A stretch of 64,000 bases of DNA from Aureispira sp. CCB-QB1 (GTDB lineage Bacteria; Bacteroidota; Bacteroidia; Chitinophagales; Saprospiraceae). Numbering within the stretch: the first letter of the stretch is position 1; every line of letters begins with the position of its first letter. The notes beneath the pieces were generated by a model. It saw nothing but the letters and a program-made list of their open reading frames with translations. It was not told where the DNA came from and searched no databases. Below, piece by piece: positions 1 through 64,000 of this stretch. Where the stretch lies: assembly GCA_945870185.1 (NCBI GenBank), contig CAMBRK010000019.1, positions 1-64,000 of the forward strand, read 5' to 3'. The position numbers were made by a program, and so were the translations under genes.

Positions 1-149
1 TGGCTATTGACCAAATTCAAGCAAAATGGACGAAGCCAATTAATGACTTCGGTATTATTCATAATCAAATTCTTATTATCTTTGATCATTTTTTAGAAAA
101 TGCCTAATTTTCCTTCTCTCGAGTTTACACATTATTTTTTACACTCTCC
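1..149 (+). mobile_element. Right end of an IS256-like insertion sequence (partial)
   Basis: The window opens inside an insertion sequence. It holds the last 34 codons of a transposase (to 107) and then about 40 bp of terminal DNA. Positions 121-148 contain two TTTACAC motifs and end in ACACTCTC; read inward from the end this gives GAGAGTGTAAA then ATGTGTAAA, which resembles the GTGTAAA-type ends of IS256-family elements. The reading frame of the next gene runs back through this end without a stop, so the element seems to have interrupted a larger gene. The left part of the element lies outside the window, so its length and target duplication cannot be seen. Confidence 0.6.
3..107 (+). CDS. 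IS256/Mutator-family transposase, C-terminal end (partial)
   Basis: An open frame enters from the left edge and stops at 107. It encodes AIDQIQAKW, then TKPINDFGII, then a hydrophobic tail ending in FDHFLENA. The pattern of a conserved Trp, a PI.(D/N).G step and a terminal hydrophobic helix is how the tail of IS256/Mutator transposases usually ends. The DDE catalytic residues would lie upstream, outside the window. Family assignment rests on this short tail and on the terminal DNA that follows, so it is moderate; another DDE family cannot be excluded. Confidence 0.5.
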   Translation, partial: AIDQIQAKWTKPINDFGIIHNQILIIFDHFLENA

Positions 150-155
150 AGGTGG

Positions 156-1145
156 ATGCCTGATAAGAGATCTAGTAGTTTTGTTTTTACAAGTTGTGGA
201 GATTATAATGTAAATGTAAGTGTATGGGACGAAGCTGGAAATACAGATTTTTGTACAGTAGCCCTTAAATTTTTGGGAGGATGCGGGCCTATGTCATTTA
301 GCATTAATGGGAAAGTATCGACTATCAATAATAAACCTATAGAAGAAGCAACGATTACATTTTACGCAAATTTAATGGAGTATCCTAAGTCAGTACAAAC
401 GAAAAAAGGAATATTTTCGACATATCTTCCGTTTGGGGTAAACTATGAAGTTTCTGCTGAATACAATGCTAAAGATTTATACAATGTAAATCAAAAAGAT
501 GTAACTAGATTAGAAAGACACTTAAATGGACAACAGCCTTTTACTCACTATTGGCAATATATAGCTGCTGATGTCAATCAAGATATAATAGTTGATAAAA
601 AAGATTTAGAATTTTTGAAAAATAAATTACTTGTCAAAGACTCAAATGTCTGGACATTAATCCATAAAGTAGACTCTTTAAATACACTCAATTGGCACAA
701 ATATAATACTATTGTAACCGTTGATGGCCAAAACTTGGATACCAAAGTAGACTTCACAGCCATCCAATTAGGTGACATCGACGGAAGTAGTGCTGGGTTG
801 GATGTGGTACAATATGATTCCAATCACAAATTGGAAGACATCGATGAAACCACTTGGAGAAGTATTTTATCATCCAATATTGAAAATCTCAAAGTCTACC
901 CCAATCCTTATTCTGATCAGTTTACCATTGAATTCTCCCATACTCAGGATGAAGTGGTCAAACTTACTTTGATGGATATATCCGGAAAAGTAGGTCAAAT
1001 AAAGGAACTCCATTGCTACCAAGGGAAAAATAGTTTTACGATAGATGATTCATTTTTACAGTCATCAGGGATCAAGATAATTAGACTCGAAAGTATAACC
1101 GGAGTGCGGCTTATAAAAGTACTAAAAACGTCTAGTCACCCTTAG
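156..1145 (+). pseudogene. T9SS-exported protein, 3' part left after IS insertion
   Basis: This is the C-terminal part of a secreted modular protein. The first residues (SCGDYNVNVSVWDEAGN...C) look like the end of a PKD/HYR-type beta-sandwich. A carboxypeptidase-regulatory-like segment follows (about 45-100), then a dockerin-like stretch with an Asp/Asn-rich AADVNQDIIVDKKD motif (about 134-149) and LGDIDGSS. The last 80 residues (YPNPYSDQFTIEF onward) are a type A T9SS C-terminal sorting domain. No signal peptide is present, and the frame continues upstream without a stop into the IS end. It is therefore most likely the disconnected 3' portion of a longer gene. The ATG at 156 is simply the first Met and may not be used. 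Confidence 0.7.
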
Positions 1146-1210
1146 ATATAGGATATTTTTAGGAACTTATTAATACCTTTGCTGTTCTGATTATTTACAG
1201 CAGTTTTATT

Positions 1211-2359
1211 ATGGATTTTAAGATTTCAGATTTATTACAAAAAGCGCTTAGATTAGAGTTTTTGAGCGCAGAAGAAGGGTTGTTTTTGTTTGAAAAAGCA
1301 GCTACTGCTGAATTGATGTATGTAGGAAATGCTATCAAACAACATCATGTACCACACAATAATGTCACTTGGATCATTGATCGCAATTCAAATACAACAA
1401 ATGTTTGTATAGCCAATTGTAAGTTTTGTAATTTTTACAGGAGACCTGGTCATGAGGAGTCATACATCACCACGATAGAAGAATATAAACAAAAAATAGA
1501 AGAGACCTTTGAGTTGGGTGGGGAACAGCTGCTTTTGCAGGGTGGTCATCATCCTGATTTAGGATTGTCTTATTATGTAGATCTTTTTAAACAATTAAAA
1601 AGGCTCTACCCTAATCTGAAACTGCATGCTTTGGGTCCACCGGAAATTGCACATATCACCAAACTGGAAGGAAGTACGCATATGGAAGTTTTACGTGCGC
1701 TCAAAGTAGCAGGTTTGGATTCATTGCCTGGAGCGGGAGCAGAGATACTAGATGACAGAGTCAGGAGACTGATATCTAAGGGTAAATGTGGTGGACAAGA
1801 ATGGTTGGATGTGATGAGAGCAGCACATCAATTGGACATTACGACTTCAGCCACAATGATGTTTGGCCATATAGAGACCAATATAGAGCGGATGGAACAT
1901 TTTGTAGCACTCAGACAAGTACAAAGTGAAAAACCTGCTCATGCCAAAGGGTTTTTAGCCTTTATTCCTTGGCCGTTTATGGACGAAGACACCATATTGA
2001 AAAAAATAAAACGTGCCAGAAACCAATGCACCGGTGATGAATATGTGAGAATGATAGCCATGAGCAGAATCATGCTTCCTAATGTGGTTAATATTCAGGC
2101 TTCGTGGCTTACTGTGGGTAAAAAGACCGCTCAACTTTGTCTTCACGCTGGAGCTAATGATTTTGGAAGTATCATGATAGAAGAAAACGTCGTATCCGCT
2201 GCAGGTGCATCATTCAGATTTACAGCCGATGGTATTCAAAAAGCCATTCTCGAAGCTGGTTTTGTGCCCCAACTCAGAAATCAGCAATATGAATACAGAG
2301 AATTGCCCAAAAATATGAAGCAACAGTTGTTGGACAAAGAACTGATGACCGTAGATTGA
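1211..2359 (+). CDS. mqnC: Cyclic dehypoxanthinyl futalosine synthase MqnC
   Basis: Radical SAM enzyme that cyclises dehypoxanthine futalosine in the futalosine route to menaquinone. The radical-SAM cluster motif is clear: CIANCKFC with Cys66, Cys70 and Cys73, preceded by the DRNSNTTNVC context typical of MqnC. GGHHPDLGL follows, and the C-terminal half has the SWLTVG and GANDFGS motifs of the MqnC/MqnE/CofH group. The 382-residue length is normal. Menaquinone would be the acceptor for the NQR complex encoded at 47-53 kb. No other mqn genes are in the window, so the pathway genes are scattered. It is convergent with the glucokinase gene downstream. Confidence 0.93.
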   Translation: MDFKISDLLQKALRLEFLSAEEGLFLFEKAATAELMYVGNAIKQHHVPHNNVTWIIDRNSNTTNVCIANCKFCNFYRRPGHEESYITTIEEYKQKIEETFELGGEQLLLQGGHHPDLGLSYYVDLFKQLKRLYPNLKLHALGPPEIAHITKLEGSTHMEVLRALKVAGLDSLPGAGAEILDDRVRRLISKGKCGGQEWLDVMRAAHQLDITTSATMMFGHIETNIERMEHFVALRQVQSEKPAHAKGFLAFIPWPFMDEDTILKKIKRARNQCTGDEYVRMIAMSRIMLPNVVNIQASWLTVGKKTAQLCLHAGANDFGSIMIEENVVSAAGASFRFTADGIQKAILEAGFVPQLRNQQYEYRELPKNMKQQLLDKELMTVD

Positions 2360-2406
2360 TCTATCTAGTATACATCAAATGGTTTGAAAAGACTTCGTGA
2401 AGAAGT

Positions 2407-3138
2407 TTAAACTGAAGCCATAGCTGCACCTACTATACCGGCATCATTGAGTAAAGATGCAGTGTCTACCTTGACGGGTACGTTTAGAAATTGACCAAAC
2501 AAATCAAAGTTTTTGCTTACACCACCTCCTATCAAGATAAGATCAGGACTAAGTAGTAGATTGAGGTGATTGAGATATACATCCAATTCTTTAGCCCATT
2601 TTTTCCAACTCAGGTGATGGAATTCTCTAGCACTGTTGGAAGCGTATTTTTCGAAGACAGACTTTTTATACTTTAAATGTCCAAGTTCTGTGTTTCCCAG
2701 TAATTGGCCATTATAAAACAATGCTGACCCGATTCCTGTACCCAAAGTAATGAAAATTACTAAACCATTGACTCCTTTACCTTTACCATAAGTCATTTCT
2801 GCTATGCCTGCGGCGTCAGCATCATTGATTACAGTCACGTCGCAGTTTAGAGCTTCACTAAATTTTGCATTGATGTCATAATTGATAAACTGTGCGTCTA
2901 TATTACTAGCGGTAAGAGATATTCCATTTTTGATCACTGCCGGGAAGCCAATACCTATCTTTTTACCTTGCCAATTAAAATTTTCTACTGTGGTTTTTAA
3001 GCATTCAATCACAGCATCAGGTGTGGCAGGTGTTGGCGTTTTTATTTTGAATTTTTCATGAGTTGATGTACCAGTTTCAATATCTACAATGTTTGATTTG
3101 ATGCCTGTGCCACCTACATCTATTCCTAATACTTCCAT
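2407..3138 (-). CDS. ppgK: Polyphosphate glucokinase (ROK family)
   Basis: Cytoplasmic ROK-fold kinase that probably phosphorylates glucose using polyphosphate. The N-terminal phosphate-1 motif GIDVGGTGIKS, the sugar-binding stretch NDADAAGIAE (catalytic Asp) and the TLGTGIGSALF and NTELGHLK motifs match PPGK better than ordinary ROK glucokinases; the zinc-binding CxCGxxGC segment is absent, as in PPGK. The 243-residue length fits. It is the last gene of a reverse-strand run with the two cyclophilin genes, 12 bp after the PKD-cyclophilin stop. Substrate choice (polyphosphate versus ATP) is inferred from family resemblance. Confidence 0.85.
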   Translation of the reverse strand: MEVLGIDVGGTGIKSNIVDIETGTSTHEKFKIKTPTPATPDAVIECLKTTVENFNWQGKKIGIGFPAVIKNGISLTASNIDAQFINYDINAKFSEALNCDVTVINDADAAGIAEMTYGKGKGVNGLVIFITLGTGIGSALFYNGQLLGNTELGHLKYKKSVFEKYASNSAREFHHLSWKKWAKELDVYLNHLNLLLSPDLILIGGGVSKNFDLFGQFLNVPVKVDTASLLNDAGIVGAAMASV

Positions 3139-3150
3139 GATAAAATTTGT

Positions 3151-4047
3151 TTATTTGATGACTTGAATGTTTAATATTTTGATATCTGATAGAGGTCTGT
3201 CACGTTTGTCGGTCTCAGTCGATGCTATTTTATCTATGACTTCCATACCTGATATGACTTGCCCAAAAACAGTATAATTCATATCTAAATCAGGGAATCC
3301 TCCATTTTGAATGTACTTTTTTCTTGCTTCATCTGTATATCTAAAGTTTTTTTCGAGTTCATTTTTCTCGAGTTGTGACTCGGTAACTGATTTGCCATGT
3401 ACTATATAAAACTGAGATCCAGAAGATCCCTTTTTGGGGTTGACTTCATCGGGAGTTCGTGCAGCTGCCAATGCTCCTTTTACGTGAAACAAGGTATCGC
3501 TTATTTCATTTTTTATATTATATGAAGGTCCACCGGTACCCAATTCTTTACCTTTAGGAGCATTTTTTGAATTTGGATCGCCAGATTGTATCATGAAGCC
3601 TTTGATCACTCTATGAAAAAGTAGGTTGTTGTAATATTGTTCTTCAATGAGTTTCAAAAAATTGTCTCTGTGAAGCGGTGTCCCGTCAAATAAGTGGACG
3701 ATCATGGTTCCTGCTGATGTTTCCAAAACAATTAAACACTTTTCTGGTGGATTTACAAATAGGTCATTATTTACAAAAGATGTTTTGCTTCCATCACTTA
3801 TTTTGAGACTTACTTTATATCTCCCAGAGTTCATATAAACGTGCTTTGGTGATTTTTCCGCCGAGGTATTTCCGTCTCCAAAATCCCACCAATATTGTGT
3901 AGCTTTTAAGGATGCATTATGAAAAGATATCGTGGTAGGTGCAGAAGACTCACTAGCCGTCGTACTGAACACTGCTTTGGGAGTACCACAAGACATCGCT
4001 AAAATCCAAAAAAATAAATACACTAATATTCTATATATCAAACTCAC
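3151..4047 (-). CDS. Lipoprotein with PKD domain fused to cyclophilin-type peptidyl-prolyl isomerase
   Basis: The protein starts with a hydrophobic leader ending in LAMSC, a lipobox with Cys20, so it should be a lipoprotein of the envelope. Residues about 28-100 form a PKD domain (WWDFGDGNTSAEKSPKHVY). Residues about 105-298 are a cyclophilin-type prolyl isomerase, with LLFHRVIKGFMIQSGDP and GSSGSQFYIVHGK covering the active-site Arg and the Phe/Gln core. A TVFGQVISGMEVIDKIA segment near the C-terminus is typical of bacterial cyclophilins. The start codon is GTG; no better start precedes the lipobox. It likely helps fold secreted or outer-membrane proteins. The PKD fusion is unusual and suggests attachment to surface or peptidoglycan-associated partners, which is inference. 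Confidence 0.88.
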   Translation of the reverse strand: MSLIYRILVYLFFWILAMSCGTPKAVFSTTASESSAPTTISFHNASLKATQYWWDFGDGNTSAEKSPKHVYMNSGRYKVSLKISDGSKTSFVNNDLFVNPPEKCLIVLETSAGTMIVHLFDGTPLHRDNFLKLIEEQYYNNLLFHRVIKGFMIQSGDPNSKNAPKGKELGTGGPSYNIKNEISDTLFHVKGALAAARTPDEVNPKKGSSGSQFYIVHGKSVTESQLEKNELEKNFRYTDEARKKYIQNGGFPDLDMNYTVFGQVISGMEVIDKIASTETDKRDRPLSDIKILNIQVIK

Positions 4048-4069
4048 AATTGGAAAATTATCCTCAAAA

Positions 4070-4705
4070 TTAATAAATCTTCATTTTAATATCTTTGACT
4101 GGCCTGTCTCGGCTATCTTTTTCAGCATTGGCAATTTTGTCTATAACATCCAGCCCTTCGATCACTTCCCCAAAAACGGTATAGTCCCCATCTAGCATCG
4201 GCGAGCCACCAATTTTTTTGTACTTTTCCCTTTGCGCTTGACTATATTTAAGACCTTTGGAAGATTCCATGACATCGAGTTCTTCATCTGTAACGGGGTG
4301 ACCCTGAACGATATAAAATTGGCATCCTGAAGATTTTTTATCAGGATTTACAGCATCACCTTGCCTCGCAGCAGCTAGCATTCCTTTGAAATGTGGTGTT
4401 CCGATTTCAGCAGATATGAGGTAGTCAAGTCCGCCACTTCCTAAATGTGCTGATGTAGGAGCATTTTTGGATTGTGGATCACCTCCTTGTATCATAAATC
4501 CACTGATTACTCGATGAAAAAGTAAGTTGTCATAAAAATTTTCATTCACCAATTTTTCGAAGTTTGCTTTATGTTGTGGGGCAGAATCCAAAAGTTTAAC
4601 TGTCAAATTTCCAAACTCGGTTTTGATAGTGTAGGTCCCTGATTCTTTGCAAGAAAAGAAAGTTAATGCTAGTGGGATAAAAAAATAAAATAACTTCATG
4701 TTCAT
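4070..4705 (-). CDS. Cyclophilin-type peptidyl-prolyl isomerase lipoprotein
   Basis: A 211-residue cyclophilin with a leader ending in LTFFSC (Cys19), so a predicted lipoprotein. The catalytic core is visible: LLFHRVISGFMIQGGDPQ, GMLAAARQGDAVNPDKKSSGCQFYIVQG and DGDYTVFGEVIEGLDVIDKIA. It is about 45-50% identical by eye to the cyclophilin half of the downstream PKD-cyclophilin, so the two are probably duplicates. It starts right after the stop of the small gene at 4708-5079, and all four genes likely form one transcript. A second start codon (Met3) would also give a functional signal. Confidence 0.9.
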   Translation of the reverse strand: MNMKLFYFFIPLALTFFSCKESGTYTIKTEFGNLTVKLLDSAPQHKANFEKLVNENFYDNLLFHRVISGFMIQGGDPQSKNAPTSAHLGSGGLDYLISAEIGTPHFKGMLAAARQGDAVNPDKKSSGCQFYIVQGHPVTDEELDVMESSKGLKYSQAQREKYKKIGGSPMLDGDYTVFGEVIEGLDVIDKIANAEKDSRDRPVKDIKMKIY

Positions 4706-4707
4706 AC

Positions 4708-5079
4708 TTAATTTAATGAAAAAGCGGTAACTTCATTATATTTTTGAAAATATTCTATGATTTTGATGATCAAAAAATGTTCCTGTTCTTGTTCTCCTTT
4801 AATGTTAAAAGACTGTAATTCTTTCCAATGCGGCCAACCATCCTGATCCCTTCCCTCAAATTCAAAAAACCCGTCAGGTTCCAATAGGGTACACACGGCC
4901 ACGTGCATTAGGTCTCTCTTTTCTTCTTTTGTAAATTTAGTTTTGGGTATCCGGCCCAATTCCTGCACACCGATCAAAAATAGGACCGTCTGAAGATCGG
5001 GCAATTGATCTTTGCGCATAGCATCTTTGACGATGTGCCTTACTTTTAACCATTCAAAATCTTTTTCCCAAACTTCCAT
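4708..5079 (-). CDS. Conserved hypothetical protein
   Basis: A 123-residue soluble protein with no signal peptide or membrane segment. It is rich in Glu, Lys, Trp and Phe, with recognisable stretches VLFLIGVQELGRIPKTKFTK and LLEPDGFFEFEGRDQDGWPHW. I do not recognise a named domain. The spacing to the cyclophilin gene (2 bp) makes it the first gene of the operon. An in-frame GTG at 5082 is possible, but ATG at 5079 is the more natural start. Confidence 0.75.
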   Translation of the reverse strand: MEVWEKDFEWLKVRHIVKDAMRKDQLPDLQTVLFLIGVQELGRIPKTKFTKEEKRDLMHVAVCTLLEPDGFFEFEGRDQDGWPHWKELQSFNIKGEQEQEHFLIIKIIEYFQKYNEVTAFSLN

Positions 5080-5161
5080 CACTTGTTTATATACGTATTA
5101 TCCTAAAAAGGATGCAAATATAGCAAGAAGATTTTTTTTGATGGCTTTTTAGACCATAGTA

Positions 5162-5663
5162 TTACCTAAAATCAGATTTATTTATTTGGAATATCATTCC
5201 GGGGTGAGCTGCACATGCCTTTTTTTCAATATATTTCATCCCACATTCTTTAAGTATCTTGATAGATGCTATATTTTTTCCATCGCTCTTCCTAAGATCA
5301 TGGGTATTTTTAATGTTTCAAAACCATACTTTAGAGATGCGTTGGCATATTCAGAAGCAAAGCCTTGATTCCAATATTTTTTAAAAAAGCGGAAACCTAG
5401 ATCATATTTACCGGAAGAATGGTCAAATTTGATACCGCACCATCCTAGAAAAGTATTGTCATCTTTTCTGATGACAGCCATTCGACCAATTTTGTATTTT
5501 GTAAATTGATCGTAATTTTGTAAAAAATCTAGTGCATTATTTGTACTTGCAAAAGGTAAATCACCAGTGTATTGGATGACTTCTGGGTCATTATTGAGAT
5601 CATAAATGCTTGGGTGTCGCCAGGACTCAATGGCCTGAGAATCAGTCTAGCGATTTCTATCAA
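5162..5663 (-). pseudogene. GNAT-family N-acetyltransferase, two frameshifts
   Basis: Three reading frames together give one RimJ-like GNAT protein. Frame one starts at or near 5663 and reads RLILRPLSPGDTQAF. It must shift near 5590-5600 to a frame reading YDLNNDPEVIQYTGDLPF and later GWCGIKFD, DLGFRFFKKYWNQGFASEY (the acetyl-CoA loop) and LKIPMILGRAMEK. A second shift in an A-run near 5280 is needed to recover IASIKILKECGMKYIEKKA before the stop at 5162. The presumed start is TTG and overlaps the CAP gene stop. Both breaks involve single-base changes, so sequencing error at homopolymers is an alternative to real decay. Confidence 0.75.
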
Positions 5664-6148
5664 GGCTTTGAAGGCATTTCTTTTCCAAAATGTTGCACCC
5701 AATATTTTTCAACTTTGGCGATACCCATTTCAGTAACTTTGGGATGCATCAACATCTTACAATGAGAGTAGCTATTGAGCCAGTCGACTAGGACTTCGTC
5801 AAACGATTGCTGACCTTCTCCTAAGTTTTCACCTGCCACCATCCAGTTGTAACCTACTTTCTCCAGTCTATCCCCTATGTTCAAGCCATCTTTGGAGAAG
5901 TGCGTGAAAAAATTGTTTTGATGCATATCTTTAGCGTGATTGAGTGCGCTTTTAAACAATTTTTCATTCCAGATGACAGTGCCTACAGGTTCCATAAATC
6001 GTCTGCCACAGTAGCAGCCTCCTTGTCGTATCTTATTGACAGATTCCAACATTGTTTTTTGTTCAAATACTGAAAAACTGTCTACATCGTTCATAATGAA
6101 AGATGTATGCAAAAAGAATGTAAACCACAATAATATAAAGGACTTCAT
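5660..6148 (-). CDS. CAP-domain (SCP/PR-1-like) secreted protein
   Basis: A secreted 162-residue CAP protein. The hydrophobic start MKSFILLWFTFFLHTSF is a signal peptide; the open frame extends nine codons further to a TTG, but ATG at 6148 gives the cleaner signal. The CAP core is present: FKSALNHAKDMHQNNFFTHFSKDGLNIGDRLEKVGYNW, AGENLGEG and the terminal segment HCKMLMHPKVTEMGIAKV, which holds the conserved His, Glu and His cavity residues. The cysteine cluster GGCYCGRR near the N-terminus is distinctive. CAP proteins have varied roles and the substrate is unknown. Its stop overlaps the start of the broken GNAT gene. Confidence 0.87.
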   Translation of the reverse strand: MKSFILLWFTFFLHTSFIMNDVDSFSVFEQKTMLESVNKIRQGGCYCGRRFMEPVGTVIWNEKLFKSALNHAKDMHQNNFFTHFSKDGLNIGDRLEKVGYNWMVAGENLGEGQQSFDEVLVDWLNSYSHCKMLMHPKVTEMGIAKVEKYWVQHFGKEMPSKP

Positions 6149-6360
6149 ACTCACTATTATAATATACAAGAGCAAATCTAACGAAAAAAGTAGAATAGTG
6201 TTTTATTTGAGTATCATTTTAACAAATTTATAAGTTGTTTTTGGGGATTGGTTAAAGGTGAAATATTATCAATGAAATTCTATTATAATTTTTTATAAAC
6301 ACCAATAGCATTGAATTTGAACAAAAGGGGAACTTAATTTTATTAAACCAATAGTTTATC

Positions 6361-7260
6361 TCACAAAAACGCAGCCCCAAATACTCCAGCCGAATCCCCT
6401 AATTTGGGTTTGAAAAATTGAGTGTCTAATCTATGGTTGAAAACATATTTTTTGGTAGCTTCTACACCATAAGTATAGAGTTCGGCGATATTTCCTACAC
6501 CTCCACCGATGACAATAGCATCAGGGTCTATGATATTGATAATCACTGAAATAGCGCGTCCAAATTGGTCGAAAAGTCGTTCCATAGTTTGAGTGGCTAA
6601 AGGGTCACTATTATCCCGATATCTTTGTGTGATTTCCTTTAGCTTTAGCTTTTGTCCACTGATACCCAGGTAGAATCTCTCTAAAGCCGGGCCAGAAATG
6701 ATGGTTTCAACACAGCCAGTTTTGCCACAGTAGCATGGACCGCCTGAGTCATCCAAATGGTTATGGCCCCATTCTCCACCTATACCTTGCCTGCCACCCA
6801 AAACTTTACCATCTACTACAAGACCGCCACCCACACCTGTACCCATGATGACTCCAAAGACTACTTTGGCTTCGGGCATAAGCTCAGTGATGACGCCCAT
6901 TTTTGCTTCTGCTATGGCGAAACAATTAGCATCATTACTCAAGTTAAATGTTATACCTGACAAAGCTTCAAGGTCTGCTTTAAGATTTTTTCCGTTTAGT
7001 GATGTGCTATTGCAATTTTTCATCACGTTGAGCAAAGGGTCCATAGTTCCAGGGGTACCCATACCTATTTTATGACATTTCAGACCACTTTCTTTTTGTA
7101 AGAGATCGGTCAAATGCAAGATTTGATTCAATACATGTTCGTAACCTTGTTCTCCTTCTGTAGGAACTCTTAATCTTGCCAAAACTGAGTGATTACTTTT
7201 ATCTAGGATGATTCCTTCAATTTTGGTTCCACCTAGATCAATACCCCATAATGCGCTCAT
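6361..7260 (-). CDS. ROK-family sugar kinase (glucokinase-like)
   Basis: A 299-residue ROK kinase. N-terminal WGIDLGGTKIEGIILD binds ATP phosphate, NLSNDANCFAIAEAKMG carries the catalytic Asp, GVIMGTGVGGGLV is the second phosphate loop, and GGEWGHNHLDDSGGPCYCGKTGCVET is the ROK zinc site (His plus CxCGxxGC). A C-terminal VIGGGVGN closes the ATP site. It phosphorylates glucose or an amino sugar; sequence alone does not settle which. It is monocistronic, with about 185 bp before the CAP gene and a divergent start region shared with the gene at 7402. Confidence 0.88.
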   Translation of the reverse strand: MSALWGIDLGGTKIEGIILDKSNHSVLARLRVPTEGEQGYEHVLNQILHLTDLLQKESGLKCHKIGMGTPGTMDPLLNVMKNCNSTSLNGKNLKADLEALSGITFNLSNDANCFAIAEAKMGVITELMPEAKVVFGVIMGTGVGGGLVVDGKVLGGRQGIGGEWGHNHLDDSGGPCYCGKTGCVETIISGPALERFYLGISGQKLKLKEITQRYRDNSDPLATQTMERLFDQFGRAISVIINIIDPDAIVIGGGVGNIAELYTYGVEATKKYVFNHRLDTQFFKPKLGDSAGVFGAAFL

Positions 7261-7401
7261 ACTTTTGATTTTTGTGTAAAAGTCATAATTTTTTATAATT
7301 AGATGTTAATATTCAAGAAAAAATATTTGTTGTAATGAAATTTTATCAAAAATTTGATTTCAGAATAGAGATTGTCCTTACCTTGTGCAAAAATAAAATC
7401 A

Positions 7402-7887
7402 ATGACAAAAAATATTAAGGAAATTGTCCCTGGCGTAGGTCTGGGTGGATTGAAATTTGGGATGACCCGTGATGAGGTAAAAGTAGTGGTAGGAAAACCA
7501 GATGATATAGAAAACCTACCTGGATTTGAAGAAGAAGTCAATGACGAACTTGAATCTTGGCATTATGATGAATATGAGTTTTCTCTTGTTTTTGATGCAG
7601 ATTATGATTGGAGATTGGTATCTATAGCAGTAAGTGATCCTTTTTTTACTTTCTATGGTAAGAATATCATTGGAATGGAAAAACAAGCAGTTCTAGATCT
7701 TTTTGCTGAAAAAGGTATTGAATTATCCAACGTTGAAGATGTATCTGATGATGAAAATCCCGATATGGAATTGATAGAGTCAGACGAAACTGGACTTATG
7801 GTTTGGTTTGAGGGTGGAGAAGCGATTGAAATGCAAATTTTGCCAGATGTGGAGGAAGATGGCGAAACATTGATGTGGCCCGAATAA
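7402..7887 (+). CDS. Conserved hypothetical protein with an SmpA/OmlA-like motif
   Basis: An acidic 161-residue cytoplasmic protein. The N-terminal GVGLGGLKFGMTRDEVKVVVGKPDDIE resembles the MTxxEVxxxxGxPD signature of small beta-alpha proteins such as the SmpA/BamE fold, repeated loosely at MEKQAVLDLFAEKGIE. It lacks a signal peptide, so it is not BamE itself. Immunity-like or SMI1/KNR4-type roles are possible but unsupported. The frame extends ten codons upstream to another ATG at 7372; MTKNIKEIVPG at 7402 is preferred because family members usually begin just before this motif. A hairpin follows the stop. Confidence 0.75.
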   Translation: MTKNIKEIVPGVGLGGLKFGMTRDEVKVVVGKPDDIENLPGFEEEVNDELESWHYDEYEFSLVFDADYDWRLVSIAVSDPFFTFYGKNIIGMEKQAVLDLFAEKGIELSNVEDVSDDENPDMELIESDETGLMVWFEGGEAIEMQILPDVEEDGETLMWPE

Positions 7888-7895
7888 TAAATAAA

Positions 7896-7932
7896 AATCA
7901 GCTAAATAGGTTAAAATCCTGTTTAGCTGATT
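7896..7932. terminator. Bidirectional hairpin terminator
   Basis: Inverted repeat: AATCAGCTAAA on the left pairs perfectly with TTTAGCTGATT on the right, extended by TAGG/CCTG near the loop. A-rich DNA lies on the left and T-rich DNA on the right. It lies between the convergent gene at 7402-7887 and exbD, so it can serve both strands. Confidence 0.8.
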
Positions 7933-7952
7933 CATTTTAAGTAGTATAACAA

Positions 7953-8498
7953 CTATAATTCTTCACCAAAAGACGTAGGTTCTGACTCTGAGATTAACAT
8001 TGGGATTTTCTCCTTGATTTCTTTTTGTCTCTCTATTGAGATTTCATTTAAGTTTTTACCATACATTTTCTTTGCTGCTTCTTCCCATAATTCATTGTAT
8101 GTTGCCCTGAGTTCATTGTATACATAAATATAGGTATCGTATTTGGTGCCACGATCATTTTTAAGAGATACGATAGCTTCGGTTGGAGATATGGCCATTT
8201 CTGGCTTTTGGTTTGGATTAGTGATAAACTCCTTGACTCGAACTTTGATATTTTTGATCTCGAAGTTTTCATTTCTAAGTGTTACTATATTTTGGCTATT
8301 GATCATGATACTCAAGATATTTCTTTTGTTGACGTCTGAAATTTCTGGAGGTACGTCAATATATGCAGGTAACTTGATGAGGATGCCTTTGTCTTCACTG
8401 ATGGTCGTGGTGACCAAAAAGAAAATGAGTAATAAAAAAGCAATATCTGAGATAGAGCCCGCATTGATTTCTGGGGCTATTCTGTTTTTTGTTGCCAT
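7953..8498 (-). CDS. ExbD/TolR-family biopolymer transport protein
   Basis: A 181-residue inner-membrane protein. The single transmembrane segment (about residues 18-38, DIAFLLLIFFLVTTTI) follows the RIAPEINAGSISD motif and contains the conserved membrane Asp of ExbD/TolR proteins. The rest is periplasmic, with a C-terminal domain rich in charged residues. ExbD works with ExbB to feed proton-motive force to TonB, but no exbB is adjacent, so this copy is an orphan in the window. The frame extends upstream to a TTG, but ATG at 8498 fits the family start. Confidence 0.88.
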   Translation of the reverse strand: MATKNRIAPEINAGSISDIAFLLLIFFLVTTTISEDKGILIKLPAYIDVPPEISDVNKRNILSIMINSQNIVTLRNENFEIKNIKVRVKEFITNPNQKPEMAISPTEAIVSLKNDRGTKYDTYIYVYNELRATYNELWEEAAKKMYGKNLNEISIERQKEIKEKIPMLISESEPTSFGEEL

Positions 8499-8653
8499 GA
8501 TGATTTTTTTTGAGTGAATAAAATCTATGCGCAACACCTGAACATTGATGAAAGAAGCTTCTGTATCTTACAGTGTGTTATAACTTAAAGATGTATCAAC
8601 CGTTTGTTTTGGTGTGAATTAAGTTCGAAATGGGGAACATTTTTTAAAAAATA

Positions 8654-8661
8654 TACGTTTG
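8654..8661 (+). promoter_or_regulatory. Putative -7 element TACGTTTG
   Basis: TACGTTTG fits the Bacteroidota TAnnTTTG -7 consensus and lies 24 bp before the ATG of the aspartic protease gene. No matching TTTG is seen 19-21 bp upstream, so support is partial. Confidence 0.4.
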
Positions 8662-8685
8662 AAGTAGATATCAAATCTAATTAAT

Positions 8686-9147
8686 ATGGGATTAGTATAT
8701 GCAGATATAGAATTGATTAATGGTGGTGATTTAGAAATGGTGCGTCGTCATTTGATGGATAAAGACGAAGTCAAAAGAATGACCATCAATTTTCTAGTTG
8801 ATTCTGGAGCTTACAATCTTTGCATCAATGAAGTGATCCAAGAACAATTGCAGTTTCCTATAGTAGAAAGGAGAAAAGCACAGTTGGCTAATGGTTCAAT
8901 AGAAGAATACGATGTAGCTGGAAATGTAGAGGTGCGCTTTGGAAACAGAGCTACCACTTGCAGAGCTATGGTACTACCTGGCGATTCTGAGCCACTTTTT
9001 GGAGCGATCCCTTTGGAAGATATGGATCTGATTATCCATCCACAAAGGCAAGAATTATTGGTCAATCCTGAACACCCATATTTTGCCCAAATGACTCTGA
9101 AGGGAATCCGGCAGGCTACTTTTAAAAATTTTAGGAAAAAGGATTAA
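8686..9147 (+). CDS. Clan AA (retropepsin-like) aspartic protease
   Basis: A 153-residue single-domain protein with the retropepsin active-site motif FLVDSGAYN (Asp-Ser-Gly-Ala) at about residue 45, followed by a second hydrophobic/Gly pattern (LFGAIPLEDMDLIIHP) that corresponds to the family's second psi-loop. It has no signal peptide. Such small clan AA proteases act as homodimers and are common as free-standing genes in Bacteroidota and cyanobacteria; their substrates are mostly unknown. It is monocistronic and stops 33 bp before the aromatic operon promoter. Confidence 0.82.
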   Translation: MGLVYADIELINGGDLEMVRRHLMDKDEVKRMTINFLVDSGAYNLCINEVIQEQLQFPIVERRKAQLANGSIEEYDVAGNVEVRFGNRATTCRAMVLPGDSEPLFGAIPLEDMDLIIHPQRQELLVNPEHPYFAQMTLKGIRQATFKNFRKKD

Positions 9148-9180
9148 TAACGTTAATATCTTAATTTTTCTTCAAAAAAT

Positions 9181-9211
9181 TTTGTGATTTTGATTTTTAC
9201 ACATATGTTTG
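9181..9211 (+). promoter_or_regulatory. Promoter of the aromatic amino-acid operon
   Basis: TTTG at 9181-9184, a 19-bp spacer, then TATGTTTG at 9204-9211. This is a full match to the Bacteroidota -33/-7 pattern TTTG-N19-TAnnTTTG. The expected start of transcription falls within a few bases of the leader-peptide ATG at 9216, so the leader mRNA would have almost no 5' untranslated region. Confidence 0.75.
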
Positions 9212-9215
9212 CATC

Positions 9216-9284
9216 ATGAGAAGTTTTCATTCCACATCTACCGCCTTTTATTTTTGGTACTTTTACTTTAGCGAGTTGGGGTAG
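9216..9284 (+). CDS. Aromatic-rich leader peptide (attenuator)
   Basis: A 22-codon open frame beginning MRSFHSTSTA and ending SELG. Between them are eight consecutive aromatic codons reading FYFWYFYF (9246-9269): four Phe, three Tyr, one Trp. Such a run is a classical sensor of charged aromatic tRNAs. It lies just downstream of the promoter and is followed by a terminator hairpin before pheA. By analogy with pheL and trpL, ribosome stalling here would decide between termination and read-through into pheA-aminotransferase-tyrA-DAHP synthase. I could not identify a convincing antiterminator by eye; CTTTTA at 9245-9250 and at 9260-9265 could pair with TAAAAG of the terminator arm. Confidence 0.85.
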   Translation: MRSFHSTSTAFYFWYFYFSELG

Positions 9285-9317
9285 CAGGGCTTTATACGTA
9301 AGTGTGTCATTATATAT

Positions 9318-9353
9318 AAAAGGAGTTCTGTTACAAAAACAGGCTCCTTTTTT
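9318..9353 (+). terminator. Attenuator terminator upstream of pheA
   Basis: AAAAGGAG, a bulged T, then TCTGTT pairs with AACAGGCTCCTTTT around a five-base loop, followed by more T residues. Position, between the leader peptide and pheA within one promoter-driven unit, makes this a regulated rather than a plain terminator. Confidence 0.8.
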
Positions 9354-9382
9354 GTTTTATAGCTTTTTGTAAAATTAATTGG

Positions 9383-10252
9383 ATGAGCGAACAAGTATTA
9401 AGAGTGGCCATACAAGGATATCCGGGATCGTTTCACGATGTTGCTGCCAAAACCTATTGGCCACATACAAAATTGGAACTTATACCTGCGGATTCTTTTG
9501 ATATATTGGCGAGGCTATTGGTCGAAAATAAGGCTGATGTAGCTGTCATGGCCATCGAAAACTCCATAGCAGGTACTATTTTGCAAAACTATAGAATTCT
9601 GCGAGAGAATGGATTTTGGGTGAGTGGTGAGTTATATTTACGTATCAAACATCAGCTTCTTGGTGTCAAAGGTGCTTCTCTTGAAGGCATAAAACAAGTA
9701 TCTTCGCATCCTATGGCTATCAATCAATGCCGTAGTTTTTTGGGTAAATATTCTCATTGGAAACTTATAGAATCAGAAGATACCGCTTTAAGCGCTGATA
9801 GGGTAGCGCAATTGGGCAAAAAATCCAAAGCTTGTATTGCCAGTGCTGAGGCTGCTTCCATCTATAATTTGGATATCTTGAGTCAAAACATTGAAACTAA
9901 CAAAACGAACTATACCCGTTTTTTTATAGTCAATAAAGCCCAAACTGAAGTAGCCAAAAACGCAAACAAAGCTTCAGTTTACATCAGAATTCCAGATAAA
10001 AAAAGTCAGTTGCTCAGAGTCTTACAAGTCATCAACGATCATGACCTGAATATGAGTAAGCTGCAATCATTTCCTGTGATTGGTAGTCTCAGGGAGTATT
10101 TTTTTCATTTGGACATAGAGTTTGATCATATATATCAGTATCATGGTTTAAAAGATGACCTTCTCGAGCTTACTTTTGAGTATGATGAAACTGGGATTTA
10201 CCAAAGGGCAGACTTGTCCGAAATCATTGATGAACACAAAGTAAATCTTTAA
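9383..10252 (+). CDS. pheA: Prephenate dehydratase
   Basis: Converts prephenate to phenylpyruvate in phenylalanine synthesis. Motifs: QGYPGSFHDVAA at the N-terminus, AIENSIAGT (58-65), SHPMAINQC (108 onward), and NYTRF at 176-180 containing the catalytic Thr-Arg-Phe. An ACT domain follows from about residue 200, with SFPVIGSLREYFFHLD in place of the usual ESRP-type Phe-binding motif. It lacks the chorismate mutase domain found in enteric PheA; that activity is instead on the last enzyme of this operon. First structural gene of the operon, 98 bp after the leader-peptide stop. Confidence 0.95.
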   Translation: MSEQVLRVAIQGYPGSFHDVAAKTYWPHTKLELIPADSFDILARLLVENKADVAVMAIENSIAGTILQNYRILRENGFWVSGELYLRIKHQLLGVKGASLEGIKQVSSHPMAINQCRSFLGKYSHWKLIESEDTALSADRVAQLGKKSKACIASAEAASIYNLDILSQNIETNKTNYTRFFIVNKAQTEVAKNANKASVYIRIPDKKSQLLRVLQVINDHDLNMSKLQSFPVIGSLREYFFHLDIEFDHIYQYHGLKDDLLELTFEYDETGIYQRADLSEIIDEHKVNL

Positions 10253-10257
10253 ATCAT

Positions 10258-11436
10258 ATGATAATATCAGCATCCAATAGATTGAAAGGTGTAACAACTT
10301 ACTATTTCGCAAGAAAATTGGCCGAGATCGACCAAATGAATAAGGACGGTCAAGCTGAGGTGATCAATTTGGGTATTGGTAGTCCAGATTTAAGTCCGCC
10401 TAATGTAGTTATGGACAAGCTCAAGTCTGCTATGGGTGCTCATGACGCCCACAAATATCAATCCTATAAAGGAATTGCCACTTTGAGAAATGCTTTTTCT
10501 AATTGGTATCAAAGATATTTTGATGTTGTCGTGGATCCAAATATTGATATTTTACCTTTGATCGGTTCTAAAGAAGGTGTGATGCACATCAGCATGTCTT
10601 TTTTAAACCCTGGAGATCAAGTTTTGGTGCCGGATCCAGGTTATCCTTCTTACAGTATGTGTACTTCTTTAGCTGGTGGTATTCCTATAGCTATGCCGCT
10701 CATAGAATCTTTTGGATGGAAGCCTGATTTGGGAGCTTTGGAAAAGATGGATTTGTCTAAGGTGAAACTCATGTGGCTCAACTATCCCAATATGCCCACA
10801 GGTGCTAAAGCTGATCTCGCATTTTTTAATGAAGTTGTAGCTTTTGCTAAAAAGCACCAAATCCTGGTTTGTCATGATAATCCTTATGCATTCATTTTGA
10901 ATGATCACGCAATTTCTATTTTAAAAGCTGATGGAGCAACGGATTGCTGTATAGAGTTAGTTTCATTAAGCAAATGTTACAACATGGCTGGATGGAGAGT
11001 TGGTGCTGTAGTCGGAGCAAAGTCATACATTGACACCATCATGACTTTCAAAAGCAATATGGACTCTGGTATGTTTAAACCAATACAAGAGGCAGCAGCT
11101 ATTGCTTTGAATTTAGGTCAGGAGTGGATCGACTCGCTCAATGCTGAGTATGGACTTAGAAAACAAGCAGCTATCGAGATCATGGAAACATTGAGTTTGG
11201 AATGTGATAAAGAAGGAGCAGGTCTTTTTGTATGGGGAAAGATTAAAGATGAAAGTCAGGATAGCGAAACATTTTCTAATCAAATTCTGAACAAATCAAG
11301 AGTGTTTATCACTCCCGGACATATTTTTGGCAAACAAGGGAATCAATATCTGAGGATTTCGCTGTGTAGTCCGGTATCAGACATGGTTGCAGCACTTTAC
11401 AGAATCAAAACGGGATACCAATCTTCAAATAGTTAA
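10258..11436 (+). CDS. Class I/II aminotransferase (aromatic or aspartate type)
   Basis: A PLP-dependent fold-type I aminotransferase of 392 residues. Visible motifs are the NYPNMPTG segment (175-182), the cofactor Asp-x-x-Tyr region CHDNPYAF, and the Schiff-base Lys239 in SLSKCYNMAGWRVGA. YLRISLC near residue 375 provides the substrate-carboxylate Arg. It starts 5 bp after pheA and lies just before tyrA, so it most likely converts phenylpyruvate and hydroxyphenylpyruvate to Phe and Tyr. The specificity is inferred from the operon. Confidence 0.9.
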   Translation: MIISASNRLKGVTTYYFARKLAEIDQMNKDGQAEVINLGIGSPDLSPPNVVMDKLKSAMGAHDAHKYQSYKGIATLRNAFSNWYQRYFDVVVDPNIDILPLIGSKEGVMHISMSFLNPGDQVLVPDPGYPSYSMCTSLAGGIPIAMPLIESFGWKPDLGALEKMDLSKVKLMWLNYPNMPTGAKADLAFFNEVVAFAKKHQILVCHDNPYAFILNDHAISILKADGATDCCIELVSLSKCYNMAGWRVGAVVGAKSYIDTIMTFKSNMDSGMFKPIQEAAAIALNLGQEWIDSLNAEYGLRKQAAIEIMETLSLECDKEGAGLFVWGKIKDESQDSETFSNQILNKSRVFITPGHIFGKQGNQYLRISLCSPVSDMVAALYRIKTGYQSSNS

Positions 11437-11437
11437 T

Positions 11438-12277
11438 ATGAACATAGCAATAATAGGTTTGGGACTTATAGGTGGATCAATAGCTAAAGATCTGAGCTCG
11501 CAACTCAATGTTCATGTCATAGGTGTTGATCTTAATGAATTGCACCAAAAACAGGCGTTGGAGTTAGGTTTAGTACATCGGTTAATGGATTTGGATGAAG
11601 CCATTTCTGCTTGTAAAATAATTATAATAGCGGTTCCCGTAGATAAGATAGAGCAACTATTACCTACAGTATTGACTAAAATAGATGATGATGTCACCGC
11701 AATAGACGTGGGCTCTACCAAAGCTGAGATATGCAGAATCATCAGCAATCACCCAAAAAGAAATCGATTTGTGGCATCGCATCCGTTGGCCGGGACGGAG
11801 TTTTCAGGTACTATGGCTGCTCTGAAAGGATTGTTTCAGGGAAAAAAGAATATCATTTGTGAAAGCGAAAAAACAGATGTAGATGCTCTCGAGATTTCGC
11901 TAAAAATTTTTGAAAGTTTGGGATTGACCACAAGTTTTATGTCAGCAGAAGAACATGATAAACATTTGGCCTATGTATCTCATTTGTCGCATGTGAGTTC
12001 TTTTATGCTGGGTCTTACGGTCTTGGATATAGAGCAGGATGAAAAACAAATCTTTGAGCTTGCAGGTACAGGTTTTGCAAGTACGGTACGACTTGCTAAA
12101 AGCAATCCCAAAACCTGGTCAGCTATTTTTGATAAAAACAAAACCTATGTTTTGGAAGCATTGGATAGTTATATTTTACATTTGCAGCACTTCAGGGATC
12201 ATATAGCCGCACAGGACACTAGTGCCACTGAACAGTTAATGGCCAGGAGCAATGAAATAAAAAGAATATTAAAATAA
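11438..12277 (+). CDS. tyrA: Prephenate dehydrogenase
   Basis: NAD(P)-dependent oxidative decarboxylation of prephenate to hydroxyphenylpyruvate. The N-terminal Rossmann motif MNIAIIGLGLIGGS (GxGxxG) is intact. DVGSTKAEI and ASHPLAGTEFSG carry the conserved substrate residues, including the catalytic-region His. HDKHLAYVSHLSH in the C-terminal helical domain is another signature. The length is 279 residues from the ATG at 11438, one base after the aminotransferase stop; an upstream TTG frame is rejected because it precedes the Rossmann start. No ACT domain is present. Confidence 0.95.
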   Translation: MNIAIIGLGLIGGSIAKDLSSQLNVHVIGVDLNELHQKQALELGLVHRLMDLDEAISACKIIIIAVPVDKIEQLLPTVLTKIDDDVTAIDVGSTKAEICRIISNHPKRNRFVASHPLAGTEFSGTMAALKGLFQGKKNIICESEKTDVDALEISLKIFESLGLTTSFMSAEEHDKHLAYVSHLSHVSSFMLGLTVLDIEQDEKQIFELAGTGFASTVRLAKSNPKTWSAIFDKNKTYVLEALDSYILHLQHFRDHIAAQDTSATEQLMARSNEIKRILK

Positions 12278-12312
12278 AATTTTATAAAATAAGAATCTAA
12301 AATCAAATCACC

Positions 12313-13374
12313 ATGAACTGGATCAATAATGGCAAAAAACCAGTCCTCATAGCAGGACCTTGTAGTGCAGAGACGGAAGAACAAGTAATCCAAACTGCCA
12401 ACAGACTTTTTCGTACGGGCAAAGTAGATGTATTGCGTGCAGGTATCTGGAAGCCACGGACTAGACCTGGGGCCTTTGAAGGTATAGGCACAAAGGGACT
12501 ACCTTGGTTACAAAAGGCCAAGGAACTCACGGGGCTACCTGTGGCAGTAGAAGTAGCCAAAGCCTCGCATGTAGAACTTTGCCTGGAGTTTGGTATAGAC
12601 ATTCTTTGGATAGGTGCACGAACTACGGTCAATCCATTTGCAGTACAGGAGATTGCGGACGCGCTCAAGGGCACAGACAAACCGGTACTTTTAAAAAATC
12701 CCATAAACCCTGATCTTGACCTTTGGTTGGGTGGTATGGAGAGACTTCAGAATGCAGGACTTACCAAACTTGGAGCTATTCACCGGGGATTTTCATTTGC
12801 TGGAGAAAAAATCTATAGAAACAGACCTCAATGGCAGATCGCCATTGATTTTAAAACAGAAATGCCAAATATGATGATGATTAATGATCCAAGCCATATC
12901 TGCGGTAGGAGAGACCTACTCCAGAAAGTAGCGCAGAAGGCCATGGATCTCAATTTTGATGGCCTGATCATAGAGTCTCATATCAATCCAGATGCGGCTT
13001 GGAGTGATGCAGCCCAGCAAATTACACCTGAGGTTTATGGACAATTGATAGCTGATCTGATCATTAGAGATATTGATCCCAAAGATCTTAAAGAAAGAAC
13101 CAAGCTTGATATTCTCCGTAAGGAAATAGATATCCTGGACGATGAAATCATGAATGTACTAGCTTCGAGAATGAAAGTAGCTAGAGACATAGGTAAATAC
13201 AAAAAGGAAAACAATATGACCATCTTACAGACAGATAGGTGGCAAGAAATACTACATAAGTTTGTAGAGCGAGGCCTTCAAAATGGCTTGACGGAAGAGT
13301 TTATCACCCGTGTTATCAAGTCTATCCATGATGAGAGTATAGGACAGCAGGAGAAAGTAATGACCAGTGAATAA
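12313..13374 (+). CDS. Bifunctional DAHP synthase / chorismate mutase
   Basis: Residues about 1-255 are a type I-beta 3-deoxy-7-phosphoheptulonate synthase: GPCSAETEEQ, AGIWKPRTRPGAFEG, WIGARTTVNPF, LLKNPINPD, the Cys and His metal ligands in DPSHICGRRD, and the downstream Glu in IIESHINPD. Residues about 262-353 are an AroQ-type chorismate mutase (LDILRKEIDILDDEIMNVLASRM, KVARDIGKYKKEN). The enzyme thus carries both the entry step of the shikimate pathway and the committed Phe/Tyr branch step, which suits feedback and attenuation control in this operon. It is the last gene of the operon. Confidence 0.94.
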   Translation: MNWINNGKKPVLIAGPCSAETEEQVIQTANRLFRTGKVDVLRAGIWKPRTRPGAFEGIGTKGLPWLQKAKELTGLPVAVEVAKASHVELCLEFGIDILWIGARTTVNPFAVQEIADALKGTDKPVLLKNPINPDLDLWLGGMERLQNAGLTKLGAIHRGFSFAGEKIYRNRPQWQIAIDFKTEMPNMMMINDPSHICGRRDLLQKVAQKAMDLNFDGLIIESHINPDAAWSDAAQQITPEVYGQLIADLIIRDIDPKDLKERTKLDILRKEIDILDDEIMNVLASRMKVARDIGKYKKENNMTILQTDRWQEILHKFVERGLQNGLTEEFITRVIKSIHDESIGQQEKVMTSE

Positions 13375-13410
13375 AATAATATCAACTTATGTTTAATTAT
13401 ATATTTTTTA

Positions 13411-13418
13411 TAAATTTG
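13411..13418 (+). promoter_or_regulatory. Putative -7 element TAAATTTG
   Basis: TAAATTTG fits TAnnTTTG and lies about 48 bp upstream of the lipoprotein hydrolase ATG at 13467. No clear -33 TTTG is present. Confidence 0.4.
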
Positions 13419-13466
13419 CACTAATTATATTAAAATGATCCCAGCCCTAATAATAAAAAATTGAAT

Positions 13467-14312
13467 ATGTGGAGATATATTTTTGTTTTTATTCTTTTTA
13501 TCTCTTGTAAGAAAGATGAACCAACTATGGCCGATGATCCACTGTCATCAGCATTTAAAGGGAAAATGAGTATTTCTTACCATGATATCAAGCTAGATAT
13601 CGCTGTGGAAAAACCAGCACAAAAAGAAGCGGATGTGCTCTTAGTATTTCATGGAACTGTATTGTATGACAGTTTAACGCTAGCTGCAGCCAATGGTATA
13701 TTGGAGAAATTTAAAGAATTATTGGATAGAAAAGATATGATGATCATTAGTGTAGCTTATCCTGGCGAAAAAATGCTTTTGGGTGACAATATCGCTCATG
13801 CTGAAGCGGCTCTGCTTTGGGTTAAAAATAAAGCTGAAGATGCATTAAAAATCAAAATCAAGAAGGTTTTTTTGGCAGGTCATTCTCAAGGTGGATATCT
13901 GGTCACCAGGCTCAATACGATGCATGCTACCGACGGTGTCATTGCCAATGCGCCAGGTCCTTTGAACCTTGTGTATCGATGCGAACTGGAAGAAACAGGA
14001 AAAATTCCATCGGGTGTGTTCTGTACCAGATTAAGAATGCAATATGGTACTACTTCTACCAATCCTTCAGCATACATGGATAGGTCGTTATTATCTTTTG
14101 TAGATGGCTTTAAGGCTGATATTTTGTTTGTTCAAGGATTGAATGATACCCCTATTCAGATGAATTCTTGGCCCGTTTTCAAACGAGAGATTCAGCAATG
14201 TGGGCAATGTAAACAAGTGAAAATACTTGAAATAGCAGGCGGTGAACATGCTTCATTGTTTGTAAGCCCAAATGCCAAGACCGAGTTTAATGCTTTTATT
14301 AACTCAAGATAG
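13467..14312 (+). CDS. Lipoprotein alpha/beta hydrolase (prolyl-oligopeptidase-like)
   Basis: A predicted lipoprotein: short leader ending in LFISC. The alpha/beta hydrolase fold is shown by the oxyanion strand LLVFHGTVLYD, the nucleophile elbow GHSQGG, a strand ending in VQGLNDTP that supplies the acid Asp, and GGEHAS near the C-terminus supplying the His. Five Cys residues in the second half (CELEE, CTRL, CGQCK) suggest disulphides in the envelope. Substrate is unknown; esterase or peptidase activity is possible. The start is ATG at 13467; a TTG two codons earlier is less likely. Confidence 0.82.
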   Translation: MWRYIFVFILFISCKKDEPTMADDPLSSAFKGKMSISYHDIKLDIAVEKPAQKEADVLLVFHGTVLYDSLTLAAANGILEKFKELLDRKDMMIISVAYPGEKMLLGDNIAHAEAALLWVKNKAEDALKIKIKKVFLAGHSQGGYLVTRLNTMHATDGVIANAPGPLNLVYRCELEETGKIPSGVFCTRLRMQYGTTSTNPSAYMDRSLLSFVDGFKADILFVQGLNDTPIQMNSWPVFKREIQQCGQCKQVKILEIAGGEHASLFVSPNAKTEFNAFINSR

Positions 14313-14331
14313 GAATGATTTAGGAAAATTA

Positions 14332-14475
14332 TGAGCAATATGATAAAGTCAATGCAGATTTTTGAGAGGGAAAGTACAGAACTTCAACAAACTCAAAACC
14401 CAGTATGCTCAAACAGCATATGCAAAAATGGTCATCCGAGAGTGTGATGATTTTGCTAAATTTGTAAAATATTGA
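14332..14475 (+). pseudogene. Possible degraded coding remnant
   Basis: One frame reads ENYEQYDKVNADF up to a stop near 14364; shifting by one base there gives REKVQNFNKLKTQ followed by YAQTAYAKMVIRECDD and FAKFVKY to a stop at 14475. The composition looks like a helical C-terminal protein segment, not random intergenic DNA. I cannot name the family. It may be the tail of a gene lost by deletion. Confidence 0.3.
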
Positions 14476-14488
14476 AATTTAAAAAATA

Positions 14489-15511
14489 CTAATTCTTATC
14501 CTGATTATCTTTTTTATCCTTTTCCTTGTTTTTGAAATACTTACGAAGTAACCATGTATTTTTAAGTGCTTCTAAATTTTCATTCAATTTGGCACCTGCA
14601 TCATTGATCTGTATGACGGTCGAGTCCAAATGGCCGATGGTTCGATCTATTTTGGTGACCAAATTTCGGTCATTGGAAAGATAGTTGATGGCACCTTCAC
14701 CATCCTTTGCATTGGTAATTGTCTGATTGGCATTAAGTATGGTTTGATCTAAATGACCGATTACTTTATCTAGATCTTTGGACGAATTTTCAATATTGGA
14801 AATGATATTTTTGACTTTATCAGCTACTGATGTGTCTCTAAGTATGCCTACCAAATTATCTTTTTTATCCAGAGAACTGAGTATGTTATTTAGTTGATTG
14901 ATGGTTGATGAAGATGCTTTGCTAGTTATTTTTAAATGATGCACAATTTCTCTTAAGTCTTTTGTCAACAACGTATCCTTAAGCATGGTTCCCACTATAC
15001 CTTTACCTGCGCTTATTTCTTTGGTTATAGCTAGTAATTCTCCAGTTAATAAGGCTGCATTTTCATTGGTGACACTCAATGTTTGGAGCATTTCTTCTGT
15101 TCTGATCCTAGTAAATGATCGCATAGTGTCACCTTGGGTAATATTTACTTCTGATTTATGACCGGGCAATATATTGATGATCATACTTCCGACTAGTCCA
15201 TCAGAAGTGATAGCACATTTGGCATCTTTAGTGATATGTTTTGCGATTTCTTTTTCTATGGCTATTTTCACGACAATGACGGTATCACTAACCATTACTA
15301 TGTCTTTAACGGTTCCTACAATAATTCCCGAATACCTGACATTATTTCCAGGTTTCAGACCATTAATATTATTGAACACAGCATAAATATTGTATGTATT
15401 ACCAAATATGTTTTGCTTTTTACCAATAAAATATACTCCTAAGATAAAGAAAATGGTACCCAATATGATGAAAATACCTAATTTAACTGTTTGATTTATT
15501 GACTTTTCCAT
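14489..15511 (-). CDS. mlaD: MlaD/MCE-family lipid-binding protein
   Basis: Substrate-binding component of an Mla-type ABC transporter that moves phospholipids between membranes. One N-terminal transmembrane helix (about residues 9-29) is followed by an MCE domain (about 35-120: VFNNINGLKPGNNVRYSGIIVGTV, SDGLVGSMIINILPG). The remaining 200 residues are a Leu/Asn/Ile-rich helical tail with repeated GHLD and TNAK motifs, probably coiled coil forming a periplasmic needle or tunnel. It is the third gene of an mlaE-mlaF-mlaD operon, 3 bp after the ATPase gene. Confidence 0.9.
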   Translation of the reverse strand: MEKSINQTVKLGIFIILGTIFFILGVYFIGKKQNIFGNTYNIYAVFNNINGLKPGNNVRYSGIIVGTVKDIVMVSDTVIVVKIAIEKEIAKHITKDAKCAITSDGLVGSMIINILPGHKSEVNITQGDTMRSFTRIRTEEMLQTLSVTNENAALLTGELLAITKEISAGKGIVGTMLKDTLLTKDLREIVHHLKITSKASSSTINQLNNILSSLDKKDNLVGILRDTSVADKVKNIISNIENSSKDLDKVIGHLDQTILNANQTITNAKDGEGAINYLSNDRNLVTKIDRTIGHLDSTVIQINDAGAKLNENLEALKNTWLLRKYFKNKEKDKKDNQDKN

Positions 15512-15513
15512 GT

Positions 15514-16269
15514 TTAATTTTTAAAAAATGCACTAACTTTTGGGTCATTACACTTGGAAAGCTCATCAAATGTTCCCGAAATGTAATTGATACCATCTAT
15601 CAATAATATCATTCTATCAGCAATAAATCTTGCGCAGTCTACATCATGAGTAATGACTATAGAGGAAGTTTTATATTTATCTTGGATTGATTTCATCAGT
15701 AATACGATTTCTTTTGATGTTATAGGGTCAAGTCCTGTAGTTGGTTCATCATAAAGAATAATTTTTGGTTTAAGAATCAATGTCCTTGCCAAAGCAATCC
15801 GACGTTTCATGCCTCCTGACAATTCATCGGGCATGAGTTCTAGTGTTTGAGGTAAGCCAACACTTTCTAATGCTTCCATCACTAAAGGTGTGGCGTCATC
15901 TATCTCACCAAACTTTCCAATATGTCTTCTGAGAGGGAATTCTAGATTTTCTCTTACCGACATAGAGTCATATAGCGCGCTACCTTGAAACAAAAATCCG
16001 ACTTCTGTTCTTATTTCATTAAGTGTATCTGCATCCATATTGTCTAGGTTTTTGTTCATAATCGTGATAGTACCAGAGTCATGGGATTCAAGACCTATCA
16101 GACATTTGATCATTACAGACTTTCCAGAACCAGATTTTCCCATGATTACTAATGTTTCACCTTCGTAAAGTTCCATATTGAAGCCATTCAAGACATGATG
16201 ATCGCCATAGGTTTTTATCAAATCCTTTATTACTATGACTTTGTCTCTGTTAAGTAAAACATCAATCAT
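15514..16269 (-). CDS. mlaF: ABC transporter ATPase, MlaF type
   Basis: ATPase of the Mla lipid transporter. From the ATG at 16269 the protein has 251 residues with Walker A GKSGSGKS (44-51), the signature LSGGMKRRIALARTL, Walker B IILYDEPTTGLDP and the switch His in VITHD. The ATG overlaps the permease stop by 4 bp (ATGA). The open frame extends 40 codons upstream to a TTG, but that stretch is an antisense-like Cys/Arg-rich reading inside mlaE and is rejected. Confidence 0.93.
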   Translation of the reverse strand: MIDVLLNRDKVIVIKDLIKTYGDHHVLNGFNMELYEGETLVIMGKSGSGKSVMIKCLIGLESHDSGTITIMNKNLDNMDADTLNEIRTEVGFLFQGSALYDSMSVRENLEFPLRRHIGKFGEIDDATPLVMEALESVGLPQTLELMPDELSGGMKRRIALARTLILKPKIILYDEPTTGLDPITSKEIVLLMKSIQDKYKTSSIVITHDVDCARFIADRMILLIDGINYISGTFDELSKCNDPKVSAFFKN

Positions 16270-17048
16270 ATAGCGTAAAATAAATCGGTAATCAATACTG
16301 CTGCAAAATCTATAATAAAAACCACCATCGATGCTTCTACCACTGCAGCATTCGCAGTCAATCCTACACCTACAGTCCCATGTTTGCAATAATAACCCTT
16401 ATGGCACCCTACTAATCCAATGGCAAAACCAAAGAAAAATGTTTTTATTGTGGAAGGAATTAAATCAGAGTATTTTAATGCTCTAAAGACTTCGTCAAAA
16501 TATAAGGTAAAAGAAACGTCTCCTTTAATATTTTCTATTAAAAAAGATCCAAATAATGCCACTGCATCACTCATAACTACAAGCAAAGGAATCATAAATG
16601 TCGTAGCGAGAATTCTAGTTACAACTAAAAATTTGAAAGGATTAGTGCCAGATACTTCCATGGCATCGATCTGTTCTGTCACACGCATAGCTCCCAATTC
16701 TGCACCTATTCCTGAGCCTATTCTTCCGGCACAAATCAATGCTGTGATAATAGGCCCTATTTCTCTAATGATGGAAATACTAACCATAGATGGGAGCCAA
16801 GCTACTGCACCGAGTTCTATCATTTTCGGTCTAGACTGTAGTGTGAAAACAAGACCTATAATAAAACCTGTTACTCCGACCAACAATAATGATCTATTAC
16901 CTATATTGTAGCATTGTTTCAGTATTTCTTTAAATTCAAAAGGTCGTTTAAAAACTTCTTTGAAAAATCTTATGGCGAAATAAGCCAATTTGCCTGTTTC
17001 TATAAGGAAAGATCTTAGAGATGCCATAAAGATATGATAAGGATTCAT
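16266..17048 (-). CDS. mlaE: ABC transporter permease, MlaE type
   Basis: A 260-residue multi-span inner-membrane permease of the MlaE family. Family motifs: GNRSLLLVGVTGFIIGLVF, a long LPSMVSISIIREIGPIITALICAGRIGSGIGAELGAMR-like central block (about residues 83-120, with REIGP and GRIGS) and VTEQIDAMEVSGTNPFKFLV. First gene of the mlaEFD operon. The partner lipoprotein and soluble carrier (MlaA, MlaC) and the STAS protein MlaB are not nearby. Confidence 0.93.
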   Translation of the reverse strand: MNPYHIFMASLRSFLIETGKLAYFAIRFFKEVFKRPFEFKEILKQCYNIGNRSLLLVGVTGFIIGLVFTLQSRPKMIELGAVAWLPSMVSISIIREIGPIITALICAGRIGSGIGAELGAMRVTEQIDAMEVSGTNPFKFLVVTRILATTFMIPLLVVMSDAVALFGSFLIENIKGDVSFTLYFDEVFRALKYSDLIPSTIKTFFFGFAIGLVGCHKGYYCKHGTVGVGLTANAAVVEASMVVFIIDFAAVLITDLFYAI

Positions 17049-17288
17049 CTACAAAATATCTTTTAATTTAAACAACAAGTTATTAAAACGATGTAATTTA
17101 CAAGTTTTTCGGAAAGATAAATATGATGAAGATCATAATTTTATATGACTGAAGATTTGTGTAGGCTTTCTCATTTTATTAAAGTGGTATTTTTATAACC
17201 CTGTCATGTCCAGATCTAATGGTAGTAATTGGCACTTATTTTTTGTGTTTTTCAATTTTTTTATGTTGACTTTTTCATCATGTCTTCC

Positions 17289-17615
17289 TTATTTTCCTTT
17301 CTGCAGATAATTGAGCCCGATGATGCCGGTGAGGATACATGCCACAAAGAAAAATTCTAATAAGCTAGTTTTTTCTTTAAACCACAGAGCACCTACCACA
17401 TACACAAAAAAAGTAGATGCTCCTGCCCATACAGCATTGGTGTAGCCCATAGGCAAGGTTTTAAGTGCCATCGTCAACAAAAAGAAAGTCATGGTATAGG
17501 AAATGCCACCAGCGATTAACCAGGTTTTATGCTGTGTACCATCTGCTTGTTTCATACAGATGATGGCTACAGTTTCGAAAATGATCGTTAGGCCCAGGAA
17601 GATATATCCGGTCAT
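17289..17615 (-). CDS. Small multidrug resistance (SMR) family transporter
   Basis: A 108-residue protein with four predicted transmembrane helices, as in EmrE, SugE and Gdx. The essential membrane Glu14 is present (GLTIIFETVAIICMKQADG). MGYTNAVWAGAST in helix 3 is the SMR signature. It probably exports a quaternary ammonium compound or guanidinium. Two bases separate it from the MORN-caspase gene upstream, so the two may be co-transcribed. Confidence 0.88.
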   Translation of the reverse strand: MTGYIFLGLTIIFETVAIICMKQADGTQHKTWLIAGGISYTMTFFLLTMALKTLPMGYTNAVWAGASTFFVYVVGALWFKEKTSLLEFFFVACILTGIIGLNYLQKGK

Positions 17616-17617
17616 CT

Positions 17618-19297
17618 TTATTCTGTTTTACGTACCCAAGATACAGGCATGTTTTTGTCATAATCGCCCATAATCACTGGATTCTGAGCATTGGCAGTAT
17701 ACTCTTTGACACCTTTGTATATGTATTGGTATAGTTCAGAAACAGTGATCAATCCACTGGAGTCTATATCTGCTGGACCTTTAAGGCCTTTGATTAAAAA
17801 GTGCGAAAAAATGCCTTGTCTCAGACCTCCATATTCCAGTGATACTTCTTCTTTTTTGGATGACATCATCACCGCAGTACCGCCTTTAACCGTATTGTAG
17901 GCACTATAGAAATGCTCCAATGCGACATTATATGGACTTCTAGCTTGAGCCAACATAGAGCCTGAATGACAAGCGTCAGCTATGAAAAGTTTGTGTTTGG
18001 CAGCAGACTCGTCCAATACTTCCAGGATGTCCTCATAGGTTACGTGATTTTTATATCCATCAAAATCACTAGGAACATAAGCCCCATCCAAACCATGACC
18101 AGATAAATATAGCAGTACCACATCATTTTCATCAGCTTTTGCCGCCAATTCATGTAATTCCTCCAATAAAGACTGTCGAGTCACGGCGTCATCAATCATT
18201 ACTTTGATGTGATCATCAGCGATAGCTCCACCTTCTGGACTTTTTAGGAAAGCATACAATTGATAAGCATCATCATCTGTATATTTAAGTGATGGCATAT
18301 GCTGATAAGTAGCTACACCTGCTATAAGGGCAAATATCCTGGTTTGGTTGTCAGATTTTGGTGCCGAAGGTTTAGATTCTGCCTTCGGGATATTTGGTTT
18401 AGTAGTAGCCACGTCTTGTTTTTTTATGGGTTTTCCTTGGTCCCAAAGCGATGCATATACATTCCCACTGGCAAAGGTCATCGTGCCTTCTCCGTGTGGA
18501 GCGTGATTTTTCCAGCCACCTATATATTTGTCAACATTGGCATAGATGCATTGTCCTTCACCTTCGCCATTGCCATTAACAAAGTTGCCGGTGTAGACAG
18601 ACCCGTCTTTGTAGCGCAGACTTCCCTGTACGTTGTGACAGTATTCTTTATTGCAATCCAAAATTTTGGCTGTAGTATACTGCTTTTTTACTTCAGTAAC
18701 CATGGGCGATGAGGTGATGGTTTCTTTTCTTAACAGATTATTGTTTTCAAACCATGCTTTGTTTTTTTTGCCATTTTCATAAGCGACTCCTTGTCCGTGT
18801 TTTTTATTGTTGACCCAATCTCCATGGTAATAAGAGCCATCCGGCCGTGATATTTTTCCTATTCCTGCAAATACACCATTGACAAAACCACCTTCATAGA
18901 TATCTCCATCTGCAAAAGTATATTTTCCCTGGCCAGAGGCCATACCATTGACCCATTCGCCAGTATAGGTGTCACCTGATTTATAGGTCATTTTACCTTT
19001 TCCGGTGATCATACCTTTGCTAAACTGACCTGTGTACACGTCTTTGGATCTAAATACCATCTTCCCTGTTCCATGTTTTAACCCTTGGTGAAAGCTGCCG
19101 GTATATGTACTACCATCAGCATGATAATAAGTGCCTTGACCATGAGGTTTTGCTCTCAAAAACATGCCTACATACCTAGATTTGTCTTGATATAGATAGG
19201 TGCCCTTTCCGCTGATGCAGTTGCCGGTAATACAATTGGCTGATAAATTACAAGCTTGAGATAAGATGAAAAGTATACTTAAAGCTTTGATAAACAT
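17618..19297 (-). CDS. MORN-repeat protein with C-terminal caspase-like protease domain
   Basis: A 559-residue exported protein. Residues 1-20 are a signal peptide. About nine MORN repeats lie in two blocks: residues about 38-185 (YVGMF, YTGSFHQGLKHGTG, YTGEWVNG, YEGGFVNG) and about 228-285. After a Lys/Pro/Ser linker (about 290-318) comes a peptidase C14 (caspase/metacaspase) domain. The catalytic His401 sits in YLSGHG and Cys443 in DACHSG, with the strand IFALIAGVATYQ before them. MORN repeats often bind membranes or partner proteins. Bacterial caspase homologues are linked to signalling or regulated proteolysis, but the role here is unknown. Both catalytic residues are intact. Confidence 0.92.
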   Translation of the reverse strand: MFIKALSILFILSQACNLSANCITGNCISGKGTYLYQDKSRYVGMFLRAKPHGQGTYYHADGSTYTGSFHQGLKHGTGKMVFRSKDVYTGQFSKGMITGKGKMTYKSGDTYTGEWVNGMASGQGKYTFADGDIYEGGFVNGVFAGIGKISRPDGSYYHGDWVNNKKHGQGVAYENGKKNKAWFENNNLLRKETITSSPMVTEVKKQYTTAKILDCNKEYCHNVQGSLRYKDGSVYTGNFVNGNGEGEGQCIYANVDKYIGGWKNHAPHGEGTMTFASGNVYASLWDQGKPIKKQDVATTKPNIPKAESKPSAPKSDNQTRIFALIAGVATYQHMPSLKYTDDDAYQLYAFLKSPEGGAIADDHIKVMIDDAVTRQSLLEELHELAAKADENDVVLLYLSGHGLDGAYVPSDFDGYKNHVTYEDILEVLDESAAKHKLFIADACHSGSMLAQARSPYNVALEHFYSAYNTVKGGTAVMMSSKKEEVSLEYGGLRQGIFSHFLIKGLKGPADIDSSGLITVSELYQYIYKGVKEYTANAQNPVIMGDYDKNMPVSWVRKTE

Positions 19298-19432
19298 ATA
19301 ATTAGGGACTATGAGTTTGGAAAGGAAGGTAAAATTACCGATTTTTATTCATTTTTATTCAAATCAACGTATTGAATTATTTTATAATATTTTAAAATAC
19401 CATTGATCAAGTATGTTTAAAGTTATAAAAAT

Positions 19433-19463
19433 TTTGAATTGATAATATAAACCATTAATTTTG
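19433..19463 (+). promoter_or_regulatory. Promoter of the DUF4920 lipoprotein gene
   Basis: TTTG at 19433-19436, a 19-bp spacer, then TAATTTTG at 19456-19463: a full match to the Bacteroidota promoter pattern. The ATG follows 28 bp later. Confidence 0.7.
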
Positions 19464-19491
19464 TATTTTTATTTTAAAAAAATCAAATTTT

Positions 19492-19974
19492 ATGAACAAG
19501 TTAACATTCCTTTTTGGTTTTATATTGATTTTATTGTTTGCGTGCAAAAATACGACTTCAGATGCTGCTACAAGTGATGGAGTTCATTTTGGCGAGGTCA
19601 TCGATACTTCAGGCATGATCGCATATGATGCTATGCTGGGTCAGATGGCAGGCAAAGATTCGATAGAAGCCAAGGTATATGGCAAAGTTTCGGCCGTATG
19701 CCAGACCAAAGGATGTTGGATGGATATAGTATCAGATACAGATACCACCAAAACTTCCATGTTTGTACAGTTTAAGGATTATGGATTTTTTATGCCCAAG
19801 GATTTGTCTGGTAAAGATGTGGTCATGAAAGGCAAAGCATACATAGAAGAAACTTCTGTAGAAGACCTGAAGCACTTTGCAGAAGACGAAGGACTGGCTC
19901 CTGAAGAAATAGCAAAAATCACAGAGCCCAAAAAAGAACTTAAATTTATGGCATCTGGCGTGATGATCAAGTGA
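19492..19974 (+). CDS. DUF4920-family lipoprotein
   Basis: A 160-residue lipoprotein: leader ending in LLFAC. The body matches the DUF4920 family by GKVSAVCQTKGCWMDI (two Cys) and the OB-like strands VQFKDYGFFMPKD and GKDVVMKGKAYIEE. A C-terminal acidic helix and FMASGVMIK close the domain. The Cys pair could bind metal or be redox-active. The last 8 codons and stop are repeated as part of the 113-bp direct repeat that lies again next to hldD at 21489. Confidence 0.85.
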   Translation: MNKLTFLFGFILILLFACKNTTSDAATSDGVHFGEVIDTSGMIAYDAMLGQMAGKDSIEAKVYGKVSAVCQTKGCWMDIVSDTDTTKTSMFVQFKDYGFFMPKDLSGKDVVMKGKAYIEETSVEDLKHFAEDEGLAPEEIAKITEPKKELKFMASGVMIK

Positions 19975-20062
19975 TAAGATCAATAATACTTCGACTTCAT
20001 CAGATAATTGCTTGCATAATCTTGTACTCCATCTTCGAGTGACCAAAAATCTTGGGCATATC
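19950..20062 (+). repeat. 113-bp direct repeat, copy 1 (ends of DUF4920 gene and hldD)
   Basis: This segment matches 21489-21601 with four mismatches over 113 bp. It holds the last codons of the DUF4920 gene and, reversed, the last 28 codons of hldD. It is therefore the original junction of two convergent genes, now present on both sides of a 1.4-kb insertion. In this copy the hldD part is an inert fragment; in copy 2 the DUF4920 part is the fragment. Confidence 0.9.
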
Positions 20063-20134
20063 GTTTTCCGACGATCGGTGATAAGCTTGATAGCGCATCG
20101 TTGAGCTTGAATTAGTAAAACGTCCCGCTTTTAA

Positions 20135-20395
20135 CCCGATCGCCGAAGTATGCCCGGCCAGCACTGCACTAACACGGCCAAACTTGGAGACGATGGTCGA
20201 AGTTTGCAATTGGTATCCTATTTTTTAAGAATCCTGCTAGAGCAGGACAGGTTTTTCAATTCGTCACCACAAATATCTATACACTAAAGCACAAAATTTA
20301 GAAGCAAATAGTTTTGTGCTTTATTTTTAGTGAGCTGCGTATTGAATCAAAGATTCATAAAATAGTGCATCGCAGTTGCAAACTGCGACGATCGG
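20135..20395 (+). repeat. 260-bp repeat R, left copy
   Basis: Begins CCCGATCGCCGAAGTATGCC and ends GACGATCGG. It shares most of its sequence with 21231-21490 in the same orientation. Internal features: AGCACAAAA paired with TTTTGTGCT followed by a T-rich tract (a terminator-like hairpin), and CGCAGTTGCAAACTGCG, a near-perfect palindrome. It carries no reading frame of note. It looks like a non-coding dispersed repeat bracketing the toxin-antitoxin genes. Confidence 0.8.
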
Positions 20396-20401
20396 ATTAG
20401 C

Positions 20402-20520
20402 ATCGAATAGTTTTGTGCTTTGTTTTTAAGTTGGGTAGTTATTGAATCAAAGATGCATAAAATAGCGCATCGCAGTTGCATTACTTGTGAAGCTTTAGCG
20501 GCACTGCGATGATTGGATAT
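20402..20520 (+). repeat. Partial third copy of repeat R
   Basis: Repeats the second half of R: ATAGTTTTGTGCTTTG, TATTGAATCAAAG and CATAAAATAGCGCATCGCAG are recognisable, but the end has diverged (an extra stretch around GCTTTAGCGG). It lies in tandem behind the left copy. The 117 bp after it, up to the antitoxin gene, is very AT-rich and I see nothing in it except a possible promoter region. Confidence 0.7.
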
Positions 20521-20637
20521 TCAGAAACACCACTTAACAATAAACAAGTTTCCAAACAACTAAACTTTGTAAAAAATTGTTATATTTTTTTATCTTTTAA
20601 AATTGAATTTTAATTGAATTCTTAATAATTTGGAATT

Positions 20638-20853
20638 ATGGACAATACAATGCTTATACAAATAACCAATCAAAAAGCGGTGGGACTTATCCACGAATTG
20701 GAAGAATTGGATTTAATTAAAGTGCTTAAACCAAATTTTGTTCCTGCAAAACAAAAGCTTTCTGATAAATATAAAGGGATTATCAGCAAAGAGCAAGGGC
20801 AAAACCTAAACGAACATATAAAAAAAATGCGTAGTGAATGGAGCAATATCTGA
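20638..20853 (+). CDS. Antitoxin of a VapBC-like module
   Basis: A 71-residue, Lys/Glu-rich protein (MLIQITNQKAVGLIHELEEL) directly before a PIN-domain toxin gene, with which it overlaps by 16 bp. Length, charge and overlap fit an antitoxin that binds the toxin and represses the operon. It shows no clear AbrB or RHH signature, but many Bacteroidota antitoxins of this short type lack one. Assignment rests mainly on its partner. Confidence 0.78.
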   Translation: MDNTMLIQITNQKAVGLIHELEELDLIKVLKPNFVPAKQKLSDKYKGIISKEQGQNLNEHIKKMRSEWSNI

Positions 20854-21221
20854 TTGATACCAATGTAGTTTCAGATTATCTTTCTGATTCTTTTGCTGCT
20901 GCTGGCATGGCTTTGATGGATACTGCGATTGATGCCATCCCAAATATTTCTATCATTACACAAATTGAACTCTTGTGCTGGGATACCGATAAAATGACCA
21001 CACAAAGTGTTAAAGATTTTATTGATGATAGTTTAGTTATGGACATTAGTGCCAATGTGATTGCGCATTGTGTTGCCTTACGCAAAGGCAAAAGAATAAA
21101 AACCCCTGATGCCATTATTGCTGCTACTGCTTTGGCTTATGGCTGCACTTTGATTACCGCCAATGAAAAAGATTTTGCTAATATTAAAGGATTGAAACTT
21201 ATTAATCCATACAAGGTGTAA
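20838..21221 (+). CDS. PIN-domain ribonuclease toxin (VapC-like)
   Basis: A 127-residue PIN domain. The acidic active site is intact: Asp7 in YLIDTNVVSD, Glu44 in ITQIELLCW, Asp91 in KTPDAIIAATAL, with Asp112 in TANEKDF. VapC toxins cut initiator tRNA or rRNA. The gene sits between two copies of repeat R, and the right copy supplies a terminator-like hairpin (21381-21420). The start codon lies within the antitoxin gene, which implies translational coupling. Confidence 0.92.
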   Translation: MEQYLIDTNVVSDYLSDSFAAAGMALMDTAIDAIPNISIITQIELLCWDTDKMTTQSVKDFIDDSLVMDISANVIAHCVALRKGKRIKTPDAIIAATALAYGCTLITANEKDFANIKGLKLINPYKV

Positions 21222-21230
21222 GCCCCGATC

Positions 21231-21490
21231 CCCGATCGTCGAAGTATGCCGACCCGAACTGCGCTAACACGGCCAAACTCAGAGACGATGGTCGAAGTAA
21301 CGCTAAGGCGTCACAAGTTCTGTGACTTAGATCATATTATTTAAGAATTTTAAATTCGTCACCACAAATACTAAAACATTAAGCACAAAATCTAAAAGCA
21401 AATAGTTTTGTGCTTTATTTTTAAGTTAGGTGCGTATTGAATCAAAGATTCATAAAATAGTGCATCGCAGTTGAAAACTGGAACGATCGG
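21231..21490 (+). repeat. 260-bp repeat R, right copy
   Basis: Same order of blocks as the left copy: CCCGATCG, CGAAGTATGCC, AACACGGCCAAAC, GACGATGGTCGAAGT, TTCGTCACCACAAATA, the GCACAAAA/TTTTGTGC hairpin with T-tract, TATTGAATCAAAGATTCATA and GATCGG. Its palindrome near the end is degraded (GTTGAAAACTGGAACG). It joins the 113-bp repeat copy 2 with no gap, so it marks the right border of the insertion. Confidence 0.8.
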
Positions 21491-21601
21491 CATCTGGCGT
21501 GATGATTAAGTGATGAGATCAATAATACTTCGACTTCATCAGATAATTGCTTGTATAATCTTGTACTCCATCTTCGAGTGACCAAAAATCTTGGGTATAT
21601 C
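21489..21601 (-). repeat. 113-bp direct repeat, copy 2 (ends of DUF4920 gene and hldD)
   Basis: Second copy of 19950-20062. The functional stop of hldD (minus strand) lies here; the first 28 bp are a stub of the DUF4920 3' end. Four substitutions separate the copies, so the duplication is not very recent. Confidence 0.9.
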
Positions 21602-22490
21602 CTGCGGCGCGCATTTTGTGCATATCTGCTTCTGTAAAGTATTGATAGGTATCTCTGATATCAGCAGGTGTGTCTATGTAACTGATGTTTTCCTGAATTT
21701 TCATAGCTTTGAAGGTATTAGTGGCCAAATCGAGGAAGGTACGTGCTTGACCCGTTCCAAAATTATACAGGCCTGAAGTGATATGGGTATTTTTCATCAA
21801 AAACATGATCATACTACACACATCTTTTACATAAATAAAATCGCGGCTTTGGTGACCATCCTGATAATCAGGTCTATGTGATTTAAATAACTTCATGCCG
21901 CCAGTATTATTGATCTGATGGAAAGTATGGAAGATCACCGATGCCATCCTTGCTTTGTGATATTCATTGGGTCCATAAACATTAAAAAACTTACATCCTA
22001 CCCAAAAAGGCGGTGTTTCTTTCTGCTCCAATGCCCACAGATCAAACTGATGCTTGCTATCACCATAGGGATTGAGTGGTTTTAAAGTATGTGTAGTAAG
22101 GTGATCATCACTAAATCCTTGAGTGCCGTCGCCATAGGTAGCAGCACTAGACGCATAGATCAGCGGTATTTGATTTTTGGTACATACCTTCCATATTCGT
22201 TGAGTATAATGTAAATTAAGCTCGTCAAAGATAGCAGTATCCATGAGTGTAGTGTCCGTTCGTGCACCGATGTGAAGGACAAAATCCACTTTTTGGGTTG
22301 TCTTTTCAAACCAATCCAGAAAAATATCTCTATGCATCCATTCCCGTACCGATTTATTGTCGGTGTTTTTGTCTTTGTACAGCTTATAAAAGTCATCTAC
22401 CACCACGACATCTCTTTTATAACCATTCTGATTAAAGTCAGTAAGCAGACAAGAACCTATAAAACCCGATACACCTGTCAAAATAATCAT
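21519..22490 (-). CDS. hldD: ADP-L-glycero-D-manno-heptose 6-epimerase
   Basis: Extended short-chain dehydrogenase of 323 residues that makes the heptose precursor of lipopolysaccharide core. NADP-binding GVSGFIGS at residues 6-13, ASSAATYGDG with the catalytic Ser/Thr, and the Tyr142-x-x-x-Lys146 pair in YGDSK. FFNVYGPNEYHKARMASV and GHQSRDFIYVKD are HldD signatures. Its last codons are duplicated at 20035-19975. The C-terminus reads LMKSKYY, about the normal family length. Confidence 0.93.
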   Translation of the reverse strand: MIILTGVSGFIGSCLLTDFNQNGYKRDVVVVDDFYKLYKDKNTDNKSVREWMHRDIFLDWFEKTTQKVDFVLHIGARTDTTLMDTAIFDELNLHYTQRIWKVCTKNQIPLIYASSAATYGDGTQGFSDDHLTTHTLKPLNPYGDSKHQFDLWALEQKETPPFWVGCKFFNVYGPNEYHKARMASVIFHTFHQINNTGGMKLFKSHRPDYQDGHQSRDFIYVKDVCSMIMFLMKNTHITSGLYNFGTGQARTFLDLATNTFKAMKIQENISYIDTPADIRDTYQYFTEADMHKMRAAGYTQDFWSLEDGVQDYTSNYLMKSKYY

Positions 22491-22731
22491 AATAAAACCA
22501 CTTTTTAATAAACAGCAACAAATCTAAGCAATTGTATTGGATCTTTTTAGTTCGCGCTGAAAATCTTTACGGTACATCATCTTTATAAAGCTTCACTCCA
22601 TTTCTAATTCATTTAAAAAGATAGCATGTCCAAGATGTTATTTTTTATAAAAATTAAAAATATTGTTGGAGTGAATTAAAATTAAACAAGGTATAAGATG
22701 TAAATATATATGCTGTATTCAGGTTTTATAA

Positions 22732-22739
22732 TACTTTTG
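22732..22739 (+). promoter_or_regulatory. Putative -7 element TACTTTTG
   Basis: TACTTTTG fits TAnnTTTG and is 14 bp upstream of the ATG at 22754. No good -33 TTTG precedes it. Confidence 0.4.
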
Positions 22740-22753
22740 TAAAAAATTGAAAT

Positions 22754-23602
22754 ATGAAATATATTTTAAGTATCGTTTTTTTGGTTTTATCTGGGTTTCA
22801 GTTGTCTGCGCAAGTCATCACCACTTCAGCAAAACGGGTATATCTGGGCGATAAAATGGTGAATATCAAAGTGATCTCCAAAGAAGGTCAAAATCTTGTA
22901 TATGCCCATGTTCACGAAAATGAAACTGCTGCGCTTGAAGCTGGTATAGCTATGATAGAAAAATATGGTGGTAAATTAGTCACATTGGAGCATTCTACAG
23001 GAAGTGCCAAAAGTAGGAACATCACATTCAAACTCAATGGTACAGAATACGTAGTTGATCCCAATAGAATATATACACCCAACGAAGAAGTACTTGCATC
23101 CAATATAAAAATCGTCAAGGGTAAAGGTAAAGTAGATGCTCAGGTTATCGGAGCGGTAAAGAGTCTAGCCCATCAGATTTGGGATGAAATCAAATATAAG
23201 GATATCATCATAGCCATTCACAATAATAAAAATATGCCTGCGGAGTACAAACGAAGATGGCTTTTCTGGACTCATTACGAACCAGAGTCATTTAGCATTA
23301 AATCTTATATCAAGTCGCATGACCAATCCAGCGATAGTAACCAATCATGTTCCGACATATACATCAATCCAGCTATCAACAATAGCGAATTTTATATCGT
23401 GACGCAGAGACCAGATTTTGAGCTCCTAGTAAGAAACAAATATACAGTAGTACTCCAAAACGCAAATCCTGTAGACGATGGATCGATGTCGGTGTATGCA
23501 GCCAGATACCAAAAAAGATATTTTAATGCGGAAGCCAAAATGGGAAGAGTTAAAGAACAAAAAGAAATGTTAGAAATTTTACTTAACGCACTTTTTGATT
23601 AG
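22754..23602 (+). CDS. Secreted protein of unknown function
   Basis: A 282-residue exported protein with a signal peptide ending about residue 20 (LSGFQLSAQ). The mature part contains YAHVHENETAALEAG, whose H-x-H-E-N-E pattern recalls metal-binding motifs in the M14/aspartoacylase group, but the rest of that fold is not evident. Further blocks are KRRWLFWTHYEPESF, SDIYINPAINNSEFYIVT and a Tyr/Arg/Lys-rich C-terminus. I do not recognise the family. Monocistronic and convergent with the M16 protease gene. Confidence 0.7.
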   Translation: MKYILSIVFLVLSGFQLSAQVITTSAKRVYLGDKMVNIKVISKEGQNLVYAHVHENETAALEAGIAMIEKYGGKLVTLEHSTGSAKSRNITFKLNGTEYVVDPNRIYTPNEEVLASNIKIVKGKGKVDAQVIGAVKSLAHQIWDEIKYKDIIIAIHNNKNMPAEYKRRWLFWTHYEPESFSIKSYIKSHDQSSDSNQSCSDIYINPAINNSEFYIVTQRPDFELLVRNKYTVVLQNANPVDDGSMSVYAARYQKRYFNAEAKMGRVKEQKEMLEILLNALFD

Positions 23603-23619
23603 TGTAAGCAAATTTTAAT

Positions 23620-24858
23620 TTAACCCTTGATTTTATAGATCAGTTCGTTGCAATTTTCCAATCTAAATATATTTTGAGCAGCTTGTTGTAAATCTGCTGA
23701 GGTGATATTATGGTATCTTTCGGCTTCTTGGTTGATCAGATGTGCATCACCTAAAATTTCAAAGTAAGCTAAACTGGTTGCTTTGTTAAGAATACTGACT
23801 TCTGAAAAAGTTAAGCTACTTTCTACACTATTTTTTAATTTTTGAAGCTCAGGATCTGAAATGGTAGTCTCACATAATAATTGGAGCTCTTCCCATATAG
23901 CTGCTCGTGCTGTTTCGATAGTGATTCCAGGCATGAGTTTGCCTTCTATGATGAAAAGTCCAGGATCTATGGTACCTGAAATAAAAGCATCGATTGTACT
24001 GAAAAATTGCTTTTCTTTGTACAGACGTTGGTAAAATCTTGATGATCTACCATTGGCCAATATATCTGATAGTAAGTCACAGGCATAAAACTCATCGTTT
24101 AAGCGGTCACCCATATGAAAGGCCAGATAAATAGCATCATGAGGTACTTCGCTATGTAAAATTTGATGTCGATATTCATTTTGAGTTGGCTCGAGATGAT
24201 ATTCTTGTTTTTTGCCTTCACTCATGGGTATTTCGTCAAACCATTTTTTGACCAGCTGTATACTTTCTGCTGGATTTACAGGCCCTGCTATAACCAAAAC
24301 AGCATGGTCAGGTCTGTAATAATTATAAAAAAAAGACTCTACTTGCTCCAATGTTGCTTTTTTGATATGACTCATTTCCTTACCAATAGTTGGCCATTGA
24401 TAGGGATGCACCTTATAAGCCAGTTGACTTAAATGATGCCACATATCTCCATAAGGTTCGTTAAGACAAGTCTCTTTAAACTCTTCGATGACTACTTTTT
24501 TCTGTGTTTTTAGAGATTTTTTGCTAAAATTGAGTTTCAACATGCGATCAGATTCCAACCACAAGGCTGTTTCCAAGTTTTGGGCAGGCAATACTTCATA
24601 AAAGTTGGTTAGGTCGGTATTGGTAAAAGCATTATTTTCGCCACCAGCATTTTGGATGACTTCATCAAAATCTGGAATATGAGCAGATCCACCAAACATT
24701 AAGTGCTCAAATAAATGTGCAAAACCCGTATGTTCTGGATCTTCATGTTTTGATCCTACATTATAAACCAAATTGACCGCAACCATTGGAGTGGAGTTGT
24801 CCTGATGTATGATTACTCTCAATCCATTTTCTAAAACACACCTTTCAAACGCAATCAT
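23620..24858 (-). CDS. M16-family zinc peptidase (pitrilysin-like)
   Basis: A 412-residue single-unit M16 peptidase. The inverted zinc motif HLFEH (His48, Glu51, His52) is intact, and KVVIEEFKE carries the third ligand region about 76 residues later. No signal peptide is apparent, so it may be cytoplasmic or exported by another route. The family often works as a pair of an active and an inactive subunit; no inactive partner gene is adjacent. Its start overlaps the stop of rsmI by 4 bp. Confidence 0.9.
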   Translation of the reverse strand: MIAFERCVLENGLRVIIHQDNSTPMVAVNLVYNVGSKHEDPEHTGFAHLFEHLMFGGSAHIPDFDEVIQNAGGENNAFTNTDLTNFYEVLPAQNLETALWLESDRMLKLNFSKKSLKTQKKVVIEEFKETCLNEPYGDMWHHLSQLAYKVHPYQWPTIGKEMSHIKKATLEQVESFFYNYYRPDHAVLVIAGPVNPAESIQLVKKWFDEIPMSEGKKQEYHLEPTQNEYRHQILHSEVPHDAIYLAFHMGDRLNDEFYACDLLSDILANGRSSRFYQRLYKEKQFFSTIDAFISGTIDPGLFIIEGKLMPGITIETARAAIWEELQLLCETTISDPELQKLKNSVESSLTFSEVSILNKATSLAYFEILGDAHLINQEAERYHNITSADLQQAAQNIFRLENCNELIYKIKG

Positions 24859-25574
24859 ACTTTATTTTGTTTTTTTTCTTTACTGAATTCACTTTTTACC
24901 TTTGGAGGTTTTGTGTATGCCTCTATAACCACTACAATTTCACCTTTAGCGGGAGTATTACTGAAGTGCGCAATAGCTTCGGTCACAGGTAGTGTTAAAA
25001 GCTCTTCAAACATTTTGCTGATTTCCCGAGCTACACATACTTTTCTGTCTTCTCCTAAGAAATCTCGTATTTCTTCCAGACATTTTACCAGACGATGAGG
25101 TGATTCATATAATATAATGGTCACATCCAAGGTAGATAAATATTTTAGTCTGGTTTGGCGGCCTTTTTTATGTGGTAAAAATCCTTCAAAATAAAACTTA
25201 TCCGTAGTCATACCCGATGCAACCAAAGCAGGGACAAAAGCTGTAGCTCCAGGCAGGCAACTCACTTTGATACCTTCCGCCACACAGGCCCTTACCAGCA
25301 AAAATCCAGGATCAGAAATACCAGGTGTGCCCGCATCTGAAATCAGCGCAATGTTTTTACCTTGCTGCAAATGATCGATGATACTTTTTAGAGCTTTATG
25401 CTCATTGAAGGCGTGAAATGCCCATAAAGGTTTATCTATATTGAAATGTTTGAGCAGCTTGCCACTCGTGCGGGTATCTTCAGTCAAGATGACATCACAT
25501 GCATTGAGCACATCTATGGCCCTGAAGGTCATATCATCCAAATTACCGACGGGTGTCGGAACTATATAAAGCAT
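24855..25574 (-). CDS. rsmI: 16S rRNA (cytidine-1402-2'-O)-methyltransferase
   Basis: Tetrapyrrole-methylase-fold enzyme of 239 residues that methylates C1402 of 16S rRNA. The motifs are clear: YIVPTPVGNLDDMT at the N-terminus, LTEDTRTSGKLLKHF, ISDAGTPGISDPG and LPGATAFVPALVASG. The C-terminus is shorter than in E. coli, as is common outside proteobacteria. It is the first gene of a two-gene unit with the M16 peptidase. Confidence 0.95.
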   Translation of the reverse strand: MLYIVPTPVGNLDDMTFRAIDVLNACDVILTEDTRTSGKLLKHFNIDKPLWAFHAFNEHKALKSIIDHLQQGKNIALISDAGTPGISDPGFLLVRACVAEGIKVSCLPGATAFVPALVASGMTTDKFYFEGFLPHKKGRQTRLKYLSTLDVTIILYESPHRLVKCLEEIRDFLGEDRKVCVAREISKMFEELLTLPVTEAIAHFSNTPAKGEIVVVIEAYTKPPKVKSEFSKEKKQNKV

Positions 25575-25742
25575 ATTTCTTTATCTGTTTCGGCTGCAAA
25601 AGTAATCCAATCCTGCATTGTAGGTGACAAAATCATTAAAATTGCGTTAAAATATCTGAACTTTACATTGAATTGTGTTATTTTGTACTCTATTATCAAA
25701 ACACTCAATGAATTATATTCGTTTAAAAATTAAATTTCGTTT

Positions 25743-27857
25743 ATGAAAATAAGAAATAACATGTTTGTGCGGACCATTATCTTGATTTATATGGTTTTAA
25801 TGGGCTCTTGGAGCCTAGACGCACAAGTCCTTAACGATGAATGTAGATTTGCAACACCAATACTAACTACAGATAATTATTGCTCAGGAGATGGTGAGTT
25901 TACTAATGTGGGAGCAACGGCTGATCCTCCTTTTACCAACTCTTGTGTAAATATACTTTGGCAAAATGGTGTTTGGTTTTCTTTTACACCCAAAGAGCCA
26001 GCAGCACTTTTCAGAGTGTTTGGACAAGGTGCTGGTGGTACTTTGAGAAATCCCAAAATTCTTATTTTTGAAGATTGTGGCAAATATTTAAATTGTTCTC
26101 CAGGTAAAAATTTATCAGAAGACGAGTTAGTCATCGACAAATTAGTTATAGGCAAAACTTATTTTTTGATGGTAGAGTCTTCGCCCAATGGTAATGGGAC
26201 ATTTAAATTATGTATTGATGATTTTATTCCCGTTCCAGCACCTCAGGAAGATTGCAGAGATGGAGTAATTTTGTGTGATAAATCATCCTTCAAAGTGGAG
26301 AGTTTAACTGGTATTGGCAACGTGACCAATGAAATAGAACCAGGTAACTGCATGGAACAAGAGTTTCAATCTGCATGGTATAAATGGACTTGTGATCAAA
26401 CGGGCTCATTGACATTTACACTAACACCCAATGACTTTATCAATTTGAACATTGAGTCAGATGATCTTGATTTTGCACTTTACGAGTTACCAAATGGTAT
26501 AAATGACTGCTCTGGCAAAAGATTAATTAAGTGTATGGCCGCAGGCGCAAATGGAACAAATGGTGTCACTGATCCTATAGCCACATGGAGTAGATGTAAT
26601 GGTCCTACTGGTCTAAGAGATAACGAAGGTGGAAACACCGAGGATCCAGGATGTAGAGGTGGAAATAATAATTTTTTATCTCCATTAGACATGGTTTCAG
26701 GTAGGTCTTATGCCCTTATTGTAAATAATTTTTCCAAAAAAGGAAGAGGCTTTGCTATTGACTTCGGAGGTACGGGAACATTTCTAGGACCTAAACCCGA
26801 TTTCGATATCAACGCCAATATGGCCTTTGAGTGCGATAAGTCTGTTGTATTTACCAATAAATCCATTTCAGATACAGATCCTATCAAGACTTATTCTTGG
26901 GGTTTTGGAAATAGGTCTGTTCCTGGAGATGCAACAGGTCTAGGGCCATTTAATGTGATTTATGAGTCCTTTGGTTCTAAATTTGCCGCATTGACGGTAG
27001 AAAGTAATAGGGGCTGTACCGTGACTAAGATCAAAGAATTTTTCGTAGAGCCTTGCTGTAAAGACACTAGCACCCTAGATATATCAGGCTTGGTTACAGA
27101 TCTACGATGTTTTAATATTCCGGAAGGGCAAATATTGGCGCGTGGTCTGAGCGGAGCTCCCGAATATAGCTATAGTTTTGGCAATCAGCCTTTTAGTCCT
27201 ACATCTTTATTCGGAAGATTAGCGGCAGGTGAGTACAAAGTCAGAGTTCAGGATATCAAAGGGTGTAAAGATAGTATCATTGTGCTTGTTGATCAACCCG
27301 AACTCATCGTGGTGGATGCTGGTCCTGATGTAGAGATAGAACTAGGAGATAGCACGATACTTAAAATCAACTTTACTCCTGTGAAAGGAAGGGATAGTAT
27401 ATCTATAAGTCCTAATGTGGAAAGAATTGATAGTGTTACGTATTCTGTTTTTCCGGGCAATACTACGACCTATATAGTGACCGTCACTGACAGTTTGGGT
27501 TGTACTGCTACAGACGAAGTCACCGTCCGGGTTGTCAAAAACCTTCAGGTCTATGCTCCCAATATTATCTCTGCAAACGGAGATGGTCAGAATGATTTTT
27601 TCAATATATGGACATCTAAAGGAGTCAAAAGTGTAGATCTGTTGGAAGTTTATGATCGATGGGGCAATCTTGTTTTTCGTGGGATAGATGGCGTCAATAA
27701 TTATGTTAGGAATGACAATACTAGAGGATGGAATGGTACTTTCAAGGGAACACCTGTGGTAGGGGGTGTTTATACTTGGCGTGCCTTGGTCCGATGGCTT
27801 GATGACTCAACTTCCAATCATGCAGGAGATGTCACCGTGATAGAAACTCAAAGATGA
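25743..27857 (+). CDS. T9SS type B sorted, gliding-associated surface protein
   Basis: A 704-residue exported protein. A signal peptide (about 1-28) is followed by two galactose-binding-like or jelly-roll segments rich in Cys (about 30-330), a PKD-like domain (FECDKSVVFTNKSI, ending about 440), a SprB-like repeat segment (RCFNIPEGQILARGLSGAPEYSYSF split around 455-525), and a C-terminal sorting domain of the gliding-associated type: PNIISANGDGQNDFFNIW, EVYDRWGNLVF and GVYTW. It should be exported by the type IX system and attached or released at the surface. Overlaps the LptC-like gene by 4 bp. Confidence 0.85.
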   Translation: MKIRNNMFVRTIILIYMVLMGSWSLDAQVLNDECRFATPILTTDNYCSGDGEFTNVGATADPPFTNSCVNILWQNGVWFSFTPKEPAALFRVFGQGAGGTLRNPKILIFEDCGKYLNCSPGKNLSEDELVIDKLVIGKTYFLMVESSPNGNGTFKLCIDDFIPVPAPQEDCRDGVILCDKSSFKVESLTGIGNVTNEIEPGNCMEQEFQSAWYKWTCDQTGSLTFTLTPNDFINLNIESDDLDFALYELPNGINDCSGKRLIKCMAAGANGTNGVTDPIATWSRCNGPTGLRDNEGGNTEDPGCRGGNNNFLSPLDMVSGRSYALIVNNFSKKGRGFAIDFGGTGTFLGPKPDFDINANMAFECDKSVVFTNKSISDTDPIKTYSWGFGNRSVPGDATGLGPFNVIYESFGSKFAALTVESNRGCTVTKIKEFFVEPCCKDTSTLDISGLVTDLRCFNIPEGQILARGLSGAPEYSYSFGNQPFSPTSLFGRLAAGEYKVRVQDIKGCKDSIIVLVDQPELIVVDAGPDVEIELGDSTILKINFTPVKGRDSISISPNVERIDSVTYSVFPGNTTTYIVTVTDSLGCTATDEVTVRVVKNLQVYAPNIISANGDGQNDFFNIWTSKGVKSVDLLEVYDRWGNLVFRGIDGVNNYVRNDNTRGWNGTFKGTPVVGGVYTWRALVRWLDDSTSNHAGDVTVIETQR

Positions 27858-28420
27858 TGAGATATTTTATTTATATTTTATTATGCATTTTTTTGGTTTC
27901 ATGTGCCAATAAGGAAGAAGAAATTAATGCATTTTTTAATACAGACTTAAGTGAAAATTTGCGAATAGGTAAAAACATCAAAATCGTGTACAGCGACTCT
28001 GCTTTGATAAGACTGGTAGTAAATGCCCCGGAGATGCTCCAATATCAAGATCAGAACTATTCCAGAGATGTATTTCCCAAAGGGGTCTTGTTAGAATTTA
28101 TGAGTCCAAACCAAACTATAGAAAGTTGGCTCAAAGCCGAAACAGCCATCAGAGATTCACGCACACAAAAGATTACCGCTAGGGGCAATGTCATTTTTTA
28201 TGATTCAAAAAATCAAAAACTCGAAACATCAGAGTTAATTTACGATCAAAACACTCGTATTGTGTACACGGATAAGTTGGTAAGGATCTCTCAAGCAGAA
28301 AAAGGGGACACCACCTACGGCTTTGGTTTTAAGGCCAATGAATCTTTTTCTATCTTTGAAATAAAAAAGAAAGTGCAGGGAAAAATCAATGTTGCAGACT
28401 TTGTTACAGAATTTAAGTAA
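27854..28420 (+). CDS. lptC: LptC-like lipoprotein
   Basis: A 188-residue lipoprotein (FLVSC lipobox at about residue 17). The rest is a beta-jellyroll with the ITARGNVIFYDSKNQKLETSELIYD block that marks the LptA/LptC/OstA fold in lipopolysaccharide transport. LptC normally links the inner-membrane LptBFG complex to LptA; in Bacteroidota it is often a lipoprotein as here. ATGA overlap with the preceding gene suggests co-translation. Confidence 0.78.
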   Translation: MMRYFIYILLCIFLVSCANKEEEINAFFNTDLSENLRIGKNIKIVYSDSALIRLVVNAPEMLQYQDQNYSRDVFPKGVLLEFMSPNQTIESWLKAETAIRDSRTQKITARGNVIFYDSKNQKLETSELIYDQNTRIVYTDKLVRISQAEKGDTTYGFGFKANESFSIFEIKKKVQGKINVADFVTEFK

Positions 28421-28445
28421 TTTTGCCCCAGATTAAAGGTTAAAT

Positions 28446-29720
28446 ATGTTCACCACGATCATTTTAGTGTTATTAATGATATTGTTATCCGCCTTATTTT
28501 CAGGTAGTGAGATAGCTTACTTATCAGCCAATAAGCTGAGTATTGAAGTACTCAAAAACAAAAGTTCAAAGAGAGGTCGCTTGCTCACTGAGTTGTATAA
28601 CGATCCTAAAACTTTTTTAAGTACAATCCTTGTAGGCAATAATGTCGTTTTAGTCATCTACACTGTTTTGTTTAGTTCGCTCATTACTCCAGTGTTGGAG
28701 ATGCTGTTGCCGGCTGGAAATATTGCTATTTCATTGATTACGACTATTATTCTTACTGTAATCATATTAATTTTTGGAGAATTTTTGCCCAAAACAATTT
28801 TTAGACTTTATGCCAACGAATTGATATTTAAATTGGCTCCTATCTTAAATGTTACTAAGTGGATTTTGTTGCTTCCTAGTTGGGTCTTAACCAAAACATC
28901 AAATCTTATCATAAGAATATTATTCGGTAAGATTGAAGCTGCGGATCATAATTCCATCACAAAATTGGATTTAGAACACTACATCCAATCCAATGTAAAC
29001 GAAGAAAAGGATATAGACAAAGAGATATTGACCAATGCACTCAACCTTAATCAGCTCAAAGTCCGAGACTGCACGGTTCCTAGAAATGAAATCATCTTTG
29101 TAGATAAGAATGATGATATCCAAGAAGTAAAAAACGTCTTTATAGAATCCAAACATTCCAGACTTGTAGTAGTAGACGGTGATGTAGAAAACGTAATAGG
29201 TTATATTCATCACCAATTGCTTTTTAAGAATGTTACTTCCATAAAACGCAATATTTTGGATATTGACTTTGTTCCTGACGTGATGAATTTACAAGATCTC
29301 ATGTATAAGTTTATTAAAGATGGGAATAATATTGCATGTGTCGTGGACGAATTTGGGAGTGTGGCAGGTATCATCACTTTGGAAGATATTCTGGAAGAAA
29401 TATTTGGAGAGATAGCTGACGAACATGATGACGAAGACTTCACGGAAAAAGTAATTTCAGATCATGAGTATATTTTTTCAGGTAGATTGGAATTGGCCTA
29501 TCTAAATGGGAAATACGACAATCTGGACTTTCCTGAGGAAGAGTACACTACATTATCTGGCTATATCGTTATGACCTTAGGAAGCATACCAGAAGTAGGA
29601 CTTGAAGTAGAGTTAGACAAGTATAAATTTGAAATCATGTCCAAATCAGATACAAAAATAGAAGAAGTCAAGGTTCATGTACTTACACATCATTCAGAAA
29701 GAAATCTATCTAGTCAATAA
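28446..29720 (+). CDS. CNNM/CorC (HlyC)-type transporter with CBS domains
   Basis: A 424-residue membrane protein. The N-terminal DUF21/CNNM region (about 1-190) has three or four membrane helices with GSEIAYLSANKLSIE and FGEFLPKTIF motifs. Two CBS domains follow (about 205-330: VPRNEIIFVD, CVVDEFGSVAGIITLEDILEEI), then a CorC_HlyC domain. It fits Mg2+/Co2+ transport or regulation; GldE of gliding bacteria has the same architecture, so that name is possible. Located 25 bp after lptC and probably co-transcribed with it. Confidence 0.87.
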   Translation: MFTTIILVLLMILLSALFSGSEIAYLSANKLSIEVLKNKSSKRGRLLTELYNDPKTFLSTILVGNNVVLVIYTVLFSSLITPVLEMLLPAGNIAISLITTIILTVIILIFGEFLPKTIFRLYANELIFKLAPILNVTKWILLLPSWVLTKTSNLIIRILFGKIEAADHNSITKLDLEHYIQSNVNEEKDIDKEILTNALNLNQLKVRDCTVPRNEIIFVDKNDDIQEVKNVFIESKHSRLVVVDGDVENVIGYIHHQLLFKNVTSIKRNILDIDFVPDVMNLQDLMYKFIKDGNNIACVVDEFGSVAGIITLEDILEEIFGEIADEHDDEDFTEKVISDHEYIFSGRLELAYLNGKYDNLDFPEEEYTTLSGYIVMTLGSIPEVGLEVELDKYKFEIMSKSDTKIEEVKVHVLTHHSERNLSSQ

Positions 29721-30054
29721 TGTTTTTTAAAAGGTTATGTGTTTTATTGGGGTCTAGAGAACTGTTCGTTTTAGGATTATTGCATTATTTCACATGTAGT
29801 TTATAATTTTCAATGTGTTATATTTCTGAACAAGACTAAAGTTTTAATTGTATTTGACAAAAAATTAACATTTTTGCTTTTTATGAATATTACATCATAT
29901 AGTCTGGTGTTGTTATAGGTACTTATCTGTTTTTCTTTAGGTTATAAATTTTGATTTTAACTTTTTAATTAAATCTATGCATTTATTAGCTGAACTTATC
30001 AGATTATAAATAAAAGTATAACTAATACTTAAACTAAATTAAACAAAATAGCAT
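29721..30054. other. Intergenic region upstream of the isc operon
   Basis: Very AT-rich and without a convincing reading frame on either strand. I see no tRNA, repeat or strong hairpin. The only feature recognised is the -7 element just before iscS. An IscR-like operator could lie here, but nothing diagnostic is visible. Confidence 0.5.
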
Positions 30055-30062
30055 TACATTTG
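30055..30062 (+). promoter_or_regulatory. Putative -7 element TACATTTG of the isc operon
   Basis: TACATTTG matches TAnnTTTG and lies 35 bp before the iscS ATG. A -33 TTTG at the expected spacing is not clear. Confidence 0.5.
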
Positions 30063-30097
30063 TATTTAGATTAAATATAATTAAGAAATATAAGATC

Positions 30098-31321
30098 ATG
30101 TCAAAAGATAGATTGATTTACTTAGATAACAATTCTACCACACCAACTGACCCAAGAGTTGTGGAAACGATGTTACCTTATTTTTACGAAATTCCTGGAA
30201 ATGCCGCTAGTAGAAATCATCCTTTCGGATGGAAAGCAGAAGAAGCTGTAGATTATGCTAGGGAGCAAATTGCAGATCTTATACATGTAGACTCCAAGGA
30301 AATTATTTTCACATCAGGAGCCACTGAATCAAATAATCTTGCAATAAAAGGTATATTTGAAATGTATGCATCTAAAGGCAATCATATCATCACTGCCAAA
30401 ACTGAACATAAAGCAGTGCTAGATGCGTGTAAAAGAGTAGAAAAAATGGGCGGTCAAGTAACTTATCTTGATGTGAAAAATGATGGTCTTATAGATTTGG
30501 CTGAGTTGGAAGCAGCCATTACTGATAAAACGATATTGGTATCAATTATGTGGGCCAATAATGAAACGGGTGTGATCCAGCCCATGAAAAAGATAGGAGA
30601 TATCTGTAATAAGCACGGGGTATTATTCATGAGTGATGCTACACAAGTAGTAGGTAAAATTCCGATCGATCCTAAAAATGTAGGTGTGCACTTAATGTCT
30701 TTTACTTCACATAAAATGTATGGACCAAAAGGAGTAGGGGCACTTTTCGTAAATAGAAAGAATCCAAGAGTGAAGGTAACAGCACAAATGGATGGTGGTG
30801 GACACGAAAGAGGGATGAGATCAGGCACACTCAATGTTCCAGGTATTGTAGGTTTTGGTAAGGCGGCGGCTATAGCCAAAGAAGAGATGCACCAAGATGC
30901 TGAAAGACTTTCTAAGTTGAGAGATAAATTAGAAAATGCATATAAGCAAAATCTGGAAGAAGTGTATGTCAATGGCAATATTGAACACAGAATGCCACAT
31001 GTAACCAATATATCATTTAAGCATGTAGAAGGAGAAGGTTTGATGATGACATTCAACCAAAATATAGCTGTTTCTTCTGGTTCTGCGTGTACTTCTGCTT
31101 CTTTAGAGCCATCTTACGTGTTGGTAGCTTTAGGGTTGGGAGATGACTTAGCTCATTCATCTATTAGATTTAGTTTAGGAAGATTTACAACTGAAGAAGA
31201 TATAGATTACGCTATTGAAGCAGTTTCCAAAGGAGTAAATCATATGAGAGACCTTAGCCCAATATGGGAGATGTATAAAGAAGGTATAGATCTTAGTACT
31301 GTAGAGTGGGCTGAACATTAA
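30098..31321 (+). CDS. iscS: Cysteine desulfurase IscS
   Basis: PLP enzyme that takes sulphur from cysteine for Fe-S cluster assembly. [14 protein letters not shown] at the N-terminus, [30 protein letters not shown], the Schiff-base Lys in [12 protein letters not shown], and the persulfide Cys331 in [17 protein letters not shown] are all present. The flexible catalytic loop is the longer IscS/NifS type, not the SufS type. First gene of an iscS-iscU-iscA unit; the spacing to iscU is 39 bp. No iscR gene is adjacent. Confidence 0.96.
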
Positions 31322-31360
31322 CTAGATTCAACTTTTTAAATATTTTTAAATTAATATATA

Positions 31361-31756
31361 ATGGCATATTCAGAAAAATTAATAGAGCATTTTCATCACC
31401 CAAAAAACGTGGGTACATTAGATAAAGCAAAAAAGAATGTAGGTACAGGACTTGTAGGAGCTCCTGAGTGTGGTGACGTTATGAGACTTCAGATAGAAGT
31501 AGATGAAGCCACTGACACTATCATAGACGCCAAATTTAAGACTTTCGGATGTGGATCGGCTATAGCATCTTCATCATTGGCAACGGAGTGGCTTAAAGGT
31601 AAAACCATAGGGGAAGCTCTTACAATTGATAATATGGCTATTGTGGAAGAACTCGCTCTACCACCGGTAAAGATACATTGTTCGGTACTGGCAGAGGATG
31701 CCATTAAAAGTGCCATAGCCGATTATAAAAAGAAAAATGAAGCCGTCCCAGCTTGA
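31361..31756 (+). CDS. iscU: Fe-S cluster scaffold IscU
   Basis: A 131-residue scaffold protein on which clusters are built. The three cluster Cys are present: Cys37 in PECGDVMRL, Cys64 in FGCGSAIAS and Cys107 in KIHCSVLAE; Asp39 helps cluster release. The PPVK motif (101-104) that co-chaperone HscA recognises is partly conserved (LPPVKIHC). Second gene of the isc operon. Confidence 0.96.
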   Translation: MAYSEKLIEHFHHPKNVGTLDKAKKNVGTGLVGAPECGDVMRLQIEVDEATDTIIDAKFKTFGCGSAIASSSLATEWLKGKTIGEALTIDNMAIVEELALPPVKIHCSVLAEDAIKSAIADYKKKNEAVPA

Positions 31757-31831
31757 TTAGTTTAATAATGCAGTTGGCTTTCAAAGGTTTATTTATTAGT
31801 AAATCCAAAAAGCTTAAAATTTAGAATATTT

Positions 31832-32158
31832 ATGTTATTTGTAGCTGATAGCGCTAAAGAAAGAATAGGCGAAATAATCAGAACTAAAGATTTGACCAAT
31901 GATTATTTCGTGCGTGTCACTGTGACCAGTGGTGGGTGCTCGGGTCTGAGCTATCAAATGGATTTTGATAACGAAAATAAACCTAATGATCAGATTTTTG
32001 ATGATAATGGTGTAAAAGTTGTTACAGATCTCAAGAGTTTTCTGTACTTATGTAATACAACACTAGAGTTTTCAGGAGGCTTAAACGGTAAAGGTTTTTA
32101 TTTTAACAACCCAAATGCAGCACGCACATGTGGTTGTGGAGAGAGTTTTGCTGTTTAA
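31832..32158 (+). CDS. iscA: Iron-sulphur carrier IscA/ErpA
   Basis: A-type Fe-S carrier of 108 residues. Cys36 in GGCSGLSYQM and the C-terminal Cys100/Cys102 in TCGCGESF form the cluster site. It receives clusters from IscU and passes them to apo-proteins. Third gene of the operon, followed by a strong terminator. ErpA and IscA are not distinguished by sequence alone here. Confidence 0.93.
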   Translation: MLFVADSAKERIGEIIRTKDLTNDYFVRVTVTSGGCSGLSYQMDFDNENKPNDQIFDDNGVKVVTDLKSFLYLCNTTLEFSGGLNGKGFYFNNPNAARTCGCGESFAV

Positions 32159-32251
32159 ATTGAGCTACATGGTAGTAAGATTTTAAACCAATTTATTAAA
32201 TACAAATAAGTGTAAAGTTCAAATTAAAATTTGTGGTTAAGTGTTCAATAT

Positions 32252-32285
32252 AAAAAGGTTTCAGTAGATTATTGAAACCTTTTTT
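32252..32285 (+). terminator. Rho-independent terminator of the isc operon
   Basis: AAAAAGGTTTCA and TGAAACCTTTTT form a 12-bp stem around a short AT-rich loop, followed by T residues. It lies about 95 bp after the iscA stop. Confidence 0.85.
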
Positions 32286-32385
32286 ATTTGTGAGCAGTGC
32301 TTTTTCATAAAGTTAGTTTACGACATGGTTTTAGTAATTAACCAAAATATTGGAATTTTCAAATCTAGATATAGAAGAAAAATCA

Positions 32386-32416
32386 TTTGATATTTCTTTA
32401 TTTTAGCTTATCTTTG
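32386..32416 (+). promoter_or_regulatory. Promoter of the Rpn-family nuclease gene
   Basis: TTTG at 32386-32389, a 19-bp spacer, then TATCTTTG at 32409-32416: a full promoter match. The gene starts 14 bp later. Confidence 0.7.
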
Positions 32417-32429
32417 TTCAATAATTTGG

Positions 32430-33410
32430 ATGATGGAGATAGCGAATCCTATATATGATGTTGTTTTTAAGTACCTCATGGAAGACAATAAGGTAGCTAA
32501 AATTATATTGTCCACACTCACAGATTTAGACATTATTGATTTAGAATTTTTGCCACAAGAGCTAAGTCATTTCAAAGATGATGATGACAAAAAATTTTCA
32601 AAAAGGTATACAGTATTCAATTTATCGATCTACAGATTAGATTTCTCAGCTCGAATAAGGGACAAAAATGATCAAGAAAAAGTCATTATCATAGAGGTGC
32701 AAAAGTCTAAGTTTACCAATGAGAGCATGAGATTCAGAAAATATCTTGGTAAACAGTACATGAACGAAACCTTGTTTGAATGGGCAGAAGACCACGCCAA
32801 AAATACATTGAAATCAGGTATACCTATATTACCTATTTATTTTTTGGGCGAGTCCTTTTCAGAATTTAGAAATTATCCTGTTATACACATCACCAGATCG
32901 GTCAAAGACAGATACTCTCTTGAAGTATTGTCACCCAAGACTAAGTTTATTGACTCCCTTTTTCATGAAGGTATCATTATCAATATTCCAGCATTACGCA
33001 AATCAAGGCGAGACGAACTGGAAGTATTATTAAGCATCTTTGACCAAGAAAATAGAGCAGAAAACCATCACATCATGAATGTTAAAGAGATAGATTTTCC
33101 AGAAAAATTCAGACCCATCATCCGCAGATTAAAGAGCGCGACCCAAGAACAAGAAGTACGAGATATCATGATCATAGAAGATGACTTTTTGTCTGAACTT
33201 CAAGACTATGAAAATAGGATCGTTGATGAGCGTAAGCTCAGAGAAGAAGCTCAGATGAAGCAACAAGAAGCTCAGATGAAGCAACAAGAAGCCCAAATGA
33301 AGCAAATGGTAGCTATAAAGTTCTTACTGGAAGTGGGAGTCTCGAAGGAAGATATTGCAACAAAACTTAATATTTCCTTATCAGATTTGGATAGTTTGCT
33401 TAAAGAATAG
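32430..33410 (+). CDS. Rpn/YhgA-like PD-(D/E)XK nuclease (transposase-like)
   Basis: A 326-residue protein of the Rpn (recombination-promoting nuclease) group, formerly called putative transposase. NPIYDVVFKYLMEDNKVAK at the N-terminus and the nuclease core RLDFSARIRDKNDQEKVIIIEVQKS (Asp, then Glu-x-Gln-x-Ser) are diagnostic. The C-terminus has three tandem copies of the heptad EAQMKQQ, encoded by 21-bp DNA repeats, probably a coiled coil, and a final helix of about 30 residues (FLLEVGVSKEDIATKLN). The 21-bp repeats could change number by slippage. An 82-bp copy of part of this gene lies just downstream. Confidence 0.85.
   Translation: MMEIANPIYDVVFKYLMEDNKVAKIILSTLTDLDIIDLEFLPQELSHFKDDDDKKFSKRYTVFNLSIYRLDFSARIRDKNDQEKVIIIEVQKSKFTNESMRFRKYLGKQYMNETLFEWAEDHAKNTLKSGIPILPIYFLGESFSEFRNYPVIHITRSVKDRYSLEVLSPKTKFIDSLFHEGIIINIPALRKSRRDELEVLLSIFDQENRAENHHIMNVKEIDFPEKFRPIIRRLKSATQEQEVRDIMIIEDDFLSELQDYENRIVDERKLREEAQMKQQEAQMKQQEAQMKQMVAIKFLLEVGVSKEDIATKLNISLSDLDSLLKE
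33248..33310 (+). repeat. Three 21-bp tandem repeats in the nuclease gene
   Basis: Units encode EAQMKQQ; the first two are nearly identical in DNA and the third ends in MKQMVA. Copy-number change here would keep the reading frame and lengthen the coiled coil by whole heptads. Confidence 0.85.
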
Positions 33411-33425
33411 TGAGAAAGTGAACCT

Positions 33426-33507
33426 TCTTTGACCAAGAAAATAGAGCAGAAAACCATCACATCATGGATGTTAAAGAGATAGATTTTCCAGAAAAATTCA
33501 AACCTAT
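33426..33507 (+). repeat. 82-bp duplicate of an internal segment of the nuclease gene
   Basis: Matches 33037-33118 with about three mismatches. It encodes the fragment reading FDQENRAENHH and beyond, but it has no start and stops quickly. After it, a short GACCGAAAGGA motif occurs twice within 55 bp (33518-33575). It is most likely the remains of a second, deleted copy of this gene. Confidence 0.85.
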
Positions 33508-33618
33508 TGAGCTTAGACCGAAAGGAATATCTTAGAAAAGAAGGCCTTGATAACAAGATTTAGTTGGGACCGAAAGGATTTTATTAAACTTTCAAATTAG
33601 AGTAAATAAATAATCAAC

Positions 33619-34797
33619 CTAGCTATTTAAACTTAGGATTTTGATTTCTACTCTTTGATTTTTAGCCCTACCATAAGCAGTTTTGTTATCCGCTACAGGG
33701 CGTTTTTTACCGTAGCCTTTAAACTGTATTTTGGATGGATCAGCGCCTCTATTGACTAGATACTCTGCCACAGATTTTGCCCTTTCCGTACTAAGACGAT
33801 CGCAATACTCTTCAGAAGGTACATTGTTAGTGTGACCACCTATCTCTATGATCACGTTTTTATTGGACATAAGAAAACCATAGATATCTTCAAGAACCAC
33901 ATACGATGTTTTGTCAATAGTCGCACTATCAGCTTTAAAGTTAAGGTTTTTGATTTCTATGGTCTGACCTTCTCTGATTTTATCCTTAGTAAGTTCTTCT
34001 AATATTTTTGGTTTGTATGCTTCAATTGGTTTTGCATCATCTCTTTTTGGAACAGCAGTGAATGGGTTTTCTTCTTGAGTAGGAGTTGGATTCTTTTTGC
34101 GTTTGTGAGGTGGTAGATTTGATTTGGACATATCTCTTAGTGGCGGCTCTCCTGGACATGCTATACGTACTATCGGTGATGCTCCATCTACTAATATATT
34201 TCCATTATAAGGGAAAATAACGGGTGTTTTATAAAATGCTGTTAAGGTAATACATCTTATGTTTGTTTTGGGTCTAAATTCAAAAGTATTGATCTGCCAG
34301 CTAGTATTGTTGACAGGTGCTGACTCTGCAAGTAATTCCCGTTCATTACAATAACCGGAGCCTCCCCAAATCCTGAGTACTATTGGGGTAGTATAATTTG
34401 CTTCAGCTTCAGTCATTCTACTTTTGCTAATGTACTTTTCGGCACGAGCTAGGTGGATAGAAAATTTATAACAATATCCTGCTTTTAAGGATGAGTCTAA
34501 CCGCACAGAAACCGATTCATAGGTTTCATTGTCTCTAGCAACCATGCCTAGATATGTCTTTTTATCGGATGCAGGTAGATTATTTTGCCAATACCCATTA
34601 GGATGGATATCCGGAGGTGATTCTTGCGGAAAATTGATTTTACCACAATCAAACCAACCAGCTATCCCTTCCTTTGCTTCTCCGCCTTTCTTGGGGGTAT
34701 CTTCGAAGCTCGGATTATTAAGACGAATGGTATCCCTTTGTCCTGATGCAAAATAATTAGTAAAAAGTAAGATGAAAAAACAAAAAATATGTTTCAT
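33619..34797 (-). CDS. OmpA-family protein with N-terminal jelly-roll domain
   Basis: A 392-residue exported protein. Signal peptide about 1-19; an N-terminal galactose-binding-like beta-sandwich (about 20-205, beginning DTIRLNNPSFEDTPKKGG); a Pro/Lys-rich linker (about 215-260); and a C-terminal OmpA domain (about 280-390) with NLNFKADSATID, IIEIGGHTNN, LSTERAKSVAEYLVNRG, KGYGKKRPV and KNQRVEIKI. The OmpA part binds peptidoglycan. Tandem on the same strand with a shorter paralogue that has only the N-terminal domain. Confidence 0.88.
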   Translation of the reverse strand: MKHIFCFFILLFTNYFASGQRDTIRLNNPSFEDTPKKGGEAKEGIAGWFDCGKINFPQESPPDIHPNGYWQNNLPASDKKTYLGMVARDNETYESVSVRLDSSLKAGYCYKFSIHLARAEKYISKSRMTEAEANYTTPIVLRIWGGSGYCNERELLAESAPVNNTSWQINTFEFRPKTNIRCITLTAFYKTPVIFPYNGNILVDGASPIVRIACPGEPPLRDMSKSNLPPHKRKKNPTPTQEENPFTAVPKRDDAKPIEAYKPKILEELTKDKIREGQTIEIKNLNFKADSATIDKTSYVVLEDIYGFLMSNKNVIIEIGGHTNNVPSEEYCDRLSTERAKSVAEYLVNRGADPSKIQFKGYGKKRPVADNKTAYGRAKNQRVEIKILSLNS

Positions 34798-34942
34798 ATT
34801 TTAAAGACTTTAAGTCTTGTTATAACGCACAAAAGTAAGATATATTTAAGATTTTGGATGATTTTAACGCTAAATTAACGACATTGTTTAGTTTAAAAAC
34901 GACGAATGCAGTAAGCTACTGTTACTTTAAAAGGACTTTTCT

Positions 34943-35584
34943 TTATTTTTGTCTGATGATATCGGAAATTCCATCCAGCAGCACATGACCATTATAATAA
35001 ACATTTGTATCCTTAGTATAATACGCAGAAATAGTTATGCTTTTATAATCCTGTAGAGGTTTAAAAAGTATATCATATTTTCTCCATTCAATGTGGTCTA
35101 TAAGAGGAGATTCATATATCAAATGTCTTTCATTGCAATATCCAGTGCCTCCCCATATTCTAAGGACTGCTGGAGTAATATAATTAACTTCTTCTCCAGT
35201 AAGTCTACTTTTTGAAAAGTAGTTTGGTGACCTTGCCAAATATATAGATAATGAATAGACCTCCTTCGCTTTCAAGACTGAATCTAGACGTACACTGACT
35301 GATTCGAATGTTTGATTATCTCGCACTACCATACCGAGATAAGTTTTATTATCAGAAGCAGGCATATTATTTTGCCAGTACCCGTTGGGGTGAATATCAG
35401 GTGGAGATTCCAACGGAAAGTTTAGTTTTCCACAATCAAACCAACCGTTGATACCAAATGAGTGTTCTCCTCCTCTTTTTGGAGTATCCTCAAAACTCGG
35501 ATTCTTAAGTCGTATTGTGTCTGATTGCGAAAATACAAAATTTCCAAATAGTAAAAAGGTTGAAAAAGAAATGAATTTTTTCAC
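34943..35584 (-). CDS. Secreted jelly-roll protein, paralogue of the OmpA gene's N-terminal domain
   Basis: A 213-residue exported protein with a GTG start and a signal peptide ending about residue 19. Its whole mature part aligns with the N-terminal domain of the gene at 33619-34797: shared blocks NPSFEDTPK, GWFDCGK, NGYWQNN, PASD, KTYLGMV, ESVSVRLDS, LARS/LARA, SKSR, YITP/YTTP, VLRIWGG, YCNER. It ends after DGISDIIRQK with no OmpA domain. Probably a tandem duplication followed by loss or gain of the OmpA half. Confidence 0.82.
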   Translation of the reverse strand: MKKFISFSTFLLFGNFVFSQSDTIRLKNPSFEDTPKRGGEHSFGINGWFDCGKLNFPLESPPDIHPNGYWQNNMPASDNKTYLGMVVRDNQTFESVSVRLDSVLKAKEVYSLSIYLARSPNYFSKSRLTGEEVNYITPAVLRIWGGTGYCNERHLIYESPLIDHIEWRKYDILFKPLQDYKSITISAYYTKDTNVYYNGHVLLDGISDIIRQK

Positions 35585-35942
35585 TTGTTTTTATGTTATA
35601 GGTAAGAATTCAGAAATATAAGTATATGTCCGTTTTCAGTCATTCTAGTGCTTTTATTATTTGAAAACAGTATTTCAATTTTCATAGATAATGGTGTTAA
35701 AAGCTAAAATTCATGGTAATGTATTGTAAATCAATAAAATTACTCCAAAGGTATTTCTTTTCTATAATAAAACTTATATTATAAGCCACATTTTATCCCT
35801 TTACCTTTGCATCAGTTAATAAAATATGCTTTAGTTTATTGTGGACATTATTCTTCCAGTGTTTGAAGACCATTTGCATAGATCCCATGAATAAAATGTT
35901 GTGTTAGAGCCGGAGTATTTGTTTATCAAAATCAAGTAAATA
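35585..35942. other. Intergenic region, mostly without recognisable content
   Basis: AT-rich. A TACCTTTG element near 35802 on the plus strand precedes a short frame reading VDIILPVFEDHLHRSHE, but that frame has an early stop before it and no continuation. It may be a promoter-plus-remnant left by deletion. Nothing else stands out. Confidence 0.4.
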
Positions 35943-35967
35943 AAGAAGCCCTATCCAGGGCTTCTTT
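35943..35967 (-). terminator. Terminator after the TonB-dependent receptor gene
   Basis: AAGAAGCCCT and AGGGCTTCTT form a 10-bp perfect stem with a 4-base loop, 14 bp after the receptor stop on the minus strand, followed by a T-rich stretch. Confidence 0.8.
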
Positions 35968-35980
35968 ATAATATGGATCT

Positions 35981-38386
35981 TTATAAACTGATTACGATTC
36001 CTAAAGTAGGCAAAGGAGTACCTTCATTATCGTTGATCGTTTTTAACTTATATCTCCATTGATCTGGACTTGCATCAGGATTGGTTACGATGGGACCACC
36101 AATAGGTTTAAGATTTTCGTCAAGTGGCCTGTCTAACACTAAAACATCTCGTGCTACTGCAGCCGCAGTTAGATTTTGTATATCTAGGAACAAGTTAAGT
36201 TCCCATTTTTTGAAAAACCATTTTTTGTCAATACGTATATCCAAAGTTCCAAAAGGACTCAGTCTTAAGGTATTGATTCTACTATAATCAGGGATTCCAC
36301 CGAAATTCCTATCCCAATTGGCCGAAAGATTTGAGTCTGGGCTAAATGGTGTACTTGGAAGTCCTGACTGATATCTATACCTAACACCTAGTTCCCAGTT
36401 TTTACCAAATCTTTTACCTGCTGTCATACTGACGATGTGTCTGCTGTCCCAACTGCTTGGTGCGTAAACTCCATTTTCATTGGCAAACTCAGATTTTCCT
36501 AATGTATAAGCCAAAATACCATAAAAACCTTTGTATAGTTTCTGTTGTAATAAAAACTCCATACCAAAAGTTCTTCCCTCAGAAGTAGGAGTTACAGGTT
36601 CGTTCCCTATCACACCAAAGTCACCACCCAAATTGGCCAATGATATACGTTCTCTAAGTAAAAATGGATAGTTATTATATTTTTTATAGTAACCTTCTAA
36701 AGTGATCCGACTTGAAGGCGTGGGATTAAACTCAACTCCTGTTACCAAGTGATCCGCTTGGATGTAGGAAATATTGTTGAGCTTGTTGATCAGTTGACCA
36801 TTTTCTGTGTAACCTAGACTTGTAAATGGTGGTAACTGGAAGTACCTACCTACATTAAAGTTATAAGACCATTTTTCTGAAACCTGATAAGATAGAGATA
36901 GTCTTGGCGAAAATTGCTCCAAAGGATTATTCATATCATCTGAATAAGAATTACCATCTACTCTCATGCCCACATTGAGACTCAATTTATCTTTTAAAAA
37001 CTTTCTAGCTACATTGAAAAAGGCGCCATATTTATTTAAAGAAATTTCATTGGTAAAATTGATTTCTTGAGGCCCCGCACCGGTGAAAATTTTATTAAAT
37101 GTTGTATTACTATATCTGACAAACTCATAAGATACTCCACCAAAGTATTCCCAAGCGTTGTATTTTTGTGAAGTCTCTATACGGAGCTTGTTTTCTGCCT
37201 CTCTAGAGTTATAATCCAATAAAAGATTATCGATCGTTGACTCATCATTATTGAAGTACTTTACAGCGTCATTATTGAGCATGTTTCTACTAAGTACAAA
37301 ATTGGTAAATCCATTTTCGCCAAAGCGTTTGTACACAATACCATTAGTGTAATTCCACTGCGTATTGACGGGTAGTCTATCGAGAATAAACTGTTTGGAT
37401 TCAGTATCATTGGCATCTTTATTGAGCGAAAAGTCATCAATCGCTCCCAATCCAATAAAAGTTATTTCATTTTTATTATCAATTTTATATTTATATTTAG
37501 CATTGAAATCCGTATAGGTAGGTAGGAAAGGAAGCCCTATGGCTTTAAATAGGAATTGTAAATATGATCTTCTGGCCGAAACCAAAAATGTACTTTTGTC
37601 ACCTATGGGTCCATCTAAAGTGACCCCAAGATCTGTAGCTCCTGCCGTCATCGTTGCACCAATTCTGTCATCTCTTCCGTCTTTAAATTTAAAATTAAAA
37701 ACTGAGCTTAATGCGTTTCCTCTTGAAACCGGAAATGCACCGCTAAAGAAATCTACCTCTCTGATAAAATCCACATTGATGATTCCTGCAGGTCCTCCGG
37801 ATGAACCTTGTGTCGCAAAGTGATTGATTACAGGTATTTCTATATCATCAATAAAAAATCGATTTTCATTAGGTGCTCCACCACGTATGATTAAATCATT
37901 TCGGAAAGATGCTGTAGATGTCACCCCTGGCAATGACTGTATAACACGAGAGATATCTCTGTTTCCTCCGGGATTTCTTTTGATTTCAGAAACACCTATC
38001 GTCCTTAAAGAAACTGGACTTTCGGATGATTTTCTAAAAGAACTTGCAGTTACTACTACTTCTTTGAGTTGATTGGTATTTTCCCCCATTTCAAAATTCA
38101 AAATAGTAGGCCGAATACCCTGGATTTCTATTTCTGATTGTGTGATATTTTCATAACCTACGTAACTAACTTCTATATTGTAAATGCCTGGTTTAATACC
38201 TTCGATAATATAGTTGCCGTCTAAATCTGTAGAAGTACCTTTATCTGTTCCTTTCAATGCAACATTAGCTCCTATTATGGCATCATTGGATAATTTGTCT
38301 TTTACCGTACCTTTGATTATCCCATTTTGAGCTTTGGCAGAAAAAGTAAAAAGTAAAAAGAGAATTATTGAAAAATTAAATTTCAT
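35981..38386 (-). CDS. TonB-dependent outer-membrane receptor
   Basis: An 801-residue beta-barrel receptor. Signal peptide about 1-19 (FTFSAKAQ); carboxypeptidase-regulatory-like domain (about 22-105: GIIKGTVKDKLSNDAIIGANVALKG split, GIYNIEVSYVGYE); plug domain (about 120-230: VIQSLPGVTSTASFRNDLIIRGGAPNENRFFIDDIEIP region with NRFFIDD); then the barrel, ending in a Leu at the C-terminus as outer-membrane proteins often do. It lacks a SusD partner, so it is not a standard SusC. The ligand is unknown; the plug's SPVSLRTIGVSEI segment resembles siderophore- or peptide-type receptors only in general. Confidence 0.93.
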   Translation of the reverse strand: MKFNFSIILFLLFTFSAKAQNGIIKGTVKDKLSNDAIIGANVALKGTDKGTSTDLDGNYIIEGIKPGIYNIEVSYVGYENITQSEIEIQGIRPTILNFEMGENTNQLKEVVVTASSFRKSSESPVSLRTIGVSEIKRNPGGNRDISRVIQSLPGVTSTASFRNDLIIRGGAPNENRFFIDDIEIPVINHFATQGSSGGPAGIINVDFIREVDFFSGAFPVSRGNALSSVFNFKFKDGRDDRIGATMTAGATDLGVTLDGPIGDKSTFLVSARRSYLQFLFKAIGLPFLPTYTDFNAKYKYKIDNKNEITFIGLGAIDDFSLNKDANDTESKQFILDRLPVNTQWNYTNGIVYKRFGENGFTNFVLSRNMLNNDAVKYFNNDESTIDNLLLDYNSREAENKLRIETSQKYNAWEYFGGVSYEFVRYSNTTFNKIFTGAGPQEINFTNEISLNKYGAFFNVARKFLKDKLSLNVGMRVDGNSYSDDMNNPLEQFSPRLSLSYQVSEKWSYNFNVGRYFQLPPFTSLGYTENGQLINKLNNISYIQADHLVTGVEFNPTPSSRITLEGYYKKYNNYPFLLRERISLANLGGDFGVIGNEPVTPTSEGRTFGMEFLLQQKLYKGFYGILAYTLGKSEFANENGVYAPSSWDSRHIVSMTAGKRFGKNWELGVRYRYQSGLPSTPFSPDSNLSANWDRNFGGIPDYSRINTLRLSPFGTLDIRIDKKWFFKKWELNLFLDIQNLTAAAVARDVLVLDRPLDENLKPIGGPIVTNPDASPDQWRYKLKTINDNEGTPLPTLGIVISL

Positions 38387-38526
38387 ACATTACGTTTTGT
38401 TGATTCATTATGATGACAATCAAAAACAAAAAATGTTTTTATAATGATATATTTTAAGAAAAGCTTTGTTCAAATGTTAGATTTTTTGTTAAAAACGATT
38501 AACTTTGTAGAGCAATTGATAATTAA

Positions 38527-39552
38527 ATGAATGGTATGACTCCACTTAAGAAATGGTTGATCGTCCTAGGGCTATTTGTTCTGGGTGGTATTACCGTCTC
38601 TTTACTAAAAGATAAAAGCTACAGTATAACAGCAGAAATAGATGTTGCTGCTCCACCTTATGTCGTTTTTAATGCCATCAATAATCTATCTTATCAGAAT
38701 GAATGGAATGCAAAATCTACATTGGATACTTCATTTAAATTACTTTGTGTAGGCAATCCTATCGGGACAAATGCTTCGTGCGATTTTAAGAGTAAAATGT
38801 ATGGTGATGGGGTTATCAGAATAGTGCATTCCGAAAAAAGTGACAGTATCAGTTTAGTTGAGGAAGCAAATCATGGAAGAGTTTTAGATATAGGATATAA
38901 ACTTATTTCTTCTGATCATAAAATTACCAAGATATATCTCTTCGCATCTAGTCAATCTGGCTTCATCACCAACTTATGGAATTTTATACATATCTGGAAG
39001 CTAAAAAAACACATGGGGCATCAGATAGATAACCTTAAAATTTTTATTAACGAACGATATCACCAAAAAATATATCATGGATATATAATCGAAGAAATAA
39101 TGACCAACCAAAGGTTTTTTATCGGTCATAGAGCAGAAGTTAAATTTGAAAATATCACTCAGTATTATGCTCAAAATATAGCTGCGCTGTACCAAACGGC
39201 TTTAAAAAATCAAATGGTTGCTGCCGGAATGCCGTGTGGACTATATTTTAGCTGGAATGATCAAAATCAAAAAACAGACATGGCTGCTGCTTTACCAACA
39301 CTAGCTGAAAATCATGTTCAAGGTACACAGGTTTTTAATCTGCCTGGTGGTCGTGCATTAAAGTTAATTTATAAAGGTGAAGGAAGTAAGTCAGTTGTAG
39401 CTCATGAAGCTATGCATGCTTATATGATGGACCATATGCTACAGCAATCTGCGCCTATTGTAGAAGAGTATATGACGGATCCTACGCAAGAGCCTAATCC
39501 TGAAAACTGGATAACCAATATTTACTATTATGTGAATGAAAAGAAAATTTAA
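38527..39552 (+). CDS. SRPBCC protein with C-terminal GyrI-like effector-binding domain
   Basis: A 341-residue protein. An N-terminal membrane helix (about 8-25) anchors it. Residues about 30-170 resemble the SRPBCC (polyketide cyclase/START) fold seen as a membrane-anchored domain in Bacteroidota (ITAEIDVAAPPYVVFNAINN). Residues about 190-340 match the GyrI-like or AraC effector-binding domain (CGLYFSWND, ADMAAALPT-like segment, ALKLIYKGE, EYMTDPTQEP). Both domains bind small hydrophobic ligands; function is unknown. A TAACTTTG -7-like element lies at 38500-38507. Confidence 0.8.
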   Translation: MNGMTPLKKWLIVLGLFVLGGITVSLLKDKSYSITAEIDVAAPPYVVFNAINNLSYQNEWNAKSTLDTSFKLLCVGNPIGTNASCDFKSKMYGDGVIRIVHSEKSDSISLVEEANHGRVLDIGYKLISSDHKITKIYLFASSQSGFITNLWNFIHIWKLKKHMGHQIDNLKIFINERYHQKIYHGYIIEEIMTNQRFFIGHRAEVKFENITQYYAQNIAALYQTALKNQMVAAGMPCGLYFSWNDQNQKTDMAAALPTLAENHVQGTQVFNLPGGRALKLIYKGEGSKSVVAHEAMHAYMMDHMLQQSAPIVEEYMTDPTQEPNPENWITNIYYYVNEKKI

Positions 39553-39583
39553 AAACTAGCGATTGGATTCTTTACACAAGGAA

Positions 39584-40555
39584 ATGAGTTGGATAGAGCA
39601 GATGAATACTTATGGAAAGGAAGGCATGCCTTTCATTTTTATAATTGATTTTGAGCTAAAGTCACCACAAATCATTCCTTTGCATATATTGGATAAAGAT
39701 ATTTTGTTTAAGGTAAATCAACATAAAAACTATGATTTGCAAGGACACAAATCCACACCATTATCTTTTGTTCCAAAACCAATTGCTTTCGAGGAAGTAT
39801 TTGAAAAATCATTTCAGGGTGCTCAGAAAGAAATATTTTATGGTAATTCGTTTTTGTTAAATCTGACTTTTCCTACAGAAATCAAAACTAACTATTCCCT
39901 TAAGGAGCTCTTTGAAGTATCTTTGGCAAAATATAAGCTGTATTACAAAGATCAATTTATAGTGTCATCTCCAGAAATATTTGTGCAGATTCAGGATGGA
40001 AAAATATTTACTTTTCCCATGAAAGGTACCATAGATGCTTCTATCCCCAATGCAAGAGATATCATTCTTTCTGACTTCAAAGAAACAGCTGAGCATTACA
40101 CCATTGTAGACCTGTTGCGTAATGACTTAAGTATAGTGGCAAAAAATGTACGTGTAAACCGATTTAGATATATAGATGTGCTCAAGACCAATGCCAAAAC
40201 TTTGCTGCAAGTGAGTTCGGAAATAGAAGGAACCTTACCTGCTGATTATAAGTCAAAGCTAGGTGATATTTTTCAAGCTTTGGTGCCTGCGGGCTCTATA
40301 TCCGGAGCGCCTAAGAAAAAGACGGTGGAAATCATCAAAACATACGAACTCGATGACCGTGGATACTATACGGGTATCTTTGGTATTTTTGATGGCCAAA
40401 ATGTGGATTCAGGAGTGATGATCCGGTATATAGAAAAATCTGCTACAGGCTTGGTTTACAGAAGTGGTTGTGGTATAACGGCACTTAGCGATGCCCGATC
40501 AGAATATAAAGAAATGATAGATAAAGTCTATGTCCCTGCTGCTAGAAAGTATTAA
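39584..40555 (+). CDS. pabB: Aminodeoxychorismate synthase component I
   Basis: Chorismate-binding enzyme that makes 4-amino-4-deoxychorismate for folate. Diagnostic motifs: KGTIDAS, the Lys/Glu region ETAEHYTIVDLLRNDLS, the C-terminal LVPAGSISGAPKKKTVEIIKTYE, RGYYTGIFG, and RSGCGITALSDARSEYKEM. At 323 residues it is the short form without an extended N-terminal domain. The ATG at 39584 is chosen; a TTG at 39563 extends the frame by seven codons. It overlaps pabC by 26 bp. The glutaminase subunit PabA is not nearby. An anthranilate synthase identity is less likely given the pabC neighbour. Confidence 0.9.
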   Translation: MSWIEQMNTYGKEGMPFIFIIDFELKSPQIIPLHILDKDILFKVNQHKNYDLQGHKSTPLSFVPKPIAFEEVFEKSFQGAQKEIFYGNSFLLNLTFPTEIKTNYSLKELFEVSLAKYKLYYKDQFIVSSPEIFVQIQDGKIFTFPMKGTIDASIPNARDIILSDFKETAEHYTIVDLLRNDLSIVAKNVRVNRFRYIDVLKTNAKTLLQVSSEIEGTLPADYKSKLGDIFQALVPAGSISGAPKKKTVEIIKTYELDDRGYYTGIFGIFDGQNVDSGVMIRYIEKSATGLVYRSGCGITALSDARSEYKEMIDKVYVPAARKY

Positions 40556-41126
40556 AATTTTAAACGGTAAGTTATACAACATGACCTTGCATGAGCAGCG
40601 CGCCAATCGTAGCCGAAAAATGCTATTTGGGATAGAAAGACCCTTATATTTGAAGAAAGTAATAGTTGTTCCTGAAGAATTCAAAAAGGGATTGGTAAAG
40701 TGTAGGGTGATTTATGGAGAAAGTATTGAATCGGTCATTTTTACAATGTATGAAAAAAGAAAAATTAATAGTGCAAAAGTCATTTATGAAGATCATGTAC
40801 TTTATGACCACAAATATGTTATCCGAACAGGGCTAGATGATGTGTATGCCAAAAGGGAAGATCACGACGAAATCATCATCATCAAAAATGGCATGGTCAC
40901 CGATGCCTACTATTTTAATTTAGTTTTCGAAAAGGAAGGCAAATATTTCACATCAGATACACCATTGCTACATGGCATTCAGAGAGAGAAATTGATACTT
41001 TCACAAAAGGTACAGGAAATACCCATCCATTTAGATGATATTTCTTCATATGAGCGAGTACATTTTGTCAACGCGCTAAACCCTTTAGGTCGGAATGTTT
41101 TGGAAGTGGCTCAGATATCGTTTTGA
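40530..41126 (+). CDS. pabC: 4-amino-4-deoxychorismate lyase (class IV aminotransferase fold)
   Basis: A 198-residue fold-type IV PLP protein. The aminotransferase IV motifs are DDEIIIIKNGMVTDAYYFNLVFEKEGK and FTSDTPLLHGIQREKL; the expected catalytic Lys is within KYVIRTG (about residue 88). It is shorter than typical PabC, missing much of the N-terminal small domain, but this compact type occurs beside pabB in Bacteroidota. Converts aminodeoxychorismate to p-aminobenzoate plus pyruvate. Confidence 0.85.
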   Translation: MSLLLESIKILNGKLYNMTLHEQRANRSRKMLFGIERPLYLKKVIVVPEEFKKGLVKCRVIYGESIESVIFTMYEKRKINSAKVIYEDHVLYDHKYVIRTGLDDVYAKREDHDEIIIIKNGMVTDAYYFNLVFEKEGKYFTSDTPLLHGIQREKLILSQKVQEIPIHLDDISSYERVHFVNALNPLGRNVLEVAQISF

Positions 41127-41141
41127 AAAAAACGCGAATGA

Positions 41142-42449
41142 TTAATTTTTAATAAATTTATAGGTATTATTGACATCTCGATTGGTGACCGTTAAGAAAT
41201 ATATACCTGGAGTAAAATCGCCAATGTTAATATCCACCGTACCAGATAATCCACTTCCATTTAATAATTTAGTTCCTGTAGCGTTCGTGATATAGTAATC
41301 AGCAGCTTCTGTTGCGTCATTTTTATATTGGATAGAAATCATTTGATTTGCAGGATTCGGGAAGACCTTGATATCACTTATTGCTGTTGATTCACTTGTC
41401 GATGTAGTACAAGCTAAGTCATTGATATATTTCCATACATCTTCATTAAACAGAAAAGGAACTAGCGAATTGTCAGGATTGTCACCCATTCTGATCCACA
41501 CCATATTCTGAGAAGGAATAACATTGATAAACTGTCCATTTTTTCCCAATGCTGAAAACATATCTGAAGGAGCATTTTTAAATAAACTCCCTGGAATTTT
41601 TAGTTGTAATCCTGGTACCATGTAGTTGTTTTTCCCATTGAGCCACCATAAGTAGCCATATGATTCATTGATATTTTGAGAAGTATTGACCATATCGTTA
41701 TAGTACTTTTGGTCGGTCAATATCTGGGTACCATTCCAATTTCCTTTATTTAAAACCAATAGACCAAACCTAGCCATACTTCTAGCCGTACTAAAATATA
41801 CATTATTATAATCTTGTTTTATAAAGAGTCCATCCATACCCGTGGTGTTTTTTATTTTTTGGGTCAGATATTGATTCATAGTTCTATTGGATGCTTTTTC
41901 TATCACTTGATCGAGCAAGGTATAAGGTCCATTGTGATAGGCCCAACGAGTACCCGCATCTGCTTTGTATTTCAGACAAGAGCTCAAGGTGCAGAAAGGA
42001 TCAGCCACGCCATCATCCAAACCTGATGTCATGGTGAGTTGATTTCTTATGGTGATCTTGTCTTCCTGAGCGGGTGTACAGCTAGTCCATCCTTTTCCAA
42101 GATATTTTGATGTAAGCTCGGAGATATCCAAAAGTTTCTCTTGCTGTGCAATGCCTACCAAAGTTGCTGTCAGTGTTTTGCCAGCTGATGCCCAATACCA
42201 ATTGGAAGTACGGGTATGACCGTTCATGTATTTTTCCAGTACAATTTTACCATCTTTGAGTAGAATAAAAGCCTTAGTATCACTGGCTTCCAAAAATTGA
42301 GAAAGACTGTCGATTTTATTTGGACACCATCCTAAAGTTTTCGGATCCATTGTTTCCCATTCAGAAGCATTATTGGGTGGAAAATACATCTGAGCAGATA
42401 AGTCTAAACACAAGAAAAAAATAATTGTATTTAAGAAGAGTGTTTTCAT
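41142..42449 (-). CDS. Secreted beta-lactamase-family serine hydrolase with T9SS sorting domain
   Basis: A 435-residue exported enzyme. Signal peptide about 1-20. The serine hydrolase (class C beta-lactamase / DD-peptidase fold) has the SxxK motif SAGK at 88-91 and a YHN (Y-x-N) motif at 171-173. The region after WLNGKNNYMVPGLQLK carries the third active-site loop. The C-terminal 75 residues (KVFPNPANQMISIQY onward) are a type A T9SS sorting domain. It probably cleaves esters or peptides outside the cell. A TAATTTTG -7-like element lies at 42455-42462 on the same strand, only 5 bp before the ATG. Confidence 0.9.
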   Translation of the reverse strand: MKTLFLNTIIFFLCLDLSAQMYFPPNNASEWETMDPKTLGWCPNKIDSLSQFLEASDTKAFILLKDGKIVLEKYMNGHTRTSNWYWASAGKTLTATLVGIAQQEKLLDISELTSKYLGKGWTSCTPAQEDKITIRNQLTMTSGLDDGVADPFCTLSSCLKYKADAGTRWAYHNGPYTLLDQVIEKASNRTMNQYLTQKIKNTTGMDGLFIKQDYNNVYFSTARSMARFGLLVLNKGNWNGTQILTDQKYYNDMVNTSQNINESYGYLWWLNGKNNYMVPGLQLKIPGSLFKNAPSDMFSALGKNGQFINVIPSQNMVWIRMGDNPDNSLVPFLFNEDVWKYINDLACTTSTSESTAISDIKVFPNPANQMISIQYKNDATEAADYYITNATGTKLLNGSGLSGTVDINIGDFTPGIYFLTVTNRDVNNTYKFIKN

Positions 42450-42454
42450 GGGGT

Positions 42455-42462
42455 CAAAATTA
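42455..42462 (-). promoter_or_regulatory. Putative -7 element TAATTTTG
   Basis: Matches TAnnTTTG on the minus strand, 5 bp before the serine hydrolase ATG, so its mRNA would have almost no leader. No -33 TTTG is clear. Confidence 0.45.
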
Positions 42463-42613
42463 AAGTCTTGATAGATGCTTCTATTAGAAATTTATGTTAA
42501 AATATGGTCAGTACTAAATATTAAGACCAATATTAAGTGCAATGGTTTAATCTGAAGGAATAAAATATTTTTAACAAGTTGAAATGTCCAAAAATTAGTT
42601 GTCGGAATAAAAA

Positions 42614-42754
42614 ATGAGTTATATTTGTTTTGATTTAGGTAGTAATATCTTAAAATTATATAATTTGAAACCTAAAGAATTTTATAAAAATGTAAAGGCA
42701 GTTGCTGCAACATCTAGAAGTGCCTGGCGTGAGTGGTTGGCTAATCATCTGTAA
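42614..42754 (+). pseudogene. YdeI/OmpD-associated family gene, N-terminal fragment
   Basis: A 46-codon frame whose second half reads LKPKEFYKNVKAVAATSRSA followed by WREWLANH. The family usually opens with a FYxKSRxAWREWLxxNH pattern, so this is the 5' end of such a gene. It stops abruptly at 42754 after ANHL. The matching 3' end lies on the same strand at 44073-44249, so one gene has been split by the segment between them. Confidence 0.7.
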
Positions 42755-42987
42755 GACCTACATCATTAATTGGTTCTGTCATATGTGCATGAACATTCAG
42801 AAAACCATCATTATTGAAGTCGCCACTAACAAATGATCTGGGCTGACCCAGACCTATGATATCTCTGATCACATTAAATGTCTCGTCTTGATTGTTGTGT
42901 AACAAAATACTTCCCTCGACAACTGCCAACAGCACATATACCCAACCATCATTGTCAAAATCCCGCTTGAGAAGGAATGGAAAAATT
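42741..42987 (-). pseudogene. FG-GAP/VCBS repeat protein fragment
   Basis: An open frame without a proper start, containing RDFDNDGWVYV and SGDFNNDGFLNV, which are Asp-rich calcium-binding loops of FG-GAP/VCBS propeller repeats (as in ASPIC/UnbV-type secreted proteins). It ends at 42741 inside the YdeI fragment. About 75 codons remain of what is normally a 500-1200 residue protein. Confidence 0.65.
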
Positions 42988-43006
42988 TAGGCTTTACTTT
43001 TGACTT

Positions 43007-43528
43007 CTAAATAGTATAATAAATATGTATTCCAACAGCAGGAATAAAATATTCAAGAAAGTCAATATTTATATTAAAAAATCCTGTTTTAGGTTTTATT
43101 TCTGTCTTTTCTTTAAAGATACGAAACCCTAAGCCTGCATCAATACCAATGCCTAGGTTTTCTTTGATAATGAGTTCTCTACCAACACGGGTATGAATGT
43201 TAAAAGATTTAATAATTTCGTATTCATCTTCTTCTTTTAAATAGCTACTACCTAACCTCGCGTACCAACTTTTTCTAGTAGACAAATCTTGAAATTTTCC
43301 AAAGTGGAATAAAAATTCCCCGATCACAGCATAATCCGATTTTCCTGATATACCAACACTTCCTCCCATTTGAATTTGATTACTCTGAAATCGCGCCCCA
43401 ATATGCATTAATTCTGGATTGCCAATACCAGCAATTAAGTTAAAATTATTTTGAGCATTTAATTGAAATGATTTTATAGTAAATATTAAAATCACAAAGT
43501 GTTTGATTAGGATGAAACCATAATTCAT
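43007..43528 (-). CDS. Secreted or outer-membrane beta-barrel protein, unknown function
   Basis: A 173-residue exported protein with a signal peptide ending about residue 25 (FQLNAQ). The mature part alternates hydrophobic and polar residues with Gly turns (LIAGIGNPELMHIGARF, SWYARLGSSYLK, IGIDAGLGFRIF) and ends in a strand finishing IHIYYTI. This is the pattern of a small outer-membrane barrel. No named family was recognised. It lies within the segment that splits the YdeI gene, and its codon use looks like that of its neighbours. Confidence 0.65.
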   Translation of the reverse strand: MNYGFILIKHFVILIFTIKSFQLNAQNNFNLIAGIGNPELMHIGARFQSNQIQMGGSVGISGKSDYAVIGEFLFHFGKFQDLSTRKSWYARLGSSYLKEEDEYEIIKSFNIHTRVGRELIIKENLGIGIDAGLGFRIFKEKTEIKPKTGFFNINIDFLEYFIPAVGIHIYYTI

Positions 43529-43741
43529 AATATGATATTTTGATGGTGAATTTTAAAATCTTTACTTTAAAAACAAAAATATCAAATAATACAAAAAATA
43601 AGTATGATTACAATCATTTAAATTAATGATAAAAATCGAAAGGTATCCTCCCGATATAAAGTGAAAAGAACGCTTGCTAAAATGATTTATAAATTGATCC
43701 TACTTTTGATGCATTAATGCTTTTGTCTAATTTAATTTTCC

Positions 43742-44057
43742 TCACATCTTCCTCTCTAACCACTTAATAATATCCAGATATAAAATAGAACGCTGCTCGA
43801 AGATGTCTTGCTCCAGAGCTTTGATGTCGTGGTAAAACTGCTGTAAAAACTTCTTTCTGTCACTGATAGATAGCTTCACCACTTTCCTGAAAAATGCCGA
43901 GGTATTGATCTATAGCGTAATGGTCTCGTGCATCTGGTAGAAAAATTGTTTGGCACCTTTTACTAGGTAGTCCATGGTCTCATAGTTGCTGGCATCATAA
44001 TGCGCCATGAGGAACATGAGTTGGCTGTAACCTTGTATGTCTTCACGGAACGAGCAT
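43742..44057 (-). pseudogene. Degraded 3' fragment of an unknown protein gene
   Basis: The minus strand reads CSFREDIQGYSQLMFLMAHY, then DASNYETMDYLVKGAKQFFY, QMHETITL, one in-frame stop, then FFRKVVKLSISDRKKFLQQF and on to DIIKWLERKM before a stop at 43742. The frame is otherwise clean, so it is a recently broken helical protein. The 5' part is absent. I do not recognise the family. Confidence 0.6.
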
Positions 44058-44072
44058 CCTGAAGAAATGTAA

Positions 44073-44249
44073 TTACTCTTTGAAAATCAACCTCAAGCTC
44101 AAAAAAATTGGGAAGCATTTTCGGCTTCTACCAGACGTGGAATTTTAGAATGGATTTTCAATGCAAAAAAACCTGAGACAAAAACAAAAAGAATACACGA
44201 AACCATTACTTTAGCAGCTCAAAATATTAAAGTGCTTTTTAAAGCTTAA
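44073..44249 (+). pseudogene. YdeI/OmpD-associated family gene, C-terminal fragment
   Basis: A frame with no start reading ENQPQAQKNWEAFSASTRRG, then ILEWIFNAKKPETKTKRIHE and a final helix to the stop at 44249. The STRRxxxEWIxxAKKPETxxKRI pattern is the C-terminal hallmark of the YdeI/OmpD-associated family. About 100 middle residues between this and the fragment at 42614 are missing, so the event removed as well as inserted DNA. Confidence 0.7.
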
Positions 44250-44273
44250 TGGTTATTATTTAAATTGGATAGG

Positions 44274-44651
44274 ATGTCAAAAAAGAATATCATTATTTAT
44301 TGGGTATCAACGGCCTTATTGGTTTTCGGAATGGGTTCAAGTGGTATCTTTCAGTTGATCAGGCATGAAGAAGTAGCTATAAATTTTGCCAGGATGGGAT
44401 ACCCGGAATATTTTCCTTCTATACTTGGAGCATGGAAATTATTGGGGGTGATCGTCATTTTGGTTCCAAGGTTTCCATTGATCAAAGAATGGGCATATGC
44501 TGGATTTTTCTTTACGATGTCAGGAGCGTTGTTATCGCATTTATTTTTAAATGACCCACTGAAAATGACATTAGGCTCAGTATTTTACATGTTGATGATC
44601 GTCGTGTCTTGGTATTTTAGACCTGGGGATAGAAGATTGGTAAAAATTTAA
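44274..44651 (+). CDS. DoxX-like membrane protein
   Basis: A 125-residue protein with four predicted membrane helices. SKKNIIIYWVSTALLVFGM, FSGIFQL-like GSSGIFQLIRH, GYPEYFPSILGAWKLLGVI and FFFTMSGALLSHL match the DoxX_2/DoxX-like family. The role is unknown; relatives affect quinone-linked redox stress. The ATG at 44274 is preferred over a TTG at 44265. It starts 24 bp after the broken YdeI gene and 7 bp before an intact YdeI-family gene. Confidence 0.82.
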   Translation: MSKKNIIIYWVSTALLVFGMGSSGIFQLIRHEEVAINFARMGYPEYFPSILGAWKLLGVIVILVPRFPLIKEWAYAGFFFTMSGALLSHLFLNDPLKMTLGSVFYMLMIVVSWYFRPGDRRLVKI

Positions 44652-44658
44652 TTTCGCT

Positions 44659-45300
44659 ATGAATCCACAAGTTGATCTTTTTATTGCAGATGGTTGCGGA
44701 AGGTGTGACTATTACGCCACGGATAAATGTAAAGTAAGAAATTGGCAGCTAGAATTGGAGTATGTAAGACATATCATGCTAGAAACAGACTTAGTTGAAG
44801 CAATAAAATGGGGTGTACCTGTTTACACCCATGAGGGGAAAAATATTGTCATTATCAGCGCACTTAAAGATTGTGTCACTTTCGGTTTTTTTAAAGGAGT
44901 ATTGCTACAGGATGATGCGAAAATTCTGGAAAAACAAGGTGAAAGTGTACAGTCAGCCAGGATTATAAGATTCACCACAGTGGATAGGATTATGGCTTTG
45001 GCTCCGCTGCTGAAAGAATATGTAAAAGAAGCAGTTGCTCTTGAAATGAGCGGTGCTAAAGTTGTATTTAAAAAAGATCTGGAACCCGTACCACAAGAAT
45101 TAGAAGACAAATTTGACGAACTACCAGCTTTACTTGATGCTTTTTATAGCTTGACACCAGGTAGGCAAAGGGGATACATCATCTTTATTTCGCAACCTAA
45201 AGGATCTGCATCCAGGATAAGCAGGATAGAAAAATGTATCGATAAAATTATGAACGGCGAAGGTTTAAATGATAAATATAGTGGTGGAAAGAAAGGGTAA
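44659..45300 (+). CDS. YdeI/OmpD-associated family protein with DUF1801 domain
   Basis: A 213-residue cytoplasmic protein. Residues about 20-125 are a DUF1801 domain (LVEAIKWGVPVYTHEGKNIV, ALKDCVTFGFFKG). The C-terminal 60 residues (LLDAFYSLTPGRQRGYIIFI, ASRISRIEKCIDKIMNGEGL) are the YdeI-type tail. N-terminal Cys residues in GCGRCDYYATDKC could bind metal. E. coli YdeI relatives were linked to antimicrobial peptide tolerance; the job here is not known. An intact relative 400 bp from a split one suggests a former tandem pair. Confidence 0.82.
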   Translation: MNPQVDLFIADGCGRCDYYATDKCKVRNWQLELEYVRHIMLETDLVEAIKWGVPVYTHEGKNIVIISALKDCVTFGFFKGVLLQDDAKILEKQGESVQSARIIRFTTVDRIMALAPLLKEYVKEAVALEMSGAKVVFKKDLEPVPQELEDKFDELPALLDAFYSLTPGRQRGYIIFISQPKGSASRISRIEKCIDKIMNGEGLNDKYSGGKKG

Positions 45301-45352
45301 GATTATTTTGTCAAAAAATGATTTAGATGACATTTCAAGAGTTCTTTTAAAA

Positions 45353-45685
45353 TTACTCACCACCCACAGGTGCCAATTGCACTTTAAGCCCATCAATATC
45401 TTCAGTGATCTTGATCTGGCAGCCAAGTCTGGAGTTTGCTTTAACAAAAAAAGCTTGATCTAGCATGTTTTCTTCATCTTCTGATAGTTCGGGCAGGTCA
45501 TGATCGCTGAGCACGTACATGTGGCACGAAGCACAAAGCGCCATGCCACCACAAATACCTTCTACAGGAAGCTCGTATGATTTACATACTTCCATCATAT
45601 TCATAGCCATATCTGTGGGAGCTTCTAGTACATGATCTACACCATCGCGATCCGTTACGATGACTTTTATGATATTATTGTCCAT
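45353..45685 (-). CDS. Adrenodoxin-type [2Fe-2S] ferredoxin
   Basis: A 110-residue ferredoxin. Cluster ligands are Cys45, Cys51, Cys54 (GICGGMALCASCHMYVL) and Cys89 (RLGCQIKI). Adrenodoxin-type ferredoxins serve Fe-S assembly or oxygenases; here it is next to a reductase gene that can reduce it. It lies 18 bp downstream of that gene on the same strand. Confidence 0.92.
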   Translation of the reverse strand: MDNNIIKVIVTDRDGVDHVLEAPTDMAMNMMEVCKSYELPVEGICGGMALCASCHMYVLSDHDLPELSEDEENMLDQAFFVKANSRLGCQIKITEDIDGLKVQLAPVGGE

Positions 45686-45703
45686 TAATTATTATAAAAA
45701 GGA

Positions 45704-46711
45704 TTATTCAAAACCATTGACACCTGCAACAGTGGTATATTTAAAGGAAAGTTTTTGATCAGGATATATGTGCTTAAATGCTGACTGAACCATTAATGTA
45801 CCTTCATGGAAACCACAAAGGATCAGTTTTAGTTTACCGGGATAGGTATTGATATCACCAATGGCATAGATTCCCGGTATGTTGGTACTATAGTCAAAAG
45901 TATTGACAACAATCGCATTGTCTTCTATTTCCAGTCCCCATTCGCCTATAGGACCTAATTTTGGTGCCAAACCAAATAATGGGATGAAGTGATCTGTATG
46001 ATAATGATAATTTTCTTTACCATCTTCCTCTATGATCACAGACGTCAAATGTTCTTCTCCGGCCAAACCTGTTACCTGAGCATTGGTTATAAGTTTGATT
46101 TTTCCTTGATTGGCCAAATGCATCACTTTTTCTACAGAATCCAATGCTCCACGAAAAGAAGTCCTCCTGTGAACAAGGGCTACTTCGTCTGCAATATCAG
46201 CCAGAATGATGCTCCAATCCAATGCAGAATCTCCACCACCGGCTACAACTACCTTTTTTCCTCTGTATATTTCAGGATCTTTGATGATATAATCAATACC
46301 ACAATCTTCATATTGGTCAATATTGGCAATAGGTGGTTTGCGTGGTTCAAAACAGCCCAAACCACCAGCTATGGCCACTACGGGTGCGCATATGGTTGTA
46401 CCTTTGCTGGTGGTGAGCTTAAATTTATTATCTTCAGTTTTTTCTAGTTTTTCTGCCCTTTCACCTAGTGTAAAACCAGGTTTAAATGGTTCTATTTGCT
46501 TGAGCAAATTTTCTGTAAGATTTCCTGCCAAAATACTGGGATATCCTGGTATGTCGTAAATAGGTTTTTTGGGATAGATTTCATTAAGTTGTCCACCTGC
46601 TTGTCCCAATGAATCTACTAGATGACATCTCATTTTTAATAATCCAGCTTCAAAGACTGTAAATAAACCTACAGGTCCAGCTCCTATGATCAATATATCC
46701 GTTTCAACCAT
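45704..46711 (-). CDS. Ferredoxin--NADP reductase (thioredoxin-reductase-like type)
   Basis: A 335-residue FAD/NAD(P) enzyme. FAD-binding IIGAGPVGLF at residues 8-17, the NAD(P)-binding GGGDSALDWS, and the C-terminal FAD motif YAIGDINTYPGK. The CxxC redox pair of thioredoxin reductase is missing, which is typical of TrxR-like ferredoxin/flavodoxin NADP reductases. With the adjacent ferredoxin it forms an NAD(P)H-to-ferredoxin electron path. Confidence 0.92.
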   Translation of the reverse strand: MVETDILIIGAGPVGLFTVFEAGLLKMRCHLVDSLGQAGGQLNEIYPKKPIYDIPGYPSILAGNLTENLLKQIEPFKPGFTLGERAEKLEKTEDNKFKLTTSKGTTICAPVVAIAGGLGCFEPRKPPIANIDQYEDCGIDYIIKDPEIYRGKKVVVAGGGDSALDWSIILADIADEVALVHRRTSFRGALDSVEKVMHLANQGKIKLITNAQVTGLAGEEHLTSVIIEEDGKENYHYHTDHFIPLFGLAPKLGPIGEWGLEIEDNAIVVNTFDYSTNIPGIYAIGDINTYPGKLKLILCGFHEGTLMVQSAFKHIYPDQKLSFKYTTVAGVNGFE

Positions 46712-46874
46712 GCTTTAAATTACTACGCTATTTTTTTAAAATCACAAAATTAAGATTAGTTAACTAATTTTCAGTAACTTTGGTTGCACTTCTAAAAGTA
46801 ACATAGTTATAAATGTGTACTTTGATTTATATATTTTCATGTATTGATGCATTCGAAGTCTTAAAAATATAGTG

Positions 46875-47006
46875 ATGATTACAAATATTCTGATTGGCAT
46901 AATTGTATTGCATTTGATAGTCGGATTTGGATTTATGGTTTGGAAGTTGAGTGGAAAGCCAAACACGCCTGATGAAGAAATAACCAAAGAACAAAAAATT
47001 AAATAA
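46875..47006 (+). CDS. Small single-span membrane protein
   Basis: A 43-residue frame. Residues about 4-24 are a membrane helix (ILIGIIVLHLIVGFGFMVW), followed by a charged tail (KLSGKPNTPDEEITKEQK). The hydrophobic helix plus basic-acidic tail is a coding-like arrangement. Located 250 bp upstream of nqrA on the same strand. No family recognised; possibly an accessory of the adjacent redox genes, but this is a guess. Confidence 0.5.
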   Translation: MITNILIGIIVLHLIVGFGFMVWKLSGKPNTPDEEITKEQKIK

Positions 47007-47199
47007 AGTTTGAAGGCATATTACATGTAAATTATTTGGTTATTTAAAGTAATGTTTAATATTGTATTTGTTAATAACTAAATCATTTTAATATCGGAGT
47101 GAATGAATGACTACGGATGATGATTTATTTGGATTTATTCTAAATAATATTTAAAGAGAAAATCGGAAAGTCTTTTTACTTTCTTAGCTGAAACCTTTT

Positions 47200-47207
47200 T
47201 ATATTTG
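47200..47207 (+). promoter_or_regulatory. Putative -7 element TATATTTG of the nqr operon
   Basis: TATATTTG fits TAnnTTTG and lies 49 bp before the nqrA ATG. A TTTG 19-21 bp upstream is not seen. Confidence 0.5.
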
Positions 47208-47256
47208 CGGCATTTTAAAAATAAATCGTTTTAAATCAATCATTCAAAATTATTAA

Positions 47257-48870
47257 ATGAATAAGTTGATTCTTACTTTAAGTTTATCATTAGCTGCAAA
47301 TTTGGTTACGGCCCAATCAAATTCAAGTGCGAGCAATTTATTGTTTTTCTCTGTAGCAGGTCTCTGTGCCGTTTTAGTTATATGGGCAATGTTTGGCTTA
47401 GCTTCTAATCTGATGAAGATAGAGGCAATGAAAAACGGAATAGACCCTGAAGCTTCTAATATTGGTATATTTCCAACAATGCGAGATTTTATAAGCCCTA
47501 GGAGACCAAGATATGCAAAAGATGGAAGTTTTCATCATTTCACCAAGGGTCACGATATCAATTTAGCAGGAAAACCAGCCCATAAGGTCGAAAGCATGCA
47601 CACTACCAGGTATGCCATAAAACCAACAGATTTTAATGACATGTCACCTATACCTAAGGTTGAACCTGAAGTAGGAGCAGATGTTAAGGCTGGAGATATT
47701 TTATTTTATGATAAAAAGAGACCAGAGATCAAATATTGTGCCCCCATAAGTGGTGAGATAGTTGAAGTTAAAAGAGGTGATAAAAGGTCCATAGCCGAAG
47801 TAATCATACTAGCAGATAAATCAATAAGTTTTAAAAAAGTACAAGTTCCTGACTTAAATACAGACAGATCTAAGCTTGTTGAGTTTATGGCAGAAAATGG
47901 ACTTTGGGCTTTAATCAACGAAAGACCCTTTGATTTAGTTCCAGATTTGGATTCTATGCCAGCAAGTATTTTTATCAGCACTTTTGATACTGCACCTTTA
48001 GCACCAGATAATAATTTGATTGTTGAAGGAAAAGAAGCAGCTTTTCAAAAAGGTTTGGATGTACTTACAAAACTAACATTAGGTAAGGTTCACTTAGGAT
48101 TGGATGGTCGTGGTATAGCACCTTCCGTAGCATTCTCAGATGCTCAAGGAGTAGCAAAGCATTGGTTCGCTGGTCCACACCCAGCAGGCAATGTCGGAGT
48201 GCATATTCACCATATAGCACCTATCAAAGGAAACGATAAAGTATGGACCCTACCAGTTCAAAATGTGATCACCATTGGCCAGATGTTCCTAACTGGTGAA
48301 TATCATGCTGAAAGAATAATCGCATTAACAGGTGCAGAATTGAATGAGCCAAAATATGTTAAAACCTACCAAGGTGCTAGTGTTGCTGATTTATTAAAAG
48401 GTAATATCATAGGAGAAAATAATAGAATCATTTCAGGTGACGTGCTTTCAGGTCAGCAAGTAAGTGAAGATGGTTTCCTTTGTTTTAATGCTGATCAGGT
48501 TACAGTTCTTAAAGAAGGAAACGATTATGAATTATTTGGTTGGTTGTTGCCATTAGCTCCTAGACCAAGTGTATCAGGAACCATTCCATCATATGGTACA
48601 GATACTGAATTTGAAGCTACTACCAACACTCACGGTGAGAAGCGAGCATTTGTAGTATCAGGTCAATACGAAAATTTATTGCCTATGGATATTTATCCAC
48701 AACATCTGATGAAAGCCATCATCACGGGTGATATTGAAAAAATGGAAGGATTGGGAATCACAGAGCTTACAGAAGAGGATGTGGCATTGTGTGAGTTTGC
48801 CTGTACATCTAAAAATCCGCTTCAGAGCATACTCAGGGATGGATTGAACAATCTGAAAGAACAATTATAA
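47257..48870 (+). CDS. nqrA: Na+-translocating NADH:quinone reductase subunit A, N-terminally extended
   Basis: Subunit A of the sodium-pumping NQR complex. The normal NqrA starts at about residue 95 (FTKGHDINLAGKPAHKVE); the rest contains APISGEIVEVKRGDKR, HLGLDGRG, GPHPAGNVGVHIHHIAP and QYENLLPMDIYPQHLMKA, all canonical. The first 94 residues are an addition: a signal-peptide-like helix (1-19), a second hydrophobic segment (about 28-50) and a basic linker ending in PRRPRYAKDG. NqrA is usually a peripheral cytoplasmic subunit, so this version would be anchored. Total 537 residues against about 445 in typical homologues. Confidence 0.92.
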   Translation: MNKLILTLSLSLAANLVTAQSNSSASNLLFFSVAGLCAVLVIWAMFGLASNLMKIEAMKNGIDPEASNIGIFPTMRDFISPRRPRYAKDGSFHHFTKGHDINLAGKPAHKVESMHTTRYAIKPTDFNDMSPIPKVEPEVGADVKAGDILFYDKKRPEIKYCAPISGEIVEVKRGDKRSIAEVIILADKSISFKKVQVPDLNTDRSKLVEFMAENGLWALINERPFDLVPDLDSMPASIFISTFDTAPLAPDNNLIVEGKEAAFQKGLDVLTKLTLGKVHLGLDGRGIAPSVAFSDAQGVAKHWFAGPHPAGNVGVHIHHIAPIKGNDKVWTLPVQNVITIGQMFLTGEYHAERIIALTGAELNEPKYVKTYQGASVADLLKGNIIGENNRIISGDVLSGQQVSEDGFLCFNADQVTVLKEGNDYELFGWLLPLAPRPSVSGTIPSYGTDTEFEATTNTHGEKRAFVVSGQYENLLPMDIYPQHLMKAIITGDIEKMEGLGITELTEEDVALCEFACTSKNPLQSILRDGLNNLKEQL

Positions 48871-48899
48871 TATCAAAACGAAGAAGTATATAATAGGAC

Positions 48900-50150
48900 A
48901 TGGGATTATTAGAATATATTAAAAAAATAGAGCCGGATAAGAAAAAAAGCCCTTTGCTACATACAGCATATGATGCCTTTTTTACATTTGCCTACGCTCC
49001 CAATACTGTTACAAAGTCAGGGACCCACATCAAAGATGGTATGGATCTCAAGAGGCTAATGGTTACTGTAGTTATTGCGATGCAAGTATGTTATCTCTTT
49101 GGTACTTACAATATTGGTCACCAACACTTTGTAGCTGCGGGCGAGTATTTGGGTTTCATAGAAGGTTTTCATCTGAAATTAGCTCATGGATTGATCAAAT
49201 TACTACCTATTTTTGTAGTAGCACACGCAGTGGGATTGGGTATTGAGTTTTATTTTGCAGCTAAAAAAGGGCATGCCGTTGAAGAAGGTTTTCTGGTTTC
49301 CGGAGCATTGATTCCTTTGATTATGCCACCTGATATTCCATTATGGATTTTGGCTTTATCTATAGCTTTTGCAGTCATCATAGGGAAAGAAGCATTTGGT
49401 GGTACAGGAATGAATATCTGGAATATCGCACTGTTGTCAAGAGTATTTGTATTTTTTGCATATCCATTGACTATAGCAGGAGACCAGGTCTGGATTTCAG
49501 GATTCGAAAAAATTGCTGATGGAGCAGCAGTAAATTACGGCTGGTGGCACACTGGATTTTTTAATTCCATTTTTGAAGCTATGGGTTTGACTACTTTTGA
49601 TACCACAAGCACTGTAGTCAATGGCTATAGCGGTGCTACTCCTTTAGCATTGGCTTACGAAGGTGGCTGGGAAAAAGTGACGGCTACATTTAGCGAAAAT
49701 CAGATGATATGGGGAGCTATTCCTGGATCTATAGGTGAAACCAGCAAAGTTTTAATTGCTTTGGGAGCGCTTATATTGATATTCACTAGAGTGGCAAGTT
49801 GGAGGATTATGGCAGGTATGTTAGTAGGACTTATAGGTACTTCTTGGATGCTTAACGCGTTAGGTAGTACACCTTTTATGACCGTAACATGGACTCAACA
49901 CTTAATGATGGGCTCTTTCTTGTTTGCTATGGCTTTTATGGCTACAGACCCTGTAACAGCGTCCACTACCAACACCGGAAAATGGATATATGGTATACTG
50001 ATAGGCTTTATAGGCTTGATTATCAGAGTGATGAACCCTGCATATCCAGAAGGATGGATGCTTGCTATTCTCTTCCTGAATACCTTTGCTCCTACCATAG
50101 ATTATTTTGTAATAGAATCAAACATTAAAAAACGATTGAGCCGTGCATAG
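48900..50150 (+). CDS. nqrB: Na+-translocating NADH:quinone reductase subunit B
   Basis: Integral membrane subunit with about ten helices and one of the two covalently bound FMNs. The flavin attachment motif SGAT (Ser244 to Thr247) is intact in NGYSGATPLALAY. GKEAFGGTGMNIWN is another family signature. The 416 residues include a cytoplasmic N-terminus. The stop overlaps nqrC by 8 bp. Confidence 0.96.
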   Translation: MGLLEYIKKIEPDKKKSPLLHTAYDAFFTFAYAPNTVTKSGTHIKDGMDLKRLMVTVVIAMQVCYLFGTYNIGHQHFVAAGEYLGFIEGFHLKLAHGLIKLLPIFVVAHAVGLGIEFYFAAKKGHAVEEGFLVSGALIPLIMPPDIPLWILALSIAFAVIIGKEAFGGTGMNIWNIALLSRVFVFFAYPLTIAGDQVWISGFEKIADGAAVNYGWWHTGFFNSIFEAMGLTTFDTTSTVVNGYSGATPLALAYEGGWEKVTATFSENQMIWGAIPGSIGETSKVLIALGALILIFTRVASWRIMAGMLVGLIGTSWMLNALGSTPFMTVTWTQHLMMGSFLFAMAFMATDPVTASTTNTGKWIYGILIGFIGLIIRVMNPAYPEGWMLAILFLNTFAPTIDYFVIESNIKKRLSRA

Positions 50151-50886
50151 TACAAGTTATATAATACGATTTACACTGATTATGACATTAATAGTTGCGG
50201 CTGTATTGTCAATTATGGTATCTGGACTTAAAGATACACATACTCTAAATGAATCAGTTTACAATAAAAAGGGAATTCTCTCCGCTGTGGCTAATCAGTT
50301 AGGTAAAGATGTAAATAGCCTTACAAGTGAGGAAGTACAAACCATTTTTGAAAAACAAATTATTCAAAAAGCACTTAATAATAAAGGTGAAGAGTTGACA
50401 CCCGAGCAGATCAAAAGCATTACAGGTGCGTCTTCAGTGGTTGATATTGATTTAGGTAAAGAAAATAAGAAACCCGCAGATCAAAGAGTCTTTCCACTAT
50501 TTGTCTATAAGTCTGCGGATAACAAAACTTACAATATACTTTATACCAGAGGTAAAGGGCTTTGGGATGAAATCTGGGGTTATATCACCTTGGATAGCGA
50601 TTTAAATACCATTGCTGGACAGGCTTTTGACCACAAAGGAGAGACTCCTGGATTGGGTGCTGAAATTAAAGATAATAAGGCTTGGTATACTCAATTCACG
50701 GGTAAAAAGTTGTACAACCAAGCTGGGGAGTATAAATCTGTAGCAGTAGTTAAGGGTGGTGTAAAGGATAAGGATCATCAAGTAGATGCTATCTCTGGAG
50801 CTACCATAACTGGTGACGGTGTAGATGACATGCTCAATAAAGGATTGGCTTATTATGAGCCATATTTAAAGAAAAATAAAAAGTAA
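50143..50886 (+). CDS. nqrC: Na+-translocating NADH:quinone reductase subunit C
   Basis: Periplasmic subunit with one N-terminal helix (about 7-25) and a covalently bound FMN at Thr221 of the SGAT motif (DAISGATITGDG). GHKGETPGLGAEI-like region (residues about 163-175, DHKGETPGLGAEI) is conserved. Start is GTG within the nqrB end, implying translational coupling. Confidence 0.95.
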   Translation: MHSTSYIIRFTLIMTLIVAAVLSIMVSGLKDTHTLNESVYNKKGILSAVANQLGKDVNSLTSEEVQTIFEKQIIQKALNNKGEELTPEQIKSITGASSVVDIDLGKENKKPADQRVFPLFVYKSADNKTYNILYTRGKGLWDEIWGYITLDSDLNTIAGQAFDHKGETPGLGAEIKDNKAWYTQFTGKKLYNQAGEYKSVAVVKGGVKDKDHQVDAISGATITGDGVDDMLNKGLAYYEPYLKKNKK

Positions 50887-50905
50887 AACCTCTAAAAATA
50901 TTATT

Positions 50906-51601
50906 ATGGCTGAAGTTTTAACAAAAAAAGAGGCAGGGGCTTTCTCTTTCGGCAAGGAGGAGAAAAAATTGCTTACCGACCCTCTGAATGATAATAATCC
51001 GATCACCGTTCAGGTTTTAGGTGTTTGTTCCGCATTGGCTGTGACCACATTGGTTTCCAAAGCTATAGTTATGGGAATAGCAGTGATTTTTGTTACTGCA
51101 CTAGCAAATCTATTTACTTCTTTGTTACGCAATTATATTCCAAAGTCAATCAGGATGATTGTTCAGTTGGTTATAATTGCTTTTCTAGTGACTGTTGTAG
51201 AACTTGCATTAAAAGCGGTTAATTATCCGATATGGAAAGATCTTTCAGTATTCATAGGATTGATTATTACCAACTGTATAGTCATGGGACGTTTGGAAGC
51301 ATTTGCTATGGCCAATAAACCATGGAAGTCATTCCTTGATGGAATAGGAAATGGTGTTGGTTATGCAATCATATTAGTAATGGTTGCCGTAGTTAGGGAA
51401 TTGTTTGGTAAGGGTTCTTTATTGGATTTCAAAATCATTGGATCAACACCTGAGTATTTGCTAAATACAACTAGTACGGCGTGGTTATCTTGGTACAGCC
51501 CAAATAACTTGTTGGTGCTTTCACCTGCTGCAATGTTTATTGTGGCTATTATTATTTGGATCCAACGTAGTAGAAATGCTAAATTGGTTGATATTTCTTA
51601 A
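50906..51601 (+). CDS. nqrD: Na+-translocating NADH:quinone reductase subunit D
   Basis: Integral membrane subunit with six predicted helices that shares an ancestor with NqrE; together they hold an Fe site inside the membrane. Conserved parts are QVLGVCSALAVTT, FIGLIITNCIVMGRLEAFAM and the Cys residues in GVCSAL and TNCIV. The N-terminus (about 20 residues) is slightly longer than in Vibrio. Confidence 0.95.
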   Translation: MAEVLTKKEAGAFSFGKEEKKLLTDPLNDNNPITVQVLGVCSALAVTTLVSKAIVMGIAVIFVTALANLFTSLLRNYIPKSIRMIVQLVIIAFLVTVVELALKAVNYPIWKDLSVFIGLIITNCIVMGRLEAFAMANKPWKSFLDGIGNGVGYAIILVMVAVVRELFGKGSLLDFKIIGSTPEYLLNTTSTAWLSWYSPNNLLVLSPAAMFIVAIIIWIQRSRNAKLVDIS

Positions 51602-51623
51602 GCAATAAAACACATAATATAAA

Positions 51624-52223
51624 ATGGGCGATATCATAAATATTTTTATAAAGTCAGCATTCATTGAAAACTTGGCACTTTCTTACTTTTTGGGAATGTG
51701 TTCTTTCCTTGCAGTATCTAAAAGTGTTAAAACCGCAATTGGATTAGGTTTAGCAGTTATATTTGTAAACGGGTTAACTATTCCTTTAAATTGGTTGTTG
51801 GACCATTATTTACTTAATGATTTTTTTGGTCAGGACCTTACCTTTCTTAGATTTATCATTTTTATATCTACTATAGCAGCTTTAGTGCAATTAGTGGAAA
51901 TGGTAGTAGAAAAAGTTTCTCCATCGTTATACAACTCTTTAGGTATCTTTTTGCCATTGATCACTGTAAACTGTGCTATTCTGGGAGCGTCTTTATTTAT
52001 GATCACTAAAGAGTATAATTTTGCACAGTCTGTATCATTTGGTCTTGGTGGAGGTTTCGGTTGGTTTTTGGCCATAGTGGCTATAGCGGGAATTAGAGAA
52101 AAGATGCAGTATAGTCATGTGCCAGCACCACTAAGAGGTTTGGGTATGGCGTTTTTCCTTACCGGATTGATGGGTATGGCTTTTATGGGATTGATGGGAA
52201 TAGACCCTGCAGCATTTAAATAA
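51624..52223 (+). CDS. nqrE: Na+-translocating NADH:quinone reductase subunit E
   Basis: Six-helix membrane subunit paired with Nqr[22 protein letters not shown] at the N-terminus and [20 protein letters not shown] are canonical and carry the two membrane Cys residues used to bind iron. The 199 residues match the family. Confidence 0.96.
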
Positions 52224-52241
52224 GAAATAAAAAGAAAAATA

Positions 52242-53564
52242 ATGTTTGTATTATTATCTATCATAGTTTTTACGGCAGTCATTCTGGGACTGTCTTACAT
52301 GTTGATTTATGCCAGAAAGCGATTAGTACCTCAAGGTGATGTAAAAATCATCGTTAATGGAGATGAAGAAAATCCGATTTTGGCCAAGCCAGGTTCATCT
52401 TTACTTTCTACATTGGGTGATAGGAATATATTCCTACCTTCTGCATGTGGTGGTGGTGGTACTTGTGCTATGTGCGAGTGTCATGTTTATGAAGGTGGCG
52501 GAGATGTCTTACCTACAGAGATGAATCACCTTACCCGAAAGGAAGCAGCAGAAGGCATGCGTTTGGCTTGTCAGGTTAAGGTAAGACAAGATATGAAAAT
52601 AGGCATCCCTGAAGAGATCTTTGGTATCAAAAAATGGGAGTGTGAGGTTATCTCTAATTATAATGTGGCAACGTTTATTAAAGAGTTTATCGTAAAACTT
52701 CCTGAAGGCGAGCACCTTGACTTCGAAGCCGGTGGATATATACAAATAGATGTACCACCTGTTACAGTAGATTATAAAGATATTGATATCACCGCACATC
52801 CAAAATATCATGATCGGCCTGATAAGTTTCAGAAGGATTGGGATCAGAATAAGATGTGGGGACTTAAAATGGTTAATGAGGAGCCTATTTTTAGAGCGTA
52901 CTCTATGTCCAATCACCCTGCAGAAGGTAATATAGTTTCCTTAACTATCAGGATTGCTACGCCACCATTTAAGTTTAAAGTAGGTGCAGATGGTAAGAGA
53001 CAATGGGATGGCTATGAAGCTGTAAATCCAGGTATTTGTTCTTCTTATATATTTTCTAGAAAGGCAGGTGATAAGGTGACCATCTCAGGTCCATATGGAG
53101 AGTTCTTTATTAAACCAACACAAGCTGAGATGCTTTATGTAGGTGGTGGTGCTGGAATGGCACCGATGAGATCACACTTGTATCACTTGTTTCAAACATT
53201 AAAGACAGGTAGAAAAGTTACTTTCTTTTATGGTGGTAGGACTAAACAAGAGTTATTTTACATCGAAGAGTTTAGAGAGATTGAAAAGCAATTCCCTAAT
53301 TTTAGGTTTGCTGTAGCACTTGACAATCCATTGCCTGAAGACAATTGGACACTCAAAGCAAATTTAGACGATCCTAATGGTGATGGTTTCAAAGGTTTTG
53401 TACACAACGTGGTAATCGCTGAGTATTTAAGCAAACATCCTGCACCAGAAGAAGTTGAATTGTATTTTTGTGGACCTCCGATGATGAACCAATCAGTGAT
53501 CAAGATGGCAGATGATTGGGGTATACCTAAAGAGAATGTAGCATTTGATGATTTTGGTGGGTAA
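52242..53564 (+). CDS. nqrF: Na+-translocating NADH:quinone reductase subunit F
   Basis: Electron-input subunit. One N-terminal helix (about 3-24) is followed by a [2Fe-2S] domain with Cys69, Cys75, Cys78 and Cys110, an FAD domain (RAYSMSNHP) and an NADH domain (YVGGGAGMAPMRSHLYHL, YFCGPPMMN). The last residues FDDFGG match typical NqrF C-termini. Completes the operon nqrA-B-C-D-E-F; NADH oxidation is coupled to Na+ export and quinone reduction. Confidence 0.97.
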   Translation: MFVLLSIIVFTAVILGLSYMLIYARKRLVPQGDVKIIVNGDEENPILAKPGSSLLSTLGDRNIFLPSACGGGGTCAMCECHVYEGGGDVLPTEMNHLTRKEAAEGMRLACQVKVRQDMKIGIPEEIFGIKKWECEVISNYNVATFIKEFIVKLPEGEHLDFEAGGYIQIDVPPVTVDYKDIDITAHPKYHDRPDKFQKDWDQNKMWGLKMVNEEPIFRAYSMSNHPAEGNIVSLTIRIATPPFKFKVGADGKRQWDGYEAVNPGICSSYIFSRKAGDKVTISGPYGEFFIKPTQAEMLYVGGGAGMAPMRSHLYHLFQTLKTGRKVTFFYGGRTKQELFYIEEFREIEKQFPNFRFAVALDNPLPEDNWTLKANLDDPNGDGFKGFVHNVVIAEYLSKHPAPEEVELYFCGPPMMNQSVIKMADDWGIPKENVAFDDFGG

Positions 53565-53587
53565 TAAGCCCATTAGGAATAAATAGG

Positions 53588-53613
53588 AAGGGAATCAGTG
53601 ATGGTTCCCTTTT
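53588..53613 (+). terminator. Rho-independent terminator of the nqr operon
   Basis: AAGGGAA and TTCCCTT form a stem around a 10-base loop, followed by a run of T. It is 24 bp after the nqrF stop. Confidence 0.85.
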
Positions 53614-53633
53614 TTATTGTATTAAAATTGCTT

Positions 53634-53641
53634 TATCTTTG
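53634..53641 (+). promoter_or_regulatory. Putative -7 element TATCTTTG
   Basis: TATCTTTG fits TAnnTTTG, between the nqr terminator and the GlsB-like ATG 17 bp downstream. No -33 TTTG at the right spacing. Confidence 0.45.
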
Positions 53642-53658
53642 AGTCTAAATTTAAATCT

Positions 53659-53976
53659 ATGGATTGGTCAATAGGTACATTTGACTGGTCGCTGTTGGCG
53701 ACAGTATTTTTTGGAGCGGTGAGCGGTTATATTGCAAGTAGAATTTTGGGTGGAGAAGGATTTGGGTTTTTTGGTAATATTGTAGTTGGTGTCATAGGAG
53801 GATATTTAGGGACATGGATTGTGAAGGTGGCTAAAGTACCCATGATGGGTGGTTTTTTTGGTAACTTAGTCAGTTCAGTTGGAGGCGCGATCATTCTTAT
53901 TTTCTTTCTCGAACTGATCAAGTATATGCAAAAAGCTAATCAAAGCGGTAAGAGTAGGACGAGGACACGGAAATGA
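53659..53976 (+). CDS. GlsB/YeaQ/YmgE-family membrane protein
   Basis: A 105-residue protein with three hydrophobic segments and many Gly residues: FGAVSGYIASRILGGEGFGF, FGNIVVGVIGGYLGTWI and GNLVSSVGGAIILIFFL. This is the transglycosylase-associated (GlsB/YeaQ) family, often stress-induced. The C-terminal tail is Lys/Arg-rich. The family role is unclear despite its name. Confidence 0.85.
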   Translation: MDWSIGTFDWSLLATVFFGAVSGYIASRILGGEGFGFFGNIVVGVIGGYLGTWIVKVAKVPMMGGFFGNLVSSVGGAIILIFFLELIKYMQKANQSGKSRTRTRK

Positions 53977-54250
53977 CATCGAGTTTTTGGGTAATAGTTG
54001 CATTTGTCTACCCGCTATGGGGCTGGCAAGTCAGGCTAGATAAGACTGAACCTTGCGCCAGTGTTGGTTAGTTTAATAGATCGCTGTTAAAAACTGTAAC
54101 CATTATAATTTCATAAATATTGCATTATGTTTATATGGCAAAATTATATTTGTATTAGTATATTGGTGAAATTGGGGATAGATGGTCACCAAAACCTTGT
54201 TTTAAAAAATAAGAAGCGGTTTTTAATTTTTTAATAGCTTTTCATATACT

Positions 54251-54294
54251 ATCTATGGCTTATCTATGGATCATCTATGGAGTATCTATACGGC
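54251..54294 (+). repeat. 11-bp tandem repeat, four units
   Basis: Units start ATCTATGG: ATCTATGGCTT, ATCTATGGATC, ATCTATGGAGT, ATCTATACGGC. The first eight bases are conserved and the last three vary. It lies in the non-coding stretch between GlsB and the ATP-grasp gene. Confidence 0.75.
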
Positions 54295-54510
54295 TAAATT
54301 TCAGATTTTTTACACTTTTTTATCGATGCTGGCTTAAAATCACTTATGCATTAAGGATTATGAGTATCGATGGGTGATTCTGTATATTGCTTGAAATGCG
54401 GAATAAAATTATTTTAATAGGTAGAGTGCCTATGGGTGTAAATTAGATTTCAGTAATGAAATGGGACCATTACGTGGAGGTATTGGAACACAGGTTTCCT
54501 CTATCAGGAT

Positions 54511-54723
54511 TTTTAGGCACAAGTTGCAAACTTGCGCCAGCATAGGCAAACTTGCGCCAGCTTAAGGGGGTTTTTAGGCACAAGTTGCAAACTTGCGCCA
54601 GCATAAGGGCAGACAATTCAGGTTAGGAGTGGACTGAAACTTTGGCAAGCGTAGGTTTTTAGGCACAAGTTGCAAACTTGCGCCAGCATAAGGCAAACTT
54701 GCGCCAGCTTAAGCCAGCGTAAG
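54511..54723 (+). repeat. Cluster of REP-like palindromic repeats
   Basis: Three full copies of a unit beginning TTTTAGGCACAAG and ending CTTGCGCCAGCATA, at about 54511-54544, 54571-54605 and 54656-54690. Each is a palindrome in which CAAGTT pairs with AACTTG and GGC pairs with GCC. Two partial copies of GGCAAACTTGCGCCAGCTTA stand after the first and third. A diverged copy (ACCTTGCGCCAG) lies near 54051. The array sits between convergent genes and may end transcription on both strands. Confidence 0.85.
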
Positions 54724-54742
54724 GCTTAGTTTAATGTATTTC

Positions 54743-55963
54743 TTATTCTCCTACCAGTTTTTCTTTGGCAGGGGCAGAAGCATGAAACTCATTTTTGATT
54801 CTTTCTGCATATTTATCCAAGAGTAAAAGGATTTTATCTCTGTCTTTAGACAGTAGTATTAATCCGATGTGATGCTCTTTTTCCATGCGCCATACGATTT
54901 CTTTATCTTGGAAGGATGAGTTATCTGGGTTTTTAAATCTGCTTAGAGAAACGATGATACCACCTTGATCTTTTCTGATTTTAGGGAGTTTATATTTAGC
55001 TTTTCTAATGGCTGCTATCTCTACTCTTGCCCATTCGCTCCATAGATTTACACCGGAAGCGATTTCTACCATTTCTGCCAAATTGGCTCCGCCTACTCTG
55101 GAAGCTGTCTCAAGAAAATAGTATTTACCATCCTCTATACATTTTATGAATTCACTATGAGATGCGCTGTATTGCATACCAAAAGCATTCATTACATGTT
55201 CATTTAATTTTTGTAAAGATACATCTTCTTCACATCCCAGCTCTAAGGTTACGCTTCTAAAAATGCCACCACTATGTGCTACTTCAAAAGGTGTATCTAA
55301 GTATTGAGAAGTTCTGGCAAAGACAACTTTACCTTCAGTGGTTAAAGCATCTACATGATACACCGCGCCCGGAGCAAATTTCTCCATCAAATATTCATGT
55401 CTTTCTCCTCCTAAATAGTTTAAGTGTGCCCATAAATCATCAGTATTGTATATTTTCTTGATACCCGCTGCTGAAGCTTGCATTCTTGGTTTTACCAGCC
55501 ATGGTGCTGATACTCTGCTTGTAAAATCGTGTATGTCTGCATCATGAAAGAGTGCAGTAAACTCTGGAACTGCTACGCCTTCAGACTGCGCTTTGATCCG
55601 CATGGCCAGTTTGTCTCTAAAGTATCTCGCCGTAGTCTCTCCCATACCTGGTATTCGAAAATATTCGCGCAAGAAAGCTACATGTTCTACGTCAAAGTCA
55701 TCCAATGCCGCAAATATATCAAATTTTGTGTTGCGCATTTTATGAGCCAACCCTCCTATAAGATGATCATGATTCCACATACCGTGTTCATCTTCAACCA
55801 TATAAAAAGTATCATCTATGCTCTCCCAAGGCCAATCAGAGTGTTCTAATTTTTTGCTGGTTAACAGAAAAACGTTATTACCTTCAGCTTTTGCGCCTTT
55901 AATGAAATCTCCTCCTTTAAAGAATCTGGATATACAAAGTATATTGAGCGGTTGATTTGACAT
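54743..55963 (-). CDS. ATP-grasp domain protein
   Basis: A 406-residue cytoplasmic enzyme. An N-terminal Rossmann-like preATP-grasp domain (LNILCISRFFKGGDFIKGAK) is followed by the ATP-grasp core (about 110-310): DKLAMRIKAQSEGVAVPEF, PWLVKPRMQASAAGIKKI with the ATP-binding Lys, HEYLMEKFAPGAVYHVD and the Mg-binding region FLETASRVGGANLAEMVEIASG. It resembles biotin carboxylase-like ligases that join an amino acid to another acid. The substrate is unknown. It stands alone, transcribed toward the palindromic array. Confidence 0.85.
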   Translation of the reverse strand: MSNQPLNILCISRFFKGGDFIKGAKAEGNNVFLLTSKKLEHSDWPWESIDDTFYMVEDEHGMWNHDHLIGGLAHKMRNTKFDIFAALDDFDVEHVAFLREYFRIPGMGETTARYFRDKLAMRIKAQSEGVAVPEFTALFHDADIHDFTSRVSAPWLVKPRMQASAAGIKKIYNTDDLWAHLNYLGGERHEYLMEKFAPGAVYHVDALTTEGKVVFARTSQYLDTPFEVAHSGGIFRSVTLELGCEEDVSLQKLNEHVMNAFGMQYSASHSEFIKCIEDGKYYFLETASRVGGANLAEMVEIASGVNLWSEWARVEIAAIRKAKYKLPKIRKDQGGIIVSLSRFKNPDNSSFQDKEIVWRMEKEHHIGLILLSKDRDKILLLLDKYAERIKNEFHASAPAKEKLVGE

Positions 55964-56222
55964 ACAAAATTGGATTTGGTGTCAAATATAGAGAGTTGTT
56001 TAAATCTAAGAAGCATTTATTTCTATTTTTTTCTTGTTTATCATTTTTACTTCATATTTGCTTTTGCTTTTACTTATACTTGTTGTATGATTAAAGTTAT
56101 ATTTTTGACCCATAACTTATTTTTAAAAAATCAAGTAATCACAGCAAACTATTGGTTTGTATTAAGCAAAAGATTTTGAGCATTTGCCTAAATAAAAATT
56201 TATATCAATTTTATCACTATGA

Positions 56223-56253
56223 TTGTAGAACAAAGCTTATTTCCTTACCTTTG
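56223..56253 (+). promoter_or_regulatory. Promoter of metH
   Basis: TTG at 56223-56225, a 20-bp spacer, then TACCTTTG at 56246-56253. The expected transcription start falls at about 56257-56260, only 2-5 bases before the ATG at 56262, so metH would be nearly leaderless. No cobalamin riboswitch fits between promoter and start. Confidence 0.65.
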
Positions 56254-56261
56254 TGGCACTT

Positions 56262-59200
56262 ATGATAGATATAAAAGAATTAGCAAGGCATAAAATTTTG
56301 GTTCTCGATGGGGCAATGGGTACCATGATTCAACGATATAAGCTTCAAGAATCGGACTATCGTGGGGAGAGATTCAAAAATCATCATTCGGACCTTAAAG
56401 GAAATAACGATTTATTATCCATCACTCGTCCTGATATTATTCTGGAAATTCATAAGGCTTACTTAGATGCTGGTGCTGATATCATTGAGACTAATACCTT
56501 TAATGGTACTAGAATATCACAATCAGATTATCATCTTGAGGAAGTGACTTATGAGATCAATTTTCAATCTGCTCAAATAGCTAAAAAAGCGGCTCAAGAA
56601 TTTACTACTAAGAATCCGGACAAGCCTAGATTTGTGGCAGGTGCTATGGGTCCAACTAATAAAACTGCTTCTATCTCACCTGACGTCAATAATCCGGGTT
56701 CCAGAGCAATCACTTTTGACGAGCTCGTGGCCAATTACTACGAACAGGCACAAGGCTTGATGGATGGAGGAGCTGATATCCTTCTTGTAGAAACGGTATT
56801 TGATACTTTAAACTGTAAAGCAGCATTATTTGCTATCCAAAACCTAAAGGATGAAAGAAAAAGTGATATTCCTGTTATGGTATCCGGTACAATTACCGAT
56901 GCATCAGGTAGGACTTTAAGTGGGCAAACTGCTGAAGCATTTTACATATCCATAGCACATGCTGATCTCTTTAGTGTAGGGCTTAATTGTGCTTTGGGGG
57001 CCAAAGAGTTACGTCCTCATCTTGTTGACTTGAGTGCTATAGCAGACTGTTGGGTCAGTGCTTATCCCAATGCGGGTCTTCCCAATGAATTGGGAGCTTA
57101 TGATCAAAGTCCTGATGAAATGAAAGCATTTATCCAAGAATTTGCGGCTTCTGGGTTGGTCAATATTATTGGTGGATGCTGTGGGACAACACCTGATCAC
57201 ATCAAAGCCATGGCTGAAGCTGTACAAGGCATGCCGGTAAGGTCACTACCCCAAAGAAAAAAGTTATCAGCATACTCGGGATTAGAACCATTGATCGTCA
57301 GAGACGACCTTAATTTTATCAATATCGGGGAAAGGACCAATGTCACAGGTTCCAGAAAGTTTGCCAAGCTTATCGCTGAAAATAAATATAACGAAGCTCT
57401 ATCCGTAGCCTTGCAACAAGTGGAGAGTGGTGCCCAGATCATCGATGTCAATATGGATGAAGGCCTTTTGGATTCCAAGGAGGCAATGAAGACATTTCTG
57501 AACCTGGTGATGGCCGAACCGGATATAGCCAAAGTACCTGTGATGATAGATTCGTCCAAGTTTGAAGTGATCGAAGCAGGGCTGAAATGTGTTCAGGGCA
57601 AATGCATCGTCAATTCCATATCCATGAAGGAAGGTGAAGCTGAATTCCGACGACAAGCCAACTTGCTGAGAAAGTACGGCGCAGCTACGGTGGTGATGGC
57701 TTTTGATGAACAAGGACAAGCTGATACTATCGAAAGGAAAGTAGATATTTGTAAAAGAGCCTATAAAATCCTGACTGAAGAAATTCACTTTCCTGCAGAG
57801 GATATCATTTTTGATCCCAACATTTTTGCTGTGGCAACGGGCATCCAAGAACATAATGAATATGCCATAAACTTTATAGAAGCTACTAGACAGATCAAAG
57901 CAGCCTGTCCCGGAGCCAAAGTCAGTGGTGGCGTGAGCAATATCTCGTTTTCTTATCGAGGCAATGACAAAGTAAGAGAGGCGATGCACGCCGCATTTTT
58001 ATATCATGCTATACAAGCAGGTATGGACATGGGTATTGTCAATGCTGGTATGGTAGAGGTATATGAAGAAGTAGACAAAGAGTTATTAATACTCGTAGAA
58101 GATGTATTGTTTAATAGAAATGAAAAGGCCACTGAAGCCCTTACCAACTATGCAGAGCGTGTAGCGGGTGGTGGCAAAGTCATTCAAAAAGATCTGAGGT
58201 GGAGAGAAAGTAGCGTAGAAGAACGTCTCTCTCACGCTTTGGTCAAGGGTATCACAGATTATATTGACGAGGATACAGAAGAAGCCCGACAAAAATATAC
58301 ATCACCGCTGCAGGTGATAGAAGGTCCACTTATGGACGGTATGAACATCGTAGGAGATTTATTTGGCGCTGGTAAAATGTTTTTGCCACAGGTAGTAAAA
58401 AGCGCCCGTGTCATGAAAAAATCTGTAGCTTATCTAACTCCTTATATTGATGCTGAGAAAGCTATCTCTGGAGGGTCTGCCAAAGGCAAGATACTGATGG
58501 CTACGGTGAAGGGAGATGTACACGACATTGGTAAAAATATAGTAGGGGTAGTTCTTGCTTGTAATAATTATGAAATCATTGACTTAGGTGTCATGGTCTC
58601 AGCGGATCGGATACTCACTGCCGCTAAAGAGCATGGCGCAGATATCATTGGATTGAGTGGATTGATCACACCATCATTGGACGAAATGGTACATGTGGCC
58701 AAGGAGATGCAGCGGCAGGGCTTTACCACACCATTACTGATAGGAGGAGCTACGACTTCCAAAACACATACGGCACTTAAAATAGACCCTCAATATGAAG
58801 GCCCAGTGATTTATGTATTGGATGCGAGTAGGAGCGTAGGAGTCGTCAGTCAGCTATTGACCCAAGAAGAAAATACAGCAGATCAATTTGTCCAAAATAC
58901 CAAAACAGAATACGCCGAGCTAAGAGACAAAAGGGCCGCTTCTGCTTCAGATAAAGAATATATCAGCATCGATGAAGCAAGAGCACAAAAAGTAAAACTG
59001 GATTGGACCCTTTATGAACCCACTACTCCCGCACAATTAGGTACCCAAGTCTGGAATGATATCCGGATAGAAACATTGATTCCTTACATCGACTGGACAC
59101 CTTTTTTTGCCAGCTGGCAACTGAAAGGGAAGTATCCTACTATTTTTAGAGATGCTTTTGTAGGTGTGGAGGCTCAAAAATTATATGATCATGCTCAGGA

Positions 59201-59930
59201 AATGCTGGATTTGATCGTGAAAGAAAACAGGCTGACTGTCAAAGCGGTAACAGGTATATTTGAAGCTCATAGTGACGGCGATGATGTCGTGCTTTATGAC
59301 CCGCAAACAGGGGATAAAAGTGACACCATTCATTTTTTGCGTCAACAAAGAAAGAAGAGTGATGGATTGCCGTATCAATGTCTTGCGGACTACGTAGCTC
59401 CAATAGGTTCTGCAAAAAAGGATTATTTTGGTGCTTTTGCTGTCAGTGCAGGATTCGGAATAGAGTCTTGGGTCAAGATGTATGAAGATCAACACGATGA
59501 TTACAATGCCATCATGATGAAAGCACTGGCCGATAGATTTGCTGAAGCATTGGCAGAGTATTTGCACCAAGTGATTCGTACAGACATTTGGGGTTACAGT
59601 AAGGGTGAGATCCTGAGCAACGAAGCATTGATTGCCGAAAAATACAAAGGCATTAGGCCCGCACCAGGTTATCCTGCTTGTCCGGATCATACGGAGAAGG
59701 ATAAATTATGGAAGCTTTTGGATGCAGAAAAGCATACGGGTATCTTTCTGACCGAAAGCAAAGCGATGTATCCGGCAGCATCTGTAAGTGGATGGTATAT
59801 CGGACATCCTGAGTCCAAATACTTTGGATTAGGAAATATTTCAAAAGATCAGGTCATAGATTATGCTAAAAGGAAGCAAATGGACGTTAAAGAGATAGAA
59901 AAGTGGCTTTCGCCAAATTTGAATTATTAA
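56262..59930 (+). CDS. metH: Cobalamin-dependent methionine synthase
   Basis: A full-length MetH of 1222 residues. Domains in order: homocysteine-binding with zinc Cys in LNCALG (about 243) and GGCCGTT (about 306-307); methyltetrahydrofolate-binding (about 345-620, with [11 protein letters not shown]); cap and B12-binding (about 650-890) with the cobalamin His in DVHDIGKN at about 752-757 and the [14 protein letters not shown] motif; S-adenosylmethionine reactivation (about 910-1222, [12 protein letters not shown]). The open frame reaches a GTG at 56253, but that codon lies inside the -7 promoter element, so ATG at 56262 is the real start. Confidence 0.96.
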
Positions 59931-60000
59931 AAAGTGATAAATAGAAAGAGGTGTAATGTAAATATATTTCATGACCTTTTTCACAAATTAATATAGAAAC

Positions 60001-62781
60001 ATGACATATAGACTTTTACTTTTTATTTTAATAAGCTTTATAAGTTTCAGTAGCTTCGGACAAGTATTGAATGAAACGAATATCAGGGCTGAGATAGAAA
60101 AAAGAGGGTATGATGCGGATCGTTTTGAGCAAGAGATGATCAAAAAGGGAGTAAATCCTAAAGCTATTGATCCTAATAACCCAGCTGAAGTAGCTAGAGC
60201 GCAGAAGGCTGCACAAGAAGTCATGGCTATACTGGATACAGAGAAAAAAGCTAAAGAAAATCCTGAAAATAAGACATCTATTAGTACAACGCCGACAAAA
60301 GAAACGGACGAAAAGAGAACCGCTGATGAATCGGCAAAAGTATCAAATCAAACTAAAGACATCCAAAAGGCTGTAAAAGAAGGTGCTACTATAGAAGAAG
60401 CTGTATCAGAAAAAATACAGGAAGCCGAAAAGGATAAACTACCTTCAGCAAGGACCTACGGCCAACAAATCTTTAGAGATAAATCATTGAAATTATTTCG
60501 TACGTCTGAGGATGCTAAACCGACCAAAGCTTATGTCTTAGGACCTGGGGATAAGGTTGCGGTGTCCATTTGGGGACCAACAGAAGAGAACTTTGCGTTG
60601 GAAATACAAAAAGATGGTTTTATTCAACCAACTAAACTCCCACGTATTTATATTGCTGGATTGACTGTAAAGCAAGCGGAGGAACTCATATATTCAAAAC
60701 TGAGGAGTTTTTATTATTTTACAAAAGAGAATTATGAACTTAGCGTAACAACTGGACGTACACTCAATGTAAATATTGTAGGTGAGGTATTTAACAATGG
60801 TACGTTTAATATTTCTGCGGTAAATACTGCCTTCAATGCTTTGATAGCAGCTGGCGGACCCAATGATATAGGTAGTGTAAGAAAAATTCAATTATTAAGA
60901 GCGGGTAGAAAACCTGTGATTATAGATGTATATAAATACCTTCAAAATCCAATTGTAAGCCAAGATTTTTATCTTGCTGAAAATGATTTTATAAATGTAC
61001 CAGTGGCGCAAAAGGTAGTAACAATTTCAGGGGCCATCAACAGACCATTTAACTATGAATTGATAGATAACGAACAACTTAAAGAATTAGTTACTTTTGC
61101 AGGTGGTTTGAAGCCCAATGCACTTAAAGGAAATCTTCAAATCAAACGGATTGAAGATGATTCCATCAGGATTATTGATCTCAATTTTACAGATTTGGAA
61201 AAATCCGGGCGTAATTTCACTTTATTGAATGGTGATAGTATAAAAGTCTTTCAAATAAATGAAAGTATAAAAAATGAAGTCACTATCTCTGGAGCTGTAG
61301 AAAACCCTGGGAAGTATGCAATGAGCAATAATGAAAGAATTTCTGACCTCCTTAAAAAGGCTGTATTATTAGATCATGCCATCACTACGACAGCTTATCT
61401 AAAAAGATACAATGATGATTTTAAAACAATCCGTTACGAATTTGTCAATCTCGATGTAATACTTAAAAATCAGGGAGGAACTGATAATCTTCTGCTAAAG
61501 AAAGGAGATGAGTTAATTATCTCTTCCAAAGGTGACTTTACAGATACACTTTATGTCGAAGTAGAGGGTGCGGTAAGAACTCCGGTTAAGTTTTCTTTAG
61601 ATAGGTCAAAAAATCTTAAAGTTTCTGATGCCATATTTTTTGCAGGTGGTCTTTTATCAGATGCTATCGAAGACTTTGCCTATATCTTTAGGAATAATAC
61701 GAATAAGGCGAAAACGATCGAGTATGTTGCCATCAACTTAAAACAAGCATTATCAAATCCAGCATCCGCTGCTAATGTCGATTTGGAGCCAAACGATCGA
61801 CTGGTCGTGTATTCCAAAAACAATTACACTGATGAGTCATTTGTAAAGGTAGCCGGTGCAGTCAGAACACCAGGAGAATTTTTATATAATCCAAGTCTTT
61901 CACTTAAGGATGTATTGATTTTGGCTGGTGGATTAAGAAGAGAAGCATCTTTAGATAGGGTAGATGTTTACAGACTTGAGTTTGATGAAGATAAATCAGT
62001 AAGAGTTTTGGCTGCTAATCTTAAAGTAGATGAAAATTATAATATAAAAAATGGGTCTGAAAATTTTGAATTAAAGCCATTTGATCAAATTTTTGTAAGG
62101 ACAGCTCCTGAGTTTGAATTGCAAAGAAATATTTTTTTGAATGGCGAAGTAAAATATCCTGGTACTTATGCTTTGATGGGTGATAATACAAAACTCTCAG
62201 CTATAATCAGAGAAGCAGGAGGAATTACAAAAGAAGCATTTCTTGCTGGAGCTACATTGGCACGTGGACTTGACAATATAGGATATGTCATAATCAATCT
62301 TGAAAAAGCATTAAAAGATCCAAAATCATTTGAAAATATAATTCTGCAAGAAGGTGATGAAATCACTATACCAAAAATCAATAATATTATTTCAATTACT
62401 GGCGCAACGAAGGCCTTTGATCTTTATCCTGAAAAAATCACTTCCCAAGGAAAGGTCCAAGTGCCTTACCGAAGTGGAAAATCAGCTATTTACTACATCA
62501 ATGAATATGCAGGTGGGCTTTCAAAAGAAGCTGCTTCAAATAAAATATATGTGGTAGATGCTTCTGGCAAAGTGATTAAAGCAAAACGTTTTCTATTCTT
62601 TAAAAAATATCCCAAAGTGGGCCCTGGATCTGAAATAAAAGTTGGATACAAGGATGTAAAAGAAGAAAAACTGAATAACGAAGAAGGCGAAGATGTCAAA
62701 TGGGGAGACGTATTGGCCAATTCTATTGCACAGGCGACCGCCATATTGTCCTTAATTTTATTGATACAAAATGTAAATTAA
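60001..62781 (+). CDS. SLBB-domain polysaccharide export protein (Wza-like)
   Basis: A 926-residue exported protein for capsule or exopolysaccharide secretion. Signal peptide about 1-20; an Ala/Lys/Glu-rich helical region (about 25-150); a polysaccharide export domain starting at YVLGPGDKVAVSIWG (about 178), then at least six SLBB-type repeats, each with a strand motif like VEVEGAVRTPVKF, VKVAGAVRTPGEF, IFLNGEVKYPGTYAL and ISGAVENPGKYAM. A hydrophobic helix (about 905-925) near the C-terminus probably crosses the outer membrane as in Wza. It is longer than E. coli Wza because of the extra SLBB repeats. Confidence 0.92.
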   Translation: MTYRLLLFILISFISFSSFGQVLNETNIRAEIEKRGYDADRFEQEMIKKGVNPKAIDPNNPAEVARAQKAAQEVMAILDTEKKAKENPENKTSISTTPTKETDEKRTADESAKVSNQTKDIQKAVKEGATIEEAVSEKIQEAEKDKLPSARTYGQQIFRDKSLKLFRTSEDAKPTKAYVLGPGDKVAVSIWGPTEENFALEIQKDGFIQPTKLPRIYIAGLTVKQAEELIYSKLRSFYYFTKENYELSVTTGRTLNVNIVGEVFNNGTFNISAVNTAFNALIAAGGPNDIGSVRKIQLLRAGRKPVIIDVYKYLQNPIVSQDFYLAENDFINVPVAQKVVTISGAINRPFNYELIDNEQLKELVTFAGGLKPNALKGNLQIKRIEDDSIRIIDLNFTDLEKSGRNFTLLNGDSIKVFQINESIKNEVTISGAVENPGKYAMSNNERISDLLKKAVLLDHAITTTAYLKRYNDDFKTIRYEFVNLDVILKNQGGTDNLLLKKGDELIISSKGDFTDTLYVEVEGAVRTPVKFSLDRSKNLKVSDAIFFAGGLLSDAIEDFAYIFRNNTNKAKTIEYVAINLKQALSNPASAANVDLEPNDRLVVYSKNNYTDESFVKVAGAVRTPGEFLYNPSLSLKDVLILAGGLRREASLDRVDVYRLEFDEDKSVRVLAANLKVDENYNIKNGSENFELKPFDQIFVRTAPEFELQRNIFLNGEVKYPGTYALMGDNTKLSAIIREAGGITKEAFLAGATLARGLDNIGYVIINLEKALKDPKSFENIILQEGDEITIPKINNIISITGATKAFDLYPEKITSQGKVQVPYRSGKSAIYYINEYAGGLSKEAASNKIYVVDASGKVIKAKRFLFFKKYPKVGPGSEIKVGYKDVKEEKLNNEEGEDVKWGDVLANSIAQATAILSLILLIQNVN

Positions 62782-62795
62782 TTCAAACAATATTT

Positions 62796-62821
62796 TATCT
62801 TTGAGTAATTTTTATACTCAA
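62796..62821 (+). promoter_or_regulatory. -7 element and overlapping inverted repeat upstream of the winged-helix regulator gene
   Basis: TATCTTTG at 62796-62803 fits TAnnTTTG. TTGAGTA (62801-62807) and TACTCAA (62815-62821) form a perfect 7-bp inverted repeat that overlaps the end of this element and ends 1 base before the ATG at 62823. Its position suggests an operator where the regulator could act on its own gene, or a structure in the very short mRNA leader. Confidence 0.45.
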
Positions 62822-62822
62822 T

Positions 62823-63356
62823 ATGCTCGAAACACTGATATCATCCAAAACACGCATTAAATTGCTGCTCAAATTTTTTTTGAATAGCAAGGCTACTTCT
62901 TATCTCCGTGGTTTGGAAGCGGAATTTGGAGATTCGTCCAATGCCATCAGGGTAGAGCTCAATCGATTTGAAAAAGCCGGCATGTTGACTTCGTATTTGG
63001 AAGGAAACAAGAAGTACTTCAGGGCTAATATACAGCATCCGTTATATCAAGAGACGCACAATATCTTGTTGAAATATATTGGTTTTGATCAAATCATAGA
63101 TACCGTCATCGAGCGCTTGGGTGATGTTTCTGAAGTTTATGTCACCGGTGCTTTTGCCCAAGGCCTGGACCATGAATTCATTGAATTGGTTTTCATAGGC
63201 CATATCAACCACGATTATCTTTTGGAACTGATAACCAAAGCCGAAAAACTGATCAAGCGAAATATTCAATATCATATTTTTCAAGAAGGAAGCATGGGAT
63301 TGGAACGCGTTCAGGAATTAGAAGATAAGTCATTATTATTGTGGAAAAGGGATTGA
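62823..63356 (+). CDS. Winged-helix regulator with nucleotidyltransferase-like domain
   Basis: A 177-residue cytoplasmic protein. Residues about 1-75 form an ArsR-like winged helix (SKTRIKLLLKFFLNSKATSY, LRGLEAEFGDSSNAIRVELN, RFEKAGMLTSYLEGNKKYFR). Residues about 90-170 look like an MNT-type nucleotidyltransferase-like fold (LGDVSEVYVTGAFAQGLD), but without the usual GSxxxG-x-D-x-D catalytic triad, so it is probably inactive. It lies between the polysaccharide export gene and a NusG-like gene, so it probably regulates the exopolysaccharide locus. Confidence 0.8.
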   Translation: MLETLISSKTRIKLLLKFFLNSKATSYLRGLEAEFGDSSNAIRVELNRFEKAGMLTSYLEGNKKYFRANIQHPLYQETHNILLKYIGFDQIIDTVIERLGDVSEVYVTGAFAQGLDHEFIELVFIGHINHDYLLELITKAEKLIKRNIQYHIFQEGSMGLERVQELEDKSLLLWKRD

Positions 63357-63358
63357 AA

Positions 63359-63931
63359 ATGGGAATCATGATAGGGGATAAAAAATCTGATATTATCAAT
63401 CAGCTATCGACTGCAGAGCGAAGATGGTTTGCGGTATACACTAAATACAAGTGCGAAAAATATGTGGCTGGCCATCTTTCAAAAAAAAATATAGAAGTTT
63501 ATGTTCCTTTAGTTTCAAAGACCAAAAAATATTCAAAGAAGATCAAACATTATGAAACACCACTGATCAATTGTTATGTTTTTGTTCACATTACTAAGGA
63601 TCAATATGTACCCACTTTGGAGACAGAATATGTGATGAAGTTTTTGAGACAAGGCAAAGATTTATTGGCTATTCCTGAAGAAGAGATACAAATTTTAAAA
63701 AGAGTGGCCGGAGACGTTCATGAGATATCACCATTATCCAAAAACCTTTATCCTTTAGGTACAGAAGTAGAAGTGATATCAGGTCAAATGGCTGGTTTGA
63801 AGGGATTTATCATTTCCAAGTCAGGTAAAAAAGGATTTGTGATTCGCCTCACCAATCTTGGATTTGAGTTGGAGATTAGCATGGATATGCAATTATTGAA
63901 ACCTACACATTTAGTGCCTATACCTATTTAG
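63359..63931 (+). CDS. NusG-like transcription antiterminator (UpxY-type)
   Basis: A 190-residue specialised NusG paralogue. The NGN domain is clear: RRWFAVYTKYKCEKYVAGHL, NIEVYVPLVSKTKKYSKKI, PLINCYVFVHITKDQY; a KOW-like region follows near residue 140 (LGTEVEVISGQMAGLKGF). UpxY and RfaH-type proteins let polymerase read through long capsule operons. Start: ATG at 63359 lies 2 bp after the regulator stop; the open frame extends to a GTG at 63341 inside that gene, which is less likely. The operon it serves probably continues beyond the window. Confidence 0.88.
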   Translation: MGIMIGDKKSDIINQLSTAERRWFAVYTKYKCEKYVAGHLSKKNIEVYVPLVSKTKKYSKKIKHYETPLINCYVFVHITKDQYVPTLETEYVMKFLRQGKDLLAIPEEEIQILKRVAGDVHEISPLSKNLYPLGTEVEVISGQMAGLKGFIISKSGKKGFVIRLTNLGFELEISMDMQLLKPTHLVPIPI

Positions 63932-64000
63932 CATTAAATATAATTTGTTACAACTGAACTACTTTATCAGATTAAGTACCTGCGACTTATCAGCGGCGAA

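Follow-up and report, generated by a model that had tools for sequence, protein, structure and literature searches.

A predicted phenylalanine/tyrosine leader-peptide attenuator upstream of pheA in Aureispira sp. CCB-QB1, with tandem leaders in some of its relatives

The window analysed here, a stretch of 64,000 nt from one contig of Aureispira sp. CCB-QB1, carries a short open reading frame (ORF) rich in aromatic codons upstream of pheA. This raises the question of whether the ORF is the leader of a ribosome-mediated attenuator and, if so, which amino acids are sensed. All elements lie on the + strand in the order promoter, leader ORF, terminator, pheA, aminotransferase, tyrA and DAHP synthase/chorismate mutase, and the sequence agrees with an earlier note on this DNA, in which a promoter, a 22-codon frame with FYFWYFYF, a bulged hairpin with a T tract, and pheA with three further genes had been described. 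The leader ORF (MRSFHSTSTAFYFWYFYFSELG and a stop; 22 codons, 9216-9284, with TAG at 9282-9284) contains the eight consecutive aromatic codons at 9246-9269, which are the proposed stalling site. An intrinsic terminator hairpin is predicted at 9318-9351, with a 5' arm at 9318-9332, a one-base bulge, a 3' arm at 9338-9351 and a T tract at 9348-9353. The operon that follows comprises pheA, encoding prephenate dehydratase (9383-10252; NCBIfam match below the curated cut-offs), a PLP-dependent aminotransferase gene (10258-11436; NCBIfam match below the curated cut-off), tyrA, encoding prephenate dehydrogenase (11438-12277; NCBIfam NF006307, above cut-off), and a gene for a DAHP synthase/chorismate mutase fusion (12313-13374; both NCBIfam domains below cut-off). 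The listed ORF of tyrA starts at TTG 11387, and ATG 11438 is the likely start. Judged by these profiles, the genes downstream of the leader make the amino acids proposed as sensed.

Comparison of the region upstream of pheA among relatives was made with a strict rule, by which a leader is an ORF of at most 45 aa with at least six F, Y or W inside eight residues. Upstream sequences were drawn from the family, where 71 of 138 PheA-matching genomes were used (the window's own genome counted), from a phylum sample of 258 genomes with a match (29 loci besides the window's own, plus 20 chosen loci) and from 80 of 587 named loci; among the 29 phylum loci, two repeat family loci and one is a family genome counted in the 71. 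Removal of sequences sharing a 60-mer reduced 199 upstreams to 185, among which near-identical species may remain. A strict Phe/Tyr-rich leader ORF precedes pheA in 160 of these 185 non-redundant loci, as a single ORF in 129 and as a clear pair in 31. The upstreams contain 193 leader-like ORFs per 92,043 strand-bases, as against 18 per 874,605 strand-bases elsewhere in these loci (both strands), which is about 100 times the density of a control 9.5 times larger. The antisense strand of the same upstreams yielded one leader-like ORF, and dinucleotide shuffles (20 per locus) a mean of 2.95. Uninterrupted runs, aromatic in eight of eight residues, were found 45 times upstream of pheA and not at all in the control or the antisense strand (0.0 in shuffles).

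The codons of these leaders behave as those of a translated frame would. Within the eight-residue aromatic stretches, aromatic codons number 1355 in frame versus 427 and 424 in the two alternative frames, the in-frame count being inflated by the leader selection rule; the mixture of third bases is unaffected by it (TTT 529, TTC 232, TAT 303, TAC 244, TGG 47). In L121, one of the two relatives closest to the window by PheA, the run FYFWYFYF is identical and differs by two synonymous changes only (TAC/TAT and TTT/TTC), while codons neighbouring the run differ. The run is free of frame-breaking change in this comparison, as the earlier note required of a genuine leader. Among the leaders at large the order of residues in the run varies and the Phe/Tyr content is kept. 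This frame-specific conservation of codons suggests that the leader is translated.

The way in which a ribosome might load on this leader is suggested by the promoter. The promoter is of Bacteroidota type: a TTTG element (-33; 9181-9184) lies exactly 19 nt ahead of a -7 box, TATGTTTG (9204-9211; consensus TAnnTTTG), and the box ends 4 nt ahead of the leader ATG, as it also does in L121. In Flavobacterium psychrophilum, which is reported to lack Shine-Dalgarno sequences, the TAnnTTTG box occupies -12 to -5 (PMC9723704). If this spacing is applied to the window, the predicted transcription start falls at 9216, the first base of the leader's start codon. Between this codon and the aromatic run the frame contains no further ATG, GTG or TTG, and the leader is therefore predicted to be leaderless, with the transcript starting at its first codon. 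A promoter-like site within 60 nt of the start codon was found for just 88 of the 160 first leaders, with 1.44 expected in shuffles; in 43 of these 88 the distance from the end of the box to the start codon is 4-11 nt, and in 45 it is at least 16 nt. A simple consensus scan, whose models are E. coli-type promoters and simple stems, returned no + strand promoter-like and no terminator-like site.

The amino acids to which such a leader would respond have to be judged from its codons. The earlier note had Phe, Tyr and Trp sensed together. The first two indeed dominate, with F 761 and Y 547 of the 1544 residues in the aromatic stretches, and the third was overstated, as W accounts for 47 residues and Trp is present in just 62 of 193 leaders and absent from 131, the window leader having one Trp codon. 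Phe and Tyr codons were thus found to be conserved, and Trp codons were not conserved with them. The Trp codon in mid-run might still make the same attenuator a true triple sensor, given that the DAHP synthase of the operon feeds all three pathways. The Trp codon is kept in L121, and Trp is found in 17 of 35 leaders near the window (30 family loci and six named relatives), several of which have a YFWFYF core. Against these points stand not only the overall rarity of Trp but also the trpE-like gene of this same genome, which has a leader of its own, MIFNNTNWWWHIQSFRPGS (WWW; L201, positions 1315-1374 of G000:C14). That gene scores 415.8 bits with TIGR00564, which is under the curated threshold (517.7), and the Bacteroid-trp model over its leader scores 37.4 bits, the gathering score being 49. 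In addition, the Phe-Tyr-Phe leader AroR of Corynebacterium glutamicum is reported to respond to limitation of Phe and not of Tyr (PMC11802643), so that the codons of a leader do not by themselves establish what it senses. The triple sensor is accordingly a doubtful alternative, well behind Phe and Tyr as the inputs. Because Trp is rare among the leaders and the trpE-like gene has its own, the pheA device is called here a Phe/Tyr attenuator; a shortage of Trp may add a minor input by way of its one Trp codon. As a separate observation, a second, partial match to the trpE model (119 bits) is present in the window at 39953-40528, and its product is probably a related chorismate-using enzyme.

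The switch itself was sought in the RNA that a stalled ribosome would leave free. In the earlier note, CTTTTA at 9245-9250 and 9260-9265 was proposed to pair with TAAAAG in the terminator as the antiterminator. This pairing was rejected, as folds of the RNA freed by a stalled ribosome give instead a strand at 9281-9292, overlapping the leader stop codon, paired with 9323-9334, a segment common to the 5' arm and loop of the terminator. The predicted duplex has 12 bp, and the four G-U pairs in it count against it. If a ribosome is stalled in the run, the exposed RNA (9263-9334) adopts the antiterminator fold (-15.3 kcal/mol), and 9263-9353, in which the whole hairpin has been made, still prefers it (-23.2 kcal/mol). 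For a ribosome that has reached the stop codon, 9296-9353 is predicted to fold as the terminator (-16.0 kcal/mol), and the whole untranslated leader also folds with the terminator formed (-32.6 kcal/mol).

Comparison supports this arrangement. A terminator was assigned downstream of 174 of the 193 leaders, and 173 of these entered duplex tests. Duplexes between each leader's own antiterminator strand and terminator arm sum to -2476 kcal/mol, as against a mean of -1608 kcal/mol (sd 35.7, minimum -1706) when arms were permuted among loci 300 times, a procedure that treats loci as independent and ignores their relatedness. In 168 of 173 cases a strand pairs better with its own terminator arm than, on average, with the arms of other loci, and the converse holds in 166 of 173. 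Among the 165 leaders whose duplex reaches -9 or better, antiterminator and terminator have at least five positions in common in 164, and these 164 leaders contain 134 distinct shared cores, which argues that the two structures compete and change together. On fold energies and covariation, the predicted antiterminator and terminator of the window are mutually exclusive. A ribosome that has come to the stop codon would cover part of the strand in 157 of 165 leaders. The strand starts 9-12 nt (quartiles) past the last aromatic codon. The strand lies 5-16 nt after the run in 162 of 173 own versus 1238 of 1730 mismatched pairings; the mismatched pairings thus show a similar, if broader, preference, and geometry alone is weak evidence. 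The observation that the strand is free with the first aromatic codon in the A site (165/165) is nearly guaranteed by the search region and was not counted.

These results also bear on two explanations that dispense with a functional leader peptide. In one, the hairpin is the terminator of the upstream gene at 8686-9147, with pheA constitutive and the leader ORF incidental. That gene is indeed co-oriented and ends at 9147, but promoter and leader stand between it and the hairpin, and the combination of leader, terminator and covarying antiterminator recurs before pheA in many loci, which leaves this explanation barely credible. In the other, a metabolite riboswitch, a T-box or a protein-binding leader would act without any translated leader. 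A terminator and an alternative fold do exist, as such a device would need; the frame-specific codon signal, however, implies translation, and Rfam gave no match in the window at the gathering threshold, so that any of these devices is extremely improbable. A permissive Rfam scan of 9100-9420 gave eight matches, all below their gathering scores, one of them to Bacteroid-trp on the minus strand (27.5 bits of 49). Identity of the pheA leader with an Rfam leader, Bacteroid-trp included, was rejected for want of a match at the gathering score. As a side observation, the product of the upstream gene at 8686-9147 is similar to aspartic proteases of clan AA, its TIGR03698 score of 55.6 bits narrowly missing the cut-off (57.35).

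Taken as a whole, the locus is very probably a ribosome-mediated attenuator, a proposal of the earlier note that is strongly supported by the comparison of leader ORFs, terminators and the covarying antiterminator. From sequence, it is predicted to sense charged tRNA-Phe and tRNA-Tyr and to control the pheA-aminotransferase-tyrA-DAHP synthase/chorismate mutase operon. Transcription would begin at or beside the leader ATG, and a ribosome would load on the leaderless end. When charged tRNA is ample, the ribosome would cross the eight aromatic codons to the stop at 9282-9284 and cover 9281-9292, leading to formation of the terminator at 9318-9351 and an end to transcription. When charged tRNA-Phe or tRNA-Tyr is scarce, the ribosome would stall within 9246-9269 and leave 9281-9292 free to pair with 9323-9334 before the 3' arm of the terminator exists, and RNA polymerase would then enter pheA. 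Should the leader not be translated, its RNA would fold with the terminator formed and the operon would be off.

The device is not universal among relatives. The expectation that homologous upstream regions carry aromatic runs held for the 160 loci and failed for others, including a close relative. With the class of named loci assigned from NCBI's Bacteroidota classes, a strict leader is present in 156 of 174 loci inside the window's class and in 4 of 11 outside it. The 25 loci without one comprise seven outside the class, five of family f5 and 13 others in the class, the latter being plain misses or weaker ORFs. Family f5 is probably Flavobacteriaceae, and its five loci have leaders of the RFYFSNSFYFFF type with a looser run, aromatic in five of eight residues, such as MSNNRFYFSNSFYFFFRK. 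The close relative, L003 (duplicate L122), has no aromatic leader in the 226 nt upstream of its pheA, a length sufficient for a leader at the window's spacing. Its PheA shares 64% with that of the window, equal to L121, and it is the other of the two closest relatives by PheA. This true miss, which counts against the model, indicates that in some close relatives the device has disappeared or changed its place. In the family search at E 1e-20, PheA went unmatched in two smaller genomes of the window's genus (G047 and G147, 3.2 Mb). Outside the class, L075, L077, L089 and L099 combine a fairly close PheA with an aromatic leader, which is missing from the seven other out-of-class loci; the four may have acquired operon and leader jointly by transfer.

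The window has one leader. In other loci two separate aromatic leaders stand in series before pheA. Two or more leader ORFs were found at 33 loci, and two of these were dropped, their ORFs overlapping or lying less than 40 nt apart, leaving 31 tandem loci of the 185 (L004, L005, L041-L043, L045, L048-L050, L052, L054, L055, L057, L058, L061, L062, L079, L083, L108, L135, L137, L140, L144, L149, L153, L158, L162, L168, L177, L189 and L198). Seventeen belong to the window's family and two to family f9 of the same class; the named loci are five Chitinophaga and five Hymenobacter species, one Bacteroidales and one Bacteroides record. The start codons of the two leaders are 124-216 nt apart, with 27 of the 31 spacings between 140 and 173 nt, and terminator and antiterminator were scored for both leaders in 23 of the 31. 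For 16 loci the upstream sequence covers 1500 nt, and no third leader with an ATG start was found in them. On a quick FastTree phylogeny of PheA (124 rows, 16 of them tandem; L011 was dropped as too short a protein) the tandem state needs six changes, and well-supported branches force at least four, so the tandem form has been gained or lost repeatedly.

Some of these relatives also raise the possibility of nascent-peptide arrest. In leaders of the TnaC type the peptide itself stalls the ribosome, and here too the peptide, and not a shortage of tRNA, would be the cause of stalling. A C-terminal Y-G-x-P before the stop, common to some relatives, could be read in this way, and leaders of L042, L045, L052 and L061 end in Y-G-x-P-stop or similar. 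In these four loci, however, a small hairpin spans the stop codon and sits just ahead of the antiterminator strand. The Y-G-x-P-stop codons form this hairpin (in the tandem loci L042, L045 and L052 their sequence is TATGGnnnCCATA or a variant of it), which suggests a constraint on RNA rather than on peptide. Moreover, the window leader has no such tail and ends in SELG, and the order of residues in the runs varies while their Phe/Tyr content does not. The arrest-peptide reading of these tails was dropped, and as an account of the window it is highly unlikely.

For the Phe/Tyr attenuator, the distribution points, with reasonable but not high confidence, to a widespread and probably old control of aromatic operons in Bacteroidia and relatives, which has been doubled in several lineages (the window's family, Chitinophaga, Hymenobacter and some Bacteroidales) into two complete attenuators for the same signal. 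If this is true, RNA polymerase would meet two separately translated checkpoints, and the response would be steeper or tighter than with one.

With regard to earlier work, Vitreschak 2004 on attenuation reportedly mentions Bacteroidetes. The suggestion of the earlier note that such a sensor in Bacteroidota would be worth documenting has to be qualified, as both attenuation and a pheA element had been flagged in F. psychrophilum (PMC9723704). According to that report, there are strong clues that leader peptides attenuate amino-acid operons, and pheA is preceded by a structured element that is conserved among the Flavobacteriaceae (PMC9723704). It thus concerns the same gene in the same phylum as the window; in the portions available it gives no leader sequence or antiterminator, and the overlap may be larger. 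In Bacteroides thetaiotaomicron, 5' UTRs with leader-like short ORFs have been reported, with no mention of pheA in the text available (PMC7366714). A literature search conducted mostly without subscription papers found, in the portions available, just the F. psychrophilum paper to tie Bacteroidota pheA to attenuation. Given this earlier flag, the window device joins a known class of leader-peptide attenuators, and the additions to prior knowledge are a resolved antiterminator, a wide distribution among the Bacteroidota sampled, and the tandem forms. The comparative support extends classical attenuation to a phylum in which the cited papers flag but do not resolve it, and the predicted pairing of 9281-9292 with 9323-9334 is concrete enough to be open to compensatory-mutation testing.

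Among known systems, E. coli pheA likewise has a leader peptide, PheL, and is regulated by charged tRNA-Phe (PMC11802643). E. coli pheA encodes chorismate mutase/prephenate dehydratase and the window pheA prephenate dehydratase; the window also differs from PheL in its mixed Phe/Tyr codons, its larger operon, an apparently leaderless transcript and the lack of an Rfam match at the gathering threshold. The aroR-aroF locus of C. glutamicum similarly places a leader peptide before an aromatic-pathway operon; it is actinobacterial, lies before DAHP synthase and has the Phe-only response noted above (PMC11802643). The uORFC-13-1 motif of Acholeplasma is a predicted uORF with Phe codons and a terminator before aroF and in this resembles the window, but phylum and gene are different, and it is described with at least one Phe codon and no Phe/Tyr run (PMC8632094). 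The Bacteroid-trp leader (RF01692) is, like the pheA leader, a Bacteroidota leader-peptide element, and it serves a neighbouring pathway; it has Trp codons, precedes trp genes and could not be matched acceptably to the pheA leader.

In trpL of Sinorhizobium meliloti and in leuL, trpL and ilvL of Streptomyces lividans the leader peptide is leaderless, the transcript starting at the ATG (PMC7298713, PMC8079986), as predicted for the window. These belong to other phyla and concern other amino acids, and the start in the window is a prediction from sequence. The predicted device is also relevant to the question of how bacteria that have no Shine-Dalgarno sites translate their leader peptides.

For the tandem relatives, though not for the window, the nearest parallel is the Salmonella mgtCBR leader, which has two leader ORFs in series and is called a singular example (PMC3641672). 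It senses two different signals, ATP and proline, and its stem-loops are described as unlike intrinsic terminators (PMC3641672). In the tandem pheA loci, by contrast, both ORFs are Phe/Tyr-rich, and an intrinsic terminator was scored for both in 23 of the 31. These relatives offer a natural comparison of one attenuator with two for the same signal.
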